Assembly: GCF_029968015.1 (NCBI RefSeq)
Contig: NZ_JASCIS010000026.1
Span: 1-64,000 of the forward strand
DNA: 64,000 nucleotides
DNA from: Streptomyces luteolus
Lineage (GTDB): Bacteria; Actinomycetota; Actinomycetes; Streptomycetales; Streptomycetaceae
Reading direction: 5' to 3'
Shown: piece by piece, positions 1 to 64,000 of the stretch
How positions within the stretch are numbered: position 1 is the first letter of the stretch
Layout of the letters: the number at the start of each line of letters is the position of its first letter
The notes under the pieces: generated by a model
What the model was told of the DNA's origin: nothing
What the model saw: only the letters and a program-made list of their open reading frames with translations
Database searches by the model: none
Position numbers and translations under genes: made by a program

Positions 1-15
1 GACACCGCACCCTGA

Positions 16-56
<41 letters not shown>

Positions 57-155
57 TGAGCAGATCGGGCCCGCCCACTGGGTCGATCAACTGCCTTGCC
101 TCCGCGTGCAGTTGGTACGACGATGAAGCCTCCCGAAAGCTTAAGGGGGGCTCGG

Positions 156-2189
156 GTGGCGTACGAGGAGTGGGCGGGGGCGTCCGGGCGGGACCTGGTC
201 CTCGACGACTGGTTCACCCGGCAGCTCGTCGCCGCGAGCGGAAGCAGGCACGGGCGGGACGTGCACGTGCTGCTCGGCGGCCCGGGCAGCGGCAAGTCAA
301 GCCTGCTCGCCGCGTGGGAGGAGCGCGCCGCCAACACGTACGTCGCCCACATCGACTGTGCCGGGCTCCCGGACAGCGTGCAGGGCCCCGTGGACGTCCT
401 GGCCCGCGTCGTCTTCCAGCTGAGCGCCGAAGTGCCCGGCCTGCCGCCCATGCAGCTGCCCGCCTACGCGGCGCTGCGGCTCGCGCTCGCCGTACGCACC
501 GACCAGGCCGACCGGGACGCCGCCCTGGCCGAGCTGAGCACCGCCCTGGACGAGGGGCGCGGCCGCGAGCAGTCCCTCGACCTGTTCCTGTCGCTCGCCG
601 AGAAACTCGGCTCCCTCGCCGGCATGCCCGCCTGGGGGCTCGCGGCCCTGCCGTTCCTCTCCGAAGGCATGCGGCGCCTCCAGGAGCACCGGGTCAGGCG
701 CGCCCTGGCCCGGCACGTGGGCGCCCCCGCGTCCCCGGAGGACTTCCTCGTCGGGCTCAGCCACGGCCTCCAGCACGGCGACGACCGGCAGCGGCGGCGC
801 GCCCAGGAAGTGCTGCTGCGCGCCTTCCTCGACGACCTGCGCCGCGCCTACGACTCCGCGAAGGGCCACGAACTGCGCACTCTGCGCTGCCTGTTGCTCC
901 TCGACAACGCCGACGACGAGCGCGGCCAGGCCTTCCTCGACACGCTGCGCACTGCCCGCCGGGGCGGCCCGGAGGACGGCGACCCCCTGCTCGTCCTGGC
1001 CGCAGCCCGCAGCCGCCCCCGCCTGGTCGAACCGCTCGACGTTCCGGCGGGCCGCCTGCTGACCTGCTGGTCCTCGTACGCGGTGCGCACACCGGACCCG
1101 TACGCCGAAGCGGACGAGGAGCGCTTCGAACCGCTCGACGTGCGCGGCAGGCCGCATGTGCGCGTCGCCCAGTTGCGCCCGCTCACCCGCGCCGAGGTGG
1201 CCGAGCAGTGCCGGCCGCTCCTCGCGCACCTGCCGGACCCGGCGGGCGTGCGCCGTCCTGCGGACTGGCTGGCCAGGATCGTCCACGACCTCACCGGTGG
1301 ACAGCCTTTCGCGACGGCCGCCGTCCTGCGTCAACTCCGGTGCATCGACGACGAGTTGCCCGTCGTCACGCGGCTGCGCCGGATCTTCACCCTCGCCCCG
1401 CACCGGCCCTCCGTCGCCGAGGAGGCGTACGAGCGGCTCTTCGGCGGCGTGCCCGCGGCGGTCCGCGCCCGCCTGCCGCGCGTGGCCGCGGCCGCCGTTC
1501 CCGTACAGGCGCTGGCGGCCGACGCGTTGTGGGGGAGGGGCAACCATCTCCTCTACCAGGTCACGGAGTTGATCGGCGACGAGCTGCGCTTCGACGTGGT
1601 GGAGCTCGACGGCGGCGACGTCCTCACCGTGCCGCCGATCGCCCGCCGCCACCTCCTCCAGCACCTCGCCCGCAGCGAGGACAGCGCCGAGGCCGGAACC
1701 TGGACCGGGGCGCACCGCAGGCTCCGGGACGCCCAGCGCGGCCGGGACGCCGCGTACCACCACCTCGCCCTCGGTGACGTACCGGCCGCGACCCGGTTCC
1801 TGCACGGCCTCCTCCAGGACGTCAAGGAGGGCGGCGCGGACATGGCCGAGTGGTGCCGGGCCCTGTCGTGGGTGCAGCGCGCCCCGCACCCGCGCCTCGC
1901 CGCGCCCGACGACGGCACGCAGGAGTACGAGGCCGCCGTGGAACGCCTCGGCACCCGTGTCCCCGCCGAGCAACTCCCCGTCGCCCGGCTCCTGATCGCC
2001 GGCCAGCTCACCGTGCACCCGCCGACCGACCCGTACGCCTCGCTCTGGTCGGACCCCCTGTGGGACCCGACGGCGCGGCTGCGCACGGAGATCGCCGTCC
2101 ATCTGCAGCAGCTCAGCGAGGACGTTCCGCACCTGCGGGGGCTTCCGCTGCACGAGCGCGTCCAGTCCTACGACAAGGAGCCGTGGTGA
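156..2189 (+). CDS. STAND-like P-loop NTPase, partner of the next gene
   Basis: A 677-residue cytoplasmic protein with no signal peptide or membrane segment. Walker A (GGPGSGKSS) lies at residues 41-49 and a Walker B-like run (LLLLDNADD) near 246-254, followed by LLVLAAARS, which resembles a sensor strand. The C-terminal half is helical and winged-helix-like, so the STAND/AAA class is the best fit; no named family is recognised. I chose the GTG at 156 because AAGGGGGG (143-150) precedes it by 5 nt; a TTG at 96 and an ATG at 123 lie in frame but lack such a site. The stop overlaps the next start (TGATG), so the two genes are translationally coupled. The equivalent of this protein forms the N-terminal half of the 921-residue product at 6331-9096. 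Its function is unknown; an energy-using or switch component of a sensing complex is inference. Confidence 0.8.
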   Translation: MAYEEWAGASGRDLVLDDWFTRQLVAASGSRHGRDVHVLLGGPGSGKSSLLAAWEERAANTYVAHIDCAGLPDSVQGPVDVLARVVFQLSAEVPGLPPMQLPAYAALRLALAVRTDQADRDAALAELSTALDEGRGREQSLDLFLSLAEKLGSLAGMPAWGLAALPFLSEGMRRLQEHRVRRALARHVGAPASPEDFLVGLSHGLQHGDDRQRRRAQEVLLRAFLDDLRRAYDSAKGHELRTLRCLLLLDNADDERGQAFLDTLRTARRGGPEDGDPLLVLAAARSRPRLVEPLDVPAGRLLTCWSSYAVRTPDPYAEADEERFEPLDVRGRPHVRVAQLRPLTRAEVAEQCRPLLAHLPDPAGVRRPADWLARIVHDLTGGQPFATAAVLRQLRCIDDELPVVTRLRRIFTLAPHRPSVAEEAYERLFGGVPAAVRARLPRVAAAAVPVQALAADALWGRGNHLLYQVTELIGDELRFDVVELDGGDVLTVPPIARRHLLQHLARSEDSAEAGTWTGAHRRLRDAQRGRDAAYHHLALGDVPAATRFLHGLLQDVKEGGADMAEWCRALSWVQRAPHPRLAAPDDGTQEYEAAVERLGTRVPAEQLPVARLLIAGQLTVHPPTDPYASLWSDPLWDPTARLRTEIAVHLQQLSEDVPHLRGLPLHERVQSYDKEPW

Positions 2190-3778
2190 TGCCCGGATCG
2201 CCCGAACGGGACCGGCCCGACCGCCGCGGTCCCCTCGCCCGCCCCCAGCCGGCGCCCGTGCCGTGGTGGCGCAACCGCCGCAACCTCACGGTGGGCGCGG
2301 TCGGCGCGGTCGTCCTCGCCCTCTGCGGCTATCTGGCCCTCGGCTCCGGCTGGGGCTCGATCCGCTACCTCACCCAGCGCTGCGCCGACCGCGTCTGGGA
2401 GCGCGGGCCCACCGAGGAGTGCACCGGCGTCAGCGACGGCGGCTTCGTGTTCGGCGAGCTCGACGACGTCTCCGCGTCCGTCAAGAAGGAGAACGACCGT
2501 GTCACCCGGGGCACCCTCCCGTACGTCACCGTCGCCCTGCTCATCCCCCTGACCACCGACGAGACCGACCCGAACCGCAAGGCCGCCGTCGAGCGGCAGA
2601 TCCGCCACGAGGTGCAGGGCGCCCACCTCGCCCAGCGCCGCGTGAACGACCGGGGCTCACCCGCCGTCCGGCTCGTCCTCGCCAACCCCGGCCTCGGCAG
2701 CGCGCAGTACGCGGCGGTGGCGGAGGAACTGGACGAGATGGCGCGGTCGAAGGAGGACAACCTGCGGGCCGTCGTGGGCTTCGACATGAGCGAGGAGAAC
2801 ACCAAGAAGGCGATCAAGCACCTGACCGAGGACCTGCGCATCCCCGTCGTCGGCGGCCCCATCACCGCCTCCGACCTGACCATGCCGGGCCTCGCCCGGA
2901 TCGTCCCGCCCAACGAGGACCAGGCCGAGGTGCTCGCGAGCCTGCCCGACGACGACAACGTGTTCCTGGTCGAGGACACCCGGCCGGGCGACAGTTACGT
3001 GGACACGCTGCGCGACGCGTTCAACGCGAAGCGGCCGAGCGGTGCCCTGGAGTCCGAGCAGTACCGCTCGTCCGGCGGCTCCGACGACGACCCCAGCCTC
3101 GCGGGTGACTTCGAGAACATCGCCCAGAACATCTGCCAGTCCGGCGCCAAGGACATCTACTTCGCCGGGCGGCCGCCCCAACTGCGCATGCTCGTACTCG
3201 AGTTGGGAAGCCAGCCGTGCGCGAGGACGGAGAACAGCTTCCGCGTCATCACGGGCTCGGGTGCCTCGACGGTCGACTCGTACGTCAAGCGCGACGAGCT
3301 GGACGAGTGGCGCCGGGCGCTCACCCGCGTCACCGTCGAATACGCCGCCGTGGGCCACCCCGAGGCCTGGGAGAAGAGCAAGGCGCCGGAGGCGGAGGAC
3401 GCCCGGACGGAGATGAAACACCTCAAGGCGGCGGTGGCCGGGCTGAAGGACGCCGACCTGGAGGACTCCCGCCTCATGACGATCTACGACGCCACGCGCA
3501 CGGCCGTCACCAACATCCGCCGCCAGGCCGAGGGCGGAAAGCGCATCCCGCGCCTCGATGAAGTCGCCAGCGGCTGGCACCAGTTGAAGAGCGTCAACAA
3601 GATCAGGGGGACGACGGGCTGGATCTGCCTCGACAACCACGGCAACGCGTTCAACAAGGCCGTGCACCGCGTGCGGCTCGACCCGAAGTGGCGGCCGGAC
3701 CAGAAGCTCGACTTCGTCGGTGTGGCCTGGCCGGAGGGCAAGCCCCTGGACGCGACCTGCACAGCGCCGCGCCGGTGA
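2189..3778 (+). CDS. Membrane-anchored type 1 periplasmic-binding-like protein
   Basis: A 529-residue protein. A 30-residue Arg/Pro-rich tail is followed by one membrane helix (about 33-52), then an external domain. Cys65 and Cys78 flank a motif (ECTGV, then GGFVFGE) that recurs in the 921-residue product downstream, where it reads ECVGV and GFAFG. The rest (ALLIPLT, VVGFDMSEENTKKAIKHL, IPVVGGPIT, YFAGRPP) has the alternating pattern of type 1 periplasmic-binding proteins of the Leu/Ile/Val-binding class. There is no lipobox, and no ABC permease or ATPase is nearby, so an ordinary transporter role is unlikely. The start ATG shares a base with the stop of the NTPase gene. My inference is a ligand sensor anchored outside the membrane and linked to the NTPase inside. 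Confidence 0.8.
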   Translation: MPGSPERDRPDRRGPLARPQPAPVPWWRNRRNLTVGAVGAVVLALCGYLALGSGWGSIRYLTQRCADRVWERGPTEECTGVSDGGFVFGELDDVSASVKKENDRVTRGTLPYVTVALLIPLTTDETDPNRKAAVERQIRHEVQGAHLAQRRVNDRGSPAVRLVLANPGLGSAQYAAVAEELDEMARSKEDNLRAVVGFDMSEENTKKAIKHLTEDLRIPVVGGPITASDLTMPGLARIVPPNEDQAEVLASLPDDDNVFLVEDTRPGDSYVDTLRDAFNAKRPSGALESEQYRSSGGSDDDPSLAGDFENIAQNICQSGAKDIYFAGRPPQLRMLVLELGSQPCARTENSFRVITGSGASTVDSYVKRDELDEWRRALTRVTVEYAAVGHPEAWEKSKAPEAEDARTEMKHLKAAVAGLKDADLEDSRLMTIYDATRTAVTNIRRQAEGGKRIPRLDEVASGWHQLKSVNKIRGTTGWICLDNHGNAFNKAVHRVRLDPKWRPDQKLDFVGVAWPEGKPLDATCTAPRR

Positions 3779-3821
3779 GGGTGCCGTGGTAGTTGATGTG
3801 GCCGTTCTTGTAGTCGCCTCC

Positions 3822-4037
3822 TCAGTCGGCGAGCAGCTCCGCGAAGTGCTCCGCGAAGTGCTCCGCGAACGCCGTCAGCCGGTCGGGGCCCGCGCCGCCC
3901 CCGGCCACCCGGAAGCCGTGCCGCCGCCCCCAGAACGCGGCCTGGACGACGTGCAGTTGGGCCCAGCGGCGGACCCGCACGGGATCGAGCCCGGCGGCCT
4001 CGGAGAACATGCCGAGGGAGCGCATCGCCGCCCCCAC
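3822..4037 (-). pseudogene. Possible C-terminal remnant of an aminoglycoside-type phosphotransferase
   Basis: The minus-strand frame encodes AAGLDPVRVRRWAQLHVVQAAFW, typical of the last helices of aminoglycoside/hydroxyurea phosphotransferases, then AEHFAEHFAELLAD from an 18-nt repeat. Homology-like sequence stops near 4025; upstream the frame runs into the promoter of the divergent glycosylase gene, so the kinase core with its catalytic Asp is absent. I read this as the tail of a deleted gene. A free-standing 71-residue protein is possible, but there is no convincing ribosome site before the GTG at 4037. Confidence 0.4.
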
Positions 4038-4054
4038 CTTACGCGCGCCGCCCG

Positions 4055-4077
4055 TTGTCAGACCCGCGTGCCAGAAT
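4055..4077 (+). promoter_or_regulatory. RecA-NDp-like (PafBC-type) promoter
   Basis: TTGTCAGAC (4055-4063), exactly 8 nt, then CAGAAT (4072-4077). The known actinobacterial damage promoter is TTGTCRGTG-N8-TANNNT. Seven of nine upstream bases match and the spacing is exact. The GTG start of the glycosylase follows 7 nt after the -10, as in a leaderless transcript. The upstream half deviates at its last two bases, so this is the weaker of the two repair-gene sites. Confidence 0.5.
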
Positions 4078-4084
4078 CCGAAGG

Positions 4085-5227
4085 GTGCAGATCAGTGCGG
4101 CGGAACTCAACCGGGCGACGCTCAGTCGCCAACTCCTCCTGGAGCGCGCGCCGTTGAGCGTGCCCGAGGCCGTGCGCCGGGTGGTCGCCCTCCAGGCGCA
4201 GCACCCTGCCTCGCCCTACCTCGCCCTGTGGAACAGACTCAGAGACTTCGCGCCCGCCGAGCTCGACGCCGCGTTCACCGGTCGCACCGTGGTCAAGGCG
4301 ACCCTGATGCGCATCACGCTGCACGCCGTGGCCGCCGAGGACTACGGGGACTTCCGCGCGGCGATGCAGCCCACGCTGTACGCCTCCCGGCTCGGTTCCC
4401 GCTTCGCCGAGGCCGGACTCACCCCGGCGGACGCCCACGCACTCGTGCCGGAACTCCTCGCCTTCGCCGAACGCCCGCGCACCTCGGCTGAGCTGCAGGC
4501 ATGGCTGGCCGAGCGGCTCGGCGAGGAGAAGAAGGACGGCGCCTGGTGGGGCCTGAAGGGGTACGCGCCCCTGCACCACGCCCCCACCGGCGCCCCCTGG
4601 TCCTTCGGCCACCGGCCGTCCTTCGTCCGAGCCGAGCCCGGCCCCCTCCCGGGCCCCGGGCGCGAGGGTGACGCCGAGGCGCTGCGCACCCTCATCCTGC
4701 GCTGTCTCGCCGGATTCGGTCCGGCCTCGGTCGCCGACGTCGCCCAGTTCGCCATGCTCCAGCGAACTCGCGTACGCGCTGCGCTCCGTGCCCTGGGCGA
4801 CGCGGTGGAGGAGCTTCAAGGGCCGGACGGCAGTACGCTGTTCGACCTTCCGGACGCACCCCGCCCACCTGCCGATACGCCCGCACCGCCGCGCCTGATG
4901 GCGATGTGGGACAGCACCCTCCTCGCGTACGCCGACCGCGGCCGCCTCATCCCGCCCGCGTACCGCCCCCTGGTGATCCGCAACAACGGTGACGTCCTGC
5001 CCACGCTCCTGGTGGACGGCCGGGTGGCGGGCGCGTGGAGACCGGTCGAGGACGGCATCGAGGCCACGGCGTTCGAGCCGCTGCCCCGGCAGGCGTGGGT
5101 CGCGCTCGCCACCGAGGCGCACTCCCTGCGCGCCCTCCTGAGCGCACGCGAGCCGGGGGTCTACGGGCGGTACGGACACTGGTGGAGGAAGCTCGCGGAT
5201 GCCGGTGCGGAGGTGCGTGTCCTCTGA
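4085..5227 (+). CDS. AlkZ/YcaQ-like winged-helix DNA glycosylase
   Basis: A 380-residue protein of the HTH_42 family (AlkZ of azinomycin producers, YcaQ of Escherichia coli), which removes bulky alkylated bases and unhooks interstrand crosslinks. The catalytic QxQ motif of the AlkZ branch is present as LQAQH, with Gln37 and Gln39 when counted from the GTG at 4085, the position known for AlkZ; YcaQ has QxD. This agreement supports the GTG start over the TTG at 4055, which is part of the promoter. The C-terminal part (LLVDGRVAGAW, GRYGHWW) is the conserved beta-rich domain of the family. The mRNA is probably leaderless. The gene stands alone and ends 18 nt before the convergent epimerase gene. 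It may serve general alkylation repair or resistance to a genotoxin; no toxin biosynthesis genes are visible. Confidence 0.85.
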   Translation: MQISAAELNRATLSRQLLLERAPLSVPEAVRRVVALQAQHPASPYLALWNRLRDFAPAELDAAFTGRTVVKATLMRITLHAVAAEDYGDFRAAMQPTLYASRLGSRFAEAGLTPADAHALVPELLAFAERPRTSAELQAWLAERLGEEKKDGAWWGLKGYAPLHHAPTGAPWSFGHRPSFVRAEPGPLPGPGREGDAEALRTLILRCLAGFGPASVADVAQFAMLQRTRVRAALRALGDAVEELQGPDGSTLFDLPDAPRPPADTPAPPRLMAMWDSTLLAYADRGRLIPPAYRPLVIRNNGDVLPTLLVDGRVAGAWRPVEDGIEATAFEPLPRQAWVALATEAHSLRALLSAREPGVYGRYGHWWRKLADAGAEVRVL

Positions 5228-5245
5228 ACGGACCGGCGCGCGGGG

Positions 5246-6211
5246 CTAGTTGCCGCCGCCCCGCGCCGTCTTTCGCAGCCGGGCCCGCCGCACCAGATCG
5301 TCGGCGGCCCTCGGCCATGTCTCGTACGTGAACGAGAAGCCCGCGTCGAGCAGCCGGCCGGGCACCACGCGACGGCTCTTGAGCAGCAACTCCGTGTCGG
5401 AACGCAGCAAGAACGCGCCGATCTCCGCCATCCACCGCGTCGCCGGAAGCCCCAACGGCATGCGCCAACTCGTCCGCAGCGCCCGCATGAACGCGCGCTG
5501 CGGCAGCGGAGCGGGCGCGGCCAGGTTGACCGGGCCAGTCAACTCCTCGTGGTCGACGAGGAATTCGACGGCCCGTACGAAGTCCCGCTCGTGGATCCAC
5601 GACACATACTGCCGGCCGCCCGCGACCGGGCCGCCAAGGCCGAGCCGCGCCATCCGCGAGAGGACGTCGAAGACACCGCCGCGGTCCGGGCTCATCACCA
5701 TCGCGGCCCGCAGCGCCACCTTGCGGGTGTCCGGGGTCTCCGCCTCCTCCTGCGCGCGTTCCCAGTTCTCGGCGATGCGGACGCTGTACGCCCAATAGGC
5801 GGGCACGCCGGACTCGTCGCCGCCGATCACCCCGCTCGCCTCGTCGTTCGGGGCATCGTGCCGGTGGGCGTACACGGTGGCGGTGCTCATCTGCAGCCAG
5901 ACGCGCGGCGGCTTCGCGGCAGCGGCGATCGCCTCGCCGACCACTCGCGCGGAGTCGACGCGCGAGTCCATCATGCCCCGCAGGTTCTCCTCGGTGTAGC
6001 GGCAACTGACGCTGCGCCCGGCGAGGTTGACCACGATGTCGCAACCATCGATCTCCGCCGCCCAGTCGCCGAGTGTGACCCCGTCCCAGGCCACGTCGCG
6101 CGGGCGCCTCGGATTCCGGGTCAGGATCACGACCTCGTGGCCCTGCGCCGTGAACGCGCGCTCCAGGATCGCGCCGACCTGGCCCGTTCCGCCCGGGATC
6201 ACGATCTTCAT
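5246..6211 (-). CDS. SDR39U1/TIGR01777-family NAD(P)-dependent epimerase
   Basis: A 321-residue extended short-chain dehydrogenase. The N-terminal GGTGQVG is the nucleotide-binding loop; VNLAGRSVSCRY and WEPDGVTLGDW-like segments are typical of the TIGR01777 family (plant/human SDR39U1, bacterial YfcH), whose substrate is unknown. ATG at 6211 begins the Rossmann fold directly; longer versions of this frame run through the promoter and were rejected. A well-formed promoter with a palindromic operator precedes the gene (6240-6268), so it is probably repressed by a regulator encoded elsewhere. It is monocistronic and convergent with the glycosylase gene. Confidence 0.85.
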   Translation of the reverse strand: MKIVIPGGTGQVGAILERAFTAQGHEVVILTRNPRRPRDVAWDGVTLGDWAAEIDGCDIVVNLAGRSVSCRYTEENLRGMMDSRVDSARVVGEAIAAAAKPPRVWLQMSTATVYAHRHDAPNDEASGVIGGDESGVPAYWAYSVRIAENWERAQEEAETPDTRKVALRAAMVMSPDRGGVFDVLSRMARLGLGGPVAGGRQYVSWIHERDFVRAVEFLVDHEELTGPVNLAAPAPLPQRAFMRALRTSWRMPLGLPATRWMAEIGAFLLRSDTELLLKSRRVVPGRLLDAGFSFTYETWPRAADDLVRRARLRKTARGGGN

Positions 6212-6239
6212 GGTCCGTACCCCCTTGCTTGGTGGCACG

Positions 6240-6268
6240 AGCGTAACCCAGGTGTTGAACGTGTTCAA
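6240..6268 (-). promoter_or_regulatory. Promoter with palindromic operator for the SDR gene
   Basis: On the minus strand TTGAAC (complement of 6263-6268), a 17-nt spacer and TACGCT (complement of 6240-6245) form a good sigma70-type promoter. The -35 is one arm of a perfect inverted repeat TTGAAC-GT-GTTCAA at 6255-6268, so a bound dimer would block polymerase. TetR-like repressors commonly use such sites, but no regulator gene is adjacent. Confidence 0.65.
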
Positions 6269-6305
6269 AAAGGGGGCCGGTGGGGAGTGTGACCTGATCG
6301 TCGGG

Positions 6306-6346
6306 TCAGGAGCGTGACCCGCTCGTCTGGTCAGGAGCGTGACCCG
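6306..6346. repeat. Direct repeat at the end of the 921-residue gene
   Basis: TCAGGAGCGTGACCCG occurs at 6306-6321 and 6331-6346, 25 nt apart. The right copy contains the stop codon and last codons of the minus-strand gene, so the left copy looks like a duplication of its 3' end. A shorter third copy (GTGACC) lies just upstream. Confidence 0.75.
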
Positions 6347-9096
6347 GCCTCCTCCGGTGGCGGGCACCACTTCGCGCCCGTGCCCGCCCCCTGCCGCCCG
6401 CAGAACCCCATCTGCTGCGGCCGCTGGGCGCCTTCCACGCGCTGGACCGAGATGAGCTTGTCCAGCGGAACCTGCTGGTCCACGCCGCCGCCGAAGTCGA
6501 TCACCCCGCTCTCGCCGTCGAGCGCCGCCCGCCCGTGGATCCGGCTCAGCGCGTGCCACACCGCCGACGGGGTCAGCGGGATGCCCGGGGCCGTGTCCCT
6601 GAGGCGGGAGATGGCCTTCATGTAGAGGTTGACCGCGTCGAAGGCGAGGGCCGCGTGACCGTCGAGCGAGGTGTCCTTGACGCGCCGGCACTCCTCGGGG
6701 AACAGCTCCTTCATGGTGCTGTACAGATCGCTCGGCCCGTCGCAGGAGGCCGAGCCGACGGTGAAGTCGAGGAACTCGAAGGGCACCCGCGGAAAGGCGC
6801 GGCGGCGCTCCGGGTCCGCGCCGAGCCGGGCCACGTCGTCGCCACCGAGGAGCGTCGGCGGGTTCGAACCGCAGGTGTCGTTGGTGGCCCCCAGGATCGT
6901 CTCGAAGTCCTCGCTGCGCCCCGCGAAGAACACCAACCCCTCGTAGCCGCAGGCCTGTTCACCGATGGCGCGCGTGCCCTGCCCGTTCGGCGTCCCGGGC
7001 GAGCTGGACGACGGGACGTAACCCTCCTGGTCGACCTCGAACCCCGCGTCCGTGAAGGACTTCGCCGCGTCCTGGCGCAGGTTCTCGCTGTACTCGTCGG
7101 TCGGGTCGAGGGAGTACACGACGCGGACGCGCTTCTTCAGCTTGTCCTCGGCGACGAGATGACCGGCGTACGCGGCGGCCACCGCGGCCTCGCGCCGGTT
7201 CAGCGGCGAGACCTGGTAGTACAGCGACGACTCGCTCGGCAGCGAGTCCGCCGACAGGGTCGTCGCGACCATCGGCAGCCCGACCTCGGTCAGCTGGTCG
7301 ATCGTCGTGATGGTCGCCTTGCGGCTCTGGTCCAGGCCGGTGACGCCGACGATGCTCGGGTCGGACGCCATCAGCTTCTCGATCCGGCGCGCGACCTCCG
7401 CTCCGTGCCGCATGCCGCTGCCCGCGCTCGCCGGAAAGATCCGCAGCACGGGCTGCCGGTCACCGGCGTTGTCGAGCTGACGCCGCTGCGCGCTCGCGGC
7501 GCCCTGCAACTGCTCGCGGGCGTACGACCGGGCGCCGTTCTGCTTGCGGCCGGGCGCGGTGAGCAGCGCGGTCATGTGGACGAGCGTGACCAACGGCCGG
7601 GCGGGGTTCTCCTTGTGGATCCGCTCGGCCTCCGTGTTCTGCGCGGCGATGGTGTCCATCGTCTTGCGCACCCGCTCGTCCGAGGAACCGAAGGCGAAGC
7701 CGTGCGGCGCGACGCCCACGCATTCGTCGGACTTCGCCGTCCACACCGTCTCCGCGTCCGGGTCGTCGCGGCTCAGGCCGCAGTGGTCCGCCCGCCAGGT
7801 GTCGCGGTCGCCGCGGTGGTCGGCGATGCCGAGGCCCACGGTGCCGCCGAGCACCGCGAGCGCGACGGTGGCGGATACCAGCGCCACGGCCCGGCTCGTC
7901 CACGCGGGCGGGCTCGGTACGGAGAGCCGGCGCGCTATCGCGGCCCCGTCGCGCTGTATCTCGTACCGCTCGTCGCTTTCCGGAACCGTCCCCGGAACGC
8001 GTACCGGCAAATACCAGAACTGCACCGGCCGACCGCCGCCCGCACTGCGCACGTGCTCGCACCAGACGTCGTACGGCGCGGGATTGTCGGTCAGTTCCCG
8101 CACGCTGAGGGTCTGGTCGCCCGCGGGCGCTTCCGGACTGGTCGTGATGAGTAGCAACGGGTCGAACGCGCCGATGTCATTGCGTACTTCGGCGAAGAGC
8201 CGCACCAGTTCCTGGCCGTGATTCCGCTTGCTCACACCCTGCAGAAACGCCACGCAATAGGCCGTACGCCGATGAGCGCTCCGACGCCACGGACGGCGCC
8301 TATAGGAGACCCGCAGATCCTCCAGAAAGGCGTCGATCAGCAATTTGCTGATCTGCTGCGGATCCTCCCGCCCCCAGCGGGGCTGCGTGAGGCGTACGGC
8401 GAAACCGATGAACGTGCCGGGATCGGCCGGGGCCATGTACGGCTGGTGCAAAAGCCAGCGGTATTCCCGGCCCAGACCGCGCCAGACCCGGAACCAGAAG
8501 ATCGGCACCAGATACAGGCCCACGATGTACGCCCACCAGGGAACCGTGCCCTGGAGCGCCACTTCCGTGCTCGGGCTGCGCATGAATCCGAAGAACCGCC
8601 TGCGTTCCAGTTCACGGTCGCGCAGCCGCCGCAGGACGATGCGGCCGTGCTGGCTGTCGGGCTCCTGCGCGGTGTCCGTCAGCTGCAACAGCCAATTGAC
8701 CAGACCGAGCCGACGAAAACGCACCCGCCGGTCGTTCCCGTACCGGTCGGATGAGTATTTGCTGGCCAGTTCCACGAGAATGCGACGGCAGAGCTCGGCC
8801 CGCTGCCACGCCGGATTCAGATAGTTCTCAGCGGTTTCATCACCGCGCTCAGCGACGACCCGGTCCCATTCCTGCTCCATGTCGACCGGCTGAAAGGGAA
8901 CGGCCCTCGGCTGAGCCTCGTTGAGGGCGTGCTCGATCTGTTCCGCGAGGTCGTCCTGATGGTTGCCGACGAGGCTCAGGATCGGAATTCCGTCCCGCTG
9001 GGGAACCTCGCCGGGCAATTCGGTCTTCTTGGGCCGGGAAACGAGCTTTCCCAGCAGTCGGAACAGCAGATCGGCGTGCTCGAATACGGGCGCCAC
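6331..9096 (-). CDS. Fused degenerate NTPase / periplasmic-binding-like membrane protein
   Basis: A 921-residue protein that joins in one chain what 156-3778 encodes as two. Residues 1-390 are cytoplasmic-type: VGNHQDDL (43-50) sits where a P-loop would be, but its Gly-Lys-Ser/Thr residues are missing. LLIDAFLEDLRVSYRR and FDPLLLITTS (about 252-320) align with LLRAFLDDLRRAYDS and GDPLLVLAAARS of the NTPase. A hydrophobic segment occupies 188-205 and a clear membrane helix 401-425. The rest is external: Cys439 and Cys459, ECVGV and GFAFG match the separate binding-like protein, then a type 1 periplasmic-binding fold (VGVTGLDQSRKATITTI, GLVFFAGRS). Start is GTG at 9096 after GGGGGA. ATP use is unlikely. 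Function unknown; a ligand-sensing paralogue that lost hydrolysis is my inference. Confidence 0.8.
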   Translation of the reverse strand: MAPVFEHADLLFRLLGKLVSRPKKTELPGEVPQRDGIPILSLVGNHQDDLAEQIEHALNEAQPRAVPFQPVDMEQEWDRVVAERGDETAENYLNPAWQRAELCRRILVELASKYSSDRYGNDRRVRFRRLGLVNWLLQLTDTAQEPDSQHGRIVLRRLRDRELERRRFFGFMRSPSTEVALQGTVPWWAYIVGLYLVPIFWFRVWRGLGREYRWLLHQPYMAPADPGTFIGFAVRLTQPRWGREDPQQISKLLIDAFLEDLRVSYRRRPWRRSAHRRTAYCVAFLQGVSKRNHGQELVRLFAEVRNDIGAFDPLLLITTSPEAPAGDQTLSVRELTDNPAPYDVWCEHVRSAGGGRPVQFWYLPVRVPGTVPESDERYEIQRDGAAIARRLSVPSPPAWTSRAVALVSATVALAVLGGTVGLGIADHRGDRDTWRADHCGLSRDDPDAETVWTAKSDECVGVAPHGFAFGSSDERVRKTMDTIAAQNTEAERIHKENPARPLVTLVHMTALLTAPGRKQNGARSYAREQLQGAASAQRRQLDNAGDRQPVLRIFPASAGSGMRHGAEVARRIEKLMASDPSIVGVTGLDQSRKATITTIDQLTEVGLPMVATTLSADSLPSESSLYYQVSPLNRREAAVAAAYAGHLVAEDKLKKRVRVVYSLDPTDEYSENLRQDAAKSFTDAGFEVDQEGYVPSSSSPGTPNGQGTRAIGEQACGYEGLVFFAGRSEDFETILGATNDTCGSNPPTLLGGDDVARLGADPERRRAFPRVPFEFLDFTVGSASCDGPSDLYSTMKELFPEECRRVKDTSLDGHAALAFDAVNLYMKAISRLRDTAPGIPLTPSAVWHALSRIHGRAALDGESGVIDFGGGVDQQVPLDKLISVQRVEGAQRPQQMGFCGRQGAGTGAKWCPPPEEAGSRS

Positions 9097-9148
9097 GCTT
9101 CCCCCGTCGCGTCAGAGAACGGCCCATGTCGTAGCTCTGGAGCAAGAC

Positions 9149-9177
9149 ACCCTAGTGGGCGGTGTGATCGGTGAACA
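9149..9177 (-). promoter_or_regulatory. Probable promoter of the fused membrane protein gene
   Basis: On the minus strand TAGGGT (complement of 9149-9154) is a TANNNT-type -10, with TGTTCA (complement of 9172-9177) 17 nt upstream. Only half of the -35 matches TTGACA. It would give a leader of about 45 nt before the GTG at 9096. Confidence 0.4.
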
Positions 9178-9328
9178 GGCTTGTGTGGCTTGCGATTTGG
9201 TCACGCGAACGGGGTTCGGGAGAACCCTGGGGATCCCCCGGGAACGGCCGTCGCGGCCTCCCGGGAGCGGTGGTCGCTGCCTCCCGTCAGCGGCCGTCGC
9301 GGCCTCCGCGAGCCGCCGTCGAAGTCGA

Positions 9329-9351
9329 TTGTCAGTGGTGCACGGCAGGAT
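9329..9351 (+). promoter_or_regulatory. RecA-NDp (PafBC-type) DNA-damage promoter of the ligase gene
   Basis: TTGTCAGTG (9329-9337) is a perfect match to the damage-promoter consensus TTGTCRGTG. Exactly 8 nt later comes CAGGAT (9346-9351), one base off TANNNT. The ATG of the ligase starts 7 nt after the -10, so transcription should begin at or beside the A of the start codon, giving a leaderless message. Confidence 0.8.
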
Positions 9352-9357
9352 GGGGGC

Positions 9358-11493
9358 ATGACGACAACCACTGCCGTTCCTTCCGTTGTTCCCGCTGGTC
9401 AAGCGCCCGCCGAGGCCACCGCGCTGTCCGACGCCACCGCCTATGCGGCAGCGGTCGAGCAGGCGGTCCAGGCAGCCGCCGCGTACTACGACAACGGCAG
9501 CTCAGCCCTGGACGACGACGCGTACGACCGACTGGTCCGCGCGATCGCCGAGTACGAGGCGGCGCACCCCGACGAGACCCTGCCGGGCTCGCCCTCGGGC
9601 AAGGTCGCGGGCGGCGCGGTCGAGGGGGACGTGCCGCACACCGTCCCGATGCTGAGTCTCGACAACGCCTTCTCCGACGAGGAGTTCACCACCTGGGCCG
9701 CCTCACTGGAGCGCAGGATCGGCCGTCCGGTCGCGTCCTGGAACGTCCAGCCGAAGCTGGACGGCCTCGCGATCGCCGCCCGCTATCAGCAGGGCCGCCT
9801 CACGCGACTGATCACCCGGGGCGACGGGACAGCCGGGGAGGACGTCTCGCACGCCATCGGCACGATCGAAGGCCTGCCGACCGAGCTGACCGAACCGGCC
9901 ACGGTCGAGGTGCGCGGCGAAGTCCTCATGACAACAGCCCAGTTCGAGTACGCGAACGAGGTCCGCACCCAGCACGGCGGCGACCCGTTCGCCAACCCGC
10001 GCAATGCCGCCGCCGGCACCCTGCGCGCCAAGGACCGCGCCTACACCGTGCCGATGACGTTCTTCGGGTACGGCCTGCTGCCCCTGCCCGACTCCGGCGA
10101 CGGCCTCGCCGCCGAGCTGGCCGACTCCGCGCACGGCGACCTCATGGACCGGGCCGTCCGGTACGGCGTCAACACCCCGGCGAGCACCGAGGTGCCCGGC
10201 ACGGTCGTCACCACCGTCGAGGACGTCCTCGCGCGCGTGCGGGAGATCGGGGCGCGGCGCGCACAACTCCCGTTCGGCATCGACGGGATCGTCATCAAGG
10301 CCGACCTCGCCGCCGACCAGCGGGCGGCCGGAGAGGGCACACGCGCCCCGCGCTGGGCCCTCGCCTTCAAGCTCCCCGCCGTAGAGAAGATCACGAAGCT
10401 GCTCGACGTGGAGTGGAACGTCGGCCGCACCGGCATCATCGCGCCCCGCGCCGTCCTCGAACCCGTGGACATCGACGGCTCCACCGTCACCTACGCCACC
10501 CTGCACAACCCCGCCGACATCACGCGCCGCGGCCTGCGCCTCGGGGACCACGTCATGGTCTACAAGGCGGGCGACATCATCCCGCGCGTCGAGGCCCCCG
10601 TGGCCCAGCTGCGCACGGGCGACGAGCGGGAGATCACGTTCCCGGCGGCCTGCCCGCAGTGCGGTTCCGGCATCGACACCGGGGAGCAGAGGTGGCGCTG
10701 CGAGCGCGGCCGCAACTGCCACCTCGTCGCCTCCGTCGCGTACGCCGCGGGGCGCGACCAGCTCGACATCGAGGGCCTCGGCCACTCCCGCGTGGTGCAA
10801 CTGGTCGACGCGGGCCTGGTCTCCGCGCTGCCCGACCTGTTCGACCGCCTGACCAGGGACGACCTCCTCGGCCTTGAGCGGATGGGGGAGACCAGCACCG
10901 ACAACCTCCTGGCCGCCCTTGACGCCGCGAAGCGGCAGCCGCTGTCGCGGGTGCTCTGCGCCCTCGGCATCCGCGGCACGGGACGGTCCATGTCCCGCCG
11001 GATCGCCCGGCACTTCGCCACGATGGACGCGATCCGGGCGGCGGACGCGGAGGCGATGCAGCAGGTCGAGGGCATCGGCGGGGAGAAGGCCCCGGTGATC
11101 GTCACCGAACTGGCCGAGCTGAGCGACCAGATAGACCGCCTCGCGGCGGCGGGCCTGTCGATGACGGAGCCGGGCGCCACTCCGCCCGCTCCGGGTGCTG
11201 GTGCTGGTGCTGGTGCTGGTGCTCAAGTTTCTTCCGACACAGGCCCGTTGGCCGGAATGAAGGTCGTGGTGACGGGCGCGATGACGGGCCCGCTGGAGAA
11301 GCTCTCGCGCAACGAGATGAACGAACTGGTCGAGCGGGCCGGAGGCAAGGCGTCGGGCAGCGTCTCGAAGAACACCGGCCTGGTCGTCGCGGGCGAGGGC
11401 GCGGGGTCGAAGCGCACGAAGGCGGAGACCCTCGGCATACGCCTGGCCACACCGGACGAATTCGCCGAGCTGGTCGGGGAGTTCATCCGGTGA
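9358..11493 (+). CDS. NAD-dependent DNA ligase, divergent LigA paralogue
   Basis: A 711-residue ligase that seals nicks using NAD. Domains in order: a divergent Ia-like region with [15 protein letters not shown], adenylation domain with the KxDG nucleophile motif (QPKLDGLAI, near residue 138), an OB fold, a four-Cys zinc finger (CPQCGS...RCERGRNC), helix-hairpin-helix repeats and a C-terminal BRCT domain ([14 protein letters not shown]). The Ia region lacks the usual YY...SDAEYD form of housekeeping Streptomyces LigA, which suggests a second ligase. A GAGAGAGAGA linker, from (GGTGCT)n near 11195-11222, separates the hairpins from BRCT. ATG at 9358 lies directly behind a damage promoter, so repair-time induction is expected. 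The longer frame from 9181 reads through that promoter and was rejected. Confidence 0.92.
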
Positions 11494-11515
11494 TGGCCAG
11501 GCGCGAGGGGATCGT

Positions 11516-12751
11516 TCAGGCGGGGTCGATCCGGGAGACGCTGCCGCCGAGGTCGAGCACGTACAGCTCGCCGTCGCCGCCCTGGACGAACGAGACGACC
11601 TCGCCGCCGTTGACTCCGAGGTCGTGCTCGCCGGTCACCTTGCCGTTCTCGATCTGCAGTGAGCGCAGCGTGCCGTCGCAGTAGTCGCTGAACACGTACT
11701 GGCCCTGAAGCCCCGGGATCTTGTCGCCGCGATAGACGAAGCCACCGGTCACCGAGCAGCCGAGGCCGTTGCGGTCGTACTCGTGGACCGGCGGGACGTG
11801 GTTCGCGGGCTCGGTGCCGCCCCGGAAGGGATGGTTGCCCTCCATCGCGGACCAGCCGTAGTTCTCGCCGCCCTTGCTGTCGGCCGGAGCCCAGTCGATC
11901 TCCTCCCAGGCGCTCTGGCCGACGTCACCGATCAGCAGATCACCGGTGCCCGAGTCGAAGGAGAACTTCCATGGATTGCGCAGTCCGTACGCCCAGATCT
12001 CGTCCTTGGCCTTCGGATCGCCGACGAACGGGTTGTCGGCGGGCACGGCGTACGGATCGCCGCCGCTCGGGTCGATCCGCAGCAGCTTGCCAAGCAGCGT
12101 GTCGAGGTTCTGGCCGTTGCCGTGCGGGTCCCCGCCGGAGCCGCCGTCGCCGAGTGCGATGTAGAGATAGCCATCCGGGCCGAACTTGATGTCGCCGCCG
12201 TTGTGGTTCGCGTACGGCTGGGTCTGGGTGAGGACGGTGCGCCGGGTGTCGGGTTGCAGCTTGCCCTCCTTGACGGCGAACTCGTCGACGGTGCTGGTGC
12301 CTTCGCGGTCGGTGAACGAGATGTAGAAGTGGCTGAAGTCCTGGTCGAAGGCGATGCCGAGGAGGCCGCGTTCGCCGTCGGTGGTCGTCTCGCCGGAGAT
12401 GTCGAGGACAGGCTCGCCGAGGCCCTGGTCGCCCAGGACCCGTACGGTTCCCGCGCGTTCGGCGATCCAGACGGTGTTTCCCGGACCGGCCGCTCCGGCG
12501 GACGGGTTCTTGGCCGTGGCCACTTCCTTGAGCGCCACCTGGGCGGCCTGACCTGCCTGCTTGCCCTGACCTGCCCGCACGCCCTGTCCTGCCTGCGCGT
12601 CCCGTCCGGCCGGTCCCGCCTGCGCGGCGGTCTGCCCGGCGGTGGTCCGGCCGCCGGGCTCCTCCGCGTACGCCGAGGTCAGGGCGAGGGAGGCGATGAG
12701 GCAGGCGGTGGCGGCGCCGGCGATCGCTGTGGTTCTGCTACGTAAGTTCAC
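11516..12751 (-). CDS. Secreted PQQ-type aldose sugar dehydrogenase (GSDH/Yli family)
   Basis: A 411-residue exported protein: Sec signal (about 1-29, ending SAYA), a low-complexity Gly/Gln/Ala linker (about 34-68), then a six-bladed beta-propeller of the glucose/sorbosone dehydrogenase family. GERGLLGIAFDQDF, NHNGGDIKFGPDGYLYIALGDGG, WAYGLRNPWKFSFD and GENYGWSAMEGN are the family landmarks, with the His of NHNGG as the likely catalytic base. It would oxidise aldoses outside the cell using PQQ. Start is GTG at 12751 after a strong AGGAGGG. Its third codon is TTA, the rare leucine codon read by BldA tRNA, so translation may depend on developmental stage. It is convergent with ligA. Confidence 0.88.
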   Translation of the reverse strand: MNLRSRTTAIAGAATACLIASLALTSAYAEEPGGRTTAGQTAAQAGPAGRDAQAGQGVRAGQGKQAGQAAQVALKEVATAKNPSAGAAGPGNTVWIAERAGTVRVLGDQGLGEPVLDISGETTTDGERGLLGIAFDQDFSHFYISFTDREGTSTVDEFAVKEGKLQPDTRRTVLTQTQPYANHNGGDIKFGPDGYLYIALGDGGSGGDPHGNGQNLDTLLGKLLRIDPSGGDPYAVPADNPFVGDPKAKDEIWAYGLRNPWKFSFDSGTGDLLIGDVGQSAWEEIDWAPADSKGGENYGWSAMEGNHPFRGGTEPANHVPPVHEYDRNGLGCSVTGGFVYRGDKIPGLQGQYVFSDYCDGTLRSLQIENGKVTGEHDLGVNGGEVVSFVQGGDGELYVLDLGGSVSRIDPA

Positions 12752-12979
12752 CGTGACCCTCCTAGGGGCGGCGAAGGGCGAGGTCGCGCAGCTGCCGAGG
12801 ACGGAGATCGCTCCGCGTCGCCCGCGGCGACACTCAACCGGGGGTGGGGGGATGGTGTGTCACTGGCTACGGATGAGGATACGGAGGCGTGGGCGGTTGG
12901 CATAGACCAATGCCGGGAATTCCTCGCCGACGGGCGATCAGGACGCCCCGTTGGCGGAGGCAGCGGGGGCCGAACGGGG

Positions 12980-14257
12980 TCAGGCCGCGTCCCGCTCGGG
13001 TTCCCGTACCTCCGGTCCCGGCGCGCTCGCCGAACCGACCGCGCTGGCCGAACCGACCGCGATCGCCGGCTCCGCCAACGTACGGAAGGACAGCCAGCTC
13101 AGCAGTGGCATCAGGATCAGTGGAGCAAGGGCGAGTTGAAGGGACGTGGCGTCCGCGAGGCCGCCGATCACCAAACCGGCGAGCCCGCCCACGCTGACCG
13201 TCAGGCCCAGCGTGATCCCGGCGGCGGTGCCGACCCGCGACGGCAGATAGTCCTGGGCGAGGGTGACCTGGAGGGAGAACGGCACGTACAGGCCGATGGA
13301 GGTGAGCGCGACGCACACGAAGAACGCGGGCCCCGGCACGAACACCACACCGGCGACGGCGACGACCGTCAGGAGGTACGACACCCGTACGATCCGGACC
13401 CGGTCCCACCGAGCCGTCAGCCGACTGCCCACGACCGTGCCCACCGCGCCCCCGGCATACAGCACGAACAGCGCACCGGCCCCCACCGCCGCCGGACCGG
13501 CACCGCCGCCCACCTGTTCCTGCGCGTGGAAGACGAGAAACGTGCTCAGGCCGACGAACGCGATCGACCGGAACACGACGGCCAGGGCCAGTCCGACGAA
13601 GGAGCGTACGTCGTCCCGCCGGACCTCAACTGCCGGAGGGGTAACGGATTTTGATGTCTCGGTGGGACGTCGCATTCCGCGGAGCACCGGCAGGCACAGC
13701 ACACTTCCCACCACGGCGGGGACCACGAGCAGCGGGGAGAGACTCAGGCCGCCCATGGCGACGACGGCTGTGACCAGGAGCGGTGCGAGGGCGAAACCGA
13801 GGTTGCCGCCCAGCGAGAACCAGCCCATGGCCCGGTGATCCCCTCCGCCGGCGACGCGTGCGATCCGCGCGGACTCCGGGTGGTACGCCGCGACCCCGAT
13901 GCCCGACACGGCGAGGAACACCAAGGTCAGGGTGTACGAGTGGGTGGCGCCGCTCAGCGCCACCCCGCACCCCGCGACGAGGGTGCTCACCGGCAGCAGC
14001 CACGGCAGCACCCACCGGTCGGTGAGCATCCCGAACAGCGGCTGCGCGACGGACGACAAGAGGGAGGCGGCCAGGACGAGACCTGATGCGGCGGCGTACG
14101 TGTAGGCGCGCTCGGCGACGAAGAAGGGGACGAGGGCGGCGACAGCCCCTTGGTAGACATCGACGCACGCGTGCCCCGCCGACAGCCGGACAACGGGCTG
14201 ATTCAGCCGGCCGACGAGCCGCTTCCGGGCCGGGCCCCGCGAAGGAGAGAAGTACAT
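12980..14257 (-). CDS. MFS transporter (fosmidomycin-resistance-like)
   Basis: A 425-residue major facilitator protein with about twelve membrane segments. FGMLTDRW between segments 2 and 3 is the MFS loop motif, and YHPESARIARVAGGG is characteristic of the Fsr/YfnC-like branch, which exports fosmidomycin and other small compounds. The ATG at 14257 precedes a short basic tail, then the first helix near residue 25; the ribosome site is weak (GATGAGG). The C-terminus carries a Gly-Ser-Ala repeat. The gene is divergent from an AraC regulator 54 nt away, which probably controls it. The substrate cannot be read from the sequence. Confidence 0.88.
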   Translation of the reverse strand: MYFSPSRGPARKRLVGRLNQPVVRLSAGHACVDVYQGAVAALVPFFVAERAYTYAAASGLVLAASLLSSVAQPLFGMLTDRWVLPWLLPVSTLVAGCGVALSGATHSYTLTLVFLAVSGIGVAAYHPESARIARVAGGGDHRAMGWFSLGGNLGFALAPLLVTAVVAMGGLSLSPLLVVPAVVGSVLCLPVLRGMRRPTETSKSVTPPAVEVRRDDVRSFVGLALAVVFRSIAFVGLSTFLVFHAQEQVGGGAGPAAVGAGALFVLYAGGAVGTVVGSRLTARWDRVRIVRVSYLLTVVAVAGVVFVPGPAFFVCVALTSIGLYVPFSLQVTLAQDYLPSRVGTAAGITLGLTVSVGGLAGLVIGGLADATSLQLALAPLILMPLLSWLSFRTLAEPAIAVGSASAVGSASAPGPEVREPERDAA

Positions 14258-14311
14258 GGCCTCATCGTCGTGACGAGCCGGTCTGGCGCGCTTCCGATAA
14301 TCTGCCAGTCA

Positions 14312-15178
14312 ATGACGAAACCCCGCCATCAATCAACCCGCCATCAACCAACCCGCCAACAACCAAACCGCCATCAACCAACCCGCCAACCAACCCGCCA
14401 CCAGCCCATCGCCCCCACCCGTACCCGATGGCTCGCCCCGGGCGCCGAGATCGACGCGCACCGGCACGACGACCACCAGATCGTCTACGCCGGACGCGGA
14501 GTCCTGGCCGTCACGACCGACAGGGGCTCCTGGATCGCGCCCGCGACCCGCGCCATCTGGGTACCGGCGGGCACCGCCCACGCCCACCACGCGCACGGTG
14601 AACTCACCCTCCACCTCGTCGGCCTGCCCGCCGAGGACAACCCCCTCGGCCTGGACGAACCGACCGTCCTGAGTGTCAGCCCGCTCCTGCGCGAGCTGAT
14701 CCTCGCCCACACCCGCACCCCCGACGACGGCAGCCCGGAGCGGGCCCGGCTGCGTGCCGTCCTCCTCGACCAGTTGAAGGCCTCACCGCAGCAACCGCTG
14801 CACCTGCCCACGCCCACGGAGCCCCGCCTCGCGGAACTCTGCGCGATCCTGCGCGCCGACCCCGCAGACTCGCGCACGCTGTCCGGGCTCGGCCGCCAAG
14901 TCGGCGCGGGCGAACGGACGTTGTCGCGGCTGTTCAAGTCCGAGCTGGGCATGACCTTCCCCCAGTGGCGCACCCAACTCCGGCTCCACCACGCCCTGAT
15001 CCTGCTCGCCGAGCGCACGCCGGTGACCACGGTGGCCCACCTGTGCGGATGGTCCTCGGCCAGCGCCTTCATCGACGCGTTCCGCCGAGCCTTCGGGCGC
15101 ACGCCGGGCGCGTATCAGGTGCCGGACCGAGCAACCGAGTTCGGGCCGGATCCCGCTGGGCGTCCCCCGCAACGCTGA
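14312..15178 (+). CDS. AraC-family regulator with cupin sensor domain
   Basis: A 288-residue regulator. After a repeated His-Gln-Pro-Thr-Arg tail (about 5-32) comes a cupin domain (HRHDDHQIVYAGRGVL...WVPAGTAH) and a C-terminal AraC double helix-turn-helix (SGLGRQVGAGERTLSRLF; VAHLCGWSSASAFIDAFRRAFG). This is the arrangement of regulators that sit beside, and repress or activate, divergent MFS efflux genes. The ATG at 14312 follows GATAAT by about 10 nt, so the mRNA may be leaderless or nearly so. The N-terminal tail comes from tandem 15-bp repeats and is not part of the family. Confidence 0.9.
   Translation: MTKPRHQSTRHQPTRQQPNRHQPTRQPTRHQPIAPTRTRWLAPGAEIDAHRHDDHQIVYAGRGVLAVTTDRGSWIAPATRAIWVPAGTAHAHHAHGELTLHLVGLPAEDNPLGLDEPTVLSVSPLLRELILAHTRTPDDGSPERARLRAVLLDQLKASPQQPLHLPTPTEPRLAELCAILRADPADSRTLSGLGRQVGAGERTLSRLFKSELGMTFPQWRTQLRLHHALILLAERTPVTTVAHLCGWSSASAFIDAFRRAFGRTPGAYQVPDRATEFGPDPAGRPPQR
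14326..14397. repeat. 15-bp tandem repeats in the 5' end of the araC-type gene
   Basis: Four 15-nt units close to CCATCAACCAACCCG plus a 12-nt partial one. Because the unit is a multiple of three, it extends the protein by repeated HQPTR without breaking the frame. The base composition (A-rich for this genome) differs sharply from the surrounding sequence. Confidence 0.85.
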
Positions 15179-15357
15179 CTGGCACCGCCCCGCGCCCTCG
15201 TCTACGCTGCACGACCATGACTACCGGGACGGCCTCGCGCCACACACGGATCGGTGACCCGGTGCTCTTCTGAGCGCCGAACGGGCCGGTGTCAGCCCGC
15301 AGTTGAGGGGATTCGGTGCGCGGGGGCCCGCCGCCGCGCGGGCTCCGCCTCCGTCGT

Positions 15358-15381
15358 GTTGATCACGTACGACACATCAAC
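15358..15381. promoter_or_regulatory. Inverted repeat upstream of dienelactone hydrolase
   Basis: GTTGAT (15358-15363) and ATCAAC (15376-15381) form a 6-bp inverted repeat with a 12-nt spacer, ending 23 nt before the start codon. It could be an operator. No regulator gene is adjacent. Confidence 0.35.
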
Positions 15382-15404
15382 CACGACAGGAGAACCGAGA
15401 ACCC

Positions 15405-16151
15405 ATGACCATCGAGACGCTGCGGATCCCCACCCCGGACGGACCGGCCGACGCCTTCGCCGCCTTCCCCGACGACGGCCAACGGCACCCCGGGGTGCTG
15501 ATGTACCCGGACGGCTTCGGCGTCCGGCCCGTGCTGCGGGACATGGCCGGCGAACTGGCCCGGCACGGCTACTACGTACTCGTTCCCAACTTCCTCCACC
15601 GGCACGGCCCGGCACCGGTGATCGACCTTCCCGAGCACATCGGGGCAGAGACCAGGCCCCAGGTCATGGCCCAGCTGATGCCGTTGATCCAGGCACACAC
15701 CACGGACCGTGTCCTACGCGATGCCGACGCCTACCTCAGGTTCCTCACAGGCCGGACCGAAGTCGCGTCGGGGCCGGTCGGCGTGACCGGGTACTGCATC
15801 GGCGGTCTGCTCGCGATGCGTACGGCCGCCGCCCACCCCGGCCAGGTCGCCGCCGTCGCCGCGTTCCACGCGCCCGTGGGGGCCGACGGACCCGGCCTCT
15901 TCGCCGGGCTCACCGCCCAGGTCCACCTCGGTCACGCCGAGGGCGACCTGACGCCCGAGGCGCTCGCCGAGCTCAACCACGATCTGGACGCCGCAGGTGT
16001 CGACCACACCTCGGAGATCTACCCCGGCACCGCCCACGGCTTCACCATGGCCGACACCGACGCGTTCAGCGCCTCCGGCCTGCGGCGCCACTGGGACCGG
16101 CTGCTTCCGCTCCTGCAACCGCTCAAGTCCCGTGCGGCCGGGCCGCGTTGA
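15405..16151 (+). CDS. Dienelactone hydrolase family protein
   Basis: A 248-residue alpha/beta hydrolase. The nucleophile Cys lies in GYCIGG, the acid residue probably in HAEGDLT, and the His in TAHGFTM, which gives the Cys-Asp-His triad of dienelactone hydrolases. The family opens cyclic ester bonds such as those in chlorocatechol breakdown; many actinobacterial members have unknown substrates, and no aromatic catabolic genes are adjacent. It is cytoplasmic, without a signal. ATG at 15405 follows AGGAG by about 12 nt. The 226-nt space before it holds an inverted repeat and an 18-codon open frame (15217-15273) after TACGCT that I do not consider a gene. Confidence 0.88.
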   Translation: MTIETLRIPTPDGPADAFAAFPDDGQRHPGVLMYPDGFGVRPVLRDMAGELARHGYYVLVPNFLHRHGPAPVIDLPEHIGAETRPQVMAQLMPLIQAHTTDRVLRDADAYLRFLTGRTEVASGPVGVTGYCIGGLLAMRTAAAHPGQVAAVAAFHAPVGADGPGLFAGLTAQVHLGHAEGDLTPEALAELNHDLDAAGVDHTSEIYPGTAHGFTMADTDAFSASGLRRHWDRLLPLLQPLKSRAAGPR

Positions 16152-16192
16152 CACGCACCCGCCGTCTCCCTACCGTCCGAAGCCGTAGCGTC

Positions 16193-16206
16193 TTACATCG
16201 TTGTAA
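16193..16206. promoter_or_regulatory. LacI-type operator in front of the GH43 gene
   Basis: TTACA-TCGT-TGTAA is a perfect inverted repeat ending 11 nt before the ATG of the glycosidase. LacI-family sugar repressors in Streptomyces bind such sites beside glycosidase genes. The cognate regulator is not adjacent; the LacI gene at 30295 is a candidate only by class. Confidence 0.55.
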
Positions 16207-16217
16207 CGGAGAGTCCG

Positions 16218-17741
16218 ATGAAGGGTCCGCCCATGCCCCGGCCCATGCCCCGGCTCTTGCCCCGGCCCATGCCCCGACCCATCCCCAGGCGGTCACGCGG
16301 CGCGTTATGGGCCCTGCTCCTGGCCCTGCTCGTAGGCATCGTCGCCGTGCCGCACGCCACCGCGGAGAAGCCGCCTGAATCCGCAGCCGACTCCCGCGGG
16401 GCCGCCGCGGCCGGAACCTTCCGTAATCCGCTCAACACCGGCCCCGACCCGTTCCTGGCCCACGCCAACGGGCAGTACCACCTGGCCACCACCCAGGGCG
16501 ACAGCATCAAGATGTGGCGATCGAAGTCGCTCGGCACGCTGCTCGCCGCCGATCCGGTCACGGTGTGGACCGACACCGACCCCTCGCGCAACCAGCACAT
16601 GTGGGCGCCGGAGTTCTACCGCTTCGACGGCCGCTGGTACCTCTACTACACCGCCGACGACGGAGTCGACGACCACCACCGCCTGTACGTCCTCGAATCG
16701 GAGGGCGACGACCCGGCCGGCCCGTACCACTTCAAGGCGAAGCTCGAACCGCCCAACCACGCGGGCATGTTCGCCATCGACCCGGGCATCCTCCAGCACA
16801 ACGGCCGCCTCTACCTCGCCTACAGCGGCATCAACGCCTACCAGCACAACGGCATCAACATCGCGCCGATGTCGAACCCGTACACCGTCTCAGGCGACGC
16901 GGTCGCGATCGACGCCGCCGGTGGCTGTCCCGAGGTCCGCGAAGGGCCCGCGTTCCTGAACCGCAACGGCCGTACGTGGATGACGTACTCGGCCTGCGAC
17001 ACCGGCAAGCCGGACTACCAGCTGTGGATGATGTCCCTGCCCGCCGACGCGGACCCGCTGGTGCCCGGCGACTGGACCCAGCACCGGGGGCCGGTCTTCT
17101 CCCGCGCCGACGAACACGGTGTGTTCGGCCCCGGCCACCACTCCTTCTTCACGTCCCCCGACGGCAAGGAGGACTGGCTGATCCACCACGCCAAGACCAC
17201 GTCCGTGAACACGTACTCCGACCGCACCACCCGCGCCCAGAAGATCACCTGGAACGCCGACGGCAGCCCGGACCTCGGCCGCCCGCTCGCGCTCGGCGCC
17301 ACCCAGGACCTGCCGTCCGGCGACCCCGGATCCGGCAACCACTGGATCAACGACGACGGCCGCTCCAGCGGGAACGGCACGGTGGTCTACAGCGGCGACT
17401 GGAACTCCGGCACCGGCTGCGCCACCCAGTGCTTCTGGAGCGACGACCACTGGAGCGACCGCGCCGACGCCACCGCCACGTTCACCTTCACCGGCACCCG
17501 CATCGCCCTGCTCTCCGTACGCGACACGGGCAACGGCATCGCGGCCGTGAGCGTCGACGGCGGCCCGGAGCAACGCGTCGACCTCCACGGCCCGATCCGC
17601 ACCGGCGAGACGCTGCAGTTCGTCAGCCCCCGCCTGCCCGCGGGTGAACACACACTCAGGGTCCGCGTCACGGGCGAGCACAACCCGTCGTCCCAGGGCG
17701 CGTTCGTGAGCGTCGACCGGGCCGAGGTGTACACGGACTGA
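16218..17741 (+). CDS. Secreted glycoside hydrolase family 43
   Basis: A 507-residue exported enzyme. A proline/methionine/arginine repeat (2-23) precedes RRSRG and a hydrophobic core (29-45) with cleavage after ATA. The five-bladed GH43 propeller supplies the general base Asp77 (TGPDPFL), the pKa-tuning Asp in FAIDPG and the acid Glu in CPEVREGPAF. The last 110 residues are a beta-sandwich with two close Cys (GCATQC), a likely carbohydrate-binding module. GH43 enzymes cleave arabinan, arabinoxylan or xylan side chains; the exact bond is not readable. Codon 30 is TTA, so production may need BldA tRNA. The signal region is extended by five 12-nt repeats. Confidence 0.87.
   Translation: MKGPPMPRPMPRLLPRPMPRPIPRRSRGALWALLLALLVGIVAVPHATAEKPPESAADSRGAAAAGTFRNPLNTGPDPFLAHANGQYHLATTQGDSIKMWRSKSLGTLLAADPVTVWTDTDPSRNQHMWAPEFYRFDGRWYLYYTADDGVDDHHRLYVLESEGDDPAGPYHFKAKLEPPNHAGMFAIDPGILQHNGRLYLAYSGINAYQHNGINIAPMSNPYTVSGDAVAIDAAGGCPEVREGPAFLNRNGRTWMTYSACDTGKPDYQLWMMSLPADADPLVPGDWTQHRGPVFSRADEHGVFGPGHHSFFTSPDGKEDWLIHHAKTTSVNTYSDRTTRAQKITWNADGSPDLGRPLALGATQDLPSGDPGSGNHWINDDGRSSGNGTVVYSGDWNSGTGCATQCFWSDDHWSDRADATATFTFTGTRIALLSVRDTGNGIAAVSVDGGPEQRVDLHGPIRTGETLQFVSPRLPAGEHTLRVRVTGEHNPSSQGAFVSVDRAEVYTD
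16230..16289. repeat. 12-bp tandem repeats in the GH43 signal region
   Basis: Five units related to CCCATGCCCCGG encode PMPR repeated. Two units are identical and three differ by one to three bases. They lengthen the positively charged region before the signal peptide core. Confidence 0.85.
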
Positions 17742-17876
17742 GCCGAGGTGCGTACACGGCCCGGACGCCGCGCGGGGCGAGACCGTCCCGGTGGCGGTCC
17801 GAGGCGAGGAGAATCACTGTCGATCAGACCCGCGAAAGGGTCGCCCCCGACCGACGCCGTGCGATCAACTGTCCCC

Positions 17877-18776
17877 ATGTCTTCGCGCAACCCGGAATAC
17901 ACGACGGTCGCGTACGGCGGGGTCGACGTGCTCGTCGGTGCCCATCGCGGCGCCTACCCGTACGGCAACTCCCTGCTCGTACACGGGTCGACGTCCGCAC
18001 TCGTCGTCGACCCGTCGCTGTCGTTCGTGGCAGGCGGGCCTCCCGCGGACGTGGTCCTCGTTAGCTATGCGCACGAGGACCACATGGCGGGCCTCGGCAG
18101 CTACAGCGACGTGCCGGTGCGGGTGCACGCGGCGGACCTCGGCGCGCTGCGCTCCCCCGAGACGCTGGTCGCCGGGCTCGGGCTGCCGCCGGAGGCGGTG
18201 GGCGAGGTCGACAAGTCGATGCGGGAGGACTTCCACCTGCGGGGGCGGCCGGACGCCCAGGGGTTCGACGACGGTGCCGTGTTCGACCTCGGAGGCCGGA
18301 CCGTCACGGTCGTACACCTGCCCGGCCACACCGCCGGGCACTGCGGCTTCCTGGTCGAGCCGGACGGATTCCTGTTCGTCGCCGACATCGACCTGACGTC
18401 GTTCGGCCCGTACTACGGCGACCTCGGCAGCGACCTCGGCGCGTTCGAGGCGTCCCTGCGGAAGTGCCGGGAGATCGACGCCCGTTGGTACGGCACGTCC
18501 CACCAGAAGGGCGTGATCGAAGGGCCCGAGGAGTTCCGCCGACGGCTCGCCGCCTTCGCCGAAGTCGTGGAGCGCAGGGACGCGGCCCTGCTCGCGTTCC
18601 TCGCCGAGCCGCGCACCCTGGACGAGATCGTGGACCACCGCCTGGTCTACCGGCCGCACGTCGAAGGGCCGCACGTACGACCGGTGGAGCGCAGGACCGC
18701 CCTGCAGCACCTGGACCGGCTGAGCGCCACGGGGCGGGTCGAGGAGGGCGAGCCGGGCCGCTTCCGCGCGGCCTAG
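17877..18776 (+). CDS. MBL-fold metallo-hydrolase with an altered metal motif
   Basis: A 299-residue metallo-beta-lactamase-fold protein. The metal motif HxHxDH reads YAHEDH here, with Tyr in place of the first His. The other ligands appear intact: LPGHTAGHCGFLV for the second His, the Asp of ADIDLTSFG, and a His in GTSHQKG. The C-terminal 70 residues are helical, like the winged-helix tail of hydroxyacylglutathione-hydrolase-like members. The ATG at 17877 was chosen because the fold begins 15 residues later; the longer frame contains no ribosome site. One metal site may be weakened or the second ion lost. The substrate is unknown. Confidence 0.82.
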   Translation: MSSRNPEYTTVAYGGVDVLVGAHRGAYPYGNSLLVHGSTSALVVDPSLSFVAGGPPADVVLVSYAHEDHMAGLGSYSDVPVRVHAADLGALRSPETLVAGLGLPPEAVGEVDKSMREDFHLRGRPDAQGFDDGAVFDLGGRTVTVVHLPGHTAGHCGFLVEPDGFLFVADIDLTSFGPYYGDLGSDLGAFEASLRKCREIDARWYGTSHQKGVIEGPEEFRRRLAAFAEVVERRDAALLAFLAEPRTLDEIVDHRLVYRPHVEGPHVRPVERRTALQHLDRLSATGRVEEGEPGRFRAA

Positions 18777-18831
18777 GGCCGGTCTTCCCGATCTCCGCGG
18801 GCCCCAGGATGAGTCCCGGCCCGCGCCGTGC

Positions 18832-18861
18832 GGACGTGTCAGGACGTGTCAGGACGTGCCC
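18832..18861. repeat. 10-bp triplication at the end of the PheC-like gene
   Basis: GGACGTGTCA occurs twice perfectly and a third time with two changes. The middle copy contains the stop codon of the minus-strand gene, so the first copy is a 3' duplication. Confidence 0.7.
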
Positions 18862-19691
18862 ATCCACTCCTTCTCGTACGCCGCGTACGTCCCGTCGTGC
18901 GTCGCGAGATGAGTGAACTGGTCGACGTACTCCTTGAACTGCTCGTCCCCGCGCGGCAGCGCGTACGCCTTCTCGGAGAACGTGAACGGCTTCTCGGGGT
19001 GCAGGGAGCACAACTCCGGGTTGATCTTGGACTGGTACAGGGTCTCGCTCGCGTCCGTCATCATCACGTCGGCCCGGCCCGCGACGATCTCCTGGAAGAT
19101 CGTGGTGTTCTCCGGGTGGAGCTTGATGGTCGCCTTCTTGATGTTCTCGCGCGCGAACTCCTCGTTCGTACCACCGGGGTTGACGATGACGGTCGTGCCG
19201 GGCTTGTCGATGTCCGCGAGCGTGCCCTCGCCGAACCGGTCCTTGTCGGCGCAGCGCACGATCGGCGTCTTGCCGTCCTCGCGGGTCGGCTCGCCGAAGT
19301 ACACCTGGCGGGCCCGCGGCAGGGTGATGGAGACACCGCCGACGCCGATGTCGCACCGCCCGGCCGCGACGTCCTTGGTGAGGTTCGCCCAGGTCGTGGC
19401 CACGTACTCCGGCTTGGCGCCGAGGCTTTCGGCGAGGTCCTCGGCCATCTCGATGTCGATGCCGCTGTAGCTGCCGTCGGCCGGATCGAGGTGGGTGAAG
19501 GGGCGGTAGTCGCCCGTCGTGCACACCTTCAGGACCCCGGAGCGCGGAACGGAGTCGAGCAGGCTGCCGTGCCTGGACTTCTGGGCAGCCGCGCCCGCGT
19601 TCGCGCCTGAGCCGGCGTCAGGCGACGCGGGCGCGGCCGCCGTCGCGGCGAGGAGGCAGACCAGGACGGACAGAGTGGCGGCGCGCTTCAT
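18849..19691 (-). CDS. Secreted PheC-like cyclohexadienyl/arogenate dehydratase
   Basis: A 280-residue protein with a Sec signal (about 1-25) and the type 2 periplasmic-binding fold. It follows Pseudomonas PheC, the periplasmic cyclohexadienyl dehydratase, along its length: DYRPF, GIDIEMAEDLAESLGAK, VGGVSITLPRARQVYFGEP, DGKTPIVRCADKDRF, VIVNPGGTNEEFA, FQEIVAGRADVMMTDA and KPFTFSEKAYALPRGDE. The NPGGTNE block contains the Glu that serves as proton donor in PheC. PheC converts prephenate or arogenate to phenylpyruvate or phenylalanine outside the cytoplasm. An amino acid-binding transport protein is the alternative, but no permease or ATPase is adjacent. ATG at 19691 follows AGGAG; no lipobox is present. 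Confidence 0.75.
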   Translation of the reverse strand: MKRAATLSVLVCLLAATAAAPASPDAGSGANAGAAAQKSRHGSLLDSVPRSGVLKVCTTGDYRPFTHLDPADGSYSGIDIEMAEDLAESLGAKPEYVATTWANLTKDVAAGRCDIGVGGVSITLPRARQVYFGEPTREDGKTPIVRCADKDRFGEGTLADIDKPGTTVIVNPGGTNEEFARENIKKATIKLHPENTTIFQEIVAGRADVMMTDASETLYQSKINPELCSLHPEKPFTFSEKAYALPRGDEQFKEYVDQFTHLATHDGTYAAYEKEWMGTS

Positions 19692-20246
19692 GACGACGAC
19701 TCCTCTACGAGCGTGGGCCACGGGTGTGGGCTACGGGTGTGGGCCGGTGGGGCCGGAACACCATCGCAGAACGGTTCGCGCAGCTGAAGCCCCTGCTCAC
19801 CCTTTGAACGCACGGCTCGTGGATCCCCATCGCCGCGTACATGATGCTCGTCGCCGCGATCAGCACCTGGGCCCAATCCCGCCCCCGAACCTGAACAGAC
19901 GCCGTTCCCGTACGAGACGAGCCGACTGCGCGCATTCGACAGATGTACGTAGTCGGCCGCTCGCTTTTGTACACGCTGACGAATCGGAACCGCAGGGCCT
20001 GCTGCTAGAAAGAAAACCGCTTCACCACCGCCCCAGGCGGTTGTTACAAAGAAGCCCGCTTCAGCTCCGCTCCGAGCGCCGCGCTCCTCACCCCGTGAGC
20101 GCGAGCCACCGGGGCGCGCGCACCCGGACGACCCGGGCGGCGCCGAAGCGGATGCGCCAGCCTCGATCAGGCACTGCCGCGCCTTCCGGATCAAGGGGTG
20201 CCAGGGATGTTTCCCCGGCCCCCGTTGTCGTAGAGAGGCCGACAGC
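19692..20246. other. 555-bp stretch without a supported gene
   Basis: No frame here has good coding bias. The plus strand from about 19828 to 19893 encodes a short hydrophobic end (IPIAAYMMLVAAISTWAQ, then a stop) that might be the tail of a lost membrane transporter. At 20027-20041 ACCGCC-CCA-GGCGGT could form a weak hairpin. A-rich patches near 20005-20016 suggest decayed or foreign sequence. AGAGAGG at 20232-20238 is the ribosome site of the next gene. Confidence 0.5.
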
Positions 20247-21632
20247 TTGAGCCCGCAGATAACCAGAGACCCGCGCGAGCGCCCTGCCCCCGAACCACGT
20301 TCGCACGTCCCCGCCACCGGCCGGGACGTCGTGATCATCGAGGACGACGAGACCCTCGGCCGCTCCGCCGCCGACTGCATCGAACGCTGGGGGAGCACCG
20401 CCCACCGCCTGCCCCGCCCCGACGACGACGCGCTGCGACGGCAGCTGAGCGGCCCCGTCGACAGCATCGCCATCGTGTCCCGCGACGACATGGTCGCCCT
20501 GCGCTACGCCCTGCTCGCCGAACACCTCAAGCCCGGCGTCCGCCTGGTCGTGACCATCTTCGACCGCACCGTCGCCGAGGAGGTCTCCCGGACCGTCCCC
20601 AACTGCACGGCCCTGAGCATGACCGACGCGATCCTGCCCAGCCTCCTGGCGAGCTGCCTCGCTCCCCGGTACGCGATGCTGCAGCCCGTCGGCGACGACC
20701 TCGTGGGCGTACGGCGTGAAGGTCTGGCCATGAACGTGGAGCACCTGCCGCGCCGGGCCCTCGCCACCGCGTTCGAGCCGCATCCGCGCAGCTCCGTCGC
20801 GGCCTGGTTCCGCTCCCTCGGCACCTCCGCGAAGGCGCTGGTCTGCAGCCTGATCGCGCTGCTTCTCGCCTACTCCGTGGACGTGGCGCTCGGCGTGCTC
20901 GTGCTGCACGAGCACTGGACCGAGGCGGTGTGGAACGCGGCCCGTACGCTCACCACGATCGGCTCCTCGCACGCCGCCGAGCACGGGCCCGGCTGGTACA
21001 AGGTGGTCTCCGCCGCCTCGATGATCGGCGTCCTCGTCCTGGCCGCCGTGTTCACCGCCGGTGTCGTCGACCGGTTCACCGGGCACCGGATGACGAGCAT
21101 TCTCGGCGCCCGCTCCATCCCGCGCCGCAACCACGTCATCGTCGTCGGCCTCGGCCAGGTCGGCCTTCGCCTCTCGGCGTGGCTGCGGGACCTCGGCGTG
21201 AAGGTCGTCGCCGTCGAACGGAACCGGCAGGCCGCCTGCCTTCCGCTGGCCCGCTCCCTCGACATCCCCGTCGTCATCGGCCGCGGCGGCGACCGGTTCC
21301 TCCTGGAACGCCTCTCGGCCCGGCGGGCCCGCGCGCTCGCCGCGGTCGCCTCGGACGGACTGGAGAACATCGCGGTCGCGGTCGCCACGCGGGCGGTCGC
21401 GGGGGATCGGCGCATCGTGCTGCGCGCGGGGGGCGACGCGGTCACGACGGAGTCGCAGTCCCTGTTCCGGATCGGCGCGGTCTGCGACTTCCCGCTGATC
21501 GTCAGCACGTTCGTCGCCGCGACGGTTCTCGACGCGGAGCTGCGGAGCGTGTTCGTGGCGGACGGTCGTACGTGTGCGCTGTTCGCGGACGACCGGGTGG
21601 TGGACCTGGGGACGTGGGACGCGCGGCCTTGA
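20247..21632 (+). CDS. RCK/TrkA-N domain protein with central membrane segments
   Basis: A 461-residue protein. The N-terminal half is a degenerate nucleotide-binding domain (VVIIEDDETLGRSAADCI). Two or three membrane segments follow (about 196-216 and 245-272), then a canonical Rossmann domain (VIVVGLGQVGLRLSAWLRDLG) and a C-terminal domain of RCK type. The layout resembles prokaryotic potassium-channel proteins with paired RCK domains, but the pore is short, and TLTTIGSSHA replaces a clean TVGYG selectivity filter. It may be a channel relative or NAD-binding regulator. The TTG at 20247 is supported by AGAGAGG 8 nt upstream; the next in-frame start would cut into the first domain. Confidence 0.78.
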   Translation: MSPQITRDPRERPAPEPRSHVPATGRDVVIIEDDETLGRSAADCIERWGSTAHRLPRPDDDALRRQLSGPVDSIAIVSRDDMVALRYALLAEHLKPGVRLVVTIFDRTVAEEVSRTVPNCTALSMTDAILPSLLASCLAPRYAMLQPVGDDLVGVRREGLAMNVEHLPRRALATAFEPHPRSSVAAWFRSLGTSAKALVCSLIALLLAYSVDVALGVLVLHEHWTEAVWNAARTLTTIGSSHAAEHGPGWYKVVSAASMIGVLVLAAVFTAGVVDRFTGHRMTSILGARSIPRRNHVIVVGLGQVGLRLSAWLRDLGVKVVAVERNRQAACLPLARSLDIPVVIGRGGDRFLLERLSARRARALAAVASDGLENIAVAVATRAVAGDRRIVLRAGGDAVTTESQSLFRIGAVCDFPLIVSTFVAATVLDAELRSVFVADGRTCALFADDRVVDLGTWDARP

Positions 21633-21669
21633 GCCAGCCCGCTTCGTCGTTCGGCTGCCGCGCCGTCGT

Positions 21670-21708
21670 GGCTGGTCGCGCAGTTCCCCGCGCCCCTGAA
21701 AACCAGCC
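21670..21708. terminator. Interspersed-repeat hairpin between convergent genes
   Basis: GGCTGGT and ACCAGCC form a 7-bp stem around a loop containing GCGCAGTTCCCCGCGCCCCT, a string that recurs between genes throughout Streptomyces chromosomes. It lies between two convergent genes and can act as a bidirectional terminator; there is no T-run, as is usual in this genus. Confidence 0.6.
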
Positions 21709-21729
21709 CCGACGTGCCGCAGGCATCAG

Positions 21730-22833
21730 CTACCCCACAACCCGCCGCCCCACAGTGAACCTCCCCAACACCTCCGGGATCGGATCGATCCCGATCCCCG
21801 GCCCCTGCGGCACCTCCAGATATCCGTCCCGCAGCACGAACGGCTCCGTCAGATCCTCCGCGAAGTACCGCGACGACGCCGACGTGTCGCCGGGCAGCGT
21901 GAACCCGGGCAGCGCGGCCAGCGCCAGGTTCGGGGCGCGCCCGACTCCCGTCTCCAGCATGCCGCCGCACCACACCGGCACCCCCGCCGCCCGCGACAGA
22001 TCGTGGATCCGGCGCGCCTCCAGATAGCCGCCCACCCGCGCCGGCTTGATGTTGACGACCCGGCACGCCTCCATCGCGATCGCCGCGGCCGCGTCCCGCG
22101 CCGAGTGGATCGACTCGTCCAGGCAGACCGGCGTCGCAAGCCGTCGCTGCAACCGCGCGTGCTGGAACAGGTTGTCCTCGTCCAGCGGCTCCTCGATGAG
22201 CAGCAGCCCGAACTCGTCCAGCCTCCGCAGGTGTTCGGCGTCCGCGAGGCCGTACGCCGTGTTGGCGTCGACCTGCAACGGCAGCTCGTCCCCGAACCGC
22301 TCACGCACCGCGCGGACCGGTTCCACGTCCCACCCCGGCTCTATCTTCAGCTTGATCCGGACGTACCCCTCGTCCAGGTACTGCCGCACGTCGTCGAGGA
22401 GTTCCGGGATCGACGGCTTGATGCCGACCGAGACCCCGGACGGCACCCGGTCGTGCACCGCGCCCAGGAAAGTGGCGAACGACATGCCCGCCGCGCGCAG
22501 TTCGGCGTCGAGCAGCGCGGTCTCCAAGGCGGCCTTCGCCATGTAGTGGCCCTTGACCGCGGCCATAGCGGGCGCGGCCTTCGCCGTGGTCAGATCCCGT
22601 ACGGCGGCGACCCGCGGCACCAGGAAGTCGCGCAGCACGAGTTCCGCGCCGCCCGTGAACTCCGAGCTGTACAGCGGGTCCGGGTCGCCGCCGAACTCCG
22701 CCCAGCCCTCGGCCGCGTCCGTCTCGACCCGCAGCAGGAACGTGTCCTTGCTGGTCATCGTGGAAAACGACGTACGGAACGGCTTCACCAACGGCACGGC
22801 GATGTGCAGCAGTTCGACACGCTCGATCTTCAT
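21730..22833 (-). CDS. N-acyl(succinyl)amino acid racemase, MenC-like enolase superfamily
   Basis: A 367-residue enolase-superfamily enzyme. Counting from the ATG at 22833, the catalytic set sits where it does in Amycolatopsis N-acylamino acid racemase: Lys161 and Lys163 (KLK), Asp189, Glu214, Asp239 and Lys263 (NIKPARVGG). It interconverts D- and L-N-acyl or N-succinyl amino acids by removing the alpha proton; relatives also make o-succinylbenzoate. Context decides: the upstream gene is a GNAT acyltransferase one nucleotide away, and an M20 desuccinylase and amino acid permease are nearby, with no menaquinone genes. It is the last gene of a two-gene minus-strand operon. Confidence 0.88.
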   Translation of the reverse strand: MKIERVELLHIAVPLVKPFRTSFSTMTSKDTFLLRVETDAAEGWAEFGGDPDPLYSSEFTGGAELVLRDFLVPRVAAVRDLTTAKAAPAMAAVKGHYMAKAALETALLDAELRAAGMSFATFLGAVHDRVPSGVSVGIKPSIPELLDDVRQYLDEGYVRIKLKIEPGWDVEPVRAVRERFGDELPLQVDANTAYGLADAEHLRRLDEFGLLLIEEPLDEDNLFQHARLQRRLATPVCLDESIHSARDAAAAIAMEACRVVNIKPARVGGYLEARRIHDLSRAAGVPVWCGGMLETGVGRAPNLALAALPGFTLPGDTSASSRYFAEDLTEPFVLRDGYLEVPQGPGIGIDPIPEVLGRFTVGRRVVG

Positions 22834-22834
22834 C

Positions 22835-23797
22835 TCAGCCCTCCTGGCCGGTCGTCGGTGTGGGGGTGCCGCTCGCGGAGCAGGAGCAGGAGCAGGAGCC
22901 GGAGCGCGAGCGGGTCAGCAGATACCAGCCGTCGCGCGACAGGGCCGACGCCTCGTACCCGTCGGCGAACACCTCGGTGAACACCTCGCGCACCGCGTGC
23001 CGCCAGCGCAGCGCCATGGGCAGGTCCTTCGCCCGCAGCGCGAGCACGTCCTCGGGCACCCGGCACCACCACCGCTCCCCGGACCGCAGCGCGAGCGGCG
23101 CCCCGTCCGGGGCCCGGCGGACCACCTCGGCCCCGGCCCGCCCGGCCGCGCCGTCGTCGACGTCGTGGCGGGGCGCGCACAGGTCCCAGGTGACGGTGAG
23201 CCGGTCGCTCTCGTCGCCGCCGTTGAACCCGTCGTCGAGCCGGCCGTAGAAGTCGACGACGTACTCCGTGCCGAGCCCGCCCAGCTTCACCAGATTGAAG
23301 CGCGCGTTCCGGCCGAGCAGCGGGTCGAACGTCCACTGCATGCGTTCGGCGCCCCGCTCCAGGGCCCACAGCCGCTGGCCCTGCTTCACGGCGAGGCCCA
23401 CACCCCGGTCGGACGTCGCCGCCGCAGCCACCAGGGAGTACACCGCCCGCTCCGCCGGCCGCTTGAACACCAGCGCGGCCGCACCGACGAGCCGGTCCCC
23501 GGCGTACGCGGCATGCACCGCACCGCCCGCGTGCACCGCGCTGATCAAGACGTCGGCGGGCAGCGGCGGCGCGCCCGGAGGGGTGCCCCAGGTCTCGGCG
23601 AGGAAGTCCGAAACGGCACGGACACCGGCCAGATCGCCGACGGTCCGGACCGTGACACCGGCGGCCGTCGCCGCGTCGGCCGCCGCGCGCGCCGCCCGCT
23701 CCAGGGCGTCGCTCCCGTGCACCGCCCGCTCCAGGGCCCCGCTCCCGCTCGCCGCGCCGGGCGGCGCCGTACCACTTGCTGTCGTAGCACTGATCAT
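22835..23797 (-). CDS. GNAT-family N-acyltransferase, partner of the racemase
   Basis: A 320-residue predicted acyltransferase of the large COG3375 type often found beside N-acylamino acid racemase genes. AAYAGDRLVGAALVF and the following Gly-rich turn (SDRGVGLAVKQGQR) correspond to the acetyl/acyl-CoA-binding strand and loop, and WTFDPLLGRNARFNLVKLGG is the family signature. In the known pathway such an enzyme loads succinyl-CoA onto D-amino acids. The first 40 residues are Ala/Gly-rich, and the tail carries Ser-Cys-Ser-Cys repeats from GGAGCA repeats (22878-22896), both outside the fold. ATG at 23797 was chosen; a longer frame to 23848 exists. The gene is divergent from the PucR regulator. 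Confidence 0.72.
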   Translation of the reverse strand: MISATTASGTAPPGAASGSGALERAVHGSDALERAARAAADAATAAGVTVRTVGDLAGVRAVSDFLAETWGTPPGAPPLPADVLISAVHAGGAVHAAYAGDRLVGAAALVFKRPAERAVYSLVAAAATSDRGVGLAVKQGQRLWALERGAERMQWTFDPLLGRNARFNLVKLGGLGTEYVVDFYGRLDDGFNGGDESDRLTVTWDLCAPRHDVDDGAAGRAGAEVVRRAPDGAPLALRSGERWWCRVPEDVLALRAKDLPMALRWRHAVREVFTEVFADGYEASALSRDGWYLLTRSRSGSCSCSCSASGTPTPTTGQEG

Positions 23798-23940
23798 GGC
23801 TGCCAGTCTGGGCACCGGCACGGCGGCCGTCTTTGCGCGTTCGTGCAAGGCTCACACCATCCCGTATTGCGATCGGCCAACCAGCACCCCCGAGCGGGGC
23901 GCGAGAATCGTCCTTCGACGCAGCCGTACGGGAGGACCAC

Positions 23941-25536
23941 ATGCAAGGCGACTGCACCCTGGAGGCTCTGCTCGACACCCTCGGGCAGCCTGCCCTCCGC
24001 CTGGTCACCGCGCCCGCGGGCACCGCGGTCCCCGTGACCGAGGTCCTCCTCCACGACCTCGGGGCGCCCGTGCCGTACACACCGGGAGGACTCCTCCTCG
24101 CGGTCGGCGTGCGCGCCGAGGCCGCCGCCGAGCTCGTCCCGGCCGTCGCGGAGGCGGGCCTGACCGGGCTCGTCGTCCGGGGCGGGGGCGGGCCCGCCGA
24201 AGCCGCCCGCAGCCACGGGGTGGCGCTGCTCGCCGTCGACGAGGACGCGTCCTGGCACCGTGTGCACCTGCTGATCGCCTCGGCCGTCGAGGCCGGACCC
24301 GCCCCCGTCGCGCAAGGGACCGGCGCCTCCGCGCTCGGCGACCTGTTCACCCTGGCCAACGCGATCGCCGCGGCCGGGGGCGGCGCCACCACCGTCGAGG
24401 ACCCGCGCCAGCGCATCCTCGCCTACTCCACCATCGACGGGCAGGCCATCGACGACAGCCGCCGCCAGGGCATCCTCGGCCGCCAGGTCCCCGGCAGCCG
24501 CGAGAACACCGAGCAGTACCGCCGACTCCACGCCTCCGCCCACCCGCTGCGGCTCCCCGGCACCGCGCCCGGCGAGATCGACCGGCTCGCCGTCGCCATC
24601 CGCGCGGGCGGCGAGATCCTCGGCTCCCTCTGGATGATCGACAACGGCCGGCTCGCACCCGACGCCGAGGAGATCCTCGCCCAGGGCGCCTCCACCGCCG
24701 CCTTCCACCTGCTGCGCGCCCGCGCCGCCGAGGACCTCACCCGCCACCAGTACGGGGACCTCCTGCGCCGCCTCCTGAACGGCACCGCCGCTCCCGCCAC
24801 CGCGGCCCGCAGGCTCGGCTTCTCCGAGGACAGCCCCGTCCGGGTCGTCGCGTTCGTCCTCGACGCCGCCCCCGGCGACGAACCCGCCGCCCCCGCCGAC
24901 AGCGCGCAGGCGACCCTGCGCCTCCTCGACCACGTCCGCCTCCAGTGCGGGGCCCGCTACGGCCGGCACGCCTGCGTCGTCATCGACCACGTGGTGTACG
25001 CGCTGCTGCCCGACGCGGGCCAGGACGGCGGCCGCCAGCGCCGGCTCATCGAGGACATCACCGGGCAGGCCACCCGCGCGCTGCGCGTCCCGGTGCGCGC
25101 CGGACTCGGCGGCACGGTCGCGGGCCTCGCCGACGTCGCCCGCTCCCGCGACGACGCCGACCGCGTCCTCACCGTCCTGGAGGACGACCGCGGCGTCGCC
25201 GCCATCGAGGACGTACGCCCCCGCGTCACCCTGCTGCGCCTCGGCGAGATCCTCGCCCACCGCACGGACCTGTCGACCGGCCCGTGGCAGGGCGTCCTCG
25301 CGTACGACGAGCAGCACGGCACCGATTACGCGGGCACCCTCATCGCGTACTTCGACGCGGGCTGCGACATGGCGGGCGCCGCCCGGCTCCTCGCCGTCCA
25401 CCCCAACACGTGCCGCTACCGCCTGAAGCAGATCAGGGAACACCTGGACATCGATCTCGGCGACCCGGACGAACGGCTCGTCCTCTGGCTGCACCTGCGG
25501 ATCCTCGCGCGGCTGCGAGCGCCCGGGCGGGCCTGA
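23941..25536 (+). CDS. PucR-family transcriptional regulator
   Basis: A 531-residue regulator. An N-terminal PucR-like sensor region (GGLLLAVGVRAE...LVVRGGGG) is followed by a GAF-like segment (LGSLWMIDNGRL) and the C-terminal helix-turn-helix of the family (AGAARLLAVHPNTCRYRLKQIREHLDIDL). Such proteins respond to amino acids or purines and usually control neighbouring catabolic genes. ATG at 23941 follows GGAGGACC. It is divergent from the GNAT-racemase operon (143 nt between starts), with the M20/permease operon convergent downstream, so it is the obvious regulator of the whole set. Confidence 0.9.
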   Translation: MQGDCTLEALLDTLGQPALRLVTAPAGTAVPVTEVLLHDLGAPVPYTPGGLLLAVGVRAEAAAELVPAVAEAGLTGLVVRGGGGPAEAARSHGVALLAVDEDASWHRVHLLIASAVEAGPAPVAQGTGASALGDLFTLANAIAAAGGGATTVEDPRQRILAYSTIDGQAIDDSRRQGILGRQVPGSRENTEQYRRLHASAHPLRLPGTAPGEIDRLAVAIRAGGEILGSLWMIDNGRLAPDAEEILAQGASTAAFHLLRARAAEDLTRHQYGDLLRRLLNGTAAPATAARRLGFSEDSPVRVVAFVLDAAPGDEPAAPADSAQATLRLLDHVRLQCGARYGRHACVVIDHVVYALLPDAGQDGGRQRRLIEDITGQATRALRVPVRAGLGGTVAGLADVARSRDDADRVLTVLEDDRGVAAIEDVRPRVTLLRLGEILAHRTDLSTGPWQGVLAYDEQHGTDYAGTLIAYFDAGCDMAGAARLLAVHPNTCRYRLKQIREHLDIDLGDPDERLVLWLHLRILARLRAPGRA

Positions 25537-25596
25537 ACGCCCCGCCCGCCCCGCCTCGACCGCCCCGCCCGCCCCGCCCCGGTCCGCCCGCGCCGC

Positions 25597-26673
25597 TCAC
25601 GCCATCATCAGCCAGTCGCCCAACGCCGCCCGCACCGACCGCAGTTCGGCCACCGGAACGTACTCCCCGGGTGTGTGCGCGAGGGAAGGATCGCCGGGGC
25701 CGAGGTTCAGCGCCGGGACGCCCGCGGCCGCGAAGCGGGCCACGTCCGTCCAGCCGAGCTTGGCCCGCGGCTCGGTCCCAAGGCGGGCCAGGAGCGAGGC
25801 GGCCGCGGGGCGGGCGAGACCCGGCAGCGCGCCCGCGACGACCTCAGTCACCAGCACCTCGTACTCCGGGAACAGCGCACGCACCAGCGCCTCCGCCTCC
25901 TTCGGTGAACGGCTCGGCGCGAAGCGGAGGTTGACGGTGACCAAGCACGCGTCGGGTACGACATTGCTCGCCACCCCCGCCCGTACCGCCACCGCACTCA
26001 GCGCCTCCCGGTACACCAGACCGTCGATCACCACGTCCCGTACGTCCCGCTCGTCGAGGCGGCGCAGCACCTCCGCCGCGCGGTGGGCCGCGTTCACGCC
26101 CTGCCAGGGGCGGGCGGTGTGCGCGCGGGCGCCCCGCACGATCACGTCCGCGGTGAGGAAGCCCTGGCAGCCGCCCTCCACCAGGCCGCCCGACGGTTCC
26201 ATCAGGATCGCCAGATCGCCCGCGAGCAGCCCGGGCCGCTCGGCGGCGATCCGGCCGAGGCCGTTGCGTTCGGTGTGCGCCTCCTCGCACTCGTAGAACA
26301 CATAGGTCACGTCCCGGGTCGGCGCCGGGACGGTCACCGCGGTGTGCAGGGCGACGGCGACACCGCCCTTCATGTCGCAGGCCCCGAGCCCGTACACCCG
26401 CCCGTCCACGAGCCGCGAGGGCAGGTTGCCGCAGGCCGGAACGGTGTCCAGGTGCCCGGCGATCACGACCCGCTCGGCTCGGCCGAGAGCGGTCCGGGCG
26501 ACGACCGAATGCCCGATCCGCTCGACCTCCAGATGCGGCGCGGCCCGCAGCGCGCGCTCCACCGCGTCCGCGAGCACCCCCTCCGCGCCACTCTCCGACG
26601 GCACGTCGACCAACGCGCGCGTCAACTCGACCAGATCCGCCGCCGGTTGAAGAACGACCTCGTCGTACGTCAT
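25597..26673 (-). CDS. M20 metallopeptidase, DapE-like N-succinyl amino acid desuccinylase
   Basis: A 358-residue di-zinc amidohydrolase. AGHLDTVP and ACDMKGG carry the first metal His and the bridging Asp, YECEE the catalytic Glu pair, and MEPSGG and the late HTPGEYV the remaining ligands. SGAEGVLAD and EGGCQGFL place it near actinobacterial succinyl-diaminopimelate desuccinylase (DapE). In this cluster it would remove the succinyl group from N-succinyl-L-amino acids, making the D-to-L conversion irreversible. ATG at 26673 overlaps the stop of the upstream permease gene (ATGA), so the two are coupled. A second DapE for lysine biosynthesis would be expected elsewhere in the genome. Confidence 0.85.
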   Translation of the reverse strand: MTYDEVVLQPAADLVELTRALVDVPSESGAEGVLADAVERALRAAPHLEVERIGHSVVARTALGRAERVVIAGHLDTVPACGNLPSRLVDGRVYGLGACDMKGGVAVALHTAVTVPAPTRDVTYVFYECEEAHTERNGLGRIAAERPGLLAGDLAILMEPSGGLVEGGCQGFLTADVIVRGARAHTARPWQGVNAAHRAAEVLRRLDERDVRDVVIDGLVYREALSAVAVRAGVASNVVPDACLVTVNLRFAPSRSPKEAEALVRALFPEYEVLVTEVVAGALPGLARPAAASLLARLGTEPRAKLGWTDVARFAAAGVPALNLGPGDPSLAHTPGEYVPVAELRSVRAALGDWLMMA

Positions 26674-28136
26674 GCTCCTGCCTCCACATCCGCCTTCGCC
26701 GTCTCGACCTGTCCGGCCGGCTCCCGCAGCTTCGAGTGCCGGTGGCCGAAGCACAGGTAGAGCACCGCGGCGAGCGCCAGCCAGCAGCCGAAGAGCGTCC
26801 AGGTCACACCGGGCAGCAGCCAGGCCAGATACAGGCAGGACACCGCGGACAGGACCGGCACGACCGGGTACAGCGGCACCCGGTACGAGCGCGGCGCGTC
26901 CGGCGCGATCCGGCGCAGCACCACCACCGCGGCCGCCACCGCCACGAACGCGATCAGTGTGCCCATGCTCGTGAGGTCGGCCAGGTACCGCAGCGGCACG
27001 AACGCCGCGAGACCACCGACGAGCGAGCCCACGAACCAGGTGTTCCGCACGGGCGTGTGCCGCTTCCGGTCGACCCGGCGGAACACCTGCGGCACCAGTC
27101 CGTCCCGCGCCATCGAGAACACGATGCGCGTCTGCCCGTACAGCGTGACGAGCACGACGCTGAAGATGGAGACGACCACACCGGCCGAGAGGACCAAGGC
27201 GGGCCAGCTCGCGCCCGTCACGTCCCGCAGGATCTGCGCCAGCACGGCCTCACCCGCGTCCGCCTGCTCGCCGAACCTCGCGGCCGGCTGCGCGCCGAGC
27301 GCCGCCACCGACACCAGGATGTAGAGGGCGGTGACCGCGGCGAGCGTCAGCATCAGCGCGAGCGGAATGGTGCGCCGCGGATCGCGCACCTCCTCGCTCG
27401 CGGTCGCCACGGTGTCGAAGCCGACGTACGTGAAGAACACCCCGGACGCGGCGAGACCCACACCCGTCATGCCGTGCGGGGCGAAGTCCGCGAAGTTGCC
27501 GCTGTCGAAGGCGGTGAACGCCACGGCGGCGAAGAACAGCAGCACCCCGACCTTCACGGTCACCATCACCGCGTTCACGGCCGCCGACTCGCGGGTGCCC
27601 CGCGCGAGCAGCAGGGAGCAGAGCAGCACGACGACCAGCGCCGGCACGTTCACCAGGCCGCCCGCGCCCGGCGGTTGACTGATCGCGTCCGGCAGCGTGA
27701 AGCCGAACAGCGTCCCGGTGACCTCGTTCAGGTACTGCCCCCAGCTCACCGCCACCGTCGACGCGGCCACCCCGTACTCGAGGACCAGACACCAGGCCAC
27801 GAGATACGCGGCCCCCTCACCGAGCGAGGCGTACGCGTACGAGTACGTGCTCCCCGCCACCGGCACCGCACCCGCCAGCTCGACGTAGCAGAGCGCACCG
27901 AGGCCCGCGACGACGGCCGCGAGGACGAACGCCAGGATCACCGCGGGCCCCGCCTTCGGCACGCCGGTGCCGAGGACGAAGAAGATGCCGGTGCCGATGA
28001 CGGAGCTGATGCCGATCAGCGTCAACTGGCCGAGCCCCATGGTGCGTTGCAGTCCGCCGGGCCCCTCTGCGCCGGCCTCCTCGATCATCGAATCCAGCGG
28101 TTTGCGGCGGCACAGCCGGTCGGCCCATCGGCCCAT
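26670..28136 (-). CDS. APC-superfamily amino acid permease
   Basis: A 488-residue transporter with twelve predicted membrane segments. LIGISSVIGTGIFFVLGTG in helix 1 and VFFTYVGFDTVATASEEVRDPRR around helix 6 are the substrate-site signatures of the cationic/neutral amino acid branch. ATG at 28136 follows AGGAGG; a longer frame up to 28250 lacks a ribosome site. It is the first gene of an operon with the desuccinylase, whose start overlaps its stop. Together with the racemase cluster it would bring D- or racemic amino acids into the cell. Confidence 0.88.
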   Translation of the reverse strand: MGRWADRLCRRKPLDSMIEEAGAEGPGGLQRTMGLGQLTLIGISSVIGTGIFFVLGTGVPKAGPAVILAFVLAAVVAGLGALCYVELAGAVPVAGSTYSYAYASLGEGAAYLVAWCLVLEYGVAASTVAVSWGQYLNEVTGTLFGFTLPDAISQPPGAGGLVNVPALVVVLLCSLLLARGTRESAAVNAVMVTVKVGVLLFFAAVAFTAFDSGNFADFAPHGMTGVGLAASGVFFTYVGFDTVATASEEVRDPRRTIPLALMLTLAAVTALYILVSVAALGAQPAARFGEQADAGEAVLAQILRDVTGASWPALVLSAGVVVSIFSVVLVTLYGQTRIVFSMARDGLVPQVFRRVDRKRHTPVRNTWFVGSLVGGLAAFVPLRYLADLTSMGTLIAFVAVAAAVVVLRRIAPDAPRSYRVPLYPVVPVLSAVSCLYLAWLLPGVTWTLFGCWLALAAVLYLCFGHRHSKLREPAGQVETAKADVEAGA

Positions 28137-28313
28137 GAGTCCTCCTGGAGATCCCCTCGCACCCCCGGCTGAAGCCAGGGATGCGGGGGATCTTCCGGGA
28201 ACGCCACGGGCCGGACAACGGCGGATCCGCACAACCGGGGTCCCCGTCATTGGCCGATACGACAGCCATGGCGCACGGAGCCACCGGCCCGGTGCCCGGT
28301 GCGCCCGCGCCCC

Positions 28314-29825
28314 TCAGTCGGTGATGTTGCTGCCGAGGTGCGGCGTTCCGGCGGTGGAGATGCCCACGTCCGAGACGTAGATGCCGCCGGGGGAGGTGAG
28401 CGAGCCGTCGGCGCCCGAGTCCAGGACGTGCACGGCGCCGTTGCCGCCGTTCTCGCCGTACGCCCCGATGACGACGTCGTCGCGCCCGTCGCCGTTCAGG
28501 TCGTCGAGGTGCACGTCCGAGCCGAAGAAGTCCTCGGTCTCACTGGAGTTGGGCACGCCGGGCGTGTTCTGCTCCAGGAAGCGCGCACCCTCACCGGTGA
28601 TGCCGGAACCGTCCGCCGCCCCGTACAGAACGGTCACCGCGCCCGCGTCGACGACGCCGTCCAGGTTCTCACCGGGAGCGCCGACGACCAGGTCGAGGCG
28701 GCCGTCCCCGTTCACGTCCCCGAGTTCGATCTCGGCGCCGAACACGTCGTTCTTCTCACCGCCGCCCGGCACGCCCGCCGTGTCCTGGCTGAACGTGTCC
28801 GTGCCGCCGTCGGGCCCGCTCGCCGCACCGCGCACCACGTGCACGGCCCCGCCCTCGCGGGCCCCGGCTATGCCCTCGTCCCACAGCATGCCGATGACGA
28901 TGTCGCCGTACCCGTCGCTGTCGGTGTCACCCACGTCCGTGATGTACCCGCCGGGCAGCCGCTGCGCCCCGCTCGCCGTGACCCCGCCCGCGCTGCCCGG
29001 CAGCCAGAAGTTCGCGTTGTACGTGTCGGACTTGTCGAAGCCGTCGACGATCAGGTCCTCCCGGCCGTCCGCGTCGACGTCGCCCGAGTACAGGTTGAGC
29101 GGCCCCGCGCCCGGTTCGTTCATCACGGGCGGCACCACGGTGTAGTGGCGGCCGACCGCGCCGGTGCGCGAGATGCCCGCGGAGAACACGTCGAGCGTCG
29201 CGGCGCCGGAGCGTGCGCCCACGACCAGGTCGTCCCGCCCGTCCCCGTCGAAGTCGCCGGCCTCCAGGGTGCCGCCGAAGGCGTCGTGCTTGGTGGGCCG
29301 CGGGTCCTTCACCGTCGTACCCGTGGACAGCCCGTTCGCGGACCCCCACAGCACGGTGACGCTGCCGCCGTCGACGTCGCCGCCGACGTCCTCGCGGACG
29401 GTGCCCACGGCCAGGTCGTCGTAGCCGTCGCCGTCGAAGTCGCCGTGCGCGCTGTCGGCGCCGAACAGGTCGTCCTTCTCGGCGGCGCCGGGCACTCCGG
29501 CCGAGTTCTGGCTGAACGTGGCGGAACGGGGGCCGCCCGGCTGCCCGTAGAGCGCGGTGACCTGCCCGGCCTGCGCCTGTCCGGCCACGTGCGCGCCGCT
29601 GGACGACACCGCGGTGTCCGCGTACCCGTCGTTGTTGAAGTCGGCCTGGTCGGCCCGGTCGGCGATCGGGTCCACTGCGCCGACGGCCGCGGCGGTCCCG
29701 GTGGCGGTCGCGACGACCCCTCCGCTGAGCGCGACCACCAGGGCGGTGGCGGCGGCCATCCCTATCCGCCCGGGCCGCTGCGCGGGCGTGCTGGGTCTGT
29801 CCTTGGGCATGCGGTGCTTGGGCAC
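28314..29825 (-). CDS. Secreted FG-GAP/VCBS-repeat (integrin alpha-like) protein
   Basis: A 503-residue exported protein. A signal peptide (about 1-45, core AAATALVVALSGGVVATA) precedes a seven-bladed propeller of FG-GAP repeats. At least five calcium loops of DxDxDGxxD form are visible (DFDGDGYDDLAVG, DFDGDGRDDLVVG, DVDADGREDLIV, DVNGDGRLDLVVG, DLNGDGRDDVVIG). There is no catalytic motif and no wall anchor. Proteins of this kind bind surface ligands or act as free extracellular scaffolds. GTG at 29825 follows TAGGAGAG at 7 nt. It stands alone; no partner gene suggests a role. Confidence 0.85.
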   Translation of the reverse strand: MPKHRMPKDRPSTPAQRPGRIGMAAATALVVALSGGVVATATGTAAAVGAVDPIADRADQADFNNDGYADTAVSSSGAHVAGQAQAGQVTALYGQPGGPRSATFSQNSAGVPGAAEKDDLFGADSAHGDFDGDGYDDLAVGTVREDVGGDVDGGSVTVLWGSANGLSTGTTVKDPRPTKHDAFGGTLEAGDFDGDGRDDLVVGARSGAATLDVFSAGISRTGAVGRHYTVVPPVMNEPGAGPLNLYSGDVDADGREDLIVDGFDKSDTYNANFWLPGSAGGVTASGAQRLPGGYITDVGDTDSDGYGDIVIGMLWDEGIAGAREGGAVHVVRGAASGPDGGTDTFSQDTAGVPGGGEKNDVFGAEIELGDVNGDGRLDLVVGAPGENLDGVVDAGAVTVLYGAADGSGITGEGARFLEQNTPGVPNSSETEDFFGSDVHLDDLNGDGRDDVVIGAYGENGGNGAVHVLDSGADGSLTSPGGIYVSDVGISTAGTPHLGSNITD

Positions 29826-30080
29826 GCGGTTCTCTCCTACGGCATGGGGGAGACCGGACCGGCCACCCCTCCGACGAACGCCGACCGCCCCGGTTCCCCG
29901 GGTGTTTCCCCGTACGTCACCGGGCGGTTGGCGATCAGGAGACCGCTGAAAGGGATCAAGGGTTGTACGACTCGGCGACCGGGCTTTCCGGGTTCTCGGC
30001 GGGAGTTGGGCCGGTCGGCGCCTCCGTCGAGAGGGCGCGCCTCGCCGACCCGCTCCGTGACCGCACCCTCACCCCGGGCA

Positions 30081-30109
30081 CGGACACCTCCGCCCCCGCC
30101 CCGTAAGAT
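30081..30109 (+). promoter_or_regulatory. Promoter of the tRNA-like gene
   Basis: CGGACA, a 17-nt spacer and TAAGAT form a plausible promoter 13 nt upstream of the tRNA-like sequence. The -10 is a good TANNNT match; the -35 matches TTGACA at four of six positions. Confidence 0.45.
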
Positions 30110-30121
30110 CCCCGGAGGGAC

Positions 30122-30195
30122 GGGGCCCGTAGCGCAGGGGTTGTCGCGCCTTCACCGCATGTGGGAGGACGCCGGTTCGAATCCGGTCGGCCCCG
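30122..30195 (+). tRNA. tRNA-like gene with an aberrant anticodon arm
   Basis: A 74-nt sequence with a clear T arm (GCCGG-TTCGAAT-CCGGT, 30171-30187), a D arm opening with TAGCGCAG and a GCGC/GCGC stem, and an acceptor stem GGGGCC/GGCCCC. One extra C (30128) bulges from the acceptor stem. The anticodon stem-loop (about 30150-30167) does not form five pairs and lacks T at position 33, so no anticodon can be assigned safely; CAT is the triplet closest to the right place. No CCA is encoded. A promoter lies upstream. It is either a pseudo-tRNA or an unusual tRNA-like RNA. Confidence 0.5.
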
Positions 30196-30294
30196 TCCCG
30201 TCCTGTCCCGTCCCGGGCCCGGCCTCCGGTCGCCGCCTCGATCGGCGAAAATGGTCGTGTCCACCCGTTCCGCCAGCGAGGAGCACGCGCGCAC

Positions 30295-31341
30295 ATGGCC
30301 AGTTCCGCCTCCACCCCGAGGCCGCCGACGATCGCCGACGTGGCGCGGGTCGCCGGGGTTTCGCGTACGACCGTGTCGCACGCGCTCAACGGGCTCGGCA
30401 AGGTCGACCCGCGGACGCGGGAGCGGATCAAGAAGGTCGCGGCCGAGCTCGGGTACCGGCCCAACCTCCGGGCCCAGCGGCTGCGGCGCGGACAGGCGAA
30501 GGCCATCGCGCTCGCCTCCTCCATGCCGTTCGCCGTCGCGGGCGGGCCCTCGCGGCTCGGGTTCTACATGGAGGTCGCGGCCGCCGCCGCGGAGAGCGCG
30601 CTGCTGCACGACTACGCGCTCGTGCTCGTACCGCCCGTGCAGTCCGGATCCGCGCTGTACTCCGTGGACATCGACGGAGCCATCGTCGTCGAGCCGGACG
30701 TCCAGGACGCCGCCGCCGCGCAGCTGCGGGGGCGCGGGCTTCCGTACGTGGCGCTCGGCCGGCCCGTGGCGCCCGACGAGGACGCCCCCTACGTCGACCT
30801 GCACGGCGGCCTCGTCGCCGAGCTGCTCCTCGGCCATCTGCGCGAACAGGGCGCCGCCCACCCGGCGTTGATCGTCGGCGCCGGGTCCCGGCACTCGACC
30901 GTCGACGCACTCGCCGCGTACGAGCGCATCGCCGCCGAGCACGGCTGGGACCCGATCGTGGCCAGGGTCCCGGAGTCCGGCGGCGAGCAGGCGGGCTACG
31001 AGCAGTGCGCCGCGCTGCTCGCCGACCACCCCGAGACGGACGCGGTCTGCGCGCTCGTGGACGCCTTCGCGGTGGGCGCGGTCCGGGCGATCCGGGACAG
31101 CGGGCGCAGCGTGCCCGACGACGTCATGGTCGTCACCCGGTACGACGGACTCCGCGCCCGCACCTGCGAACCGCCCCTCACCGCGGTCGACCTGCACCTC
31201 GACCAAGTCGCCGCGGACGCGGTGGAGTTGCTCCTCGCGCGGCTGCGCGGTGACACCGAGGCCGCCGCCAACGCGACCGCCCCGGAGCCCCGCCTGATCG
31301 CCCGGCAGTCGTCCGTACGCGGCAACCCTCGCACCCCGTAG
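30295..31341 (+). CDS. LacI-family transcriptional regulator
   Basis: A 348-residue repressor. The N-terminal helix-turn-helix (TIADVARVAGVSRTTVSHALNG, about 11-32) and hinge (YRPNLRAQRLRRG) are followed by a type 1 periplasmic-binding sensor domain (about 68-335). ATG at 30295 follows GAGGAG. The gene converges with the permease-amidohydrolase-TauE operon, ending 14 nt from it. That operon is headed by a nested palindrome with the central CG symmetry LacI proteins prefer, so this regulator probably controls it. The effector would be a purine- or nucleobase-like compound if that link holds. Confidence 0.9.
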   Translation: MASSASTPRPPTIADVARVAGVSRTTVSHALNGLGKVDPRTRERIKKVAAELGYRPNLRAQRLRRGQAKAIALASSMPFAVAGGPSRLGFYMEVAAAAAESALLHDYALVLVPPVQSGSALYSVDIDGAIVVEPDVQDAAAAQLRGRGLPYVALGRPVAPDEDAPYVDLHGGLVAELLLGHLREQGAAHPALIVGAGSRHSTVDALAAYERIAAEHGWDPIVARVPESGGEQAGYEQCAALLADHPETDAVCALVDAFAVGAVRAIRDSGRSVPDDVMVVTRYDGLRARTCEPPLTAVDLHLDQVAADAVELLLARLRGDTEAAANATAPEPRLIARQSSVRGNPRTP

Positions 31342-31355
31342 GAACGCCCCCGCGC

Positions 31356-32066
31356 TCACACGCCGAGCATCAGCACCACCCCCGACACCAACGCGAAGAC
31401 GAGCACGAACAGCCGCATCCTGCGCGCGTCCAGGCGGTGGTGCACGAGGCGGCTCAGCCACGCGCCCAGCGCGATCGCCGGCAGCAGCAGCACCGCGTCG
31501 CCGAGCTCCGCGACCTGCGCCTTGCCCGTCGCGAACAGCAGGATCAGGGACGCCACTTCGCCCACGAGGAAGCACGTGGCCACTGTCGAGCGGAGCTCCG
31601 CCGGCGGGCGGTGCTGGTACACCAGGGCCAGCGGCGGACCGCCCACCCCCGTCGCCGTCTCCGTCAGACCGGTCACCGCACCCGCACCGAGATACGCGCC
31701 GCGGCCGGGCTCGAACGCGGGCGCCGCCAGACTCACCACGGCCGCGAGCACCGTCGCGATGCCCACGAACAGGCCGAGGCTGCGTTCCGGGATCAGCCAC
31801 AGCAGCGCGAGCCCCGCCGGAGTCGCCGCGAGCCGCGCGCCCGTGATCCAGCCCGCGCCGCGCAGATCGAGCGAGGCCCGTTCACGCCACGCCACGTACA
31901 GGTTGAGCGGGATCATCGAGGCGAGCACGAAGACCGGGACCAGGCCGGGGTCCACGATCCCGGCCACCGGCGCCACGATCAGCGCGAAGCCGAGGCCGCT
32001 GCTGCCCTGGACGAACGCGGCGACCGCCACCGTGACGGCGAGCACCGCCAACGTCATGACACTCAC
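31356..32066 (-). CDS. TauE/SafE-family membrane protein
   Basis: A 236-residue membrane protein with about seven segments. FVQGSSGLGFALIVAP and ETATGVGGPPLALVY are the two inverted repeats of the TauE/SafE (sulfite/organic anion exporter) family. GTG at 32066 overlaps the upstream stop (GTGA); an ATG four codons later is the alternative. It is the third gene of the operon and could export a product of the amidohydrolase, for example a released anion, which is inference. Confidence 0.85.
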   Translation of the reverse strand: MSVMTLAVLAVTVAVAAFVQGSSGLGFALIVAPVAGIVDPGLVPVFVLASMIPLNLYVAWRERASLDLRGAGWITGARLAATPAGLALLWLIPERSLGLFVGIATVLAAVVSLAAPAFEPGRGAYLGAGAVTGLTETATGVGGPPLALVYQHRPPAELRSTVATCFLVGEVASLILLFATGKAQVAELGDAVLLLPAIALGAWLSRLVHHRLDARRMRLFVLVFALVSGVVLMLGV

Positions 32067-33487
32067 TGTGCCGTACCCCGCTCTCGTACGCGGGCGCCCT
32101 CCCGCGCACGGACCACCTCCCGGGCGGCCATGGACGTCGGATGCGCCCGGGTGATCTCCGCCCGCCCCACGGCCGAACGCGCCAGCTCCGCGGCCCGCCG
32201 TACGAGCGCGGGGCCGTCCCAGTCCGTCGGCAGGCCGTGCCACATCCGCATCCGGCCGTCGACGAACACGGCGCTGATCTGGTCCCGGTTGCCGCGCCGC
32301 ACCAGCTCCCACGGCAGGTCCCAGGAGAACGCCAACTCCGGTGTCTCGACGTCGACCAGGAGGAAGTCGGCCGCGAGGCCCGCGGCGACCGTGCCCGTAC
32401 GGGCACCGAGGCCGACGGCGTCCGCGCCGCCCCTGCTCGCGTGCTCCAGCCACGTCCAGCCCGCGCCGCAGGAGGAGTCGCCGGTGGTCAGCCCGTACGC
32501 GAGCCGCTGCGCGAACTCGGCGGCCTCCGCGAGCCGGAAGCCGTCGCCGCGCGTGCCGTCCGTGCCGAGACCGAACCGGATCCCGCGCTCGGCCATCGCG
32601 GTGGCGGGAGCGACCGCGTTGCCCTTCCAGGCGCTGGCGACGGGGTTGTAACTCACGGCCGTGCCGGTGTCGGCGAGCAGCGTCAGCTCGCGCGGCGTCA
32701 GCAACGTGGCGTGTGCGCCGAGGAGTTGGGGCCCGAGGGCGCCGATGCTGTGCAGGTACTCCAGGGGCCGAAGGCCGTGCCGTACGAGGGAGCGCTCGAC
32801 GCCCGCCAGGTGCTCGTTGACATGGATCTGCACGACAGCCCCGGCCTCCGCGGCGAGGCGGGCCGTGCCCCGCAGCGTCGCCTCGGTGGCGGCCTCGGGG
32901 ATGGAGACGGCCAGGGAGGCGTGGACGAGCGGGTCGTCGGCGTAGCGGGCGAGATGCTTCTCGGCGTCGTCGAGGGCGGAACCGCCCGGGTTGTCCACGT
33001 CGTTGCAGACCAGACCGAGCACGCAGCGCACACCCGCGTCCCGCGCGGCCGAGGCGACGACCTCCACGTCCACGTCGGCCCGCGTACCGGCGTCCGCGAC
33101 GGTCGTGAACCCGCCGCGCAAGGCCTCGTACGCCGCCAACTTGGCCGCCGTATAGGCCGATTCCTCGTCGAGGGCGCCTTCGAGCGGCACCCAGACCCGG
33201 CGGAAGATCTCCGAGGGCTCCCCGAAGGCGAGCGCCGAGCCGAAGCTCTGCGTGAGGTGGTGGTGCGCGTCCACGAATCCGGGCATCAGCAGATGGCCCG
33301 GCATCCGGACGGCCTGGAGCTCGGGGTGCGTACGCTCCAACTCCTCGGCGGGGCCGACGGCTTCGAACCGGCCGTCGACCACGAGCACCGCGAGGCCGTC
33401 GACGGGCCCTTCGGGCAGCAGCACCGCGCCGGGGGCGAGCAGGAGCGGGCCGGGGGAGGAGAGGAGCGTGCGGTCGGGCTGGTTCAT
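32063..33487 (-). CDS. Amidohydrolase (nucleobase deaminase-like)
   Basis: A 474-residue metal-dependent hydrolase of the cytosine/guanine deaminase branch. The metal ligands are visible in order: DAHHHL, the His and Glu of HVNEH, the His of GAHAT and the Asp of GTDGT. Expected reactions are deamination of a purine or pyrimidine analogue, or hydrolysis of a cyclic amide. ATG at 33487 overlaps the permease stop (ATGA). The neighbouring nucleobase permease supports a nucleobase-like substrate. The last 60 residues are an ordinary helical extension. Confidence 0.87.
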   Translation of the reverse strand: MNQPDRTLLSSPGPLLLAPGAVLLPEGPVDGLAVLVVDGRFEAVGPAEELERTHPELQAVRMPGHLLMPGFVDAHHHLTQSFGSALAFGEPSEIFRRVWVPLEGALDEESAYTAAKLAAYEALRGGFTTVADAGTRADVDVEVVASAARDAGVRCVLGLVCNDVDNPGGSALDDAEKHLARYADDPLVHASLAVSIPEAATEATLRGTARLAAEAGAVVQIHVNEHLAGVERSLVRHGLRPLEYLHSIGALGPQLLGAHATLLTPRELTLLADTGTAVSYNPVASAWKGNAVAPATAMAERGIRFGLGTDGTRGDGFRLAEAAEFAQRLAYGLTTGDSSCGAGWTWLEHASRGGADAVGLGARTGTVAAGLAADFLLVDVETPELAFSWDLPWELVRRGNRDQISAVFVDGRMRMWHGLPTDWDGPALVRRAAELARSAVGRAEITRAHPTSMAAREVVRAREGARVRERGTAQ

Positions 33488-35001
33488 CGGTCGCTTTCTG
33501 TGCTTGCGGTGGAGGCCTCCGCGCGTACGGCCGAGGCTTCCGGGCTTGCGGTCGGGGTTTCAGGGCTTGTGGGCGTCGTTTCTGTGCGTACGGGCGACAG
33601 GCGGGCGGCGATGCCCGGTCTGACGTGGTGGAAGAGGATGTTGAGGACGGCCGCGGTGAACGCGCCGACGGCGACGCCGCTCTCCAGGAGGATGCGGAGG
33701 TTCGGCGGGAAGCCCCCGTACACCCCGGGCACCAGGATCGGCAGCAGGCCGAGGGCGAGCGCGACGGCGCAGATGAACGTGCTGGTGTGCCGGTCGAGGT
33801 CGCTGCGGCCGAGCATCTGGATGCCGAGCACGGTGATGACGGCGAACACGACCATGGCGGTGCCGCCGACGACCGCGGACGGGATCACGCTGATCGCACG
33901 GGTCACCGGCGCCAGGAAGCCGATCACGATGAGCACCACGCCTGCGGCCGCGGTGACGAAGCGGCTGCGGACGCCCGTGACCCGGACGATGCCGATGTTC
34001 TCGCCGCTGGTGACGATGAGGGGGAGTCCGAAGAAGCCGCCGAAGAGGGAGGTGAGCGCGTCACCGCGGACGGTCTTCGGGACGTCGGTCCGCTGGTCGA
34101 TCTCCTTGCCTACGGCCTCGGCGTTGATGACGGTCTGCCCGGTCGCCTCGGCCATCGACGCCAGGCTGTAGAGCATCAGCGGCAGCGCGGCGACGAGGTT
34201 GAACTGCGGTGAGCCGAACGGCATCAGCTCCGGGAGGTTGACCAGGCCGCCGCCCGACGCCTTCCCGAAGTCGACCGCGCCGATGGCGACCGCGAGCACC
34301 GTACCCGCCAACAGGCCCAGCATCACGGCGAGTTGGCGTACGACACCGGTGAACAGGAGGTAGAAGGCGACCGTGAAACCGATCGTCGCCATGCCGAGCC
34401 CGAGGTTGAGCGGGTCGGCGAAGCCGGGAGTGCCGGGGCGGCCGGTGACGAGGACGGCGCCCACCTTCACCAGGTTCACGCCGACGATCACGATCATCGT
34501 GCCGATCACCAGGGCGGGGAAGAACCTCAGCAGCCGCGAGAACACCGGCAGGACGACGAAGCAGAAGAGCGCCGTCAGGACGACCGCACCGGTGGCGGTG
34601 CGCAGCCCGTGCTGCTCGGCGATCGCGAGGAACAGGATGAGCGGCGCCCCGCCCGGCAGCATCACGAACGGCAGCCGCGGCCCGAACTTCCAGGGCCCGA
34701 GCGACTGGATCAGCGACCCGACGCCGGACAGCACGAAGGCCGCGGAGAGCAGATCTACGGTGAGGTCGGCGTCGAGGCGGAGCGTGGCGCTCATCAGGAA
34801 GATCGCCGAGATCGGCGTGGCCGCCATGACGAGGACGTGCTGGATCCCGAAGAGCAGGATCCGGCCGAGGGGGCGGGACTCGTCCACGGGGTGGGGCGCG
34901 GACTCCGTGAGTCCGGGTTCGGGGGAGGGGACGGGGGTGGGATCGGGTCCGGACACGGGTGGTTCCGCTGGTCCGGGCCGACTCTGGCGGGGACTGAACA
35001 C
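33484..35001 (-). CDS. NCS2-family xanthine/uracil permease
   Basis: A 505-residue transporter with about 14 segments. GSLIQSLGPWKFGPRLPFVMLPG and TSGENIGIVRVTGVRSRFVTAAAGV carry the NCS2 signature. A long Pro-rich N-terminal tail and an Ala-Ser-Thr-rich C-terminal tail are extra. I chose GTG at 35001, which has GGAG 7 nt upstream; the longest frame starts with a TTG inside the operator and would place transcription and translation starts on top of each other. It is the first gene of a three-gene operon with overlapping stops and starts. Confidence 0.85.
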   Translation of the reverse strand: MFSPRQSRPGPAEPPVSGPDPTPVPSPEPGLTESAPHPVDESRPLGRILLFGIQHVLVMAATPISAIFLMSATLRLDADLTVDLLSAAFVLSGVGSLIQSLGPWKFGPRLPFVMLPGGAPLILFLAIAEQHGLRTATGAVVLTALFCFVVLPVFSRLLRFFPALVIGTMIVIVGVNLVKVGAVLVTGRPGTPGFADPLNLGLGMATIGFTVAFYLLFTGVVRQLAVMLGLLAGTVLAVAIGAVDFGKASGGGLVNLPELMPFGSPQFNLVAALPLMLYSLASMAEATGQTVINAEAVGKEIDQRTDVPKTVRGDALTSLFGGFFGLPLIVTSGENIGIVRVTGVRSRFVTAAAGVVLIVIGFLAPVTRAISVIPSAVVGGTAMVVFAVITVLGIQMLGRSDLDRHTSTFICAVALALGLLPILVPGVYGGFPPNLRILLESGVAVGAFTAAVLNILFHHVRPGIAARLSPVRTETTPTSPETPTASPEASAVRAEASTASTESDR

Positions 35002-35068
35002 GTTCGGGCTCCGTTTCGGGGATACGGCACGCTCGGGTTCTTCAGCCGCGATCCGGCCCTGGACGGAG

Positions 35069-35134
35069 AGCCAAATCGATTTGGCCAAATCGATTTGGCT
35101 GACAGTATGAGGGAGTGGGGTGGGGAGGAGTCAA
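35069..35134 (-). promoter_or_regulatory. Promoter with a 32-bp nested palindromic operator
   Basis: Two head-to-tail copies of the perfect palindrome CCAAATCGATTTGG span 35071-35098, and the whole block 35069-35100 is itself a palindrome. On the minus strand TTGACT (35129-35134) and CATACT (35104-35109), 19 nt apart, form the promoter, so the predicted start of transcription falls inside the palindrome. Two repressor dimers could bind side by side. The central TCGA symmetry fits a LacI-family protein such as the one at 30295. Confidence 0.75.
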
Positions 35135-35203
35135 GGGGTGCGGCATGGTCTGACGGAGGGGCTGTGGGCAGGCGCTGGGCGGCGCCTGTCCGGGGTGAGG
35201 CGT

Positions 35204-38200
35204 TCACGCCTCCGCGTCGATGAACAACTCGGCGTACCGCCTGCGGAGTTCGGCCTTCTGGACCTTGCCCATGACATTGCGGGGGAGTGCTTCCACGACG
35301 CGTACGGCACGCGGATGCTTGAAGCGGGCGAGGTCGCCGGCGATGAAGGCGAGCAGCTCGTCGGCCTGCGGCCGCGCGCCCGGAGCCGGTACGACGACGG
35401 CCACGACCGTCTCCCCGAAGTCCGGGTGGGGCACGCCGATCACCGCTGATTCGAGGACGTCGGGGTGGGCGTCGAGGAGCTCCTCGACCTCCTTGGGGTA
35501 GATGTTGTAGCCGCCGGAGATCACCAGGTCCTTGCCGCGGCCGACGATGCAGAGATAGCCGTCCTCGTCGATGCGGCCCAGGTCGCCGGTGATGAAGAAG
35601 CCGTCGGTGCGGAACTCGGAGGCGGTCTTCTCGGGCATCTGCCAGTAGCCGGTGAAGACGTTGGGCCCGCGGACCTCGATGCTGCCGACCTCGCCGTCCG
35701 GCAGGGCCTCGCCGGTCTTCTCGTCCACCACCCGGATCTCGGTCCCCGGCAGCGGTGTGCCGACCGTTCCGGGCTTGCGGGGTCCGCCCTCGTACGGGTT
35801 GCTGGTGTTCATGCCGGTCTCGGTCATGCCGTAGCGCTCCAGGATGGCGTGGCCCGTGCGGGCCTCGAACGCCTGGTGGTCGGCGGCGAGCAGCGGGGCC
35901 GAGCCGGAGACGAAGAGCCGCATCGAGGCGCAGGCCTCCGCGGTGAGTCCGTGGTGTTGGAGCAGCCGGGTGTAGAAGGTCGGTACGCCCATGAGCACCG
36001 TGGCCCGGGGGAGCAGGCCCACGATCGCGTCGGCGTCGAACTTGGGCAGGAAGTACATCGAGGCCCCGGCCGCCAGGGTCATGTTCGCGGCGACGAAAAG
36101 GCCGTGGATGTGGAAGATGGGCAGGGCGTGGATCAGCTTGTCGTCGGCGGTGAACTGCCAGGAGTCAAGCAGGGCGGAGCAGTTGGAGGCGAGGTTGCCG
36201 TGCGAGAGCACCGCGCCCTTGGACCGGCCGGTCGTGCCGGAGGTATAGAGGATCGCGGCCGGATCGTCGGGCGAGGCGTCGAACACGGCCTCGTGGCGGT
36301 CGTCGCCGTCGAGGAGCGTGCCCTCACCGGACACCCCGAGGGTCTCGACCACCATCCCGTCGAGTGCGCCCAGATCGCCGCCCGCGGCACGCTCGGGGGA
36401 GCGGACGAGCACGCGGGGCCGGGCGTCCCCGATGAAGTACGCCGTCTCCGTGTCGGTGTACGCGGTGTTGAGCGGCAGGAACACTCCGCCCACCCGCAGC
36501 GTCGCCAGATACAGCGCGACCGCCTCCGGGGACTTCTCCACCTGCATGGCCACGCGGTCTCCCGGCGTCACCCCGTCCGCGACGAGCCGGGCCGCGACGC
36601 GCCGCACGGTCTCCTCGGTCTCGCGGTACGTGAGGCATCGCCCGTCGGGCTGCTCGAAGAGCACCTTGCCGGGCCGCAGTCGGGCCTGTTCGGCGAAGGA
36701 CCGGTGGATGGCGGTGAAGGGGGCCGGGGTGGGCACGGATGACATCGGGGGTGTTCCTTTCTCGTTCTCTTTCTCCGCGGTGGTGCTGAGCGCGGTGGTG
36801 CTGAGCGCGGTGGTGCTGAGCGCGGTGGAGGCGTCGGCGGCGGAGGGGTCGGCGGATGAGGCTTCGGCGGGGGCAGTGCCGCCTGTGTCGGTTGCGTTGA
36901 TGATCGGCCCGCGGTTCGCCTGGGTCGCCGTAGCCGTCGCCGCCGTCGCCGCGTCCGGCAGGACGTCCCGCAGCGGCCCGCCGACCGCCACCGTGCGGCG
37001 GCGGACATAGTCCTCGTGTCGGCGCTCCAACTCCGCCGGTTCGTAACGGTAGTTGATCATCACGCCGTACGACTGCTCCCACGCCTCGGCGGAGTGGTTC
37101 GCGGGCCAGTCGATCTGCCAGGCGGCCGCCCCGTTGCCCAGGTGGAAGCGGGCCACCGGGTCCATCGGACGCCCGTCGGCCCGCCGCTCGACCGTGACGT
37201 ACCGGGCGACAGCGGGCAGCAGCCGGGGCCGCACCCGGTCGAGGTCCGCCGTGCTCAGGTCCGCCAGCCGCTCCACGGTCGCCAACTCCTCGCTCAGCGC
37301 GTGGAGTTCGGCGTCCGCCCGCTGCTCACCGAGCCAGCTGCGGAACCCGGGGACGGGGGAGAGCGTCGCGAACCGCGTCAGATGCGGCAGCTGCTCCCCG
37401 ACATCCTCGATCACCTGCTTGATGAGGAAGCTTCCGAAGGAGACCCCGGCGAGCCCGTCGAGCGCGTTGTTGATCGAGTACAGCGCCGCCGTGTCCGCCT
37501 CCCGCGGGTCGAGCGCGGGCCCGGGATCGAGGAGCGGGGCGATCCTGTCCGGCATGCCGCGCACCAGGGCGACCTCCACGAAGATCAGCGGTACGTCGCC
37601 GGTCGCCGGGTGGAAGAACGCGTACACGCGACGGTCCGCGGGCCGCACCCGGCGGCGCAGCTCGTCCCGGCCCGCCATCGGGTGCACCTTCTCGCCCCGC
37701 ACCAGATGGTCGTGCAGCTCGGCGGGCGCGTCCCAGGTGACCTCGGCCATGCGCAGGAAGCCGCGGTTGAACCAGGACGTGAGCAGGTGGTGGAAGTCGT
37801 GGTCGAGGGCCCGCAGTTCCGGCTGGTCCGGCATCAGCGCGCGCAGGTCGGCGCGCATCCCGACGAGGGCGAGGGTGGCGTCGGGCGCGTGGTTCATCCG
37901 GCGGAGCAGCTGCTGGCGGGCAGGCTCGACCACGTCGAAGAGGCGCACCAGCTCCCGCTCGCCGCGGGCGCCGGAGTTCCGGGCGTCGTCCCAGCGGTGG
38001 AAGGCGGCGCGGACCTGGTCGGCGTCGACGTCGTAGGTGCGGGTGACGTGCGTGAAGAACGTCCGCTTGTCGTGGTCGTCGAGTTCGGCGTACGCGGCCA
38101 GGGCGCGGCCCGCGACGGCGCGCAAGGAGGCCTCGCCCACGTCGCTCATCAGGACCTCGCAGGCGACCAGGAGGTGGTCGAGCGGGGAGCCGGGCGCCGC

Positions 38201-38284
38201 TCCGGCAGGGGAGGCGGCGTCGCGGCCTGGGCGCCCCAGAGCCCGGAACAGGTCGGTCAGCAGCCAGCCCTCATGGCGTTCCAT
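35204..38284 (-). CDS. Malonyl-CoA decarboxylase / malonyl-CoA synthetase fusion
   Basis: One uninterrupted frame of 1026 residues. Residues 1 to about 430 are malonyl-CoA decarboxylase: NALDGLAGVSFGSFLIKQV, TLSPVPGFRSWL and RFHLGNGAAAWQIDW, where the family's Ser and His act. A low-complexity linker (about 440-513) contains LSTTA three times. Residues 514-1026 are malonyl-CoA synthetase (MatB): ILYTSGTTGRSKG, FFITGDLGRIDEDGY, GRGKDLVISGGYN and the Lys of NVMGKVQK. MatB makes malonyl-CoA from malonate, and the first domain turns it into acetyl-CoA. ATG at 38284 has a strong GGAGGAA. A second ATG (36745) with AAAGGA 9 nt before could still give free MatB. The MatR-like gene is divergent. Confidence 0.88.
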   Translation of the reverse strand: MERHEGWLLTDLFRALGRPGRDAASPAGAAPGSPLDHLLVACEVLMSDVGEASLRAVAGRALAAYAELDDHDKRTFFTHVTRTYDVDADQVRAAFHRWDDARNSGARGERELVRLFDVVEPARQQLLRRMNHAPDATLALVGMRADLRALMPDQPELRALDHDFHHLLTSWFNRGFLRMAEVTWDAPAELHDHLVRGEKVHPMAGRDELRRRVRPADRRVYAFFHPATGDVPLIFVEVALVRGMPDRIAPLLDPGPALDPREADTAALYSINNALDGLAGVSFGSFLIKQVIEDVGEQLPHLTRFATLSPVPGFRSWLGEQRADAELHALSEELATVERLADLSTADLDRVRPRLLPAVARYVTVERRADGRPMDPVARFHLGNGAAAWQIDWPANHSAEAWEQSYGVMINYRYEPAELERRHEDYVRRRTVAVGGPLRDVLPDAATAATATATQANRGPIINATDTGGTAPAEASSADPSAADASTALSTTALSTTALSTTAEKENEKGTPPMSSVPTPAPFTAIHRSFAEQARLRPGKVLFEQPDGRCLTYRETEETVRRVAARLVADGVTPGDRVAMQVEKSPEAVALYLATLRVGGVFLPLNTAYTDTETAYFIGDARPRVLVRSPERAAGGDLGALDGMVVETLGVSGEGTLLDGDDRHEAVFDASPDDPAAILYTSGTTGRSKGAVLSHGNLASNCSALLDSWQFTADDKLIHALPIFHIHGLFVAANMTLAAGASMYFLPKFDADAIVGLLPRATVLMGVPTFYTRLLQHHGLTAEACASMRLFVSGSAPLLAADHQAFEARTGHAILERYGMTETGMNTSNPYEGGPRKPGTVGTPLPGTEIRVVDEKTGEALPDGEVGSIEVRGPNVFTGYWQMPEKTASEFRTDGFFITGDLGRIDEDGYLCIVGRGKDLVISGGYNIYPKEVEELLDAHPDVLESAVIGVPHPDFGETVVAVVVPAPGARPQADELLAFIAGDLARFKHPRAVRVVEALPRNVMGKVQKAELRRRYAELFIDAEA
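36745..36760 (-). promoter_or_regulatory. Internal ribosome site and start for the MatB half
   Basis: AAAGGA (complement of 36755-36760) stands 9 nt before an in-frame ATG (36745-36743) that begins MSSVPTPAPF, where a normal MatB would start. It looks like the surviving start signal of a once separate gene. Confidence 0.55.
36777..36821. repeat. 15-bp tandem repeats in the fusion linker
   Basis: Three perfect copies of GCGGTGGTGCTGAGC (plus-strand reading) plus a partial fourth encode the LSTTA repeats. They sit in the stretch between the decarboxylase and synthetase domains, where the stop codon of the first gene would be expected. Confidence 0.85.
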
Positions 38285-38342
38285 CCGCGATTCCTCCAGG
38301 AGTCCGAGCGCGGCCGCGTACGTAGGTGAGAAAGCGCGGACC

Positions 38343-38369
38343 ATATACATCGCGTACTCTGATGTATAT
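38343..38369. promoter_or_regulatory. Inverted repeat between matAB fusion and the GntR gene
   Basis: ATATACAT (38343-38350) and ATGTATAT (38362-38369) are perfectly inverted across 11 nt. MatR of rhizobia, a GntR protein, uses a TTGTATACAA-type site, so these A/T-rich arms are a good candidate operator for the divergent pair. This is the most A/T-rich spot in the region. Confidence 0.6.
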
Positions 38370-38448
38370 AACGTAGAAACCGTAGGACACATGAACCGGA
38401 TCCGCCACCCCTGGAACAGCCCGATAACGTGAGCGCTCGGAGGTGCCC

Positions 38449-39126
38449 ATGGCTCGAGTCCCGGAATCACAGCGCGTGCGGGACGCGCTGGAGAACGCCG
38501 TCGTTGACGGCCGCTACCGCCCCGGCGAACGCCTCGACCCCGCCGAGCTGGAGCGGGAGTTCGGCTGCTCCCGCACGCCGGTCCGCGAGGCCCTCCAGGA
38601 CCTGCAGCGCTCGGGGCTCGTACAGATCCGCCCCAAGCAGGGCACATACGTCACGGAGTTGAGCGTTCCGGAACTGGCGGAACGCTTCGAGGTGATGGCC
38701 GAACTGGAAGGCATGGCGGCACGGCTCTCCGCGCGCCGCATCGAGCGCCGCACCCTCGACGAGCTGGAGGACGCCCTCCGCGAGTGCGAGACCCACGCGG
38801 GCGCCGGCGACGCGGACCGCTACTACTACGCCAACGCCCGCTTCCACGACACCATCTACGGCGCCTGCGGCAACGCCTACCTGCGGCAGCAGGCGCACAC
38901 GCTCCAGCGGGCCCTGCAGCCCTACCGGCGCCTGCAACTGCGCGTCCCCGACCGTATGCGACGCTCCCTGGCCGAACACCGCGTGATCGCCGCGGCCATC
39001 ACCGACGGCGACGAGGAGGTCGCGGAGAACACCGCCCGTGACCATGTGCTCGTCCAGGTCAAGGAGTTCAGCCATCTCGTACGGGCGTGGAACCAGGTGC
39101 GGGAGCCGGTGCGGCAGGGCGGATGA
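38449..39126 (+). CDS. GntR/FadR-family regulator, MatR-like
   Basis: A 225-residue regulator. The winged helix (LDPAELEREFGCSRTPVREALQDLQRSGLV, about 27-56) is followed by an all-helical FCD ligand domain with metal-type His residues (ANARFHDTIYGACGN; LAEHRVIAAAI). ATG at 38449 lies 6 nt after GGAGG; an in-frame GTG at 38443 abuts that site and was rejected. It is divergent from the malonate fusion gene with a shared inverted repeat, the arrangement of matR and matABC. The effector is probably malonate. Confidence 0.88.
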   Translation: MARVPESQRVRDALENAVVDGRYRPGERLDPAELEREFGCSRTPVREALQDLQRSGLVQIRPKQGTYVTELSVPELAERFEVMAELEGMAARLSARRIERRTLDELEDALRECETHAGAGDADRYYYANARFHDTIYGACGNAYLRQQAHTLQRALQPYRRLQLRVPDRMRRSLAEHRVIAAAITDGDEEVAENTARDHVLVQVKEFSHLVRAWNQVREPVRQGG

Positions 39127-39224
39127 CGTACGGTCGGGGCGCGGCAGGGGTGACGGCCTGCGAGCACGATCAGCCACGGTGAACCGCACCATCACCATCA
39201 CCATCGACGGCTACTCCGCCGATC

Positions 39225-39245
39225 GGCGAATCCACCGGATTCGCC
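39225..39245. terminator. Hairpin downstream of the GntR gene
   Basis: GGCGAATCC-ACC-GGATTCGCC is a perfect 9-bp stem with a 3-nt loop, about 100 nt after the GntR stop. There is no T-run. A direct repeat GGATACGTGGC follows at 39277-39287 and 39293-39303, probably upstream control of the next gene. Confidence 0.5.
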
Positions 39246-39369
39246 GGACCGGTGACACCCCGGCGGTCTACCGTACGGATACGTGGCTGTGCGGATACGT
39301 GGCCGTACGCATGGGACAGCAGTCCGCACACACCGCGTCGCCAACCGCGGTCGTACGAGGAGGAATTCC

Positions 39370-39912
39370 GTGCCGTCACCTTCGCCCTGCGACCCCAAGG
39401 ACGCCCCCGCGGGCGATGTGGGCACGGCGCTGATGCTGATCGACTCCCGGCTCAAGCAGATCCACGGCGGCCGGACAGAGCCGAACAGCGAACAGCAGGA
39501 CCTGACCGAGCAGTTCGCCGCCTCCCTGGGACGGCAGGGGATCGACGATCTCCTGGACGGCGCCTGCACGCTCATCTACATGTACATGCAGTGGCTGTGC
39601 AGGGTCTACGAGGAGCACGAGGAGGACGTCGTCGCGGGAGTGGTGCCCAACATCGTGGCCTCCCTGCGCATGATGCCCAGGAGCGTCCGCCCGGAGGTCG
39701 TCCCGACCATGGCCGGTCTGCTCGTCGCCGCGGGTACGGGCCTGAGCCCGAGCCTGTGGCGCAAGCAGTACGGCTACTGGACCAAGGACGAGATGAACCC
39801 GCTGGAGGCGACGGCGTTCCTGCTCGCGGACCACATCAACCGCGTCACCGACGACCCGGATTTCGCCACTCGCCTGGTCAGCGAGGCCCTGACCGGGGTG
39901 GAGGACGGCTGA
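39370..39912 (+). CDS. Uncharacterised 180-residue actinobacterial protein
   Basis: I do not recognise the family. The protein is mostly helical and soluble, without signal or membrane segment. It contains an aromatic-rich patch (LIYMYMQWLCRVYEEHEEDVV, split by predicted turns) and a conserved-looking SLWRKQYGYWTKDEMNPLEA. GTG at 39370 has a strong GAGGAGG site, so it is a real gene. It is separated from the SUKH-like gene by a damage-type promoter and is not in one operon with it. Confidence 0.7.
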   Translation: MPSPSPCDPKDAPAGDVGTALMLIDSRLKQIHGGRTEPNSEQQDLTEQFAASLGRQGIDDLLDGACTLIYMYMQWLCRVYEEHEEDVVAGVVPNIVASLRMMPRSVRPEVVPTMAGLLVAAGTGLSPSLWRKQYGYWTKDEMNPLEATAFLLADHINRVTDDPDFATRLVSEALTGVEDG

Positions 39913-39941
39913 CGCCCGAGGGGAAACGCGGGCCGGCTCGA

Positions 39942-39964
39942 TTGTCAGTGGTGTGCGGTTGACT
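39942..39964 (+). promoter_or_regulatory. RecA-NDp-like promoter before the SUKH gene
   Basis: TTGTCAGTG (39942-39950) is a perfect upstream match. After exactly 8 nt comes TTGACT (39959-39964), which fits TNNNNT but not TANNNT. The start codon is 63 nt downstream, so this message would have a leader, unlike the two repair genes. Confidence 0.5.
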
Positions 39965-40027
39965 GGTACCCAGCGAACGAGCCGGGGCCGCAAGGCCGAT
40001 GACAGAACGATCGACGGGGGCCGAACA

Positions 40028-40612
40028 GTGCACACCGACCACGACCTTCCACAGGTACCGGACGCCGCCTGGCTGGAGCAGCGGCTGGGTAGGGGATGCC
40101 TCTGGCGCCCTCAAGAGGCGGATCTGCCAGCTGAGTTGACGGACAGCGAGTCCAGGGAATTCCTGCTGACCGTCGGCTTCCCCGCGGTCAGGCTGGCCGC
40201 CGTGGACATCGACACGACACATCTGCGGGGCGAGGACGCCCTGCATCCCTTCGACGCCGACGAGCTGTACGGCGAGCGCTACCCCGACGACGACTCCCCG
40301 CCGAAGAACTTCTGCTTCACCGTGGCGCTCTCCTCCGACCAGCATCTGATGCTCGACGCCGGGGACGGCGGCATCAGCCACTACGACCCCAACGGCTGGG
40401 ACCACGCGGCAGGTTGGAAGGGCCTGGCCGCGGCCTCCCTGCCCTCACTGGCGGTGCTCCTCGGCCTGATGGCGGAGTCGGGCGAGGCACTGGAGTCGAC
40501 GGACGACGAGCAGCGCAGAGCCGCCGCCATGCAACTGCGGGAGCGCATGATCGCCCACGACGTGGACGTGGACTCGGAGTTCTGGGACGAGATGTTCGAG
40601 GCGTTCGAGTAA
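40028..40612 (+). CDS. SUKH-4-like immunity protein
   Basis: A 194-residue soluble acidic protein. LPAELTDSESREFLLTVGFPAV near the start and the later DGGISHYDPNGWDH and LAVLLGLMAE match SUKH-4 proteins, the SMI1/KNR4 superfamily group that neutralises secreted nuclease or deaminase toxins. No toxin, WXG or Rhs gene is adjacent, so it is an orphan immunity gene or has another role. GTG at 40028 follows GGGGG at about 8 nt. Its putative damage-type promoter is unusual for an immunity gene. Confidence 0.65.
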   Translation: MHTDHDLPQVPDAAWLEQRLGRGCLWRPQEADLPAELTDSESREFLLTVGFPAVRLAAVDIDTTHLRGEDALHPFDADELYGERYPDDDSPPKNFCFTVALSSDQHLMLDAGDGGISHYDPNGWDHAAGWKGLAAASLPSLAVLLGLMAESGEALESTDDEQRRAAAMQLRERMIAHDVDVDSEFWDEMFEAFE

Positions 40613-40631
40613 GGCGCCGAGGCCCAGCCCC

Positions 40632-40707
40632 GTGAGGAGACCCGGCCCCCGTGAGGAGGCCCGGCCCTCGCGAGGAGGCCCGGCCCTCGCGAGGAGGCCG
40701 GGCCCGG
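40632..40707. repeat. 19-bp tandem repeats after the SUKH gene
   Basis: Four units with a period of exactly 19 nt, each near GTGAGGAGGCCCGGCCCTC, lie between convergent genes. Each unit contains GCCCGGCC, so hairpins form and the block may end transcription from both sides. Confidence 0.8.
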
Positions 40708-40732
40708 CAACCGCGCCGGATGGGCCCTGGAC

Positions 40733-42171
<1,439 letters not shown>

Positions 42172-42178
42172 GACTGCA

Positions 42179-42207
42179 TGCTATGCCTGTGTGGCAGAAT
42201 CTGCCAC
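42179..42207 (-). promoter_or_regulatory. Promoter and operator of the TetR-SDR operon
   Basis: On the minus strand TGGCAG, 17 nt and TAGCAT (complement of 42179-42184) form the promoter. GTGGCAG-AAT-CTGCCAC (42191-42207) is a perfect 7-bp inverted repeat that covers the -35, the expected place for autorepression by the TetR protein. Confidence 0.65.
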
Positions 42208-42350
42208 CGGCGTGCTCCGGGCAGTGACCCGCGTACCGGCGCTCGGCGCTCGGCGCTCGGCGCTCCGGCACTCCGGCGTTCCGGCGTTCCGGCGCGTACC
42301 GGCGAGCAACTCCGCGGACGATCCAGGCGAACGAACCAGGCGAACGAACG

Positions 42351-43625
42351 ATGGGACGGCAGGACCAAGTGCGGCGACGGCGATTCCTCCAGCAGACGGC
42401 CTTCCTCGCCTCGGGAGCGGCACTCGGCGCCGGCTGCGGCGCGGGCGACACCGGCACGCCCCTGCGCGTGCTGGTGGCCAGCTACGACGAGAGCGTCGGC
42501 GCCTCCATCGGCGACCAGTGGGACGACCTGGTCAAGGCCTTCGAGAAGAAGCACCCGAGCATCCAAGTCGCCGTCGAGCGCGTGCCGTTCGGGAGGCTTG
42601 ACGCCACGCTCGCCCGCCGCGTCGAACAGGGCAAGGCCCCCGACATCGCCCAGTCCAACCTGTTCGCGAACTTCGCCGAGAAGCAGCTCCTGTACGCCGC
42701 GTCCGACCTCTTCGACATCGCCACCGAGTCCGACTTCACGCTGTCCCTCGCACAGGCGGGCCGGTTCCGACGTGTCCAGTACGGCATCCCGTTGATGGCC
42801 AGCACGCCACGCCTCTTCTACAACAAGGCACTCTTCGACCAGGCGGGCATCGAAGCCCCGCCCCGCACGTGGAACGAGCTGCGCGACACGGCCCAGGCGC
42901 TGCGGACGAGCGGCGTACCGACCCCGTACGGGCTGCAGTTCGGCCCCGAGGCCGCCGAGGACGAGCTGTACGCGTGGCTCCTCGCCGGGGAGGGCGACTA
43001 CGTCACCTCCAGCGGGTACGACTTCTACTCCGACACGAACGTCGACACCCTCACCTGGCTCCGCGACAACCTGGTCACCCCCGGCCTCGCGGGCAAGGAC
43101 CCGGCCGAGCTCAACCGCACCGACGCCTACGAGCAGTTCCTCGGCGGCCGCATCGGCATGATGCTCGCCCACCCGGTGCTGATGGACGCCGCCGACTCCG
43201 TGAAACTCCCGTACGCCCACGCCGCGTTCCCCGCCAGGGGCGGCGGCGCGGCCGTACCCGTCGGCATCAACGACTGGCTCCTCGCCTTCCGCCGGAACGG
43301 CCGCCGCGCCGACTGCGCCGCGTTCCTCGAATTCGTCTACGGCAGGGAGTCCGCGGCGAGTTATGGCGGCGGCCGGGCGGCGGCCCTCCCGGTCACCGAA
43401 TCCGGCGCGGACGCCGTCGCCGGCAAGGGCAACCGGCTCGGCAAGTTCATCGACCAGCTCCCCCGGGCCCGCTTCCAGCCGACGGCGATGCACTCCTGGC
43501 CCGAGGTCCGCCAGGAGATCCGCGACGAGATCGGCCGCGCCGTCCGCCGGGACGGCGACCCGGACACGGTCCTCCGCTCCCTTCAGGCCGGCGCGACCCG
43601 AAGCGAGGCCGCGGCGAGTTCCTGA
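42351..43625 (+). CDS. Tat-exported lipoprotein, orphan sugar-binding (SBP family 1)
   Basis: A 424-residue extracellular solute-binding protein. RRRRFLQQ is a twin-arginine signal, and LGAGC a lipobox with the Cys at about 29. SYDESVG, KAPDIAQSNLFANF, YGIPLMASTPRLFYNKALFDQAGI and MMLAHPVLMDAA follow the maltose/oligosaccharide-binding class. No permease or ATPase gene is adjacent, and it is divergent from the TetR operon, so its transporter lies elsewhere or it works as a sensor. ATG at 42351 has no good ribosome site. A 7-bp repeat (CGGCGCT) lies upstream at 42238-42263. Confidence 0.83.
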   Translation: MGRQDQVRRRRFLQQTAFLASGAALGAGCGAGDTGTPLRVLVASYDESVGASIGDQWDDLVKAFEKKHPSIQVAVERVPFGRLDATLARRVEQGKAPDIAQSNLFANFAEKQLLYAASDLFDIATESDFTLSLAQAGRFRRVQYGIPLMASTPRLFYNKALFDQAGIEAPPRTWNELRDTAQALRTSGVPTPYGLQFGPEAAEDELYAWLLAGEGDYVTSSGYDFYSDTNVDTLTWLRDNLVTPGLAGKDPAELNRTDAYEQFLGGRIGMMLAHPVLMDAADSVKLPYAHAAFPARGGGAAVPVGINDWLLAFRRNGRRADCAAFLEFVYGRESAASYGGGRAAALPVTESGADAVAGKGNRLGKFIDQLPRARFQPTAMHSWPEVRQEIRDEIGRAVRRDGDPDTVLRSLQAGATRSEAAASS

Positions 43626-43658
43626 GGGCGCGGAGGCCGGACCCTCACGGGCCCCCGC

Positions 43659-45200
43659 TCACCGGAACCCGCTCACCGGAACCCGCAACCGGAACAACGC
43701 GCCCCCGCCCGGCGCGTGCTCCGCCGTCAGGGACGCCTCGTGGGCGCGGGCGATCTGGCGGGCCATGGCCAGGCCGAGGCCGGAGCCGGGCAGGGCGCGG
43801 GCGGCTCGGGCGCGGTAGAAGCGGTCGAAGACGTACGGGAGGTCCTCGTCCGTGATGCCCGGTCCGTGGTCGCGGATCAGGACCTCCAGGTGGTCGGCCG
43901 AGGCCGTACACGTCACGTCGACCGGCAGGCCCGGGGACGTGAACTTCGCCGCGTTGTCCAGGAGGCTCGAAAGGAGCCGTGACAGGCGGGCCGGCACTCC
44001 GGCGACCGTCGCGGTGTGCGCGTCGGGGGCGACGGAGAGGCTGAAGGGGACCGCCGGCCAGTGGTCGCGGGCCGCGTCGACCGCGTGCGTGAGGACGGAC
44101 GTCAGGTGCACGTCCTCGATGAGCGGGGACGGCTCCTCCTCGCGGGCGAGTTCGATCAGGTCGTTCACCAGTGTCGTCACCTCCCGCAGCTGACGTGCGA
44201 GGGCCGCGGTGGCCCGATCGCGCTGGGCATCGCTGAGCCGGTCGGCACGGGTGAGGAGCTCCGCGTTCGTACGGAGCGCGGTCAGCGGGGTGCGCAGTTC
44301 GTGCGAGGCGTCGGCGACCAGTCGGCGCTGGGCGCTCACGGACTTCTCCAGCTCGTCGAGCATCGTGTTGAACGAGGCCGCGAGCCGGGTGACCTCGTCC
44401 TCACGGCCCCCGCGCTCCGGCGGCAGCTCGATCCGGTGCCGGACGTCCCGCGTGCTCGTGATGTGCTCGGCGGTGGCCGTGAGCCGGGTCACCGGGGCCA
44501 GGCCGGTGCGCGACACCCATGAACCCAGGGCGCCCGCGAGGAGCACCCCGCCGGCGCCGAGCACACCGAGCACCCAGGCCGCCTGCCGCACCCCGCGGTC
44601 GACGGTGTCGGACCGCACGGCGACCTGCAGCGCCCGGTCGCCGTCCAGGGGAGTGGTGAGCAGCCGGGCACGATGGCCCGCGAGCGAGGTCTCGCCGTAG
44701 AACGCCCCGCGCTCGCCCGACGCCACCTCGCGGGTGGCCTCCGTGACCGGCAGCAGGAACGGCTTCGCCGGATCTTCCGCGGCCCGGGCGGGCACCAGTT
44801 GCGCGCACGCCGGTGCGGCCAGGAAGCGGCACTCGCCCTGCACCACACCCAACGGCTCGCGCCGGTACTGCTGTTCGGCCAGCCGGGCCGACTGGGACAG
44901 ATGCAGATCGAGCTGGTGCAGGAGCTGGTGCCGGATCACCAGGAACGCGGCCAGACACACCCCGACGGCGACGGCCGCCACCGCACACGACGCGGCCAGC
45001 GTCAGCCGCGTCCGCAGCGGGCGGCGCCGCAACCACCGCGCGTGCCGCCGCCGGCCCGCACCGCCCGGAGCCGTACGAGACGCCTCATTCGGAGTCGTAC
45101 GAGACCCCTCACCCGGAGCCGTACGTGACGCCTCACCCGGAGCCGTACGAGACGCCTCACCCGGAGTCGCACGAGACCCCTCACCCGAAACCCCGCTCAC
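43659..45200 (-). CDS. Two-component sensor histidine kinase
   Basis: A 513-residue membrane kinase. An N-terminal tail of repeated GEASRTAP octapeptides (about 6-45), two membrane helices (about 66-90 and 205-230) around a 115-residue external sensor with two Cys (GECRF, APACAQL), a HAMP region, the phospho-acceptor H box (ASHELRTPLTAL, near 300) and an ATP-binding domain (NAAKF, DHGPGI, GSGLGLAMARQIA). GTG at 45200 overlaps the response regulator stop (GTGA). The close Cys pair in the sensor suggests redox or disulphide sensing, which is inference. Confidence 0.9.
   Translation of the reverse strand: MSGVSGEGSRATPGEASRTAPGEASRTAPGEGSRTTPNEASRTAPGGAGRRRHARWLRRRPLRTRLTLAASCAVAAVAVGVCLAAFLVIRHQLLHQLDLHLSQSARLAEQQYRREPLGVVQGECRFLAAPACAQLVPARAAEDPAKPFLLPVTEATREVASGERGAFYGETSLAGHRARLLTTPLDGDRALQVAVRSDTVDRGVRQAAWVLGVLGAGGVLLAGALGSWVSRTGLAPVTRLTATAEHITSTRDVRHRIELPPERGGREDEVTRLAASFNTMLDELEKSVSAQRRLVADASHELRTPLTALRTNAELLTRADRLSDAQRDRATAALARQLREVTTLVNDLIELAREEEPSPLIEDVHLTSVLTHAVDAARDHWPAVPFSLSVAPDAHTATVAGVPARLSRLLSSLLDNAAKFTSPGLPVDVTCTASADHLEVLIRDHGPGITDEDLPYVFDRFYRARAARALPGSGLGLAMARQIARAHEASLTAEHAPGGGALFRLRVPVSGFR
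45067..45190. repeat. 24-bp tandem repeats in the 5' end of the kinase gene
   Basis: About five degenerate 24-nt units encode the octapeptide GEASRTAP with variations. They lie in the cytoplasmic tail before the first membrane helix and are not part of any kinase domain. Confidence 0.8.
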
Positions 45201-45919
45201 GGCAGGTCCATCCGATAGCCCACACCGTGCACGGTGTGCACCAGCCGCGGTTCGCCGTCAGCCTCCAGCTTCCGGCGCAGGTAACCCACGTACACGGCAA
45301 GGGAGTTGGAGTCGGGACCGAAGTCGCGGCCCCAGACCCGTTCCAGGATCGTCTCGCGCGGCAGCACCTGGCCGGGGTGGCGGAGCAGCAGTTCGAGCAG
45401 CGTGAACTCCGTACGGCTGAACTCCATCCGCCGCTGCCCGCGCCGCCCGACCCGGGTGCGCGGATCAAGGACCAGGTCGGCGAAGGCGAGTTCGTCCGAG
45501 GCCGCCGCAGGGCCCGACCCGGCGGACCGGCGCAGCAACGCCCGGACGCGGGCGACCAGTTCGTCCAGCGCGAACGGCTTGACCAGGTAGTCGTCGGCGC
45601 CCGCGTCGAGCCCGTCCACCCGTTCGCTCACCGAGCCGAGCGCCGTCAGGACGAGCACGGGCGTACGGTCGCCGAGGGCGCGCAGCCGCCGGCAGACCGC
45701 AAGGCCGTCCAGGCCCGGCATCAGCACGTCGAGAACGACCACGTCGGGCTCCCACGCGGCGACATCCGCCAGGGCCGCGAGCCCGTCGGCGGCGCCGCGC
45801 ACCTCGTACCCCTCTACGGCGAGGCCGTCCTCGACGGCGTACCGCACCTCCGGCTCGTCGTCGACGACCAGGACTCTCGGGGACGGCGGGGAACCGTCGG
45901 CAGGGCTCTTGGAACTCAT
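45197..45919 (-). CDS. OmpR/PhoB-family response regulator
   Basis: A 240-residue regulator. Receiver domain with acidic pocket DDE, phospho-acceptor Asp in VVVLDVLMPG, Thr in LTALGS and Lys in LVKPF, then a winged-helix DNA-binding domain (FSRTEFTLLELLLRHPGQVLPRETIL...YVGYLRRKLE). It is transcribed with the kinase and is divergent from the MurG-like operon. An 11-bp-spaced direct repeat between them is its likely binding site, so it would control itself and the wall-sugar operon. Confidence 0.92.
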   Translation of the reverse strand: MSSKSPADGSPPSPRVLVVDDEPEVRYAVEDGLAVEGYEVRGAADGLAALADVAAWEPDVVVLDVLMPGLDGLAVCRRLRALGDRTPVLVLTALGSVSERVDGLDAGADDYLVKPFALDELVARVRALLRRSAGSGPAAASDELAFADLVLDPRTRVGRRGQRRMEFSRTEFTLLELLLRHPGQVLPRETILERVWGRDFGPDSNSLAVYVGYLRRKLEADGEPRLVHTVHGVGYRMDLP

Positions 45920-45942
45920 GCGGGACAGCGTGCCAAACGCAG

Positions 45943-45960
45943 TCTTAGAACGTTCTTAGA
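45943..45960. promoter_or_regulatory. Direct repeat, probable response-regulator site
   Basis: TCTTAGA occurs at 45943-45949 and 45954-45960, exactly 11 bp apart, one helical turn, as OmpR-type dimers need. It lies 24 nt upstream of the regulator start and 22 nt upstream of the MurG-like start. Confidence 0.6.
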
Positions 45961-45982
45961 CCACGCCACCAGCGTGACCTCC

Positions 45983-47209
45983 ATGACGACACCGCGAACA
46001 ACCCAGTCCCCGCTGTCGGTGGTGATCGGCGCCGGCGGCACGGGCGGCCACATCTACCCCGGCCTGGCGCTCGCCGACGCGCTGCGGCGGGTCGAGCCGG
46101 ACGCCACGATCAGCTTCGTCGGCACCGAACGCGGCCTGGAGACCCGGCTGATCCCCGAGGCCGGCTATCGGCTGCACACCGTCGACATGATCCCCTTCGA
46201 CCCGGCGCTCGGCGCCAAGCGCTTCCTGCTGCCCGCGGCCCTCGTGAAGTCCGGCGCACAGTGCCGGAGCATCCTGCGCGCCCAGGCCGCCCACGTCGCC
46301 GTCGGCATGGGCGGCTACCCCAGCGCACCCGCCGTCGTCGGCGCCCGCATGGCGGGGTTGCCCAGCGTCATCCACGAGTCCAACGCCGTACCCGGCCGCG
46401 CCAACCGGTTCGCCGCCCTGCTCACCGACCAGATCACCCTGGCCTTCGAGGAGAGCCGCGCCCACCTCACCGGCAGCCGCCACGCAGACGTCGTCGGCAT
46501 GCCCGTCGCCGCGGAACTGGCCGCCCTGCGCCGCCCCGAACTCCGTACGACCGCACGCCGCGCCTTCGGCATACCGGACGACGTACGGATGCTCCTGGTC
46601 AACGGCGGCAGCCTCGGCGCCGCCCGCCTCACCGCGGCCGCCACCGGACTCGCCCGGCGCTGGCGGGACCGGAGCGACGTCCACCTCCTGATCAAGACCG
46701 GCCCGGCCGCCCTCGACCAGACCCGGCGGCTGCTCGCCGAATCCGGCGCGGACCGGGTGGCCACCGCCGTGCCCTACCTGGACCGGATGGACCTCGCCTA
46801 CGCCGCCGCCGACCTGGCCGTCTGCCGCGCCGGCTCGGCGACCGTCGCCGAACTCTCCGTCACGCGCACGCCCGCGGTCCTGGTGCCCTACCCGTACGCA
46901 CCCGGCGACCACCAGACCCACAACGCGCGCGTCCTCACCGACGTCGGCGCGGGCCTGCTGCTCCCCGACGCCGACACGGACCCCGACCGGCTCGCCGCCC
47001 TCGTCGAGCCGCTGCTGGCCGAGCCGTCCCGGCTGCACGCCATGGCCGCCGCGGCCCCCGAAGGACCGCACGCCCGGGCCGCGGACCTGCTCGCCGCCCA
47101 TGTGCTCCGCCTCGCCGGACGCCCCGCCCCGTACGCCAGCGCACCGCACGCGGCCGTACCGCACGCGGCGACACCCCTGACCACCACCGAAAGGACACCC
47201 ACGCCATGA
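45983..47209 (+). CDS. MurG-like N-acetylglucosaminyltransferase (second copy)
   Basis: A 408-residue GT28 glycosyltransferase. GAGGTGGHIYPGLALADAL (near 17) is the first glycine loop, VGMGGYPSAPAV and HESNAVPGRANR the lipid-side motifs, NGGSLGA the second loop and CRAGSATVAEL the UDP-GlcNAc-binding helix. MurG adds GlcNAc to lipid I. The division cluster copy must be elsewhere, and HES replaces the usual HEQ here, so this is a paralogue that may modify lipid II or another polyprenyl sugar. ATG at 45983 is close behind the regulator site. Its stop overlaps the next start (ATGA). Confidence 0.85.
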   Translation: MTTPRTTQSPLSVVIGAGGTGGHIYPGLALADALRRVEPDATISFVGTERGLETRLIPEAGYRLHTVDMIPFDPALGAKRFLLPAALVKSGAQCRSILRAQAAHVAVGMGGYPSAPAVVGARMAGLPSVIHESNAVPGRANRFAALLTDQITLAFEESRAHLTGSRHADVVGMPVAAELAALRRPELRTTARRAFGIPDDVRMLLVNGGSLGAARLTAAATGLARRWRDRSDVHLLIKTGPAALDQTRRLLAESGADRVATAVPYLDRMDLAYAAADLAVCRAGSATVAELSVTRTPAVLVPYPYAPGDHQTHNARVLTDVGAGLLLPDADTDPDRLAALVEPLLAEPSRLHAMAAAAPEGPHARAADLLAAHVLRLAGRPAPYASAPHAAVPHAATPLTTTERTPTP

Positions 47210-48234
47210 CCACCACCCCCAACAGCCCCACCAACACCCCCACCGATTGGACCGGACGCACCGTCCTCGTCACCGGCGCCGAAGGGTTCATCGGCTCCAC
47301 GCTCGTCGACCTCCTCGCCGCCCGCGGCGCCGACGTCCGCGCCTTCGTGCACTACAAGCCGTACGCCGAGAAGGGCCACCTCGCCCACCACCTCGCCGAC
47401 CCGCACAGCCCCGTCGAGACCATCACCGGCGACATACGCGACGCCGGGCGTGTCATGGACGCCGTGGCCGGCTGCGACACGGTCTTCCACCTCGCCGCCC
47501 TCATCGGCATCCCGTACAGCTACGACTCCCCGGGCGCCTACGTGCAGACCAACGTCGTCGGCACCGAGAACGTCGCCGAGGCCTGCCGCAGGCACTCCGT
47601 CCGGCGCCTCGTGCACACCTCGACCAGCGAGGTCTACGGCACCGCCCTGACCGCGCCGATCAGCGAGGAGCACCCGCTGCAGCCGCAGTCCCCGTACTCC
47701 GCGTCGAAGATCGGCACCGACATGATGGCGCTCTCGCACTGGCACGCGTTCGAGCTGCCCGTCACCGTCGTCCGCCCCTTCAACACCTACGGGCCCCGCC
47801 AGTCGGCGCGCGCCGTCATCCCCACGATCCTGGCCCAACTCCACGAGGGCGCACGCGAGATCAAGCTCGGCTCGCTCACGCCCACCCGCGACTTCACGTA
47901 CGTGACCGACACCGCCGCCGGATTCCTCGCCCTGGCCGACTGCGACCGCGCACTCGGGCACAGCGTCAACCTCGGCACCGGACAGGAGATCTCCATCGGC
48001 GACCTGGCCGAGGCCCTGATCCGCGCCTCGGGACGGGACGCCGAGGTCGTCGCCGACCCCGAACGGCTGCGGCCCGCGGGCAGCGAGGTGCAGCGGCTGC
48101 TCTCCGACAACTCCCGCGCCCGTGACTGGGCCGGCTGGCAGCCCGAGGTCTCGCTGGAGGACGGGCTGCGCCGCACCTCCGACTGGGTCGCCGCCCACCC
48201 GCACCTCTTCGCCGCCGACCGCTACCGCGTCTGA
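47206..48234 (+). CDS. NAD-dependent sugar epimerase/dehydratase, LegB-like
   Basis: A 342-residue extended SDR. VTGAEGFIGSTLVDLLAARG binds NAD, HLAALIGIPYSYDSP is typical of LegB-type UDP-GlcNAc 4,6-dehydratases, and catalysis uses Thr/Ser of TSTSEVYGT with YSASK. RPFNTYGPRQSARAVIP and RDFTYVTDTAAGF complete the family pattern. It would modify a UDP-amino sugar. Coupled to the MurG-like gene by ATGA, it may supply a variant UDP-sugar to that transferase. The gene ends in a 28-bp duplication. Confidence 0.85.
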   Translation: MTTTPNSPTNTPTDWTGRTVLVTGAEGFIGSTLVDLLAARGADVRAFVHYKPYAEKGHLAHHLADPHSPVETITGDIRDAGRVMDAVAGCDTVFHLAALIGIPYSYDSPGAYVQTNVVGTENVAEACRRHSVRRLVHTSTSEVYGTALTAPISEEHPLQPQSPYSASKIGTDMMALSHWHAFELPVTVVRPFNTYGPRQSARAVIPTILAQLHEGAREIKLGSLTPTRDFTYVTDTAAGFLALADCDRALGHSVNLGTGQEISIGDLAEALIRASGRDAEVVADPERLRPAGSEVQRLLSDNSRARDWAGWQPEVSLEDGLRRTSDWVAAHPHLFAADRYRV

Positions 48235-48276
48235 CGGCCCGGCCGCCCGCTACCGCGTCTGACGGCCCGGCCGCCC
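48221..48276. repeat. Perfect 28-bp tandem duplication across the stop codon
   Basis: Positions 48221-48248 are repeated exactly at 48249-48276. The first copy holds the last four codons and TGA of the LegB-like gene, the second is untranslated. Perfect identity implies a recent event. Confidence 0.9.
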
Positions 48277-48297
48277 GCGCCACCACCCGCGGGCGGC
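48270..48297 (+). terminator. Terminator hairpin after the MurG-LegB operon
   Basis: GCCGCCCGCG, an 8-nt loop and CGCGGGCGGC form a perfect 10-bp GC stem 36 nt after the stop. There is no T-run, as is usual in Streptomyces. Confidence 0.7.
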
Positions 48298-48420
48298 CGC
48301 ATCGACGGCGACACCGTCGGCTCGGGCCGATGAGTTCGGGGCGCGGGCCAGGTCTACAGCTGTGAGGGCCGCAGAGAGCCACGCCGGCCCGCCGCGCAAC
48401 CCGCCCCCGAGGAGCACGCC

Positions 48421-48996
48421 ATGACCGCCACCTACACCTTCGACGTCTTCTCCAGCCTCGACGGCTACGGGGCCGCAGGCGGCGACTGGACCGGCTACTG
48501 GGGCAAACAGGGCCCCGAACTCCTCGACCACCGCCTCGCCCTCTACGACCAGGAGCAGCGCATGGTCTTCGGGGCGAACACGTACCGCCTGTTCACCCGG
48601 ATGCTGGCCGACAGTACCGAGGACTCCGACGTACGCGACCCGTGGGTCACGCGCATGCGGAACCTTCCGGCGACGGTCGTGTCGACCACCCTGGAAGGGC
48701 CCCTCGACTGGCCGGACGCGACCGTCGAGAGCGGTGACGCCGTCGATGTCGTCGCCCGCCTGAAGAAGGAGTCCGACGTCCCGCTGCGCTCGCACGGCAG
48801 CCTGTCGATGAACCGGGCGCTCCTCGCCGCGGGCCTGGTCGACCGGCTCCAGGTGACGCTCTTCCCGGTCGTCACGGGCGCGTCCGGGCTCGACCCGGTG
48901 TTCCGCGGCGCGTCGGACTTCGACCTGGAGCTGGTCGAGCGGCGCACCCTCGACGGCCACATCCAGGAGCTGGTCTACCGGCCCACGCTCCACTGA
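48421..48996 (+). CDS. Dihydrofolate reductase/RibD-like protein
   Basis: A 191-residue protein of the RibD C-terminal/dihydrofolate reductase-like family. FDVFSSLDGYGA at the start, GANTYRLF, VVSTTLEGPLDWPDATV and SHGSLSMNRALLAAGLVDRLQVTLFPVVTG are family landmarks, the last being the NADPH-binding turn. These proteins are common in actinobacteria and rarely have a known substrate. ATG at 48421 follows GAGGAG. It stands alone behind the terminator. Confidence 0.85.
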   Translation: MTATYTFDVFSSLDGYGAAGGDWTGYWGKQGPELLDHRLALYDQEQRMVFGANTYRLFTRMLADSTEDSDVRDPWVTRMRNLPATVVSTTLEGPLDWPDATVESGDAVDVVARLKKESDVPLRSHGSLSMNRALLAAGLVDRLQVTLFPVVTGASGLDPVFRGASDFDLELVERRTLDGHIQELVYRPTLH

Positions 48997-49017
48997 GCGG
49001 TACGGGCATCTGGGCGC

Positions 49018-49491
49018 CTAGCGCACCGGCCCGCACTCATCGACGTACACGGTCGGCTCGGAAAGGAAGATCTCGCTCTCGACGGGCCCGTAGGCGATGT
49101 TGAAGGTGTCCAGCCAGTAGGACCAGTCACGGATGCCCGCCGCGCTGCTGAAGCGGTAGTTCAACCGCCAGCGGACCCACTGCCCCGGCAGCAGTCGCAC
49201 CGCCGGCGGCCGACGGCGTCGTGGCGGCAACCCGAAGAGGGGTGGCACGCGCGCGAGCACCCGCAGCCGGTCGCCCTCGTCCCGCAGGCTGACACCGATC
49301 TCGCGCAGGTCCCTGCGGCCGGACCGCGGCTCGAACTCGTCCCGCTCGGACAGATGGACGAAGTGGGCGCACCCGGCAGGTAGTTGAGGCAGGGCGAAGC
49401 CCGACGGCACCGCGTTTCTGCGCGCGGCGGCCTCCCCGCCCCGTGACTCCTTCGTCCAGGATGTCTTGACCCACTGCACCGTGATGTCCAC
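49018..49491 (-). CDS. Uncharacterised 157-residue protein
   Basis: I do not recognise the family. It is basic, with a central proline/arginine run (GLPPRRRRPPAVRLLPG) followed by a strand-rich part (WVRWRLNYRFSSAAGIRDWSYWLDTFNIAYG). No signal or membrane segment. ATG at 49491 follows GGAGGGTGCG. It lies between the reductase gene and the glucarate remnant. Coding bias is good, so it is probably a real gene. Confidence 0.6.
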   Translation of the reverse strand: MDITVQWVKTSWTKESRGGEAAARRNAVPSGFALPQLPAGCAHFVHLSERDEFEPRSGRRDLREIGVSLRDEGDRLRVLARVPPLFGLPPRRRRPPAVRLLPGQWVRWRLNYRFSSAAGIRDWSYWLDTFNIAYGPVESEIFLSEPTVYVDECGPVR

Positions 49492-49521
49492 CGCACCCTC
49501 CTTCCGCCGACGAGACTACGG

Positions 49522-50377
49522 TCCGCACGCCTGAGCGTGATCTCGGCGTTCGAGGTGGCTATGCTCGACGCTCTCGATGGCGCCCCGCGCGACGACTGGG
49601 GCGCGGCCCTCGAACCCGCCGGAATCGTCGAGCAGGCCCGCCGCATGCACCGCGACCACGGCTTCACGTCCTTCAAGCTCAAGGGCGGCGTCTTCCCGCC
49701 CGACCAGGAGGCCGCCGCGATCCGCGCCCTCGCCGAGGCCTTCCCCGACAGCCCTCTGCGGCTCGACCCCAACGGCGGCTGGAGCGTCGGGACCAGCCTC
49801 CGGGTCGCCGCCCAACTCGCCGATGTACTGGAGTACTTGGAGGACCCCACCACCGGCACACCCGGCATGGCGCAGGTCGCCGTGGGCACGGGCGTGCCCC
49901 TCGCCACCAACATGTGCGTGACCCGCCTCGGCGAGATCCCCGAGGCCTTCACCCGGGGCGCCGTGCAGGTCGTGCTCTCCGACCACCACTACTGGGGCGG
50001 CCTGCGCGCCACCAAGGAACTCGCCGCCATCTGCGCCACGTTCGGCGTCGGCGTCTCCATGCACTCCAACCACCCACCTCGGCATCAGCCTCGCCGCCAT
50101 GACCCACGTGGCCGCGACCCTCCCGAGCCTCGACTACGCCTGCGACACCCACCGCCCTTGGCAGACCGACGACGTCATCACCGAGCCGCACGTCTTCCGC
50201 GACGGCCGCATCGAGGTGTCCGACGCCCCCGGCCTCGGCGTCGAACTCGACCGGACCGCCCTCGCCGCCCTGCGCGGGCGCTGGCAGCGCATGCCCGGCA
50301 TGCGGGACCGCGACGACGAGGCCGGGATGCGCCTCGCCGACCCCACCTGGACGCCGCACAACTCCCCGCGCTGGTAG
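49522..50377 (+). pseudogene. Broken glucarate dehydratase
   Basis: Glucarate dehydratase motifs appear in order but in two frames and with gaps. Frame one (to about 50070) has ISAFEVAMLDA, then an abrupt APRDDWGAALEP where 25-30 residues are missing, FTSFKLKGGVFPP (catalytic Lys), RLDPNGGWSV, EYLEDPT, NMCV, LSDHHYWGGL and MHSN. At 50071-50075 one extra C shifts the frame, and AAMTHVAATLPSLDYACDTHRPWQ to the end continues in the other. The first 100 or more residues are absent. The enzyme would have fed D-glucarate into catabolism; it cannot work now. Confidence 0.85.
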
Positions 50378-50439
50378 GCGACTTACTCCGCTTCGTCGTG
50401 GAGCAACGCATCGGCCTCTTCCCGCGTCACGAGGGCACG

Positions 50440-50919
50440 TCAGCCGGTCGAGCGCAGCCGGTCCAGCTCGTCCCCGATCGCCTCGCGCAGCGAATCGTGC
50501 CGCGGACCGAGCGCGAACCGTGCGTCGGACCACCTGGCGCGGGGATAGAGCCACACCGGCAGGCCCACGAGGTCGGCGGGCTCCCACGAGAAGCGGGGCC
50601 ACACATGCGCGTGCAGGAACCCGTCCGTGTTGCCCAGGATCTCCAGATTGACCCGCCGGAAAGCCGGATCCGTATGCCGGCACACCCGCTCGACCGCCTC
50701 CCCGAGCCGTTCCATGTCGGCCAGGAAGGCCAACCGCTTCGGCCGGGGCAGGTCCGACAACCGCTCGACCCGCGGATCGTCGGCCAGCAGCACCGAGTAC
50801 CCCGGCAGGAACTGCACATCACCGATCACCGCGAACCCCGCGTCCAGGCGCCGCAGCACAGCGGGGTTCTCACCGCGCAGCGCACTCCCGACCCGATCCG
50901 CCCGCCAGTCGTCGTTCAT
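50440..50919 (-). CDS. HIT-family nucleotide hydrolase-like protein
   Basis: A 159-residue protein with a histidine-triad-type fold. HAHVWPRFSWEP replaces the usual HxHxHxx triad, keeping two His and a Pro-Arg, as in diadenosine tetraphosphate hydrolase-like actinobacterial members. GDVQFLPGYSVLLADDPRV and NLEILGNTDGFLHAHVWPR follow that group closely. ATG at 50919 starts the fold at once. After its stop the frame continues as RALVTREEADALLHDEAE and TAA (to 50384), perhaps the eroded tail of another gene. Confidence 0.8.
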   Translation of the reverse strand: MNDDWRADRVGSALRGENPAVLRRLDAGFAVIGDVQFLPGYSVLLADDPRVERLSDLPRPKRLAFLADMERLGEAVERVCRHTDPAFRRVNLEILGNTDGFLHAHVWPRFSWEPADLVGLPVWLYPRARWSDARFALGPRHDSLREAIGDELDRLRSTG

Positions 50920-51063
50920 GGACCGAGCCTAGGTTCCGGGTTCCTCGCTGTGGAAGGGGCCGCAGGGCGATCGAGGGTGCCGCCGCCGACAGTGTGGGAC
51001 GTGTTCCGCAGAAGCCTTGCCGGGTTCACCAGTCGTGAATCGCCCCGTCTTTCGGACGGTTGA

Positions 51064-51345
51064 CCGGCAGGTACCTGGGCCAAGGCCCACCTCGACCGGA
51101 CGCGGCGACTGAGTCCGCCGCTGCCGCGCCGCATCGAGACGCTCGTCGACGAACACCGCTCCGTGGTCGACGCGTTGGAGCGCCGCAATGTCGCCGCCGC
51201 GGAACAGGCCCTGCGCGGCCACCTCCAGGGCGTCCTCGCCGACCTCGACACGATCCAGGCCGACCGCCCCGAACTCTGCACCGGCCCGGACGCTGAGCCG
51301 GAGACGCCGGTGCGGCGGCGGGTGCCTCCCGGGTGGCGAGGCTAG
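51064..51345 (+). pseudogene. C-terminal remnant of a GntR (FCD) regulator
   Basis: From just after an in-frame TGA (51061-51063) the frame reads AHLDRTRRLSPPLPRRIETLVDEHRSVVDALERRNVAAAEQALRGHL in pieces, the last two helices of an FCD ligand domain. The DNA-binding domain and the first half of FCD are gone and no start codon remains in place. With the broken glucarate dehydratase 690 nt upstream it looks like the regulator of the same lost locus. Confidence 0.75.
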
Positions 51346-51364
51346 CCGCAAGCGCACGTAAATC

Positions 51365-51533
51365 ACGCAAGTCGTTTGCGTTCGCTGCGGCGAGGATTGC
51401 AGTTCCCCCACGCCGCCGGGCCTGCCAGTTCCGTAAGTCTTCGTAAGTCAGGTCGGCCGCTGTCGCGGCCCTTCCCTGTTTGCGTTCGTGCCGCATGCAG
51501 TTCAGTTTTTGCAATCTGTGCGTGAGTTATTGC
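51365..51533. promoter_or_regulatory. Candidate operators upstream of the sugar ABC operon
   Basis: The 261-nt space before the binding-protein gene holds several paired elements: ACGCAA-GTCGT-TTGCGT (51365-51381), the string GTTTGCGTTCG twice (51374-51384, 51478-51488), CGTAAGTC twice 10 bp apart (51432-51439, 51442-51449), and GCAAT...ATTGC (51511-51533). One or more may bind the sugar repressor; no intact regulator gene is adjacent. Confidence 0.4.
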
Positions 51534-51606
51534 GTGCCAATGTCGGCGGTGGTTGAGTGTGCGCCGCGCCCGGCCTGTCGCCGGCACGTACCCGGAGGGG
51601 GTCCAG

Positions 51607-52992
51607 ATGTCAGGCACGAACCGTACGAACCGCACGAGCAGACGAAGGCTCACGCCCGCCACCGCCACCGCACTCGCCCTGGTCACGCTCTCCGCCTGCG
51701 GCACCAGCAGCGACGCGGCCGACCCGGAGTCCGGCGGCAAGGTGCGGCTGGACGTCAACGGGCAGCCGCCCAAGACCCAGGCCTTCGAACGGAAGCTCTT
51801 CGACAAGCACGTCAAGCAGTTCGAGAAGGCCCACCCGGACATCGACATCGTGCCCCACGAGGGCTTCATGGACCCGAAGACCTTCAACGCGAAACTCGCC
51901 GGGGGCAAGCTGGAGGACGTCTTCTACGTCTACTTCACCGACACCCGGTCCCTCATCGAGAAGCAGCAGGCCGCGGACATCACGGACGCCGTCAACGACC
52001 TGCCCCGACTCGGTGACATCCAGGACCCGTTGATGAAGATCTTCCAGGACGAGCAGGGCAGGCAGTACGGCCTGCCCACGTCGAACTACTCGATGGGCCT
52101 GCTCTACAACCGCGCCCTCTTCAAGAAGGCCGGACTCGACCCCGACCGGCCGCCGAAGACCTGGGCGGACGTCCGCAAGGCTGCCAAGAAGATCGCCGGG
52201 CTCGGCGACAACACCGTGGGCTACGCCGACTTCTCCAAGAACAACCAGGGCGGCTGGCACTTCACCGCCGAGCTGTACTCCCGCGGCGGCAGGGTGGCGG
52301 AGGAACGCGACGGCCAGTGGAGAGCCGCGTTCAACACCCCCGAGGGCAAGTCCACCCTCCAGGACCTCCACGACATGCGCTGGAAGGACAACTCGATGGG
52401 CAGCAAGCAACTGCTCCAGGTCGAGGACGTCCAGCGCATGATGGGCTCCGGCAAACTCGGCATGTACGTCGCCGCCGCCGACAACATCACCGTCGTCGCC
52501 AAGCAGTTCGGCGGCAACTACGCCGACTACGCCCTCGCCCCCGTACCCGACGCGAAGGCCACCCTGCTCGGCGGCGAAGGCTACATGTTCAACCCCAAGG
52601 CCTCCCCGGAGAAGATCAAGGCCGGCGTCGAGTGGATCCAGTGGCGCTACCAGAACCCCGACCTGATCGAGAAGAACGTCGCCGACTACGCGGAGGCGAA
52701 GCTCCCCGTCGGCATCCCGATGCCCACCGTCCCCGACATCTTCAAGGGCGAGGTCCGCGAGCGCATCGAGAAGGTCAAGCGGGACAACGCCAACATGCCC
52801 GTCGCCAACTACCAGGCCTTCATGGACTCCGCTCCGAACGTCCCCGGCGTCATCGAACCGCCCAAGGCCCAACAGGTCTACGCCGTCCTCGACTCCGTGA
52901 TGCAGGCCGTGCTCACCAAGGAGAACGCCGACATCGACGCCCTTCTCGCCGACGCGGAGAAGAAGGTCGACGCGATCTACGACGCCGCCTGA
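51607..52992 (+). CDS. Sugar ABC transporter lipoprotein (SBP family 1)
   Basis: A 461-residue lipoprotein: twin-arginine-like SRRRL tail, hydrophobic core and lipobox LSAC with Cys at about 31. VPHEGFMDPKTFNAKLAGGK, YGLPTSNYSMGLLYNRALFKKAGL and GEGYMFNPKASPEKIKAGVEWIQWRY are typical of oligosaccharide-binding proteins. ATG at 51607 follows GGAGGGG. The stop shares a base with the first permease start (TGATG). As the first gene of the operon it should bind the oligosaccharides released by the GH87 and GH13 enzymes encoded downstream. Confidence 0.9.
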   Translation: MSGTNRTNRTSRRRLTPATATALALVTLSACGTSSDAADPESGGKVRLDVNGQPPKTQAFERKLFDKHVKQFEKAHPDIDIVPHEGFMDPKTFNAKLAGGKLEDVFYVYFTDTRSLIEKQQAADITDAVNDLPRLGDIQDPLMKIFQDEQGRQYGLPTSNYSMGLLYNRALFKKAGLDPDRPPKTWADVRKAAKKIAGLGDNTVGYADFSKNNQGGWHFTAELYSRGGRVAEERDGQWRAAFNTPEGKSTLQDLHDMRWKDNSMGSKQLLQVEDVQRMMGSGKLGMYVAAADNITVVAKQFGGNYADYALAPVPDAKATLLGGEGYMFNPKASPEKIKAGVEWIQWRYQNPDLIEKNVADYAEAKLPVGIPMPTVPDIFKGEVRERIEKVKRDNANMPVANYQAFMDSAPNVPGVIEPPKAQQVYAVLDSVMQAVLTKENADIDALLADAEKKVDAIYDAA

Positions 52993-53948
52993 TGGCCATG
53001 ACCGGCATCAAGACCCCGCCCCGGCACGCGGCCGCACCCCCCAAGGCCCGCACCCCACGCCCGCGGACCACGACCCGACGCCGCCGCAACCTGCGTGAAC
53101 ACCTCACCGCGTACGGATTCCTCTGCGCCGCCCTCGTCGTCTTCGCCCTGTTCTCCTGGTGGCCGATCGTCCGCAACACCCTCCTCGGCTTCCAGCAGGT
53201 CAACTTCGCCACCGGCAGCACCTGGGTGGGACTCGCCAACTTCCAGAAACTCCTCGACGACCCGCTCTTCCTCACCGCCTGGAAGAACACCGGCCTGTTC
53301 ACCCTCTACGCCCTGGTCCTCGGCTTCGCCGTGCCGTTCCTGACCGCCGTGCTCCTCAACGAGTTCCGGCACGCACGCGCCTACTTCCGCATCCTCGTCT
53401 ACCTGCCCGTGATGCTTCCCCCGGTCGTCGTCGCCCTGATGTGGAAGTGGTTCTACGACCCGGGCCCCGGCCTCTTCAACGAGATCCTCCGCGGCCTCGG
53501 CCTGCCCACCTCGAACTGGCTCGACTCCTCGGCCACCTCCCTCATCTCCCTTGTCATCGTGTCCACTTGGGCCAACATGGGCACCACCACCCTGATCTAC
53601 CTGGCCGCCCTCCAGACCATCCCCGGCGAGCTCTACGAAGCCGCCGAACTGGACGGCGCGGGCCTCTGGCAGCGGCTCCGCCACGTCACCGTCCCGCAGA
53701 CCCGGTTCGTCCTCCTCGTCCTGCTGCTCCTGCAGATCGTCGCCACGATGCAGGTCTTCACCGAGCCGTACGTGATGACCGGCGGCGGCCCCGAGGACTC
53801 CACCGTCACCGTGATGTTCCTCGTCTACCGCTACGCCTTCGTCTACAACGACTTCGGCACCGCCAGTGCCCTGAGCCTGCTGCTCCTGCTCGTCCTCGGC
53901 GTGTTCTCCGCGCTCTATCTGCGGGTCACCCGCGCCGGAAAGGAGTGA
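52992..53948 (+). CDS. Sugar ABC transporter permease, MalF type
   Basis: A 318-residue protein with six membrane segments after a basic tail. The inner-membrane loop EAAELDGAGLWQRLRHVTVPQ is the EAA motif that docks with the ATPase. ATG at 52992 overlaps the upstream TGA. The second permease starts 4 nt after its stop. Confidence 0.92.
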   Translation: MAMTGIKTPPRHAAAPPKARTPRPRTTTRRRRNLREHLTAYGFLCAALVVFALFSWWPIVRNTLLGFQQVNFATGSTWVGLANFQKLLDDPLFLTAWKNTGLFTLYALVLGFAVPFLTAVLLNEFRHARAYFRILVYLPVMLPPVVVALMWKWFYDPGPGLFNEILRGLGLPTSNWLDSSATSLISLVIVSTWANMGTTTLIYLAALQTIPGELYEAAELDGAGLWQRLRHVTVPQTRFVLLVLLLLQIVATMQVFTEPYVMTGGGPEDSTVTVMFLVYRYAFVYNDFGTASALSLLLLLVLGVFSALYLRVTRAGKE

Positions 53949-53952
53949 GCCG

Positions 53953-54834
53953 GTGTCCGCCTCGACGCGCACCCTCGTACGCCCCGCCGTCCTGAAGACC
54001 CGCAAAGGCAGGCTGGTCTACTGGTCGACCCTCACCGCCGCCCTGCTCCTGTTCACCGTCGCGTTCATCGTGCCGCTCTACTGGGCCGCGACCGGCGCCA
54101 TGAAGTCGCCCACCGAACTGGCGCAGAACCCGCCCACGTACATCCCTCAGACCTGGCACCCCGAGAACTACGCCAAGGCGTGGCAGGAGATGGACCTGGC
54201 CCGCTACTTCCTCAACACCGTCGTCCTCGCCGGCGGCGCCTGGCTGGTGCAACTCGCCGTACAAGTGCCCGCCGCGTACGCCCTGTCCAAACTCCGGCCG
54301 CGGTTCGGGAACGTGGTGCTCGGCCTGATGCTCGTCACCCTGATGATGCCCGCCACCGCACTGCTCGTGCCGGTCTACCTCACCGTCGTCGACGTCCCGC
54401 TCTTCAACCGCAATCTCATCAACAGCCCCAGCGCGGTCTGGCTGCCCGCCGCCGCCAACGCCTTCAACATCTACATCCTGAAGAACTTCTTCGACCAGAT
54501 CCCCGACGAACTCCTCGACGCCGCCAAGATGGACGGCGCGGGACCTGTCACCACCCTGTGGCGCGTGGTGCTCCCGCCGGCCCGGCCGATCCTCGCCGTC
54601 GTCTCCATCCTCTCCGTCGTCACGGCCTGGAAGGACTTCCTCTGGCCGCTGCTCGTCCTGCCCGACCCGGCACAGCAACCGTTGAGCGTCTTCCTCCAAC
54701 GCGTCGCCCAGGACACCCCGCTCAACAGCCTCGTCGCCGGACTCGTCATGGCCTCACTGCCCCTGATCGCGCTCTTCCTGGTCTTCCAGCGCCAGATCAT
54801 CTCGGGCCTCGCCGCGGGCAGCCTCAAGGGCTGA
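53953..54834 (+). CDS. Sugar ABC transporter permease, MalG type
   Basis: A 293-residue protein with six membrane segments and the EAA loop LLDAAKMDGAGPVTTLWRVVLP. GTG at 53953 follows AAGGAG. No ATPase gene accompanies the operon; Streptomyces sugar importers of this class share the MsiK ATPase encoded elsewhere. Confidence 0.92.
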   Translation: MSASTRTLVRPAVLKTRKGRLVYWSTLTAALLLFTVAFIVPLYWAATGAMKSPTELAQNPPTYIPQTWHPENYAKAWQEMDLARYFLNTVVLAGGAWLVQLAVQVPAAYALSKLRPRFGNVVLGLMLVTLMMPATALLVPVYLTVVDVPLFNRNLINSPSAVWLPAAANAFNIYILKNFFDQIPDELLDAAKMDGAGPVTTLWRVVLPPARPILAVVSILSVVTAWKDFLWPLLVLPDPAQQPLSVFLQRVAQDTPLNSLVAGLVMASLPLIALFLVFQRQIISGLAAGSLKG

Positions 54835-54883
54835 CACACCCCCAACTCCCTTTCCTTCACAGCCAGTTCTGAAAGGAACTCCC

Positions 54884-56446
54884 TTGACCAGCACGGAGTG
54901 GTGGCGCAGCGCTGCCATCTACCAGGTGTACGTACGCTCCTTCGCGGACGGCAACGGCGACGGCACCGGCGACCTGGCCGGAGTCCGTGCCCGGCTGCCC
55001 TACCTCGCGGGCCTCGGCGTGGACGCCCTGTGGTTCACGCCCTGGTACCTCTCGCCCCTGGCGGACGGCGGCTACGACGTCGCCGACTACCGCACCATCG
55101 ACCCGGCGTTCGGCACCCTCGCCGAGGCCGAACAGCTCATCGCCGAGGCCCGCGCACTCGGCCTGCGCTGCATCGTCGACATCGTCCCCAACCACGTATC
55201 GGACCAGCACCCCTGGTTCAAGGCGGCCCTCGCGGCCGGACCCGGCGCACCCGAGCGGGAACTCTTCCACTTCCGCCCGCACTCCCCGGAACCCCCCAAC
55301 GACTGGGTGGGCGAGTTCGGCGGCGTGCCCTGGTCCCGTACCGACGACGGCGAGTGGTACCTCCACCTCTTCGCGCCCGAGCAGCCCGACCTCAACTGGA
55401 CGCACCCGAAGGTCCGTCAGGAGCACGAGGACGTCCTGCGGTTCTGGTTCGCGCGCGGCGCGGCCGGAGTCCGCATCGACTCCGCCGCCCTCCTCGCCAA
55501 GGCCGACGGCCTCCCCGCCATGGACCCGGCCCGCCCGCACCCCTTCCACGACCAGCCGGAAGTGCACGACATCTACCGCTCCTGGCGCAAGATCGCCGAG
55601 GAGTGCGGTGCCGTACTCATCGGCGAGGTGTGGCTGCCCGACGAGGAACGCTTCACCCGCTACCTGCGCCCGGACGAGCTGCACACCGCGTTCAACTTCG
55701 ACTTCCTGACCCGCCCCTGGGACCCCGCCGAGCTGTGGGAGTCCATCGAGCTGACGCTGTCCGGCCACGCCCCGGTCGGCGCGCCCGCCACCTGGGTCCT
55801 CGCCAACCACGACGTGACCCGCACCGTCACCCGCTACGGACGGGCCGACGACACCGGCTTCGCCTTCGACCGCAAACGCTTCGGCGTCCCCACCGACCTG
55901 GACCTCGGCACCCGCCGAGCCCGCGCCGCCGCCCTCCTCACCCTGGCCCTGCCCGGCTCCGTATACCTGTACCAGGGCGAGGAGTTGGGCCTGCCCGAGG
56001 TGCGGATACCCCGGCACCTGATCCAGGACCCGATGCACGCGCGCTCCGGGGGAGCGGACCCGGGCCGGGACGGTTGCCGGGTGCCGCTGCCCTGGGACGA
56101 CACCCCACGGGACGGCTGGCTCCCGGCGCCCCCGGACTGGGGCTCGTACGCAGTCGAGCGCCAGGCCGACGACCCGGACTCGATGCTCTCCCTCTACCGC
56201 ACGGCCCTGCTCCTGCGGCGCACCCTCGGCGACGCCGGCCCGCTGCGCCGCCTGCGCCCCGAGGAACCCCGGGTGCTCTCGTTCGCCCGCACCTCCGCGC
56301 GGGACGGCACCACCTGGATCTGTCTGGTCAACTTCGGCCCGGACGACGTGGCGCTGCCCGCCGACACCGAACTCCTGCTGGCCAGCGGCCCCTTGTCCCC
56401 GCGGGGGCGGCTGCCGCAGGACACCGCGGTCTGGCTGCGGGCCTGA
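54884..56446 (+). CDS. GH13 alpha-glucosidase
   Basis: A 520-residue cytoplasmic glycosidase of the oligo-alpha-glucosidase branch. Region I DIVPNH, region II GVRIDSAA (nucleophile Asp near 201), region III IGEVW (acid Glu near 247) and region IV ANHDVTR (near 306-312) are all intact, followed by a small C-terminal beta domain. It releases glucose from imported alpha-glucosides. TTG at 54884 follows AAAGGA; the fold begins at residue 5, so no later start fits. It lies 49 nt after the permease gene and probably belongs to the same operon. Confidence 0.9.
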   Translation: MTSTEWWRSAAIYQVYVRSFADGNGDGTGDLAGVRARLPYLAGLGVDALWFTPWYLSPLADGGYDVADYRTIDPAFGTLAEAEQLIAEARALGLRCIVDIVPNHVSDQHPWFKAALAAGPGAPERELFHFRPHSPEPPNDWVGEFGGVPWSRTDDGEWYLHLFAPEQPDLNWTHPKVRQEHEDVLRFWFARGAAGVRIDSAALLAKADGLPAMDPARPHPFHDQPEVHDIYRSWRKIAEECGAVLIGEVWLPDEERFTRYLRPDELHTAFNFDFLTRPWDPAELWESIELTLSGHAPVGAPATWVLANHDVTRTVTRYGRADDTGFAFDRKRFGVPTDLDLGTRRARAAALLTLALPGSVYLYQGEELGLPEVRIPRHLIQDPMHARSGGADPGRDGCRVPLPWDDTPRDGWLPAPPDWGSYAVERQADDPDSMLSLYRTALLLRRTLGDAGPLRRLRPEEPRVLSFARTSARDGTTWICLVNFGPDDVALPADTELLLASGPLSPRGRLPQDTAVWLRA

Positions 56447-56510
56447 ACGCCCGCGGCCGGACCGCACCCGCTCCACATCCCCGTACGTCCCCCACACCGA
56501 AGGGAATGTC

Positions 56511-58943
56511 ATGGGCACCACCGAACGGCACCGAGGTCGAGGCCGGGCTGTGCGCCCGGTCCTGGCCGCCTCCCTCGCCACCGGCCTGCTCTTCGCCGGA
56601 TGGCAGGCGAGCGCGGCACCCCCCGCGGCACCCCCCGCGGCACAGGCCCCGGACGAAGGCCCGCTTGCCGCGCAGCAGGGCAGCAGCAACGGCTGGACCA
56701 CCGCCGACCTGGGCGCCACCCGCCGCCTGGACCGGGTGGAGGTGCGGCTGCCCGGCACGGCATGGAACGTCCGCCTCGAAGGCTCCGCCAACGGCCGGGA
56801 CTTCAGCGACCTGTCCGACGTCAAGGCCCGCAAGGGCGAGGTCACCTTCGACCTGGACGGCGCCGCCGTCCGCCACCTGCGCGTCACCGGCACCAAGAAG
56901 GTCGGCGCGATCGCGGCGTACGCGGCACGCTCCGGCGACACCACACCCCCGAAGGCCCCGACCGGCGCCTCCCTCGACGGCGCCACGCTCAGCTGGGACC
57001 GGGCCGAGGGCGCCACCGCGTACGACGTGTACGCCGACGGCGAGCTGCGCGCCAGCCTCCCGGCGAAGACCCGGCACTGGCGGGACACGACCGCACCGGC
57101 GGCCGACGGGCGGAAGGTCACCTACGCGGTACGGGCCCGGGACGCCGCCGGCAACCAGTCCCCGGACAGCGACACCGCCACCCGTCACGCAGGGGTGGGC
57201 CAACCCGCGCGTGGGAAGGCCGCGTTCACCCCTCCCCGCAGCGGTGCGTCCCTCGCGCAGCGGAACCCCGACCAGGCCGCGCGCGGTGCCACCCTCCCGT
57301 ACACGACCGTCGAGGCCGAGGCCGCCGAACCGGGCGGCGGGGCGCAGGTCGTCGGACCCAACCGCAAGATCGGTGACCTCGCCGGAGAGGCGTCCGGACG
57401 CAAGGCGGTGACGCTCGAAGAGACCGGCCAGTACGTGGAGTTCACCACCCCGGTCGAGACCAACACCCTCGTCACCCGGTTCTCCGTCCCCGACGGCACG
57501 AACACCACGCTCAACGTCTACGTGGACGGCGAGAAGACCAAGGCCCTGGACCTGACCTCCAAGTACGCCTGGCTGTACGGTCCCGAGGCCTCACCGGGCA
57601 ACGACCCCGGCGCGGGCCCGCCCCGGCACATCTACGACGAGGCGCATGTGAACCTGGGCCGCAGGGTTCCGGCGGGCGCGAAGGTCAGGCTGCAGAAGGA
57701 CGCCGACAACTCCTCGGCGTATGCGATCGACTTCGCCGACTTCGAGCAGGTCGAGGCCGCCCCCAACCCGGACCCGGCCGCGTTCGTGGAGCCGTCCGGC
57801 ACCGGTCACCAGGCCGTGCAGGACGCGCTCGACAAGGCGCGTATGGACACCACCGGCACGATCAAGGGCGTCTATCTCCCGGCCGGTGACTACGAGACGT
57901 CGAGCAAGTTCCAGGTCTACGGCAAGCCGGTCAAGGTGATCGGGGCGGGCCCCTGGTTCACGCGCTTCCACGCTCCGAAGGGCCAGGAGAACACCGACAT
58001 CGGCTTCCGTGCCGACCAGGGCGCCAACGGCTCTGTCTTCTCCGGCTTCGCGTACTTCGGCAACTACACGTCCCGTATCGACGGCCCCGGCAAGGTCTTC
58101 GACTTCCGACACGTGTCCGGCATGACCATCGAGAACATCTGGGCCGAGCACATGGTGTGCCTCTACTGGGGCGCCAACACCGACAGGATGACCCTGCGGG
58201 ACAACCGCATCCGCAACACCTTCGCCGACGGCCTCAACATGACCAACGGCTCCAGCGACAACCTGGTGACCAACACCGAGACCCGCGCGACCGGCGACGA
58301 CTCGTTCGCGCTGTTCTCCGCGACCGACGGGGGCGGCGGCGACCAGACGGGCAACGTCTACGAGAAGCTCACCAGCAGGCTGACCTGGCGTGCGGCGGGC
58401 CTGGCGGTCTACGGCGGCCAGCGCAACACGTTCCGCGACATCCACATCGCCGACACCCTCGTCTACTCCGGCGTCACCGTCTCGTCCCTCGACTTCGGCT
58501 ACCCGATGAACGGCTTCGGCCCCGACCCGACGCAGTTCTCCGGCCTCACCATCGAGCGCGCAGGCGGCCACTTCTGGAACGGGCAGACCTTCCCCGGCAT
58601 CTGGATGTTCTCCGCCTCGAAGCCGTTCCGCGCGATCCGCGTCGACGACGTGAGCATCACCGACCCGACGTACCACGGGGTGATGTTCCAGACCAACTAC
58701 GTGGGCGGGCAGCCCCAGAACCCGGTCCAGGACACGGTGTTGTCGAACGTCACGATCTCGGGCGCGCAGAAGTCCGGCGACGAGTACGACCACAAGTCCG
58801 GCTTCGGCATCTGGGCCAACGAGATGCCCGAGGCGGGCCAGGGCCCGGCGGTCGGCGAGGCCACGTTCAGGGGGCTCACGCTGAAGGACAACGCCGAGGA
58901 CATCCGCAACACCACGTCCACCTTCAAGATCAACGTCGAGTGA
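56511..58943 (+). CDS. Secreted GH87-like alpha-glucanase, multidomain
   Basis: An 810-residue exported enzyme. Signal peptide (about 1-38), a discoidin-like module (about 45-143), a fibronectin III-type module (about 150-225), a CBM6/35-like sandwich (TVEAEAAEPGG...GQYVEFTTPVETNTLVTRFSV, about 265-415), then a right-handed beta-helix. ADGLNMTNGSSDN (near 573) and GDDSFALF (near 595) hold the Asp and Asp-Asp pair that GH87 alpha-1,3-glucanases (mycodextranase/mutanase) use. Helix landmarks YGGQRNTFRDIHIADT and IENIWAEH agree. It would cut alpha-1,3-glucan or mixed 1,3/1,4-glucan outside the cell. It follows the GH13 gene by 64 nt. Confidence 0.8.
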   Translation: MGTTERHRGRGRAVRPVLAASLATGLLFAGWQASAAPPAAPPAAQAPDEGPLAAQQGSSNGWTTADLGATRRLDRVEVRLPGTAWNVRLEGSANGRDFSDLSDVKARKGEVTFDLDGAAVRHLRVTGTKKVGAIAAYAARSGDTTPPKAPTGASLDGATLSWDRAEGATAYDVYADGELRASLPAKTRHWRDTTAPAADGRKVTYAVRARDAAGNQSPDSDTATRHAGVGQPARGKAAFTPPRSGASLAQRNPDQAARGATLPYTTVEAEAAEPGGGAQVVGPNRKIGDLAGEASGRKAVTLEETGQYVEFTTPVETNTLVTRFSVPDGTNTTLNVYVDGEKTKALDLTSKYAWLYGPEASPGNDPGAGPPRHIYDEAHVNLGRRVPAGAKVRLQKDADNSSAYAIDFADFEQVEAAPNPDPAAFVEPSGTGHQAVQDALDKARMDTTGTIKGVYLPAGDYETSSKFQVYGKPVKVIGAGPWFTRFHAPKGQENTDIGFRADQGANGSVFSGFAYFGNYTSRIDGPGKVFDFRHVSGMTIENIWAEHMVCLYWGANTDRMTLRDNRIRNTFADGLNMTNGSSDNLVTNTETRATGDDSFALFSATDGGGGDQTGNVYEKLTSRLTWRAAGLAVYGGQRNTFRDIHIADTLVYSGVTVSSLDFGYPMNGFGPDPTQFSGLTIERAGGHFWNGQTFPGIWMFSASKPFRAIRVDDVSITDPTYHGVMFQTNYVGGQPQNPVQDTVLSNVTISGAQKSGDEYDHKSGFGIWANEMPEAGQGPAVGEATFRGLTLKDNAEDIRNTTSTFKINVE

Positions 58944-58960
58944 GGCGGAGGACTCTCGCC

Positions 58961-60874
58961 ATGGAACGCAGACCACACGCTCCCCGCACACCCCGCAGAA
59001 GGCGCGGGATCGCCACAGCACTCGCCTTCGGCCTCGCCACGGTGGGCCTCCTGCCCCTCGCGGCCAACGCCACTCCCGCCGACGCCGCCGCTGAGCCGAC
59101 GAGCACTGCCGCCGCCCGCGGAGCGAACGTCCCGTACGTCGAGTACGAGGCCGAGGACGGCAGCTATGAGGGCACCCTCCTGGAGGCCGAGCCCGACCGC
59201 CCCTTCGGCCACACCAACTTCGGAACCGAGTCCTCGGGCCGCAAGTCGGTACGGCTCAACTCCACCGGCCAGTATGTGGAGTTCACGTCGAAGAGCGCCA
59301 CGAACTCCATCGTCGTACGCAACGCGATACCCGACGCGCCGGGCGGCGGGGGACAGGAGAAGACCCTCAGCCTGTACGCGGACGGGAAGTTCGTGCAGAA
59401 GCTGAAGCTGTCCTCCAAGCACAGCTGGCTGTACGGGAACACCGACGACCCGGAGGGTCTGACCAACCGGCCGGGCGGCGACGCACGCCGCCTCTTCGAC
59501 GAGTCCCACGCCCTCCTCAAGGACTCGTACCCGGAGGGCACCGAGTTCCGGCTGCAGCGCGACGCGGACGACGACGCCGAGTACTACGTCGTCGACCTCA
59601 TCGACCTGGAGCAGGTCGCCCCGCCCGCGGAGAAGCCGGCCGAGTGCACGTCGATCACCGAGTACGGCGCGAAGCCGGACGACGGCGAGGACGACACCCA
59701 GGCGATCCAGGCGGCCGTCACCGCCGACCAGAAGGGCGAGATCGACTGCGTGTGGGTACCGGCCGGGCAGTGGCGCCAGGAGCAGAAGATCCTGACCGTC
59801 GACCCGAAGTACCCCGGCAACCCCCACAACCAGGTCGGCATCCGGGACGTCACCATCCGCGGCGCGGGCATGTGGCACTCCCAGCTCTACACCCTCACCC
59901 CGCCCCACGAGGCGGGCGGCATCAACCATCCGCACGAGGGCAACTTCGGCTTCGACATCGACGACAACACCCAGATCTCCGACCTCGCCATCTTCGGCTC
60001 GGGCACGATCCGCGGCGGTGACGGCGGACAGGAGGGCGGAGTCGGCCTCAACGGCCGCTTCGGCAAGAACACCAAGATCAAGAACGTCTGGATCGAGCAC
60101 GCCAACGTGGGTGCCTGGGTCGGCCGCGACTACAGCAACATCCCCGAACTGTGGGGCCCGGCCGACGGCCTGGAGTTCAGCGGCATGCGCATCCGCAACA
60201 CCTACGCCGACGGCGTCAACTTCTCCAACGGCACCCGCAATTCGACGGTCACCGACTCCGCGCTCCGCAACACCGGTGACGACGCCCTCGCCGTCTGGGC
60301 CAACAAGTACGTCAAGGACCCGTCGACGGACATCGGCCACGACAACGCCTTCACCGGCAACACGATCCAACTCCCCTGGCGTGCCAACGGAGTCGCGATC
60401 TACGGCGGCTACGGCAACACCATCGAGAACAACATGATCGCCGACACGATGAACTACCCCGGCATCATGCTCGCCACGGACCACGACCCGCTGCCGTTCT
60501 CCGGAACGACCCGGATCACCAACAACCGCCTGGACCGCACGGGCGGCAAATTCTGGGGCGAGTCCCAGGAGTTCGGCGCCATCACGCTCTTCGCGGCGGG
60601 CCAGGACATTCCCGGTGTCACCATCAGCGACACCGAGATCCACGATTCGACGTACGACGGAATCCAGTTCAAGTCCGGCGGCGGCGCCACACCCGACGTG
60701 CAGCTCACCAACGTCAAGATCTCCAAGTCCAACAACGGAGCGGGCATCCGCGCCCACGGCGGGGCACGGGGGAGCGCGGCCCTGTGCAATGTCACGATCA
60801 GCGATTCGGCGGACGGCGACACGCTGATCGAACCGGGCTCGCAGTTCGTCATCGGGGAGGGCTGTAGGAACTAG
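58961..60874 (+). CDS. Secreted GH87-like alpha-glucanase, second copy
   Basis: A 637-residue exported relative of the preceding product. Signal peptide (about 1-45, ANATPADA), then directly the CBM-like sandwich (YVEYEAEDGSYEGT...GQYVEFTSKSATNSIVVRNA), then the beta-helix with YADGVNFSNGTRNS (near 415) and GDDALAVW (near 437). The discoidin and fibronectin modules of the first copy are missing. The pair arose by duplication and diverged, so they probably differ in substrate size or linkage. ATG at 58961 has GGAGG and lies 17 nt after the first gene, hence the same operon. Confidence 0.82.
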   Translation: MERRPHAPRTPRRRRGIATALAFGLATVGLLPLAANATPADAAAEPTSTAAARGANVPYVEYEAEDGSYEGTLLEAEPDRPFGHTNFGTESSGRKSVRLNSTGQYVEFTSKSATNSIVVRNAIPDAPGGGGQEKTLSLYADGKFVQKLKLSSKHSWLYGNTDDPEGLTNRPGGDARRLFDESHALLKDSYPEGTEFRLQRDADDDAEYYVVDLIDLEQVAPPAEKPAECTSITEYGAKPDDGEDDTQAIQAAVTADQKGEIDCVWVPAGQWRQEQKILTVDPKYPGNPHNQVGIRDVTIRGAGMWHSQLYTLTPPHEAGGINHPHEGNFGFDIDDNTQISDLAIFGSGTIRGGDGGQEGGVGLNGRFGKNTKIKNVWIEHANVGAWVGRDYSNIPELWGPADGLEFSGMRIRNTYADGVNFSNGTRNSTVTDSALRNTGDDALAVWANKYVKDPSTDIGHDNAFTGNTIQLPWRANGVAIYGGYGNTIENNMIADTMNYPGIMLATDHDPLPFSGTTRITNNRLDRTGGKFWGESQEFGAITLFAAGQDIPGVTISDTEIHDSTYDGIQFKSGGGATPDVQLTNVKISKSNNGAGIRAHGGARGSAALCNVTISDSADGDTLIEPGSQFVIGEGCRN

Positions 60875-60907
60875 CGCCCGCCGTGCACGCCGGACGGCCT
60901 ACGAAGC

Positions 60908-60942
60908 AGCCGCCCGGCCCGGTCTCAAGGGGCCGGGCGGCT
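60908..60942. terminator. Strong bidirectional terminator hairpin
   Basis: AGCCGCCCGGCCC, a 9-nt loop and GGGCCGGGCGGCT form a perfect 13-bp stem between the GH87 gene and the convergent methyltransferase remnant. Confidence 0.85.
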
Positions 60943-60945
60943 CGC

Positions 60946-61431
60946 TCATCGCGCGGCGTCGGGCACCTCGAGGACGAAGAACAGGAAGGTGGTTCTGGTC
61001 GACAAGGCCCGGAACTCGTCCGGGAACCGTTCACGTCCTGCCGGGTCCGGCTGCGGTTCGCTGAGGACGGAAAGGCGGAAACCGGCGGCGGTGAAGGCGT
61101 CGGTCATCGCGTGCAGGGGCTTGCGCCAGAACCTCATCGGGACGGTGCGGCCGCCGAAGGACCAGTCGAAGGTGTAGCTGTTGCTCGCGAAGTAGTCGGG
61201 CCTGGGCTCCTGGATCGTGTACCCGACGAACGGGTGGTCCACCGAGGCGATCAGTCGGCCGCCGGGCCTGAGCACCCGCCAGAACTCGGCCAGCGTCGGC
61301 CCCCAGTCCTCCAGGTAGTGCAGCACCAGCGAGGCGACCACATCATCGAATGACTCGTCGGCGACGGCACCGCGGTCACGCAGGTGGGCGAAGAGTGGGC
61401 CCGAGCTCCGTGATGGTGTGCCTGCACGCAT
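60946..61431 (-). pseudogene. Methyltransferase lacking its SAM-binding half
   Basis: The frame encodes the second half of a class I SAM methyltransferase: ADESFDDVVASLVLHYLEDW, LAEFWRVLRPGGRLIASVDHPFVGY, PMRFWRKPLHAMTDAFTAAGF. The N-terminal motif (DxGCGxG) and the first 100 or so residues are absent; homology begins near 61375 and sequence upstream is unrelated. The residual open frame starts at 61431. It cannot bind SAM in the usual way. Confidence 0.75.
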
Positions 61432-61787
61432 CGCATCGGCCGCACGAACTGCGAACGTCCTGAGGGGAGTTCACTGCAGAGCAGAGCGCCAAGGAAAGTG
61501 CGGGTCAAAGGCAGGGAGAGCAAAGGGAAAGAGGGAGTCAAGGGTGCCGGTGTGGCTCGATCTGAGGCGTGAGCGGAGGGTGCGGCGCGTTAGCCTGGCT
61601 ATTGGTTGTCTGGGGCAATCAATCCACCCGGGGCGGGTCCCGCTCGTACCGGGCGCGGCGTCATGCGCCCACGGGGTCATGAGCCCACGGTGTCATGAGC
61701 CCTCGCCCCGGACCGCCGCCGACCAACAGAGCGCCACCACCGGCGCGCGCAGGGACAAGCAGGCCGGTGATGTCAGGAGGACCGCCC
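61432..61787. other. 356-bp space upstream of the acyl-CoA ligase
   Basis: The left part (61432-61560) is purine-rich and has lower coding bias than the surroundings, with no gene visible; it marks the break point of the methyltransferase. A promoter and operator lie at 61591-61623. CATGAGCCCACGG and close variants occur three times between 61662 and 61705. AGGAGG near 61776 is the ribosome site of the ligase. Confidence 0.6.
61591..61623 (+). promoter_or_regulatory. Promoter -10 with a MarR-like operator
   Basis: TAGCCT (61591-61596) is a likely -10. Seven bases on, ATTGGTTGTC-TGG-GGCAATCAAT (61601-61623) is an imperfect inverted repeat (8 of 10 pairs) of the ATTG...CAAT kind bound by MarR proteins that control aromatic acyl-CoA ligases. 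It would cover the start of transcription. The leader to the ligase is about 180 nt. Confidence 0.5.
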
Positions 61788-63482
61788 ATGCCCACCGAGG
61801 CATACGCAGCCACAAACACCCCCACACCTACCCCCGCAATCCCCTCCACCCCTTTGCCCGCCACCACCGACACCCACGAGCCCGCTCCCACCACCACCCG
61901 CGACCCCGCTCCCACCGCCACCCCCACGGACACTCCCACGGGCCAGGAACCCTTCCGCACCTTCGTGGAGGAGGCCCTCGACGAGCTCGCCTCGGGCCCC
62001 GACCGCGAACTCCTCGTCCACGGCGACCACCGCCTGACGGCACGTCAATTCCATTGCCTGGTCCACCGCATGGCCCACGCGCTCGCCGCCCGAGGAGCCA
62101 CCCGCGGCGCGACCGTCACGCTCCTCAGCGGCAACCTCCCCGAGACCATCGCCGCCCGCTACGCCGCCAACCTCGCGGGCTGCAAGGTCAACCACCTCTA
62201 CAACAAACTGTCGGCCGAGGTGCAGTCGGCCATCGTCGAGGACGTCGAAACGCAACTCCTCATCGTCGACCCGCGCTACGCGGACCGCGCCGCCGAGATC
62301 ACCGGCCACACACGCATACCGCACGTCCTCGTCCTGGGCGAGAGCAAGCGCGAGCTCGGGCAGAACCTCCTGGCACTGGCCGCCGAGCAGCCCGCCGAAC
62401 CGTTCACGGCCCGCGCACGCCCCGACGGCATCTGCACCATCCGGCACACCGGCGGTACGACGGGCCACCCCAAGGGCATCGTCACCACCTTCGAGCAGGT
62501 CAGCCGGATGAGCCGGATGGCGACCGCCGTGCGCCCCGAGGCGGAGGAGACGCCCCGCCAGCTCGCCTGCACCACCCTCGCCCACGCCGCAGGCATGCTG
62601 GCCGACGTCGTGATCCGCGCCGGCGGCACTGTCGTACTCCACGACGACTTCGACGCGGGCGAGGTCCTCGCCACCATCGAACGCGAACGCATCACCCGCC
62701 TCTTCCTGCTGCCGCCCCTGCTCTACCAGCTCCTCGACCACCCGGACTCCGAGCACCGCGACCTGAGCAGCCTGCGCGGCCTGACGTACGGCGGCTGCCA
62801 GGCCTCGCCCACCCGGATCGCGGACGCCGTACGCCGACTCGGGCCCGTACTAGTCCAGTTCTACGGGCAGAACGAGGCCGGCGGCATCAGCGTGCTCACC
62901 GCCGACGACCACGACCCGGACAGGCCCGAGCGGCTGCGTTCCGCGGGCAAGGTGCTGCCGAACGTGTCGGTCGCCGTCCGCGACACCGTAGGCAGGGACC
63001 TCCCCGTCGGCGAACTCGGCGAGATATGCGTCCGCTCCGCGGGCACCATGACGGGCTACTGGAAGCAGCCCCGCCTCACCGCCGACGTCCTGCGCGACGG
63101 CTGGCTGCACACCGGCGACATCGGCTTCCTCGACGTGGACGGCTACCTCACCGTCGTCGACCGCCTCAAGGACATGATCGTGGTCGTCGGCGGCCACGTG
63201 TACACCACCGAACTGGAGGACCTGCTCAACTCCCACCCGAAGGTGCGGCAGAGCGCCGTCTACGGAGTGCGCGACGCCGACCGCATGGAACAGGTCCACG
63301 CCGCGGTCGTGCCCGCACCCGGCGCCACGGTGACGGCCGAGGAGCTGCGCGCGGCGGTGCGCGAACAGCGCGGCGCGATGTACGAACCGGCCCACATCAC
63401 GTTCCTGGACGCCCTGCCCCTCACCGACGCGGGCAAGCCGGACAAGAAGCTGCTGCGGAAGCGTACGGAACGGCACAACTAG
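61788..63482 (+). CDS. AMP-forming acyl-CoA ligase/synthetase
   Basis: A 564-residue adenylating enzyme. IRHTGGTTGHPKGI is the phosphate loop, YGQNEAGG the adenine-site motif, GWLHTGDIGFLDVDGYLTVVDRLKDM the hinge region, and the Lys of DAGKPDKKLL the catalytic lysine. FYGQNEAG and the MARK-type ending place it near fatty/aromatic acid:CoA ligases; the substrate is open. The first 50 residues are an extra Thr/Pro tail (PTPTPAIPSTPLPATTDTH) without family counterpart. ATG at 61788 has AGGAGG; a later start at the domain boundary has none. Confidence 0.87.
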   Translation: MPTEAYAATNTPTPTPAIPSTPLPATTDTHEPAPTTTRDPAPTATPTDTPTGQEPFRTFVEEALDELASGPDRELLVHGDHRLTARQFHCLVHRMAHALAARGATRGATVTLLSGNLPETIAARYAANLAGCKVNHLYNKLSAEVQSAIVEDVETQLLIVDPRYADRAAEITGHTRIPHVLVLGESKRELGQNLLALAAEQPAEPFTARARPDGICTIRHTGGTTGHPKGIVTTFEQVSRMSRMATAVRPEAEETPRQLACTTLAHAAGMLADVVIRAGGTVVLHDDFDAGEVLATIERERITRLFLLPPLLYQLLDHPDSEHRDLSSLRGLTYGGCQASPTRIADAVRRLGPVLVQFYGQNEAGGISVLTADDHDPDRPERLRSAGKVLPNVSVAVRDTVGRDLPVGELGEICVRSAGTMTGYWKQPRLTADVLRDGWLHTGDIGFLDVDGYLTVVDRLKDMIVVVGGHVYTTELEDLLNSHPKVRQSAVYGVRDADRMEQVHAAVVPAPGATVTAEELRAAVREQRGAMYEPAHITFLDALPLTDAGKPDKKLLRKRTERHN

Positions 63483-63559
63483 CACCCAGCGCCCGACCGC
63501 GGTGCCCTCGGCCACGTCCTCGGGGGTACTGCGGGGCGAGCCCCCCGTAAACGCAGAAC

Positions 63560-63583
63560 GGCAAGGAGAGGACTCTCCTTGCC
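63560..63583. terminator. Perfect 11-bp hairpin between ligase and rph
   Basis: GGCAAGGAGAG-GA-CTCTCCTTGCC is fully self-complementary with a 2-nt loop, 77 nt after the ligase stop. It may end that transcript or act as an extra operator of the rph promoter just downstream. Confidence 0.65.
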
Positions 63584-63593
63584 ACTCTCAAGG

Positions 63594-63625
63594 TATAGCT
63601 CACCCGGGGGCTTGCCACAAGGCCC
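63594..63625 (+). promoter_or_regulatory. rph promoter with rifamycin-associated element (RAE)
   Basis: TATAGC (63594-63599) is a good -10. Starting 7 nt later, GGGGCTTGCCACAAGGCCC (63607-63625) is the 19-bp inverted repeat known as RAE, found before rifamycin-inducible rph and helR genes. It ends 58 nt before the start codon. Confidence 0.85.
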
Positions 63626-63683
63626 GGGGCACGGCGCAGAATCATCCGGCCCGAGCCCACAACCTGCGGAAATGAGGCGCCAC

Positions 63684-64000
63684 ATGAGCGAGCGGTACGT
63701 GTTGGATCTCCAGGACTTGGACTTGGACTTGGACGGCGCCGGGGCCGGGGCCGGGGCCGGGGACCGACTTCCGGTCGTGGGCGGCAAAGCCGCACACCTC
63801 GGCGGGCTCTCCCGCATCGACGGCGTCCGCGTGCCGGACGGCTTCTGTGTGACGACGCACGCCTTCCGCCGGATCATGGCGCAGGACCCGTCGATCGAAG
63901 CGCTGCTCGACCGGCTGTCGCGCCTGGAGCCGGACGACCCGGACGACCCGGACGACCGGGACGCGATCCGCGCGCTCAGCGCGGAGGTCCGCCGCACCGT
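63684..64000 (+). CDS. Rifampin phosphotransferase, 5' part (cut by the window edge)
   Basis: The first 105 codons of a PEP-synthase-like enzyme. VGGKAAHLGGLSRIDGVRVPDGFCVTT, HAFRRIMAQDPSIEALLDRLSRL and AIRALSAEVRRT match the ATP-binding start of rifampin phosphotransferase (Rph, about 870 residues), which transfers the ATP beta-phosphate to the rifamycin ansa bridge and inactivates it. The RAE upstream supports this over PEP synthase. ATG at 63684 has GAGG 6 nt before. Two in-frame repeats ([16 protein letters not shown] at 63710-63762; DDPDDPDDRD at 63931-63961) are not in the family and lengthen loops. Confidence 0.88.
   Translation, partial: MSERYVLDLQDLDLDLDGAGAGAGAGDRLPVVGGKAAHLGGLSRIDGVRVPDGFCVTTHAFRRIMAQDPSIEALLDRLSRLEPDDPDDPDDRDAIRALSAEVRRT

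Follow-up and report, generated by a model that had tools for sequence, protein, structure and literature searches.

In the 64,000-nucleotide stretch of Streptomyces luteolus DNA analyzed here (RefSeq assembly GCF_029968015.1, positions 1 to 64,000 of contig NZ_JASCIS010000026.1; hereafter, the window), malonyl-CoA decarboxylase (MatA) and malonyl-CoA synthetase (MatB) are encoded by a single gene, matAB, located at 35204..38284 on the reverse strand. The question raised by this locus is whether such a gene yields one protein or two. Our preferred answer, to which we assign a probability of roughly 0.72 on the strength of sequence comparisons, is that matAB is a dual-product gene, situated in a GntR-regulated malonate operon, that gives rise to both a fused MatAB protein and free MatB. 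Ribosomes initiating at the matA start codon would produce a 111-kDa bifunctional MatAB, in which the MatB part would convert malonate, ATP, and CoA into malonyl-CoA, and the MatA part, carried on a flexible linker, would decarboxylate malonyl-CoA to acetyl-CoA. Ribosomes initiating at an inner site would produce free 55-kDa MatB, so that the synthetase would be in excess over the decarboxylase. We infer the synthesis of both proteins, and a ratio between them, and tethering may bring a kinetic benefit, perhaps through channelling. MatAB could also serve as a compact malonate-to-acetyl-CoA enzyme for engineering.

The matAB gene and its product

Read from 38284 to 35204, the matAB frame comprises 1026 codons without a stop, and its 1026-residue product matches four Pfam domains, all well over cut-off: MCD_N (residues 84–172), MCD (175–415), AMP-binding (530–881), and AMP-binding_C (932–1007). 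The earlier claim, made in a sequence-only reading of this DNA, that one frame covers both enzymes was therefore borne out. The MatA part, comprising MCD_N and MCD (37040..38035, reverse strand), belongs to the MatA family by its Pfam scores (77.8 bits against a cut-off of 22.4 for MCD_N, and 251 bits against 23.2 for MCD), matches the solved malonyl-CoA decarboxylase 4ksa in sequence at 318 bits, and is the only MCD match returned from the host genome by a profile search. Its Ser309 and His381 are invariant in all 24 fused proteins described below and align, by an offset derived by hand from the alignment, with Ser329 and His423 of human MCD, to which, under that numbering, we presume a catalytic role. 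The MatB half, at 742.7 bits (cut-off 558), is a member of the NCBIfam malonyl-CoA synthase family, and its TSGTTG stretch (681–686) and Lys1007, presumably functional in the synthetase, are likewise invariant in the fused proteins (n = 24). Malonate is the predicted substrate of this half. We could confirm that MatAB comprises, by domain, a complete MatA and a complete MatB in one genuine frame. PDB entries 4fuq and 3nyq, which we take to be the MatB proteins of Rhodopseudomonas palustris and S. coelicolor, respectively, are malonyl-CoA synthetases, as the MatB part is predicted to be, but neither is fused to MatA; the MatB part is nearer to 4fuq (609 bits) than to 3nyq (318 bits).

Nested within matAB is a matB frame of 513 amino acids (35204..36745, reverse strand; NCBIfam match), which begins with an ATG codon at residue 514 (36743..36745, reverse strand), assigned from the translation and from the codon counts given below. 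The two products had been expected at 108 and 55 kDa; the computed mass of the predicted free MatB, 55.0 kDa from the inner ATG, agrees with the second figure, whilst that of the fused protein is 111.3 kDa rather than 108.

The two halves are joined by a linker of 83 residues (431–513; 36746..36994, reverse strand) that is predicted to be disordered. An AlphaFold model, made from the 24 fused sequences, shows two folded parts separated by a linker of low pLDDT (23–33 over about residues 451–520). Mean pLDDT was 72.7 for the best model and 54.7–72.4 for the other four, short stretches of the synthetase also fell below 50, and pTM was 0.49; given these low pLDDT and pTM values, the relative placement of the MatA and MatB halves in the model is uninformative.

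Across the 24 fused genes, the linkers, which are rich in A, T, P, S, and D when pooled, have no fixed sequence and range from 16 to 83 amino acids in length. Their 831 codons contain no stops in the fused frame, and five and three in the other two frames. The junction in the window had been described as filled by three 15-bp repeats. Instead, a repeat search and comparison with relatives revealed 3.5 exact copies (36776..36828, reverse strand), which occupy 53 of the 249 linker bases and are lineage-specific. The closest relative, Streptomyces sp. LHD-70 (L026; MatA 95% identical), lacks the 15-bp repeat and carries a 12-bp repeat elsewhere in its linker, and the linker of L027 contains 6-bp repeats. 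Since both have other repeats, we regard the repeats as local clutter, and the possibility that the 15-bp repeats constitute a functional element was rejected because the nearest relative carries a different one.

Fused and separate genes among relatives

MCD was sought with the Pfam model in mutually overlapping samples of genomes from the same genus (295 genomes, 8 matches), family (249, 5), order (293, 8), and phylum (396, 5), as well as in the family of G897, the genome of locus L041 (301, 3), the family of G899, that of L047 (120, 9), and the class of G900, that of L048 (Gemmobacter; 142, 46). A peptide-pattern search of genome contigs supplied 32 loci, with a bias toward close relatives, since the peptides came from the MatA of the window. 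Once copies of loci that had been fetched twice were excluded from the counts, there were 40 loci in which matA is followed by matB, 38 of them actinobacterial and two from the Gemmobacter class. Loci having matA with no adjacent matB match were dropped (L025, L061, and L062 from the same phylum; L045, at a contig end; L119; L122; the Eremiobacterota/WPS-2 loci L051–L057; and all but one of L080–L109, from the Gemmobacter class).

Twenty-four of the 38 actinobacterial pairs are fused in frame and 14 are separate, so that the survey for both forms proposed by the sequence-only reading did find both. Fusions occur in Streptomyces, Mycobacterium/Mycolicibacterium, Rhodococcus, and Zhihengliuella, among others. 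Among Pfam-model matches with an adjacent matB, 14/23 are fused by hand count, or 12/21 after removal of the two fusion-carrying genomes on which searches were centered. Both Gemmobacter-class pairs (L048 and L106), which are included in the tree but lie outside the 38, are separate. These data confirm that the MatAB fusion is real and common to many actinobacterial relatives. That it is unique to the window was rejected on the strength of the 24 fused loci. That it is general to all MatA was rejected for the class of L048, where 46/142 genomes have MCD and, among the frames listed, none exceeds 750 amino acids except one of 1218 (L091/L122), in which the matA frame ends 94 bases past the match.

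A maximum-likelihood tree was made from MatA and MatB (LG+G4; 40 rows), in which 11 of the 37 inner branches are weakly supported and caution is called for where L121 and L112, both long rows, come together. On this tree, the fused/separate label changes eight times (bootstrap range 7–9), four of these changes being forced by well-supported branches alone; shuffled labels gave a mean of 12.8 changes, and a value as low as that observed in 1 of 500 shuffles. Over the 38 actinobacterial rows there are seven changes. Even close sisters differ: L041 is fused and L043 is separate, the latter being still in frame but with a TAG stop. There are also uniformly fused groups, namely the clade of four, L115–L118, and the pair L047 and L120. 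The tree is unrooted, so each change may be either a gain or a loss of the fusion.

Frame retention was measured on the actinobacterial tree as the distance between a fixed MatA column and a fixed MatB column. The junction has undergone at least 32 length changes versus eight frame changes. When frames were shuffled, the mean was 11.3 changes and the minimum in 300 shuffles was nine. Random indels, simulated at a rate giving ~32 length changes, produced a mean of 16.3 frame changes, and none of 300 runs had as few as eight; when the rate was set to the minimum used (~25 length changes), 1.3% of runs had eight or fewer. The simulation is of simple design, and its outcome depends upon the share of indels that are multiples of three, the probability of eight or fewer frame changes being 0.003 at 60%, 0.147 at 80%, and 0.757 at 90%. 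Because many repeat units in the linkers are multiples of three, frame retention may be partly mutational. Relative to simulated random indels, the frame across this hypervariable linker is preserved more frequently.

The inner ribosome site and rival readings

The inner Shine–Dalgarno site of matB, GAGAAAGGAAC (36753..36763, reverse strand), was assigned from its pairing energy and codon counts and is retained at the DNA level within the fused frame. The start and ribosome site of the second gene had been said to survive inside the fusion, and so they do: both ATG 514 and GAGAAAGGAAC are intact, with the codons held against the usage of the gene. Of the 24 fused genes, all but L042 encode a glycine at the site, and the codon used is GGA in 23/23. 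Across the aligned cores of these genes, by comparison, GGA makes up 9.9% of 1846 glycine codons, and among 48 conserved glycine columns, to which the same tree applies, no single column exceeds 33%. Similarly, the arginine codon is AGA in 13/13 codons from 12 loci (0.8% of 1897 in the cores; at most 4% in any of 33 conserved arginine columns), and the threonine codon is ACA in 14/25 (3.3% of 1200 in the cores). GC content at third positions is lower in the codons of the site (0.46) than in the linkers (0.86) or the MatA cores (0.89).

In this first count, the start positions had been chosen partly by ribosome-site score. In a recount that ignored the site and took the nearest upstream ATG, or else GTG, as the start, the same start was obtained in 22/24 genes (L041 and L125 differ), the inner starts being 19 ATG and five GTG. 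At the inner site, GGA was then found in 21/21, AGA in 11/12, and ACA in 13/25, and in the remaining linker GGA accounted for 3/65 glycines and AGA for 3/45 arginines. As GGA and AGA depart from the GC-rich codon usage expected if only the fusion mattered, the counts support the view that the inner site is held at the DNA level in fused genes and is not a relic.

Median pairing with the 16S tail in the actinobacterial loci is −10.35 kcal/mol in fused genes (n = 24) and −10.4 kcal/mol in separate genes (n = 14). For the median fused gene, pairing of this strength is reached at roughly 3% of codon positions, and only 5/24 fused genes have no other internal ATG or GTG with equally strong pairing. 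The RNA at the inner site is only mildly more accessible, with 12% of positions as open in the median fused gene and 21% in separate genes, which is a weak signal. The competing internal starts and the weak accessibility signal, together with the low pairing energies of fused L042 and L124 given below and the absence of MadLM genes from the window, weigh against a dual-product gene. In four loci with separate genes (L029, L064, L111, and L126), the TGA stop of matA and the ribosome site of matB share bases (TGAGAGAGG); read in another frame, this DNA passes through without a stop, as in the fused L040.

Bacterial in-frame inner starts that give more than one protein per frame are described for infB, clpA, and speA (PMC13245402), and numerous isoform starts have been reported in M. 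tuberculosis (PMC9094748). The inner starts of infB, clpA, and speA yield an N-terminally shortened form of one protein, whereas that of matAB is predicted to yield a whole second enzyme. We found no description of a MatA–MatB fusion in the largely open-access literature on malonate enzymes, gene fusions, and inner initiation, as covered by titles and the beginnings of abstracts among the matches listed. The inner-start mechanism itself would be of a known kind; what would be unusual is that the inner product is a whole enzyme, that it is encoded by a separate gene in sister lineages, and that switching between the two states has been repeated. More generally, single-protein annotations may conceal a second product.

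Other readings of the locus have to be weighed against a dual-product gene. The genome is a draft in 113 contigs, so one might suspect that a sequencing or assembly artefact deleted a stop; a missed stop is very unlikely, to the point of being scarcely credible, because the in-frame fusion is shared by 24/38 actinobacterial pairs from different species. It is also highly improbable that the fusion is the sole product and the inner Shine–Dalgarno a relic of the separate gene. The occurrence of the separate form in sister lineages, as well as the weak inner sites of fused L042 (−6.4 kcal/mol) and L124 (−6.7 kcal/mol), would suit a relic, but its codons would be expected to drift to common synonymous ones, and GGA and AGA have instead been held across distant lineages. 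A third reading, that the Shine–Dalgarno-like stretch serves as an elongation pause that allows MatA to fold before MatB is made, draws on its position between two folded parts. We consider it improbable, since the stretch is accompanied by a start codon at a suitable spacing, chosen at the same place without regard to the site in all but two fused genes, and in most actinobacterial loci with separate genes that motif likewise stands ahead of matB.

The main rival to a dual-product gene is a neutral fusion, in which inner initiation would make nearly all of the working MatB, MatA would carry a harmless C-terminal MatB following loss of its stop, and small indels in the rapidly evolving linker would toggle between the states. 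The seven state changes on the 38-locus actinobacterial tree, the equal strength of the inner site in fused and separate states, and the variable linker are all consistent with such a history. Frame retention argues against it, as judged from the eight frame changes versus at least 32 length changes and from the simulations, as do the uniformly fused clade L115–L118 and the fused pair L047/L120, and we consider a neutral fusion unlikely. To the fuller version of the dual-product reading, in which both states would be under selection, we would give even odds: the MatAB frame would be kept open across a hypervariable, repeat-rich linker, the inner site would be kept for free MatB, thereby setting the excess of synthetase over tethered decarboxylase, and small indels in the linker would have switched lineages to and from a two-gene operon many times. 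Gene fusions are usually taken as all-or-nothing proof of joint function; fused and separate sister forms with the same inner site provide a natural series for testing the benefit of fusion in cases in which free MatB may also be produced.

Regulator, transporters, and neighboring genes

The rhizobial matRABC malonate operon of R. leguminosarum bv. trifolii (PMC5845375) resembles the window in its divergent GntR regulator, the order of matA and matB, the enzymes, and the pathway. On the R. leguminosarum TA1 plasmid, matA and matB are two genes with a 4-base overlap, as the sequence-only reading had held for the rhizobial system, whereas the window has one frame. A divergent gene encoding a MatR-like GntR/FCD regulator (38443..39126, forward strand; Pfam) lies beside matA in the window, as expected of a mat-type operon, and a GntR homologue adjoins matA in 36/38 actinobacterial loci, with none found in L032 and L060. 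The divergent promoter region between matA and the GntR gene contains a palindrome, ATATACATC-N9-GATGTATAT (38343..38369), which is a candidate operator; outside the window, an ATACATC-type palindrome is the best upstream match in 13 of 39 loci. A scan of the region for sigma-70-type promoters found none, and one terminator-like site was detected, compared with 0.7 in shuffled sequence.

TA1 has a further gene downstream that is listed as hypothetical and that we take to encode MatC, whereas a MadM gene is present in 28/37 actinobacterial loci with room for it (20/23 fused and 8/14 separate), directly 3′ of matB wherever its position was listed. The identity of MadL and MadM was checked on four proteins. 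Neither was found in the window, where the malonate operon is thus without a MadLM-type version of the transporter gene expected in such a cluster. A genome-wide search for MadM gave no match in the host but also none in the control genomes, so that the host may still carry the gene. The clade formed by the window, L026, and L027 lacks madLM, and matAB is followed instead by genes for an NCS2-type permease and an amidohydrolase (Amidohydro_1), which in the window lie at 32063–35088. Two tandem perfect palindromes, CCAAATCGATTTGG, are located ahead of these genes (35071–35098). A LacI-family gene at 30295–31341 might, as a guess, encode their regulator. Elsewhere in the same genome there is a second, separate malonyl-CoA ligase gene (L003; G000:C50:66707-68206), the product of which is nearest to 3nyq (749 bits); as the MatB part of MatAB is nearer to 4fuq, the host genome has both kinds of MatB.
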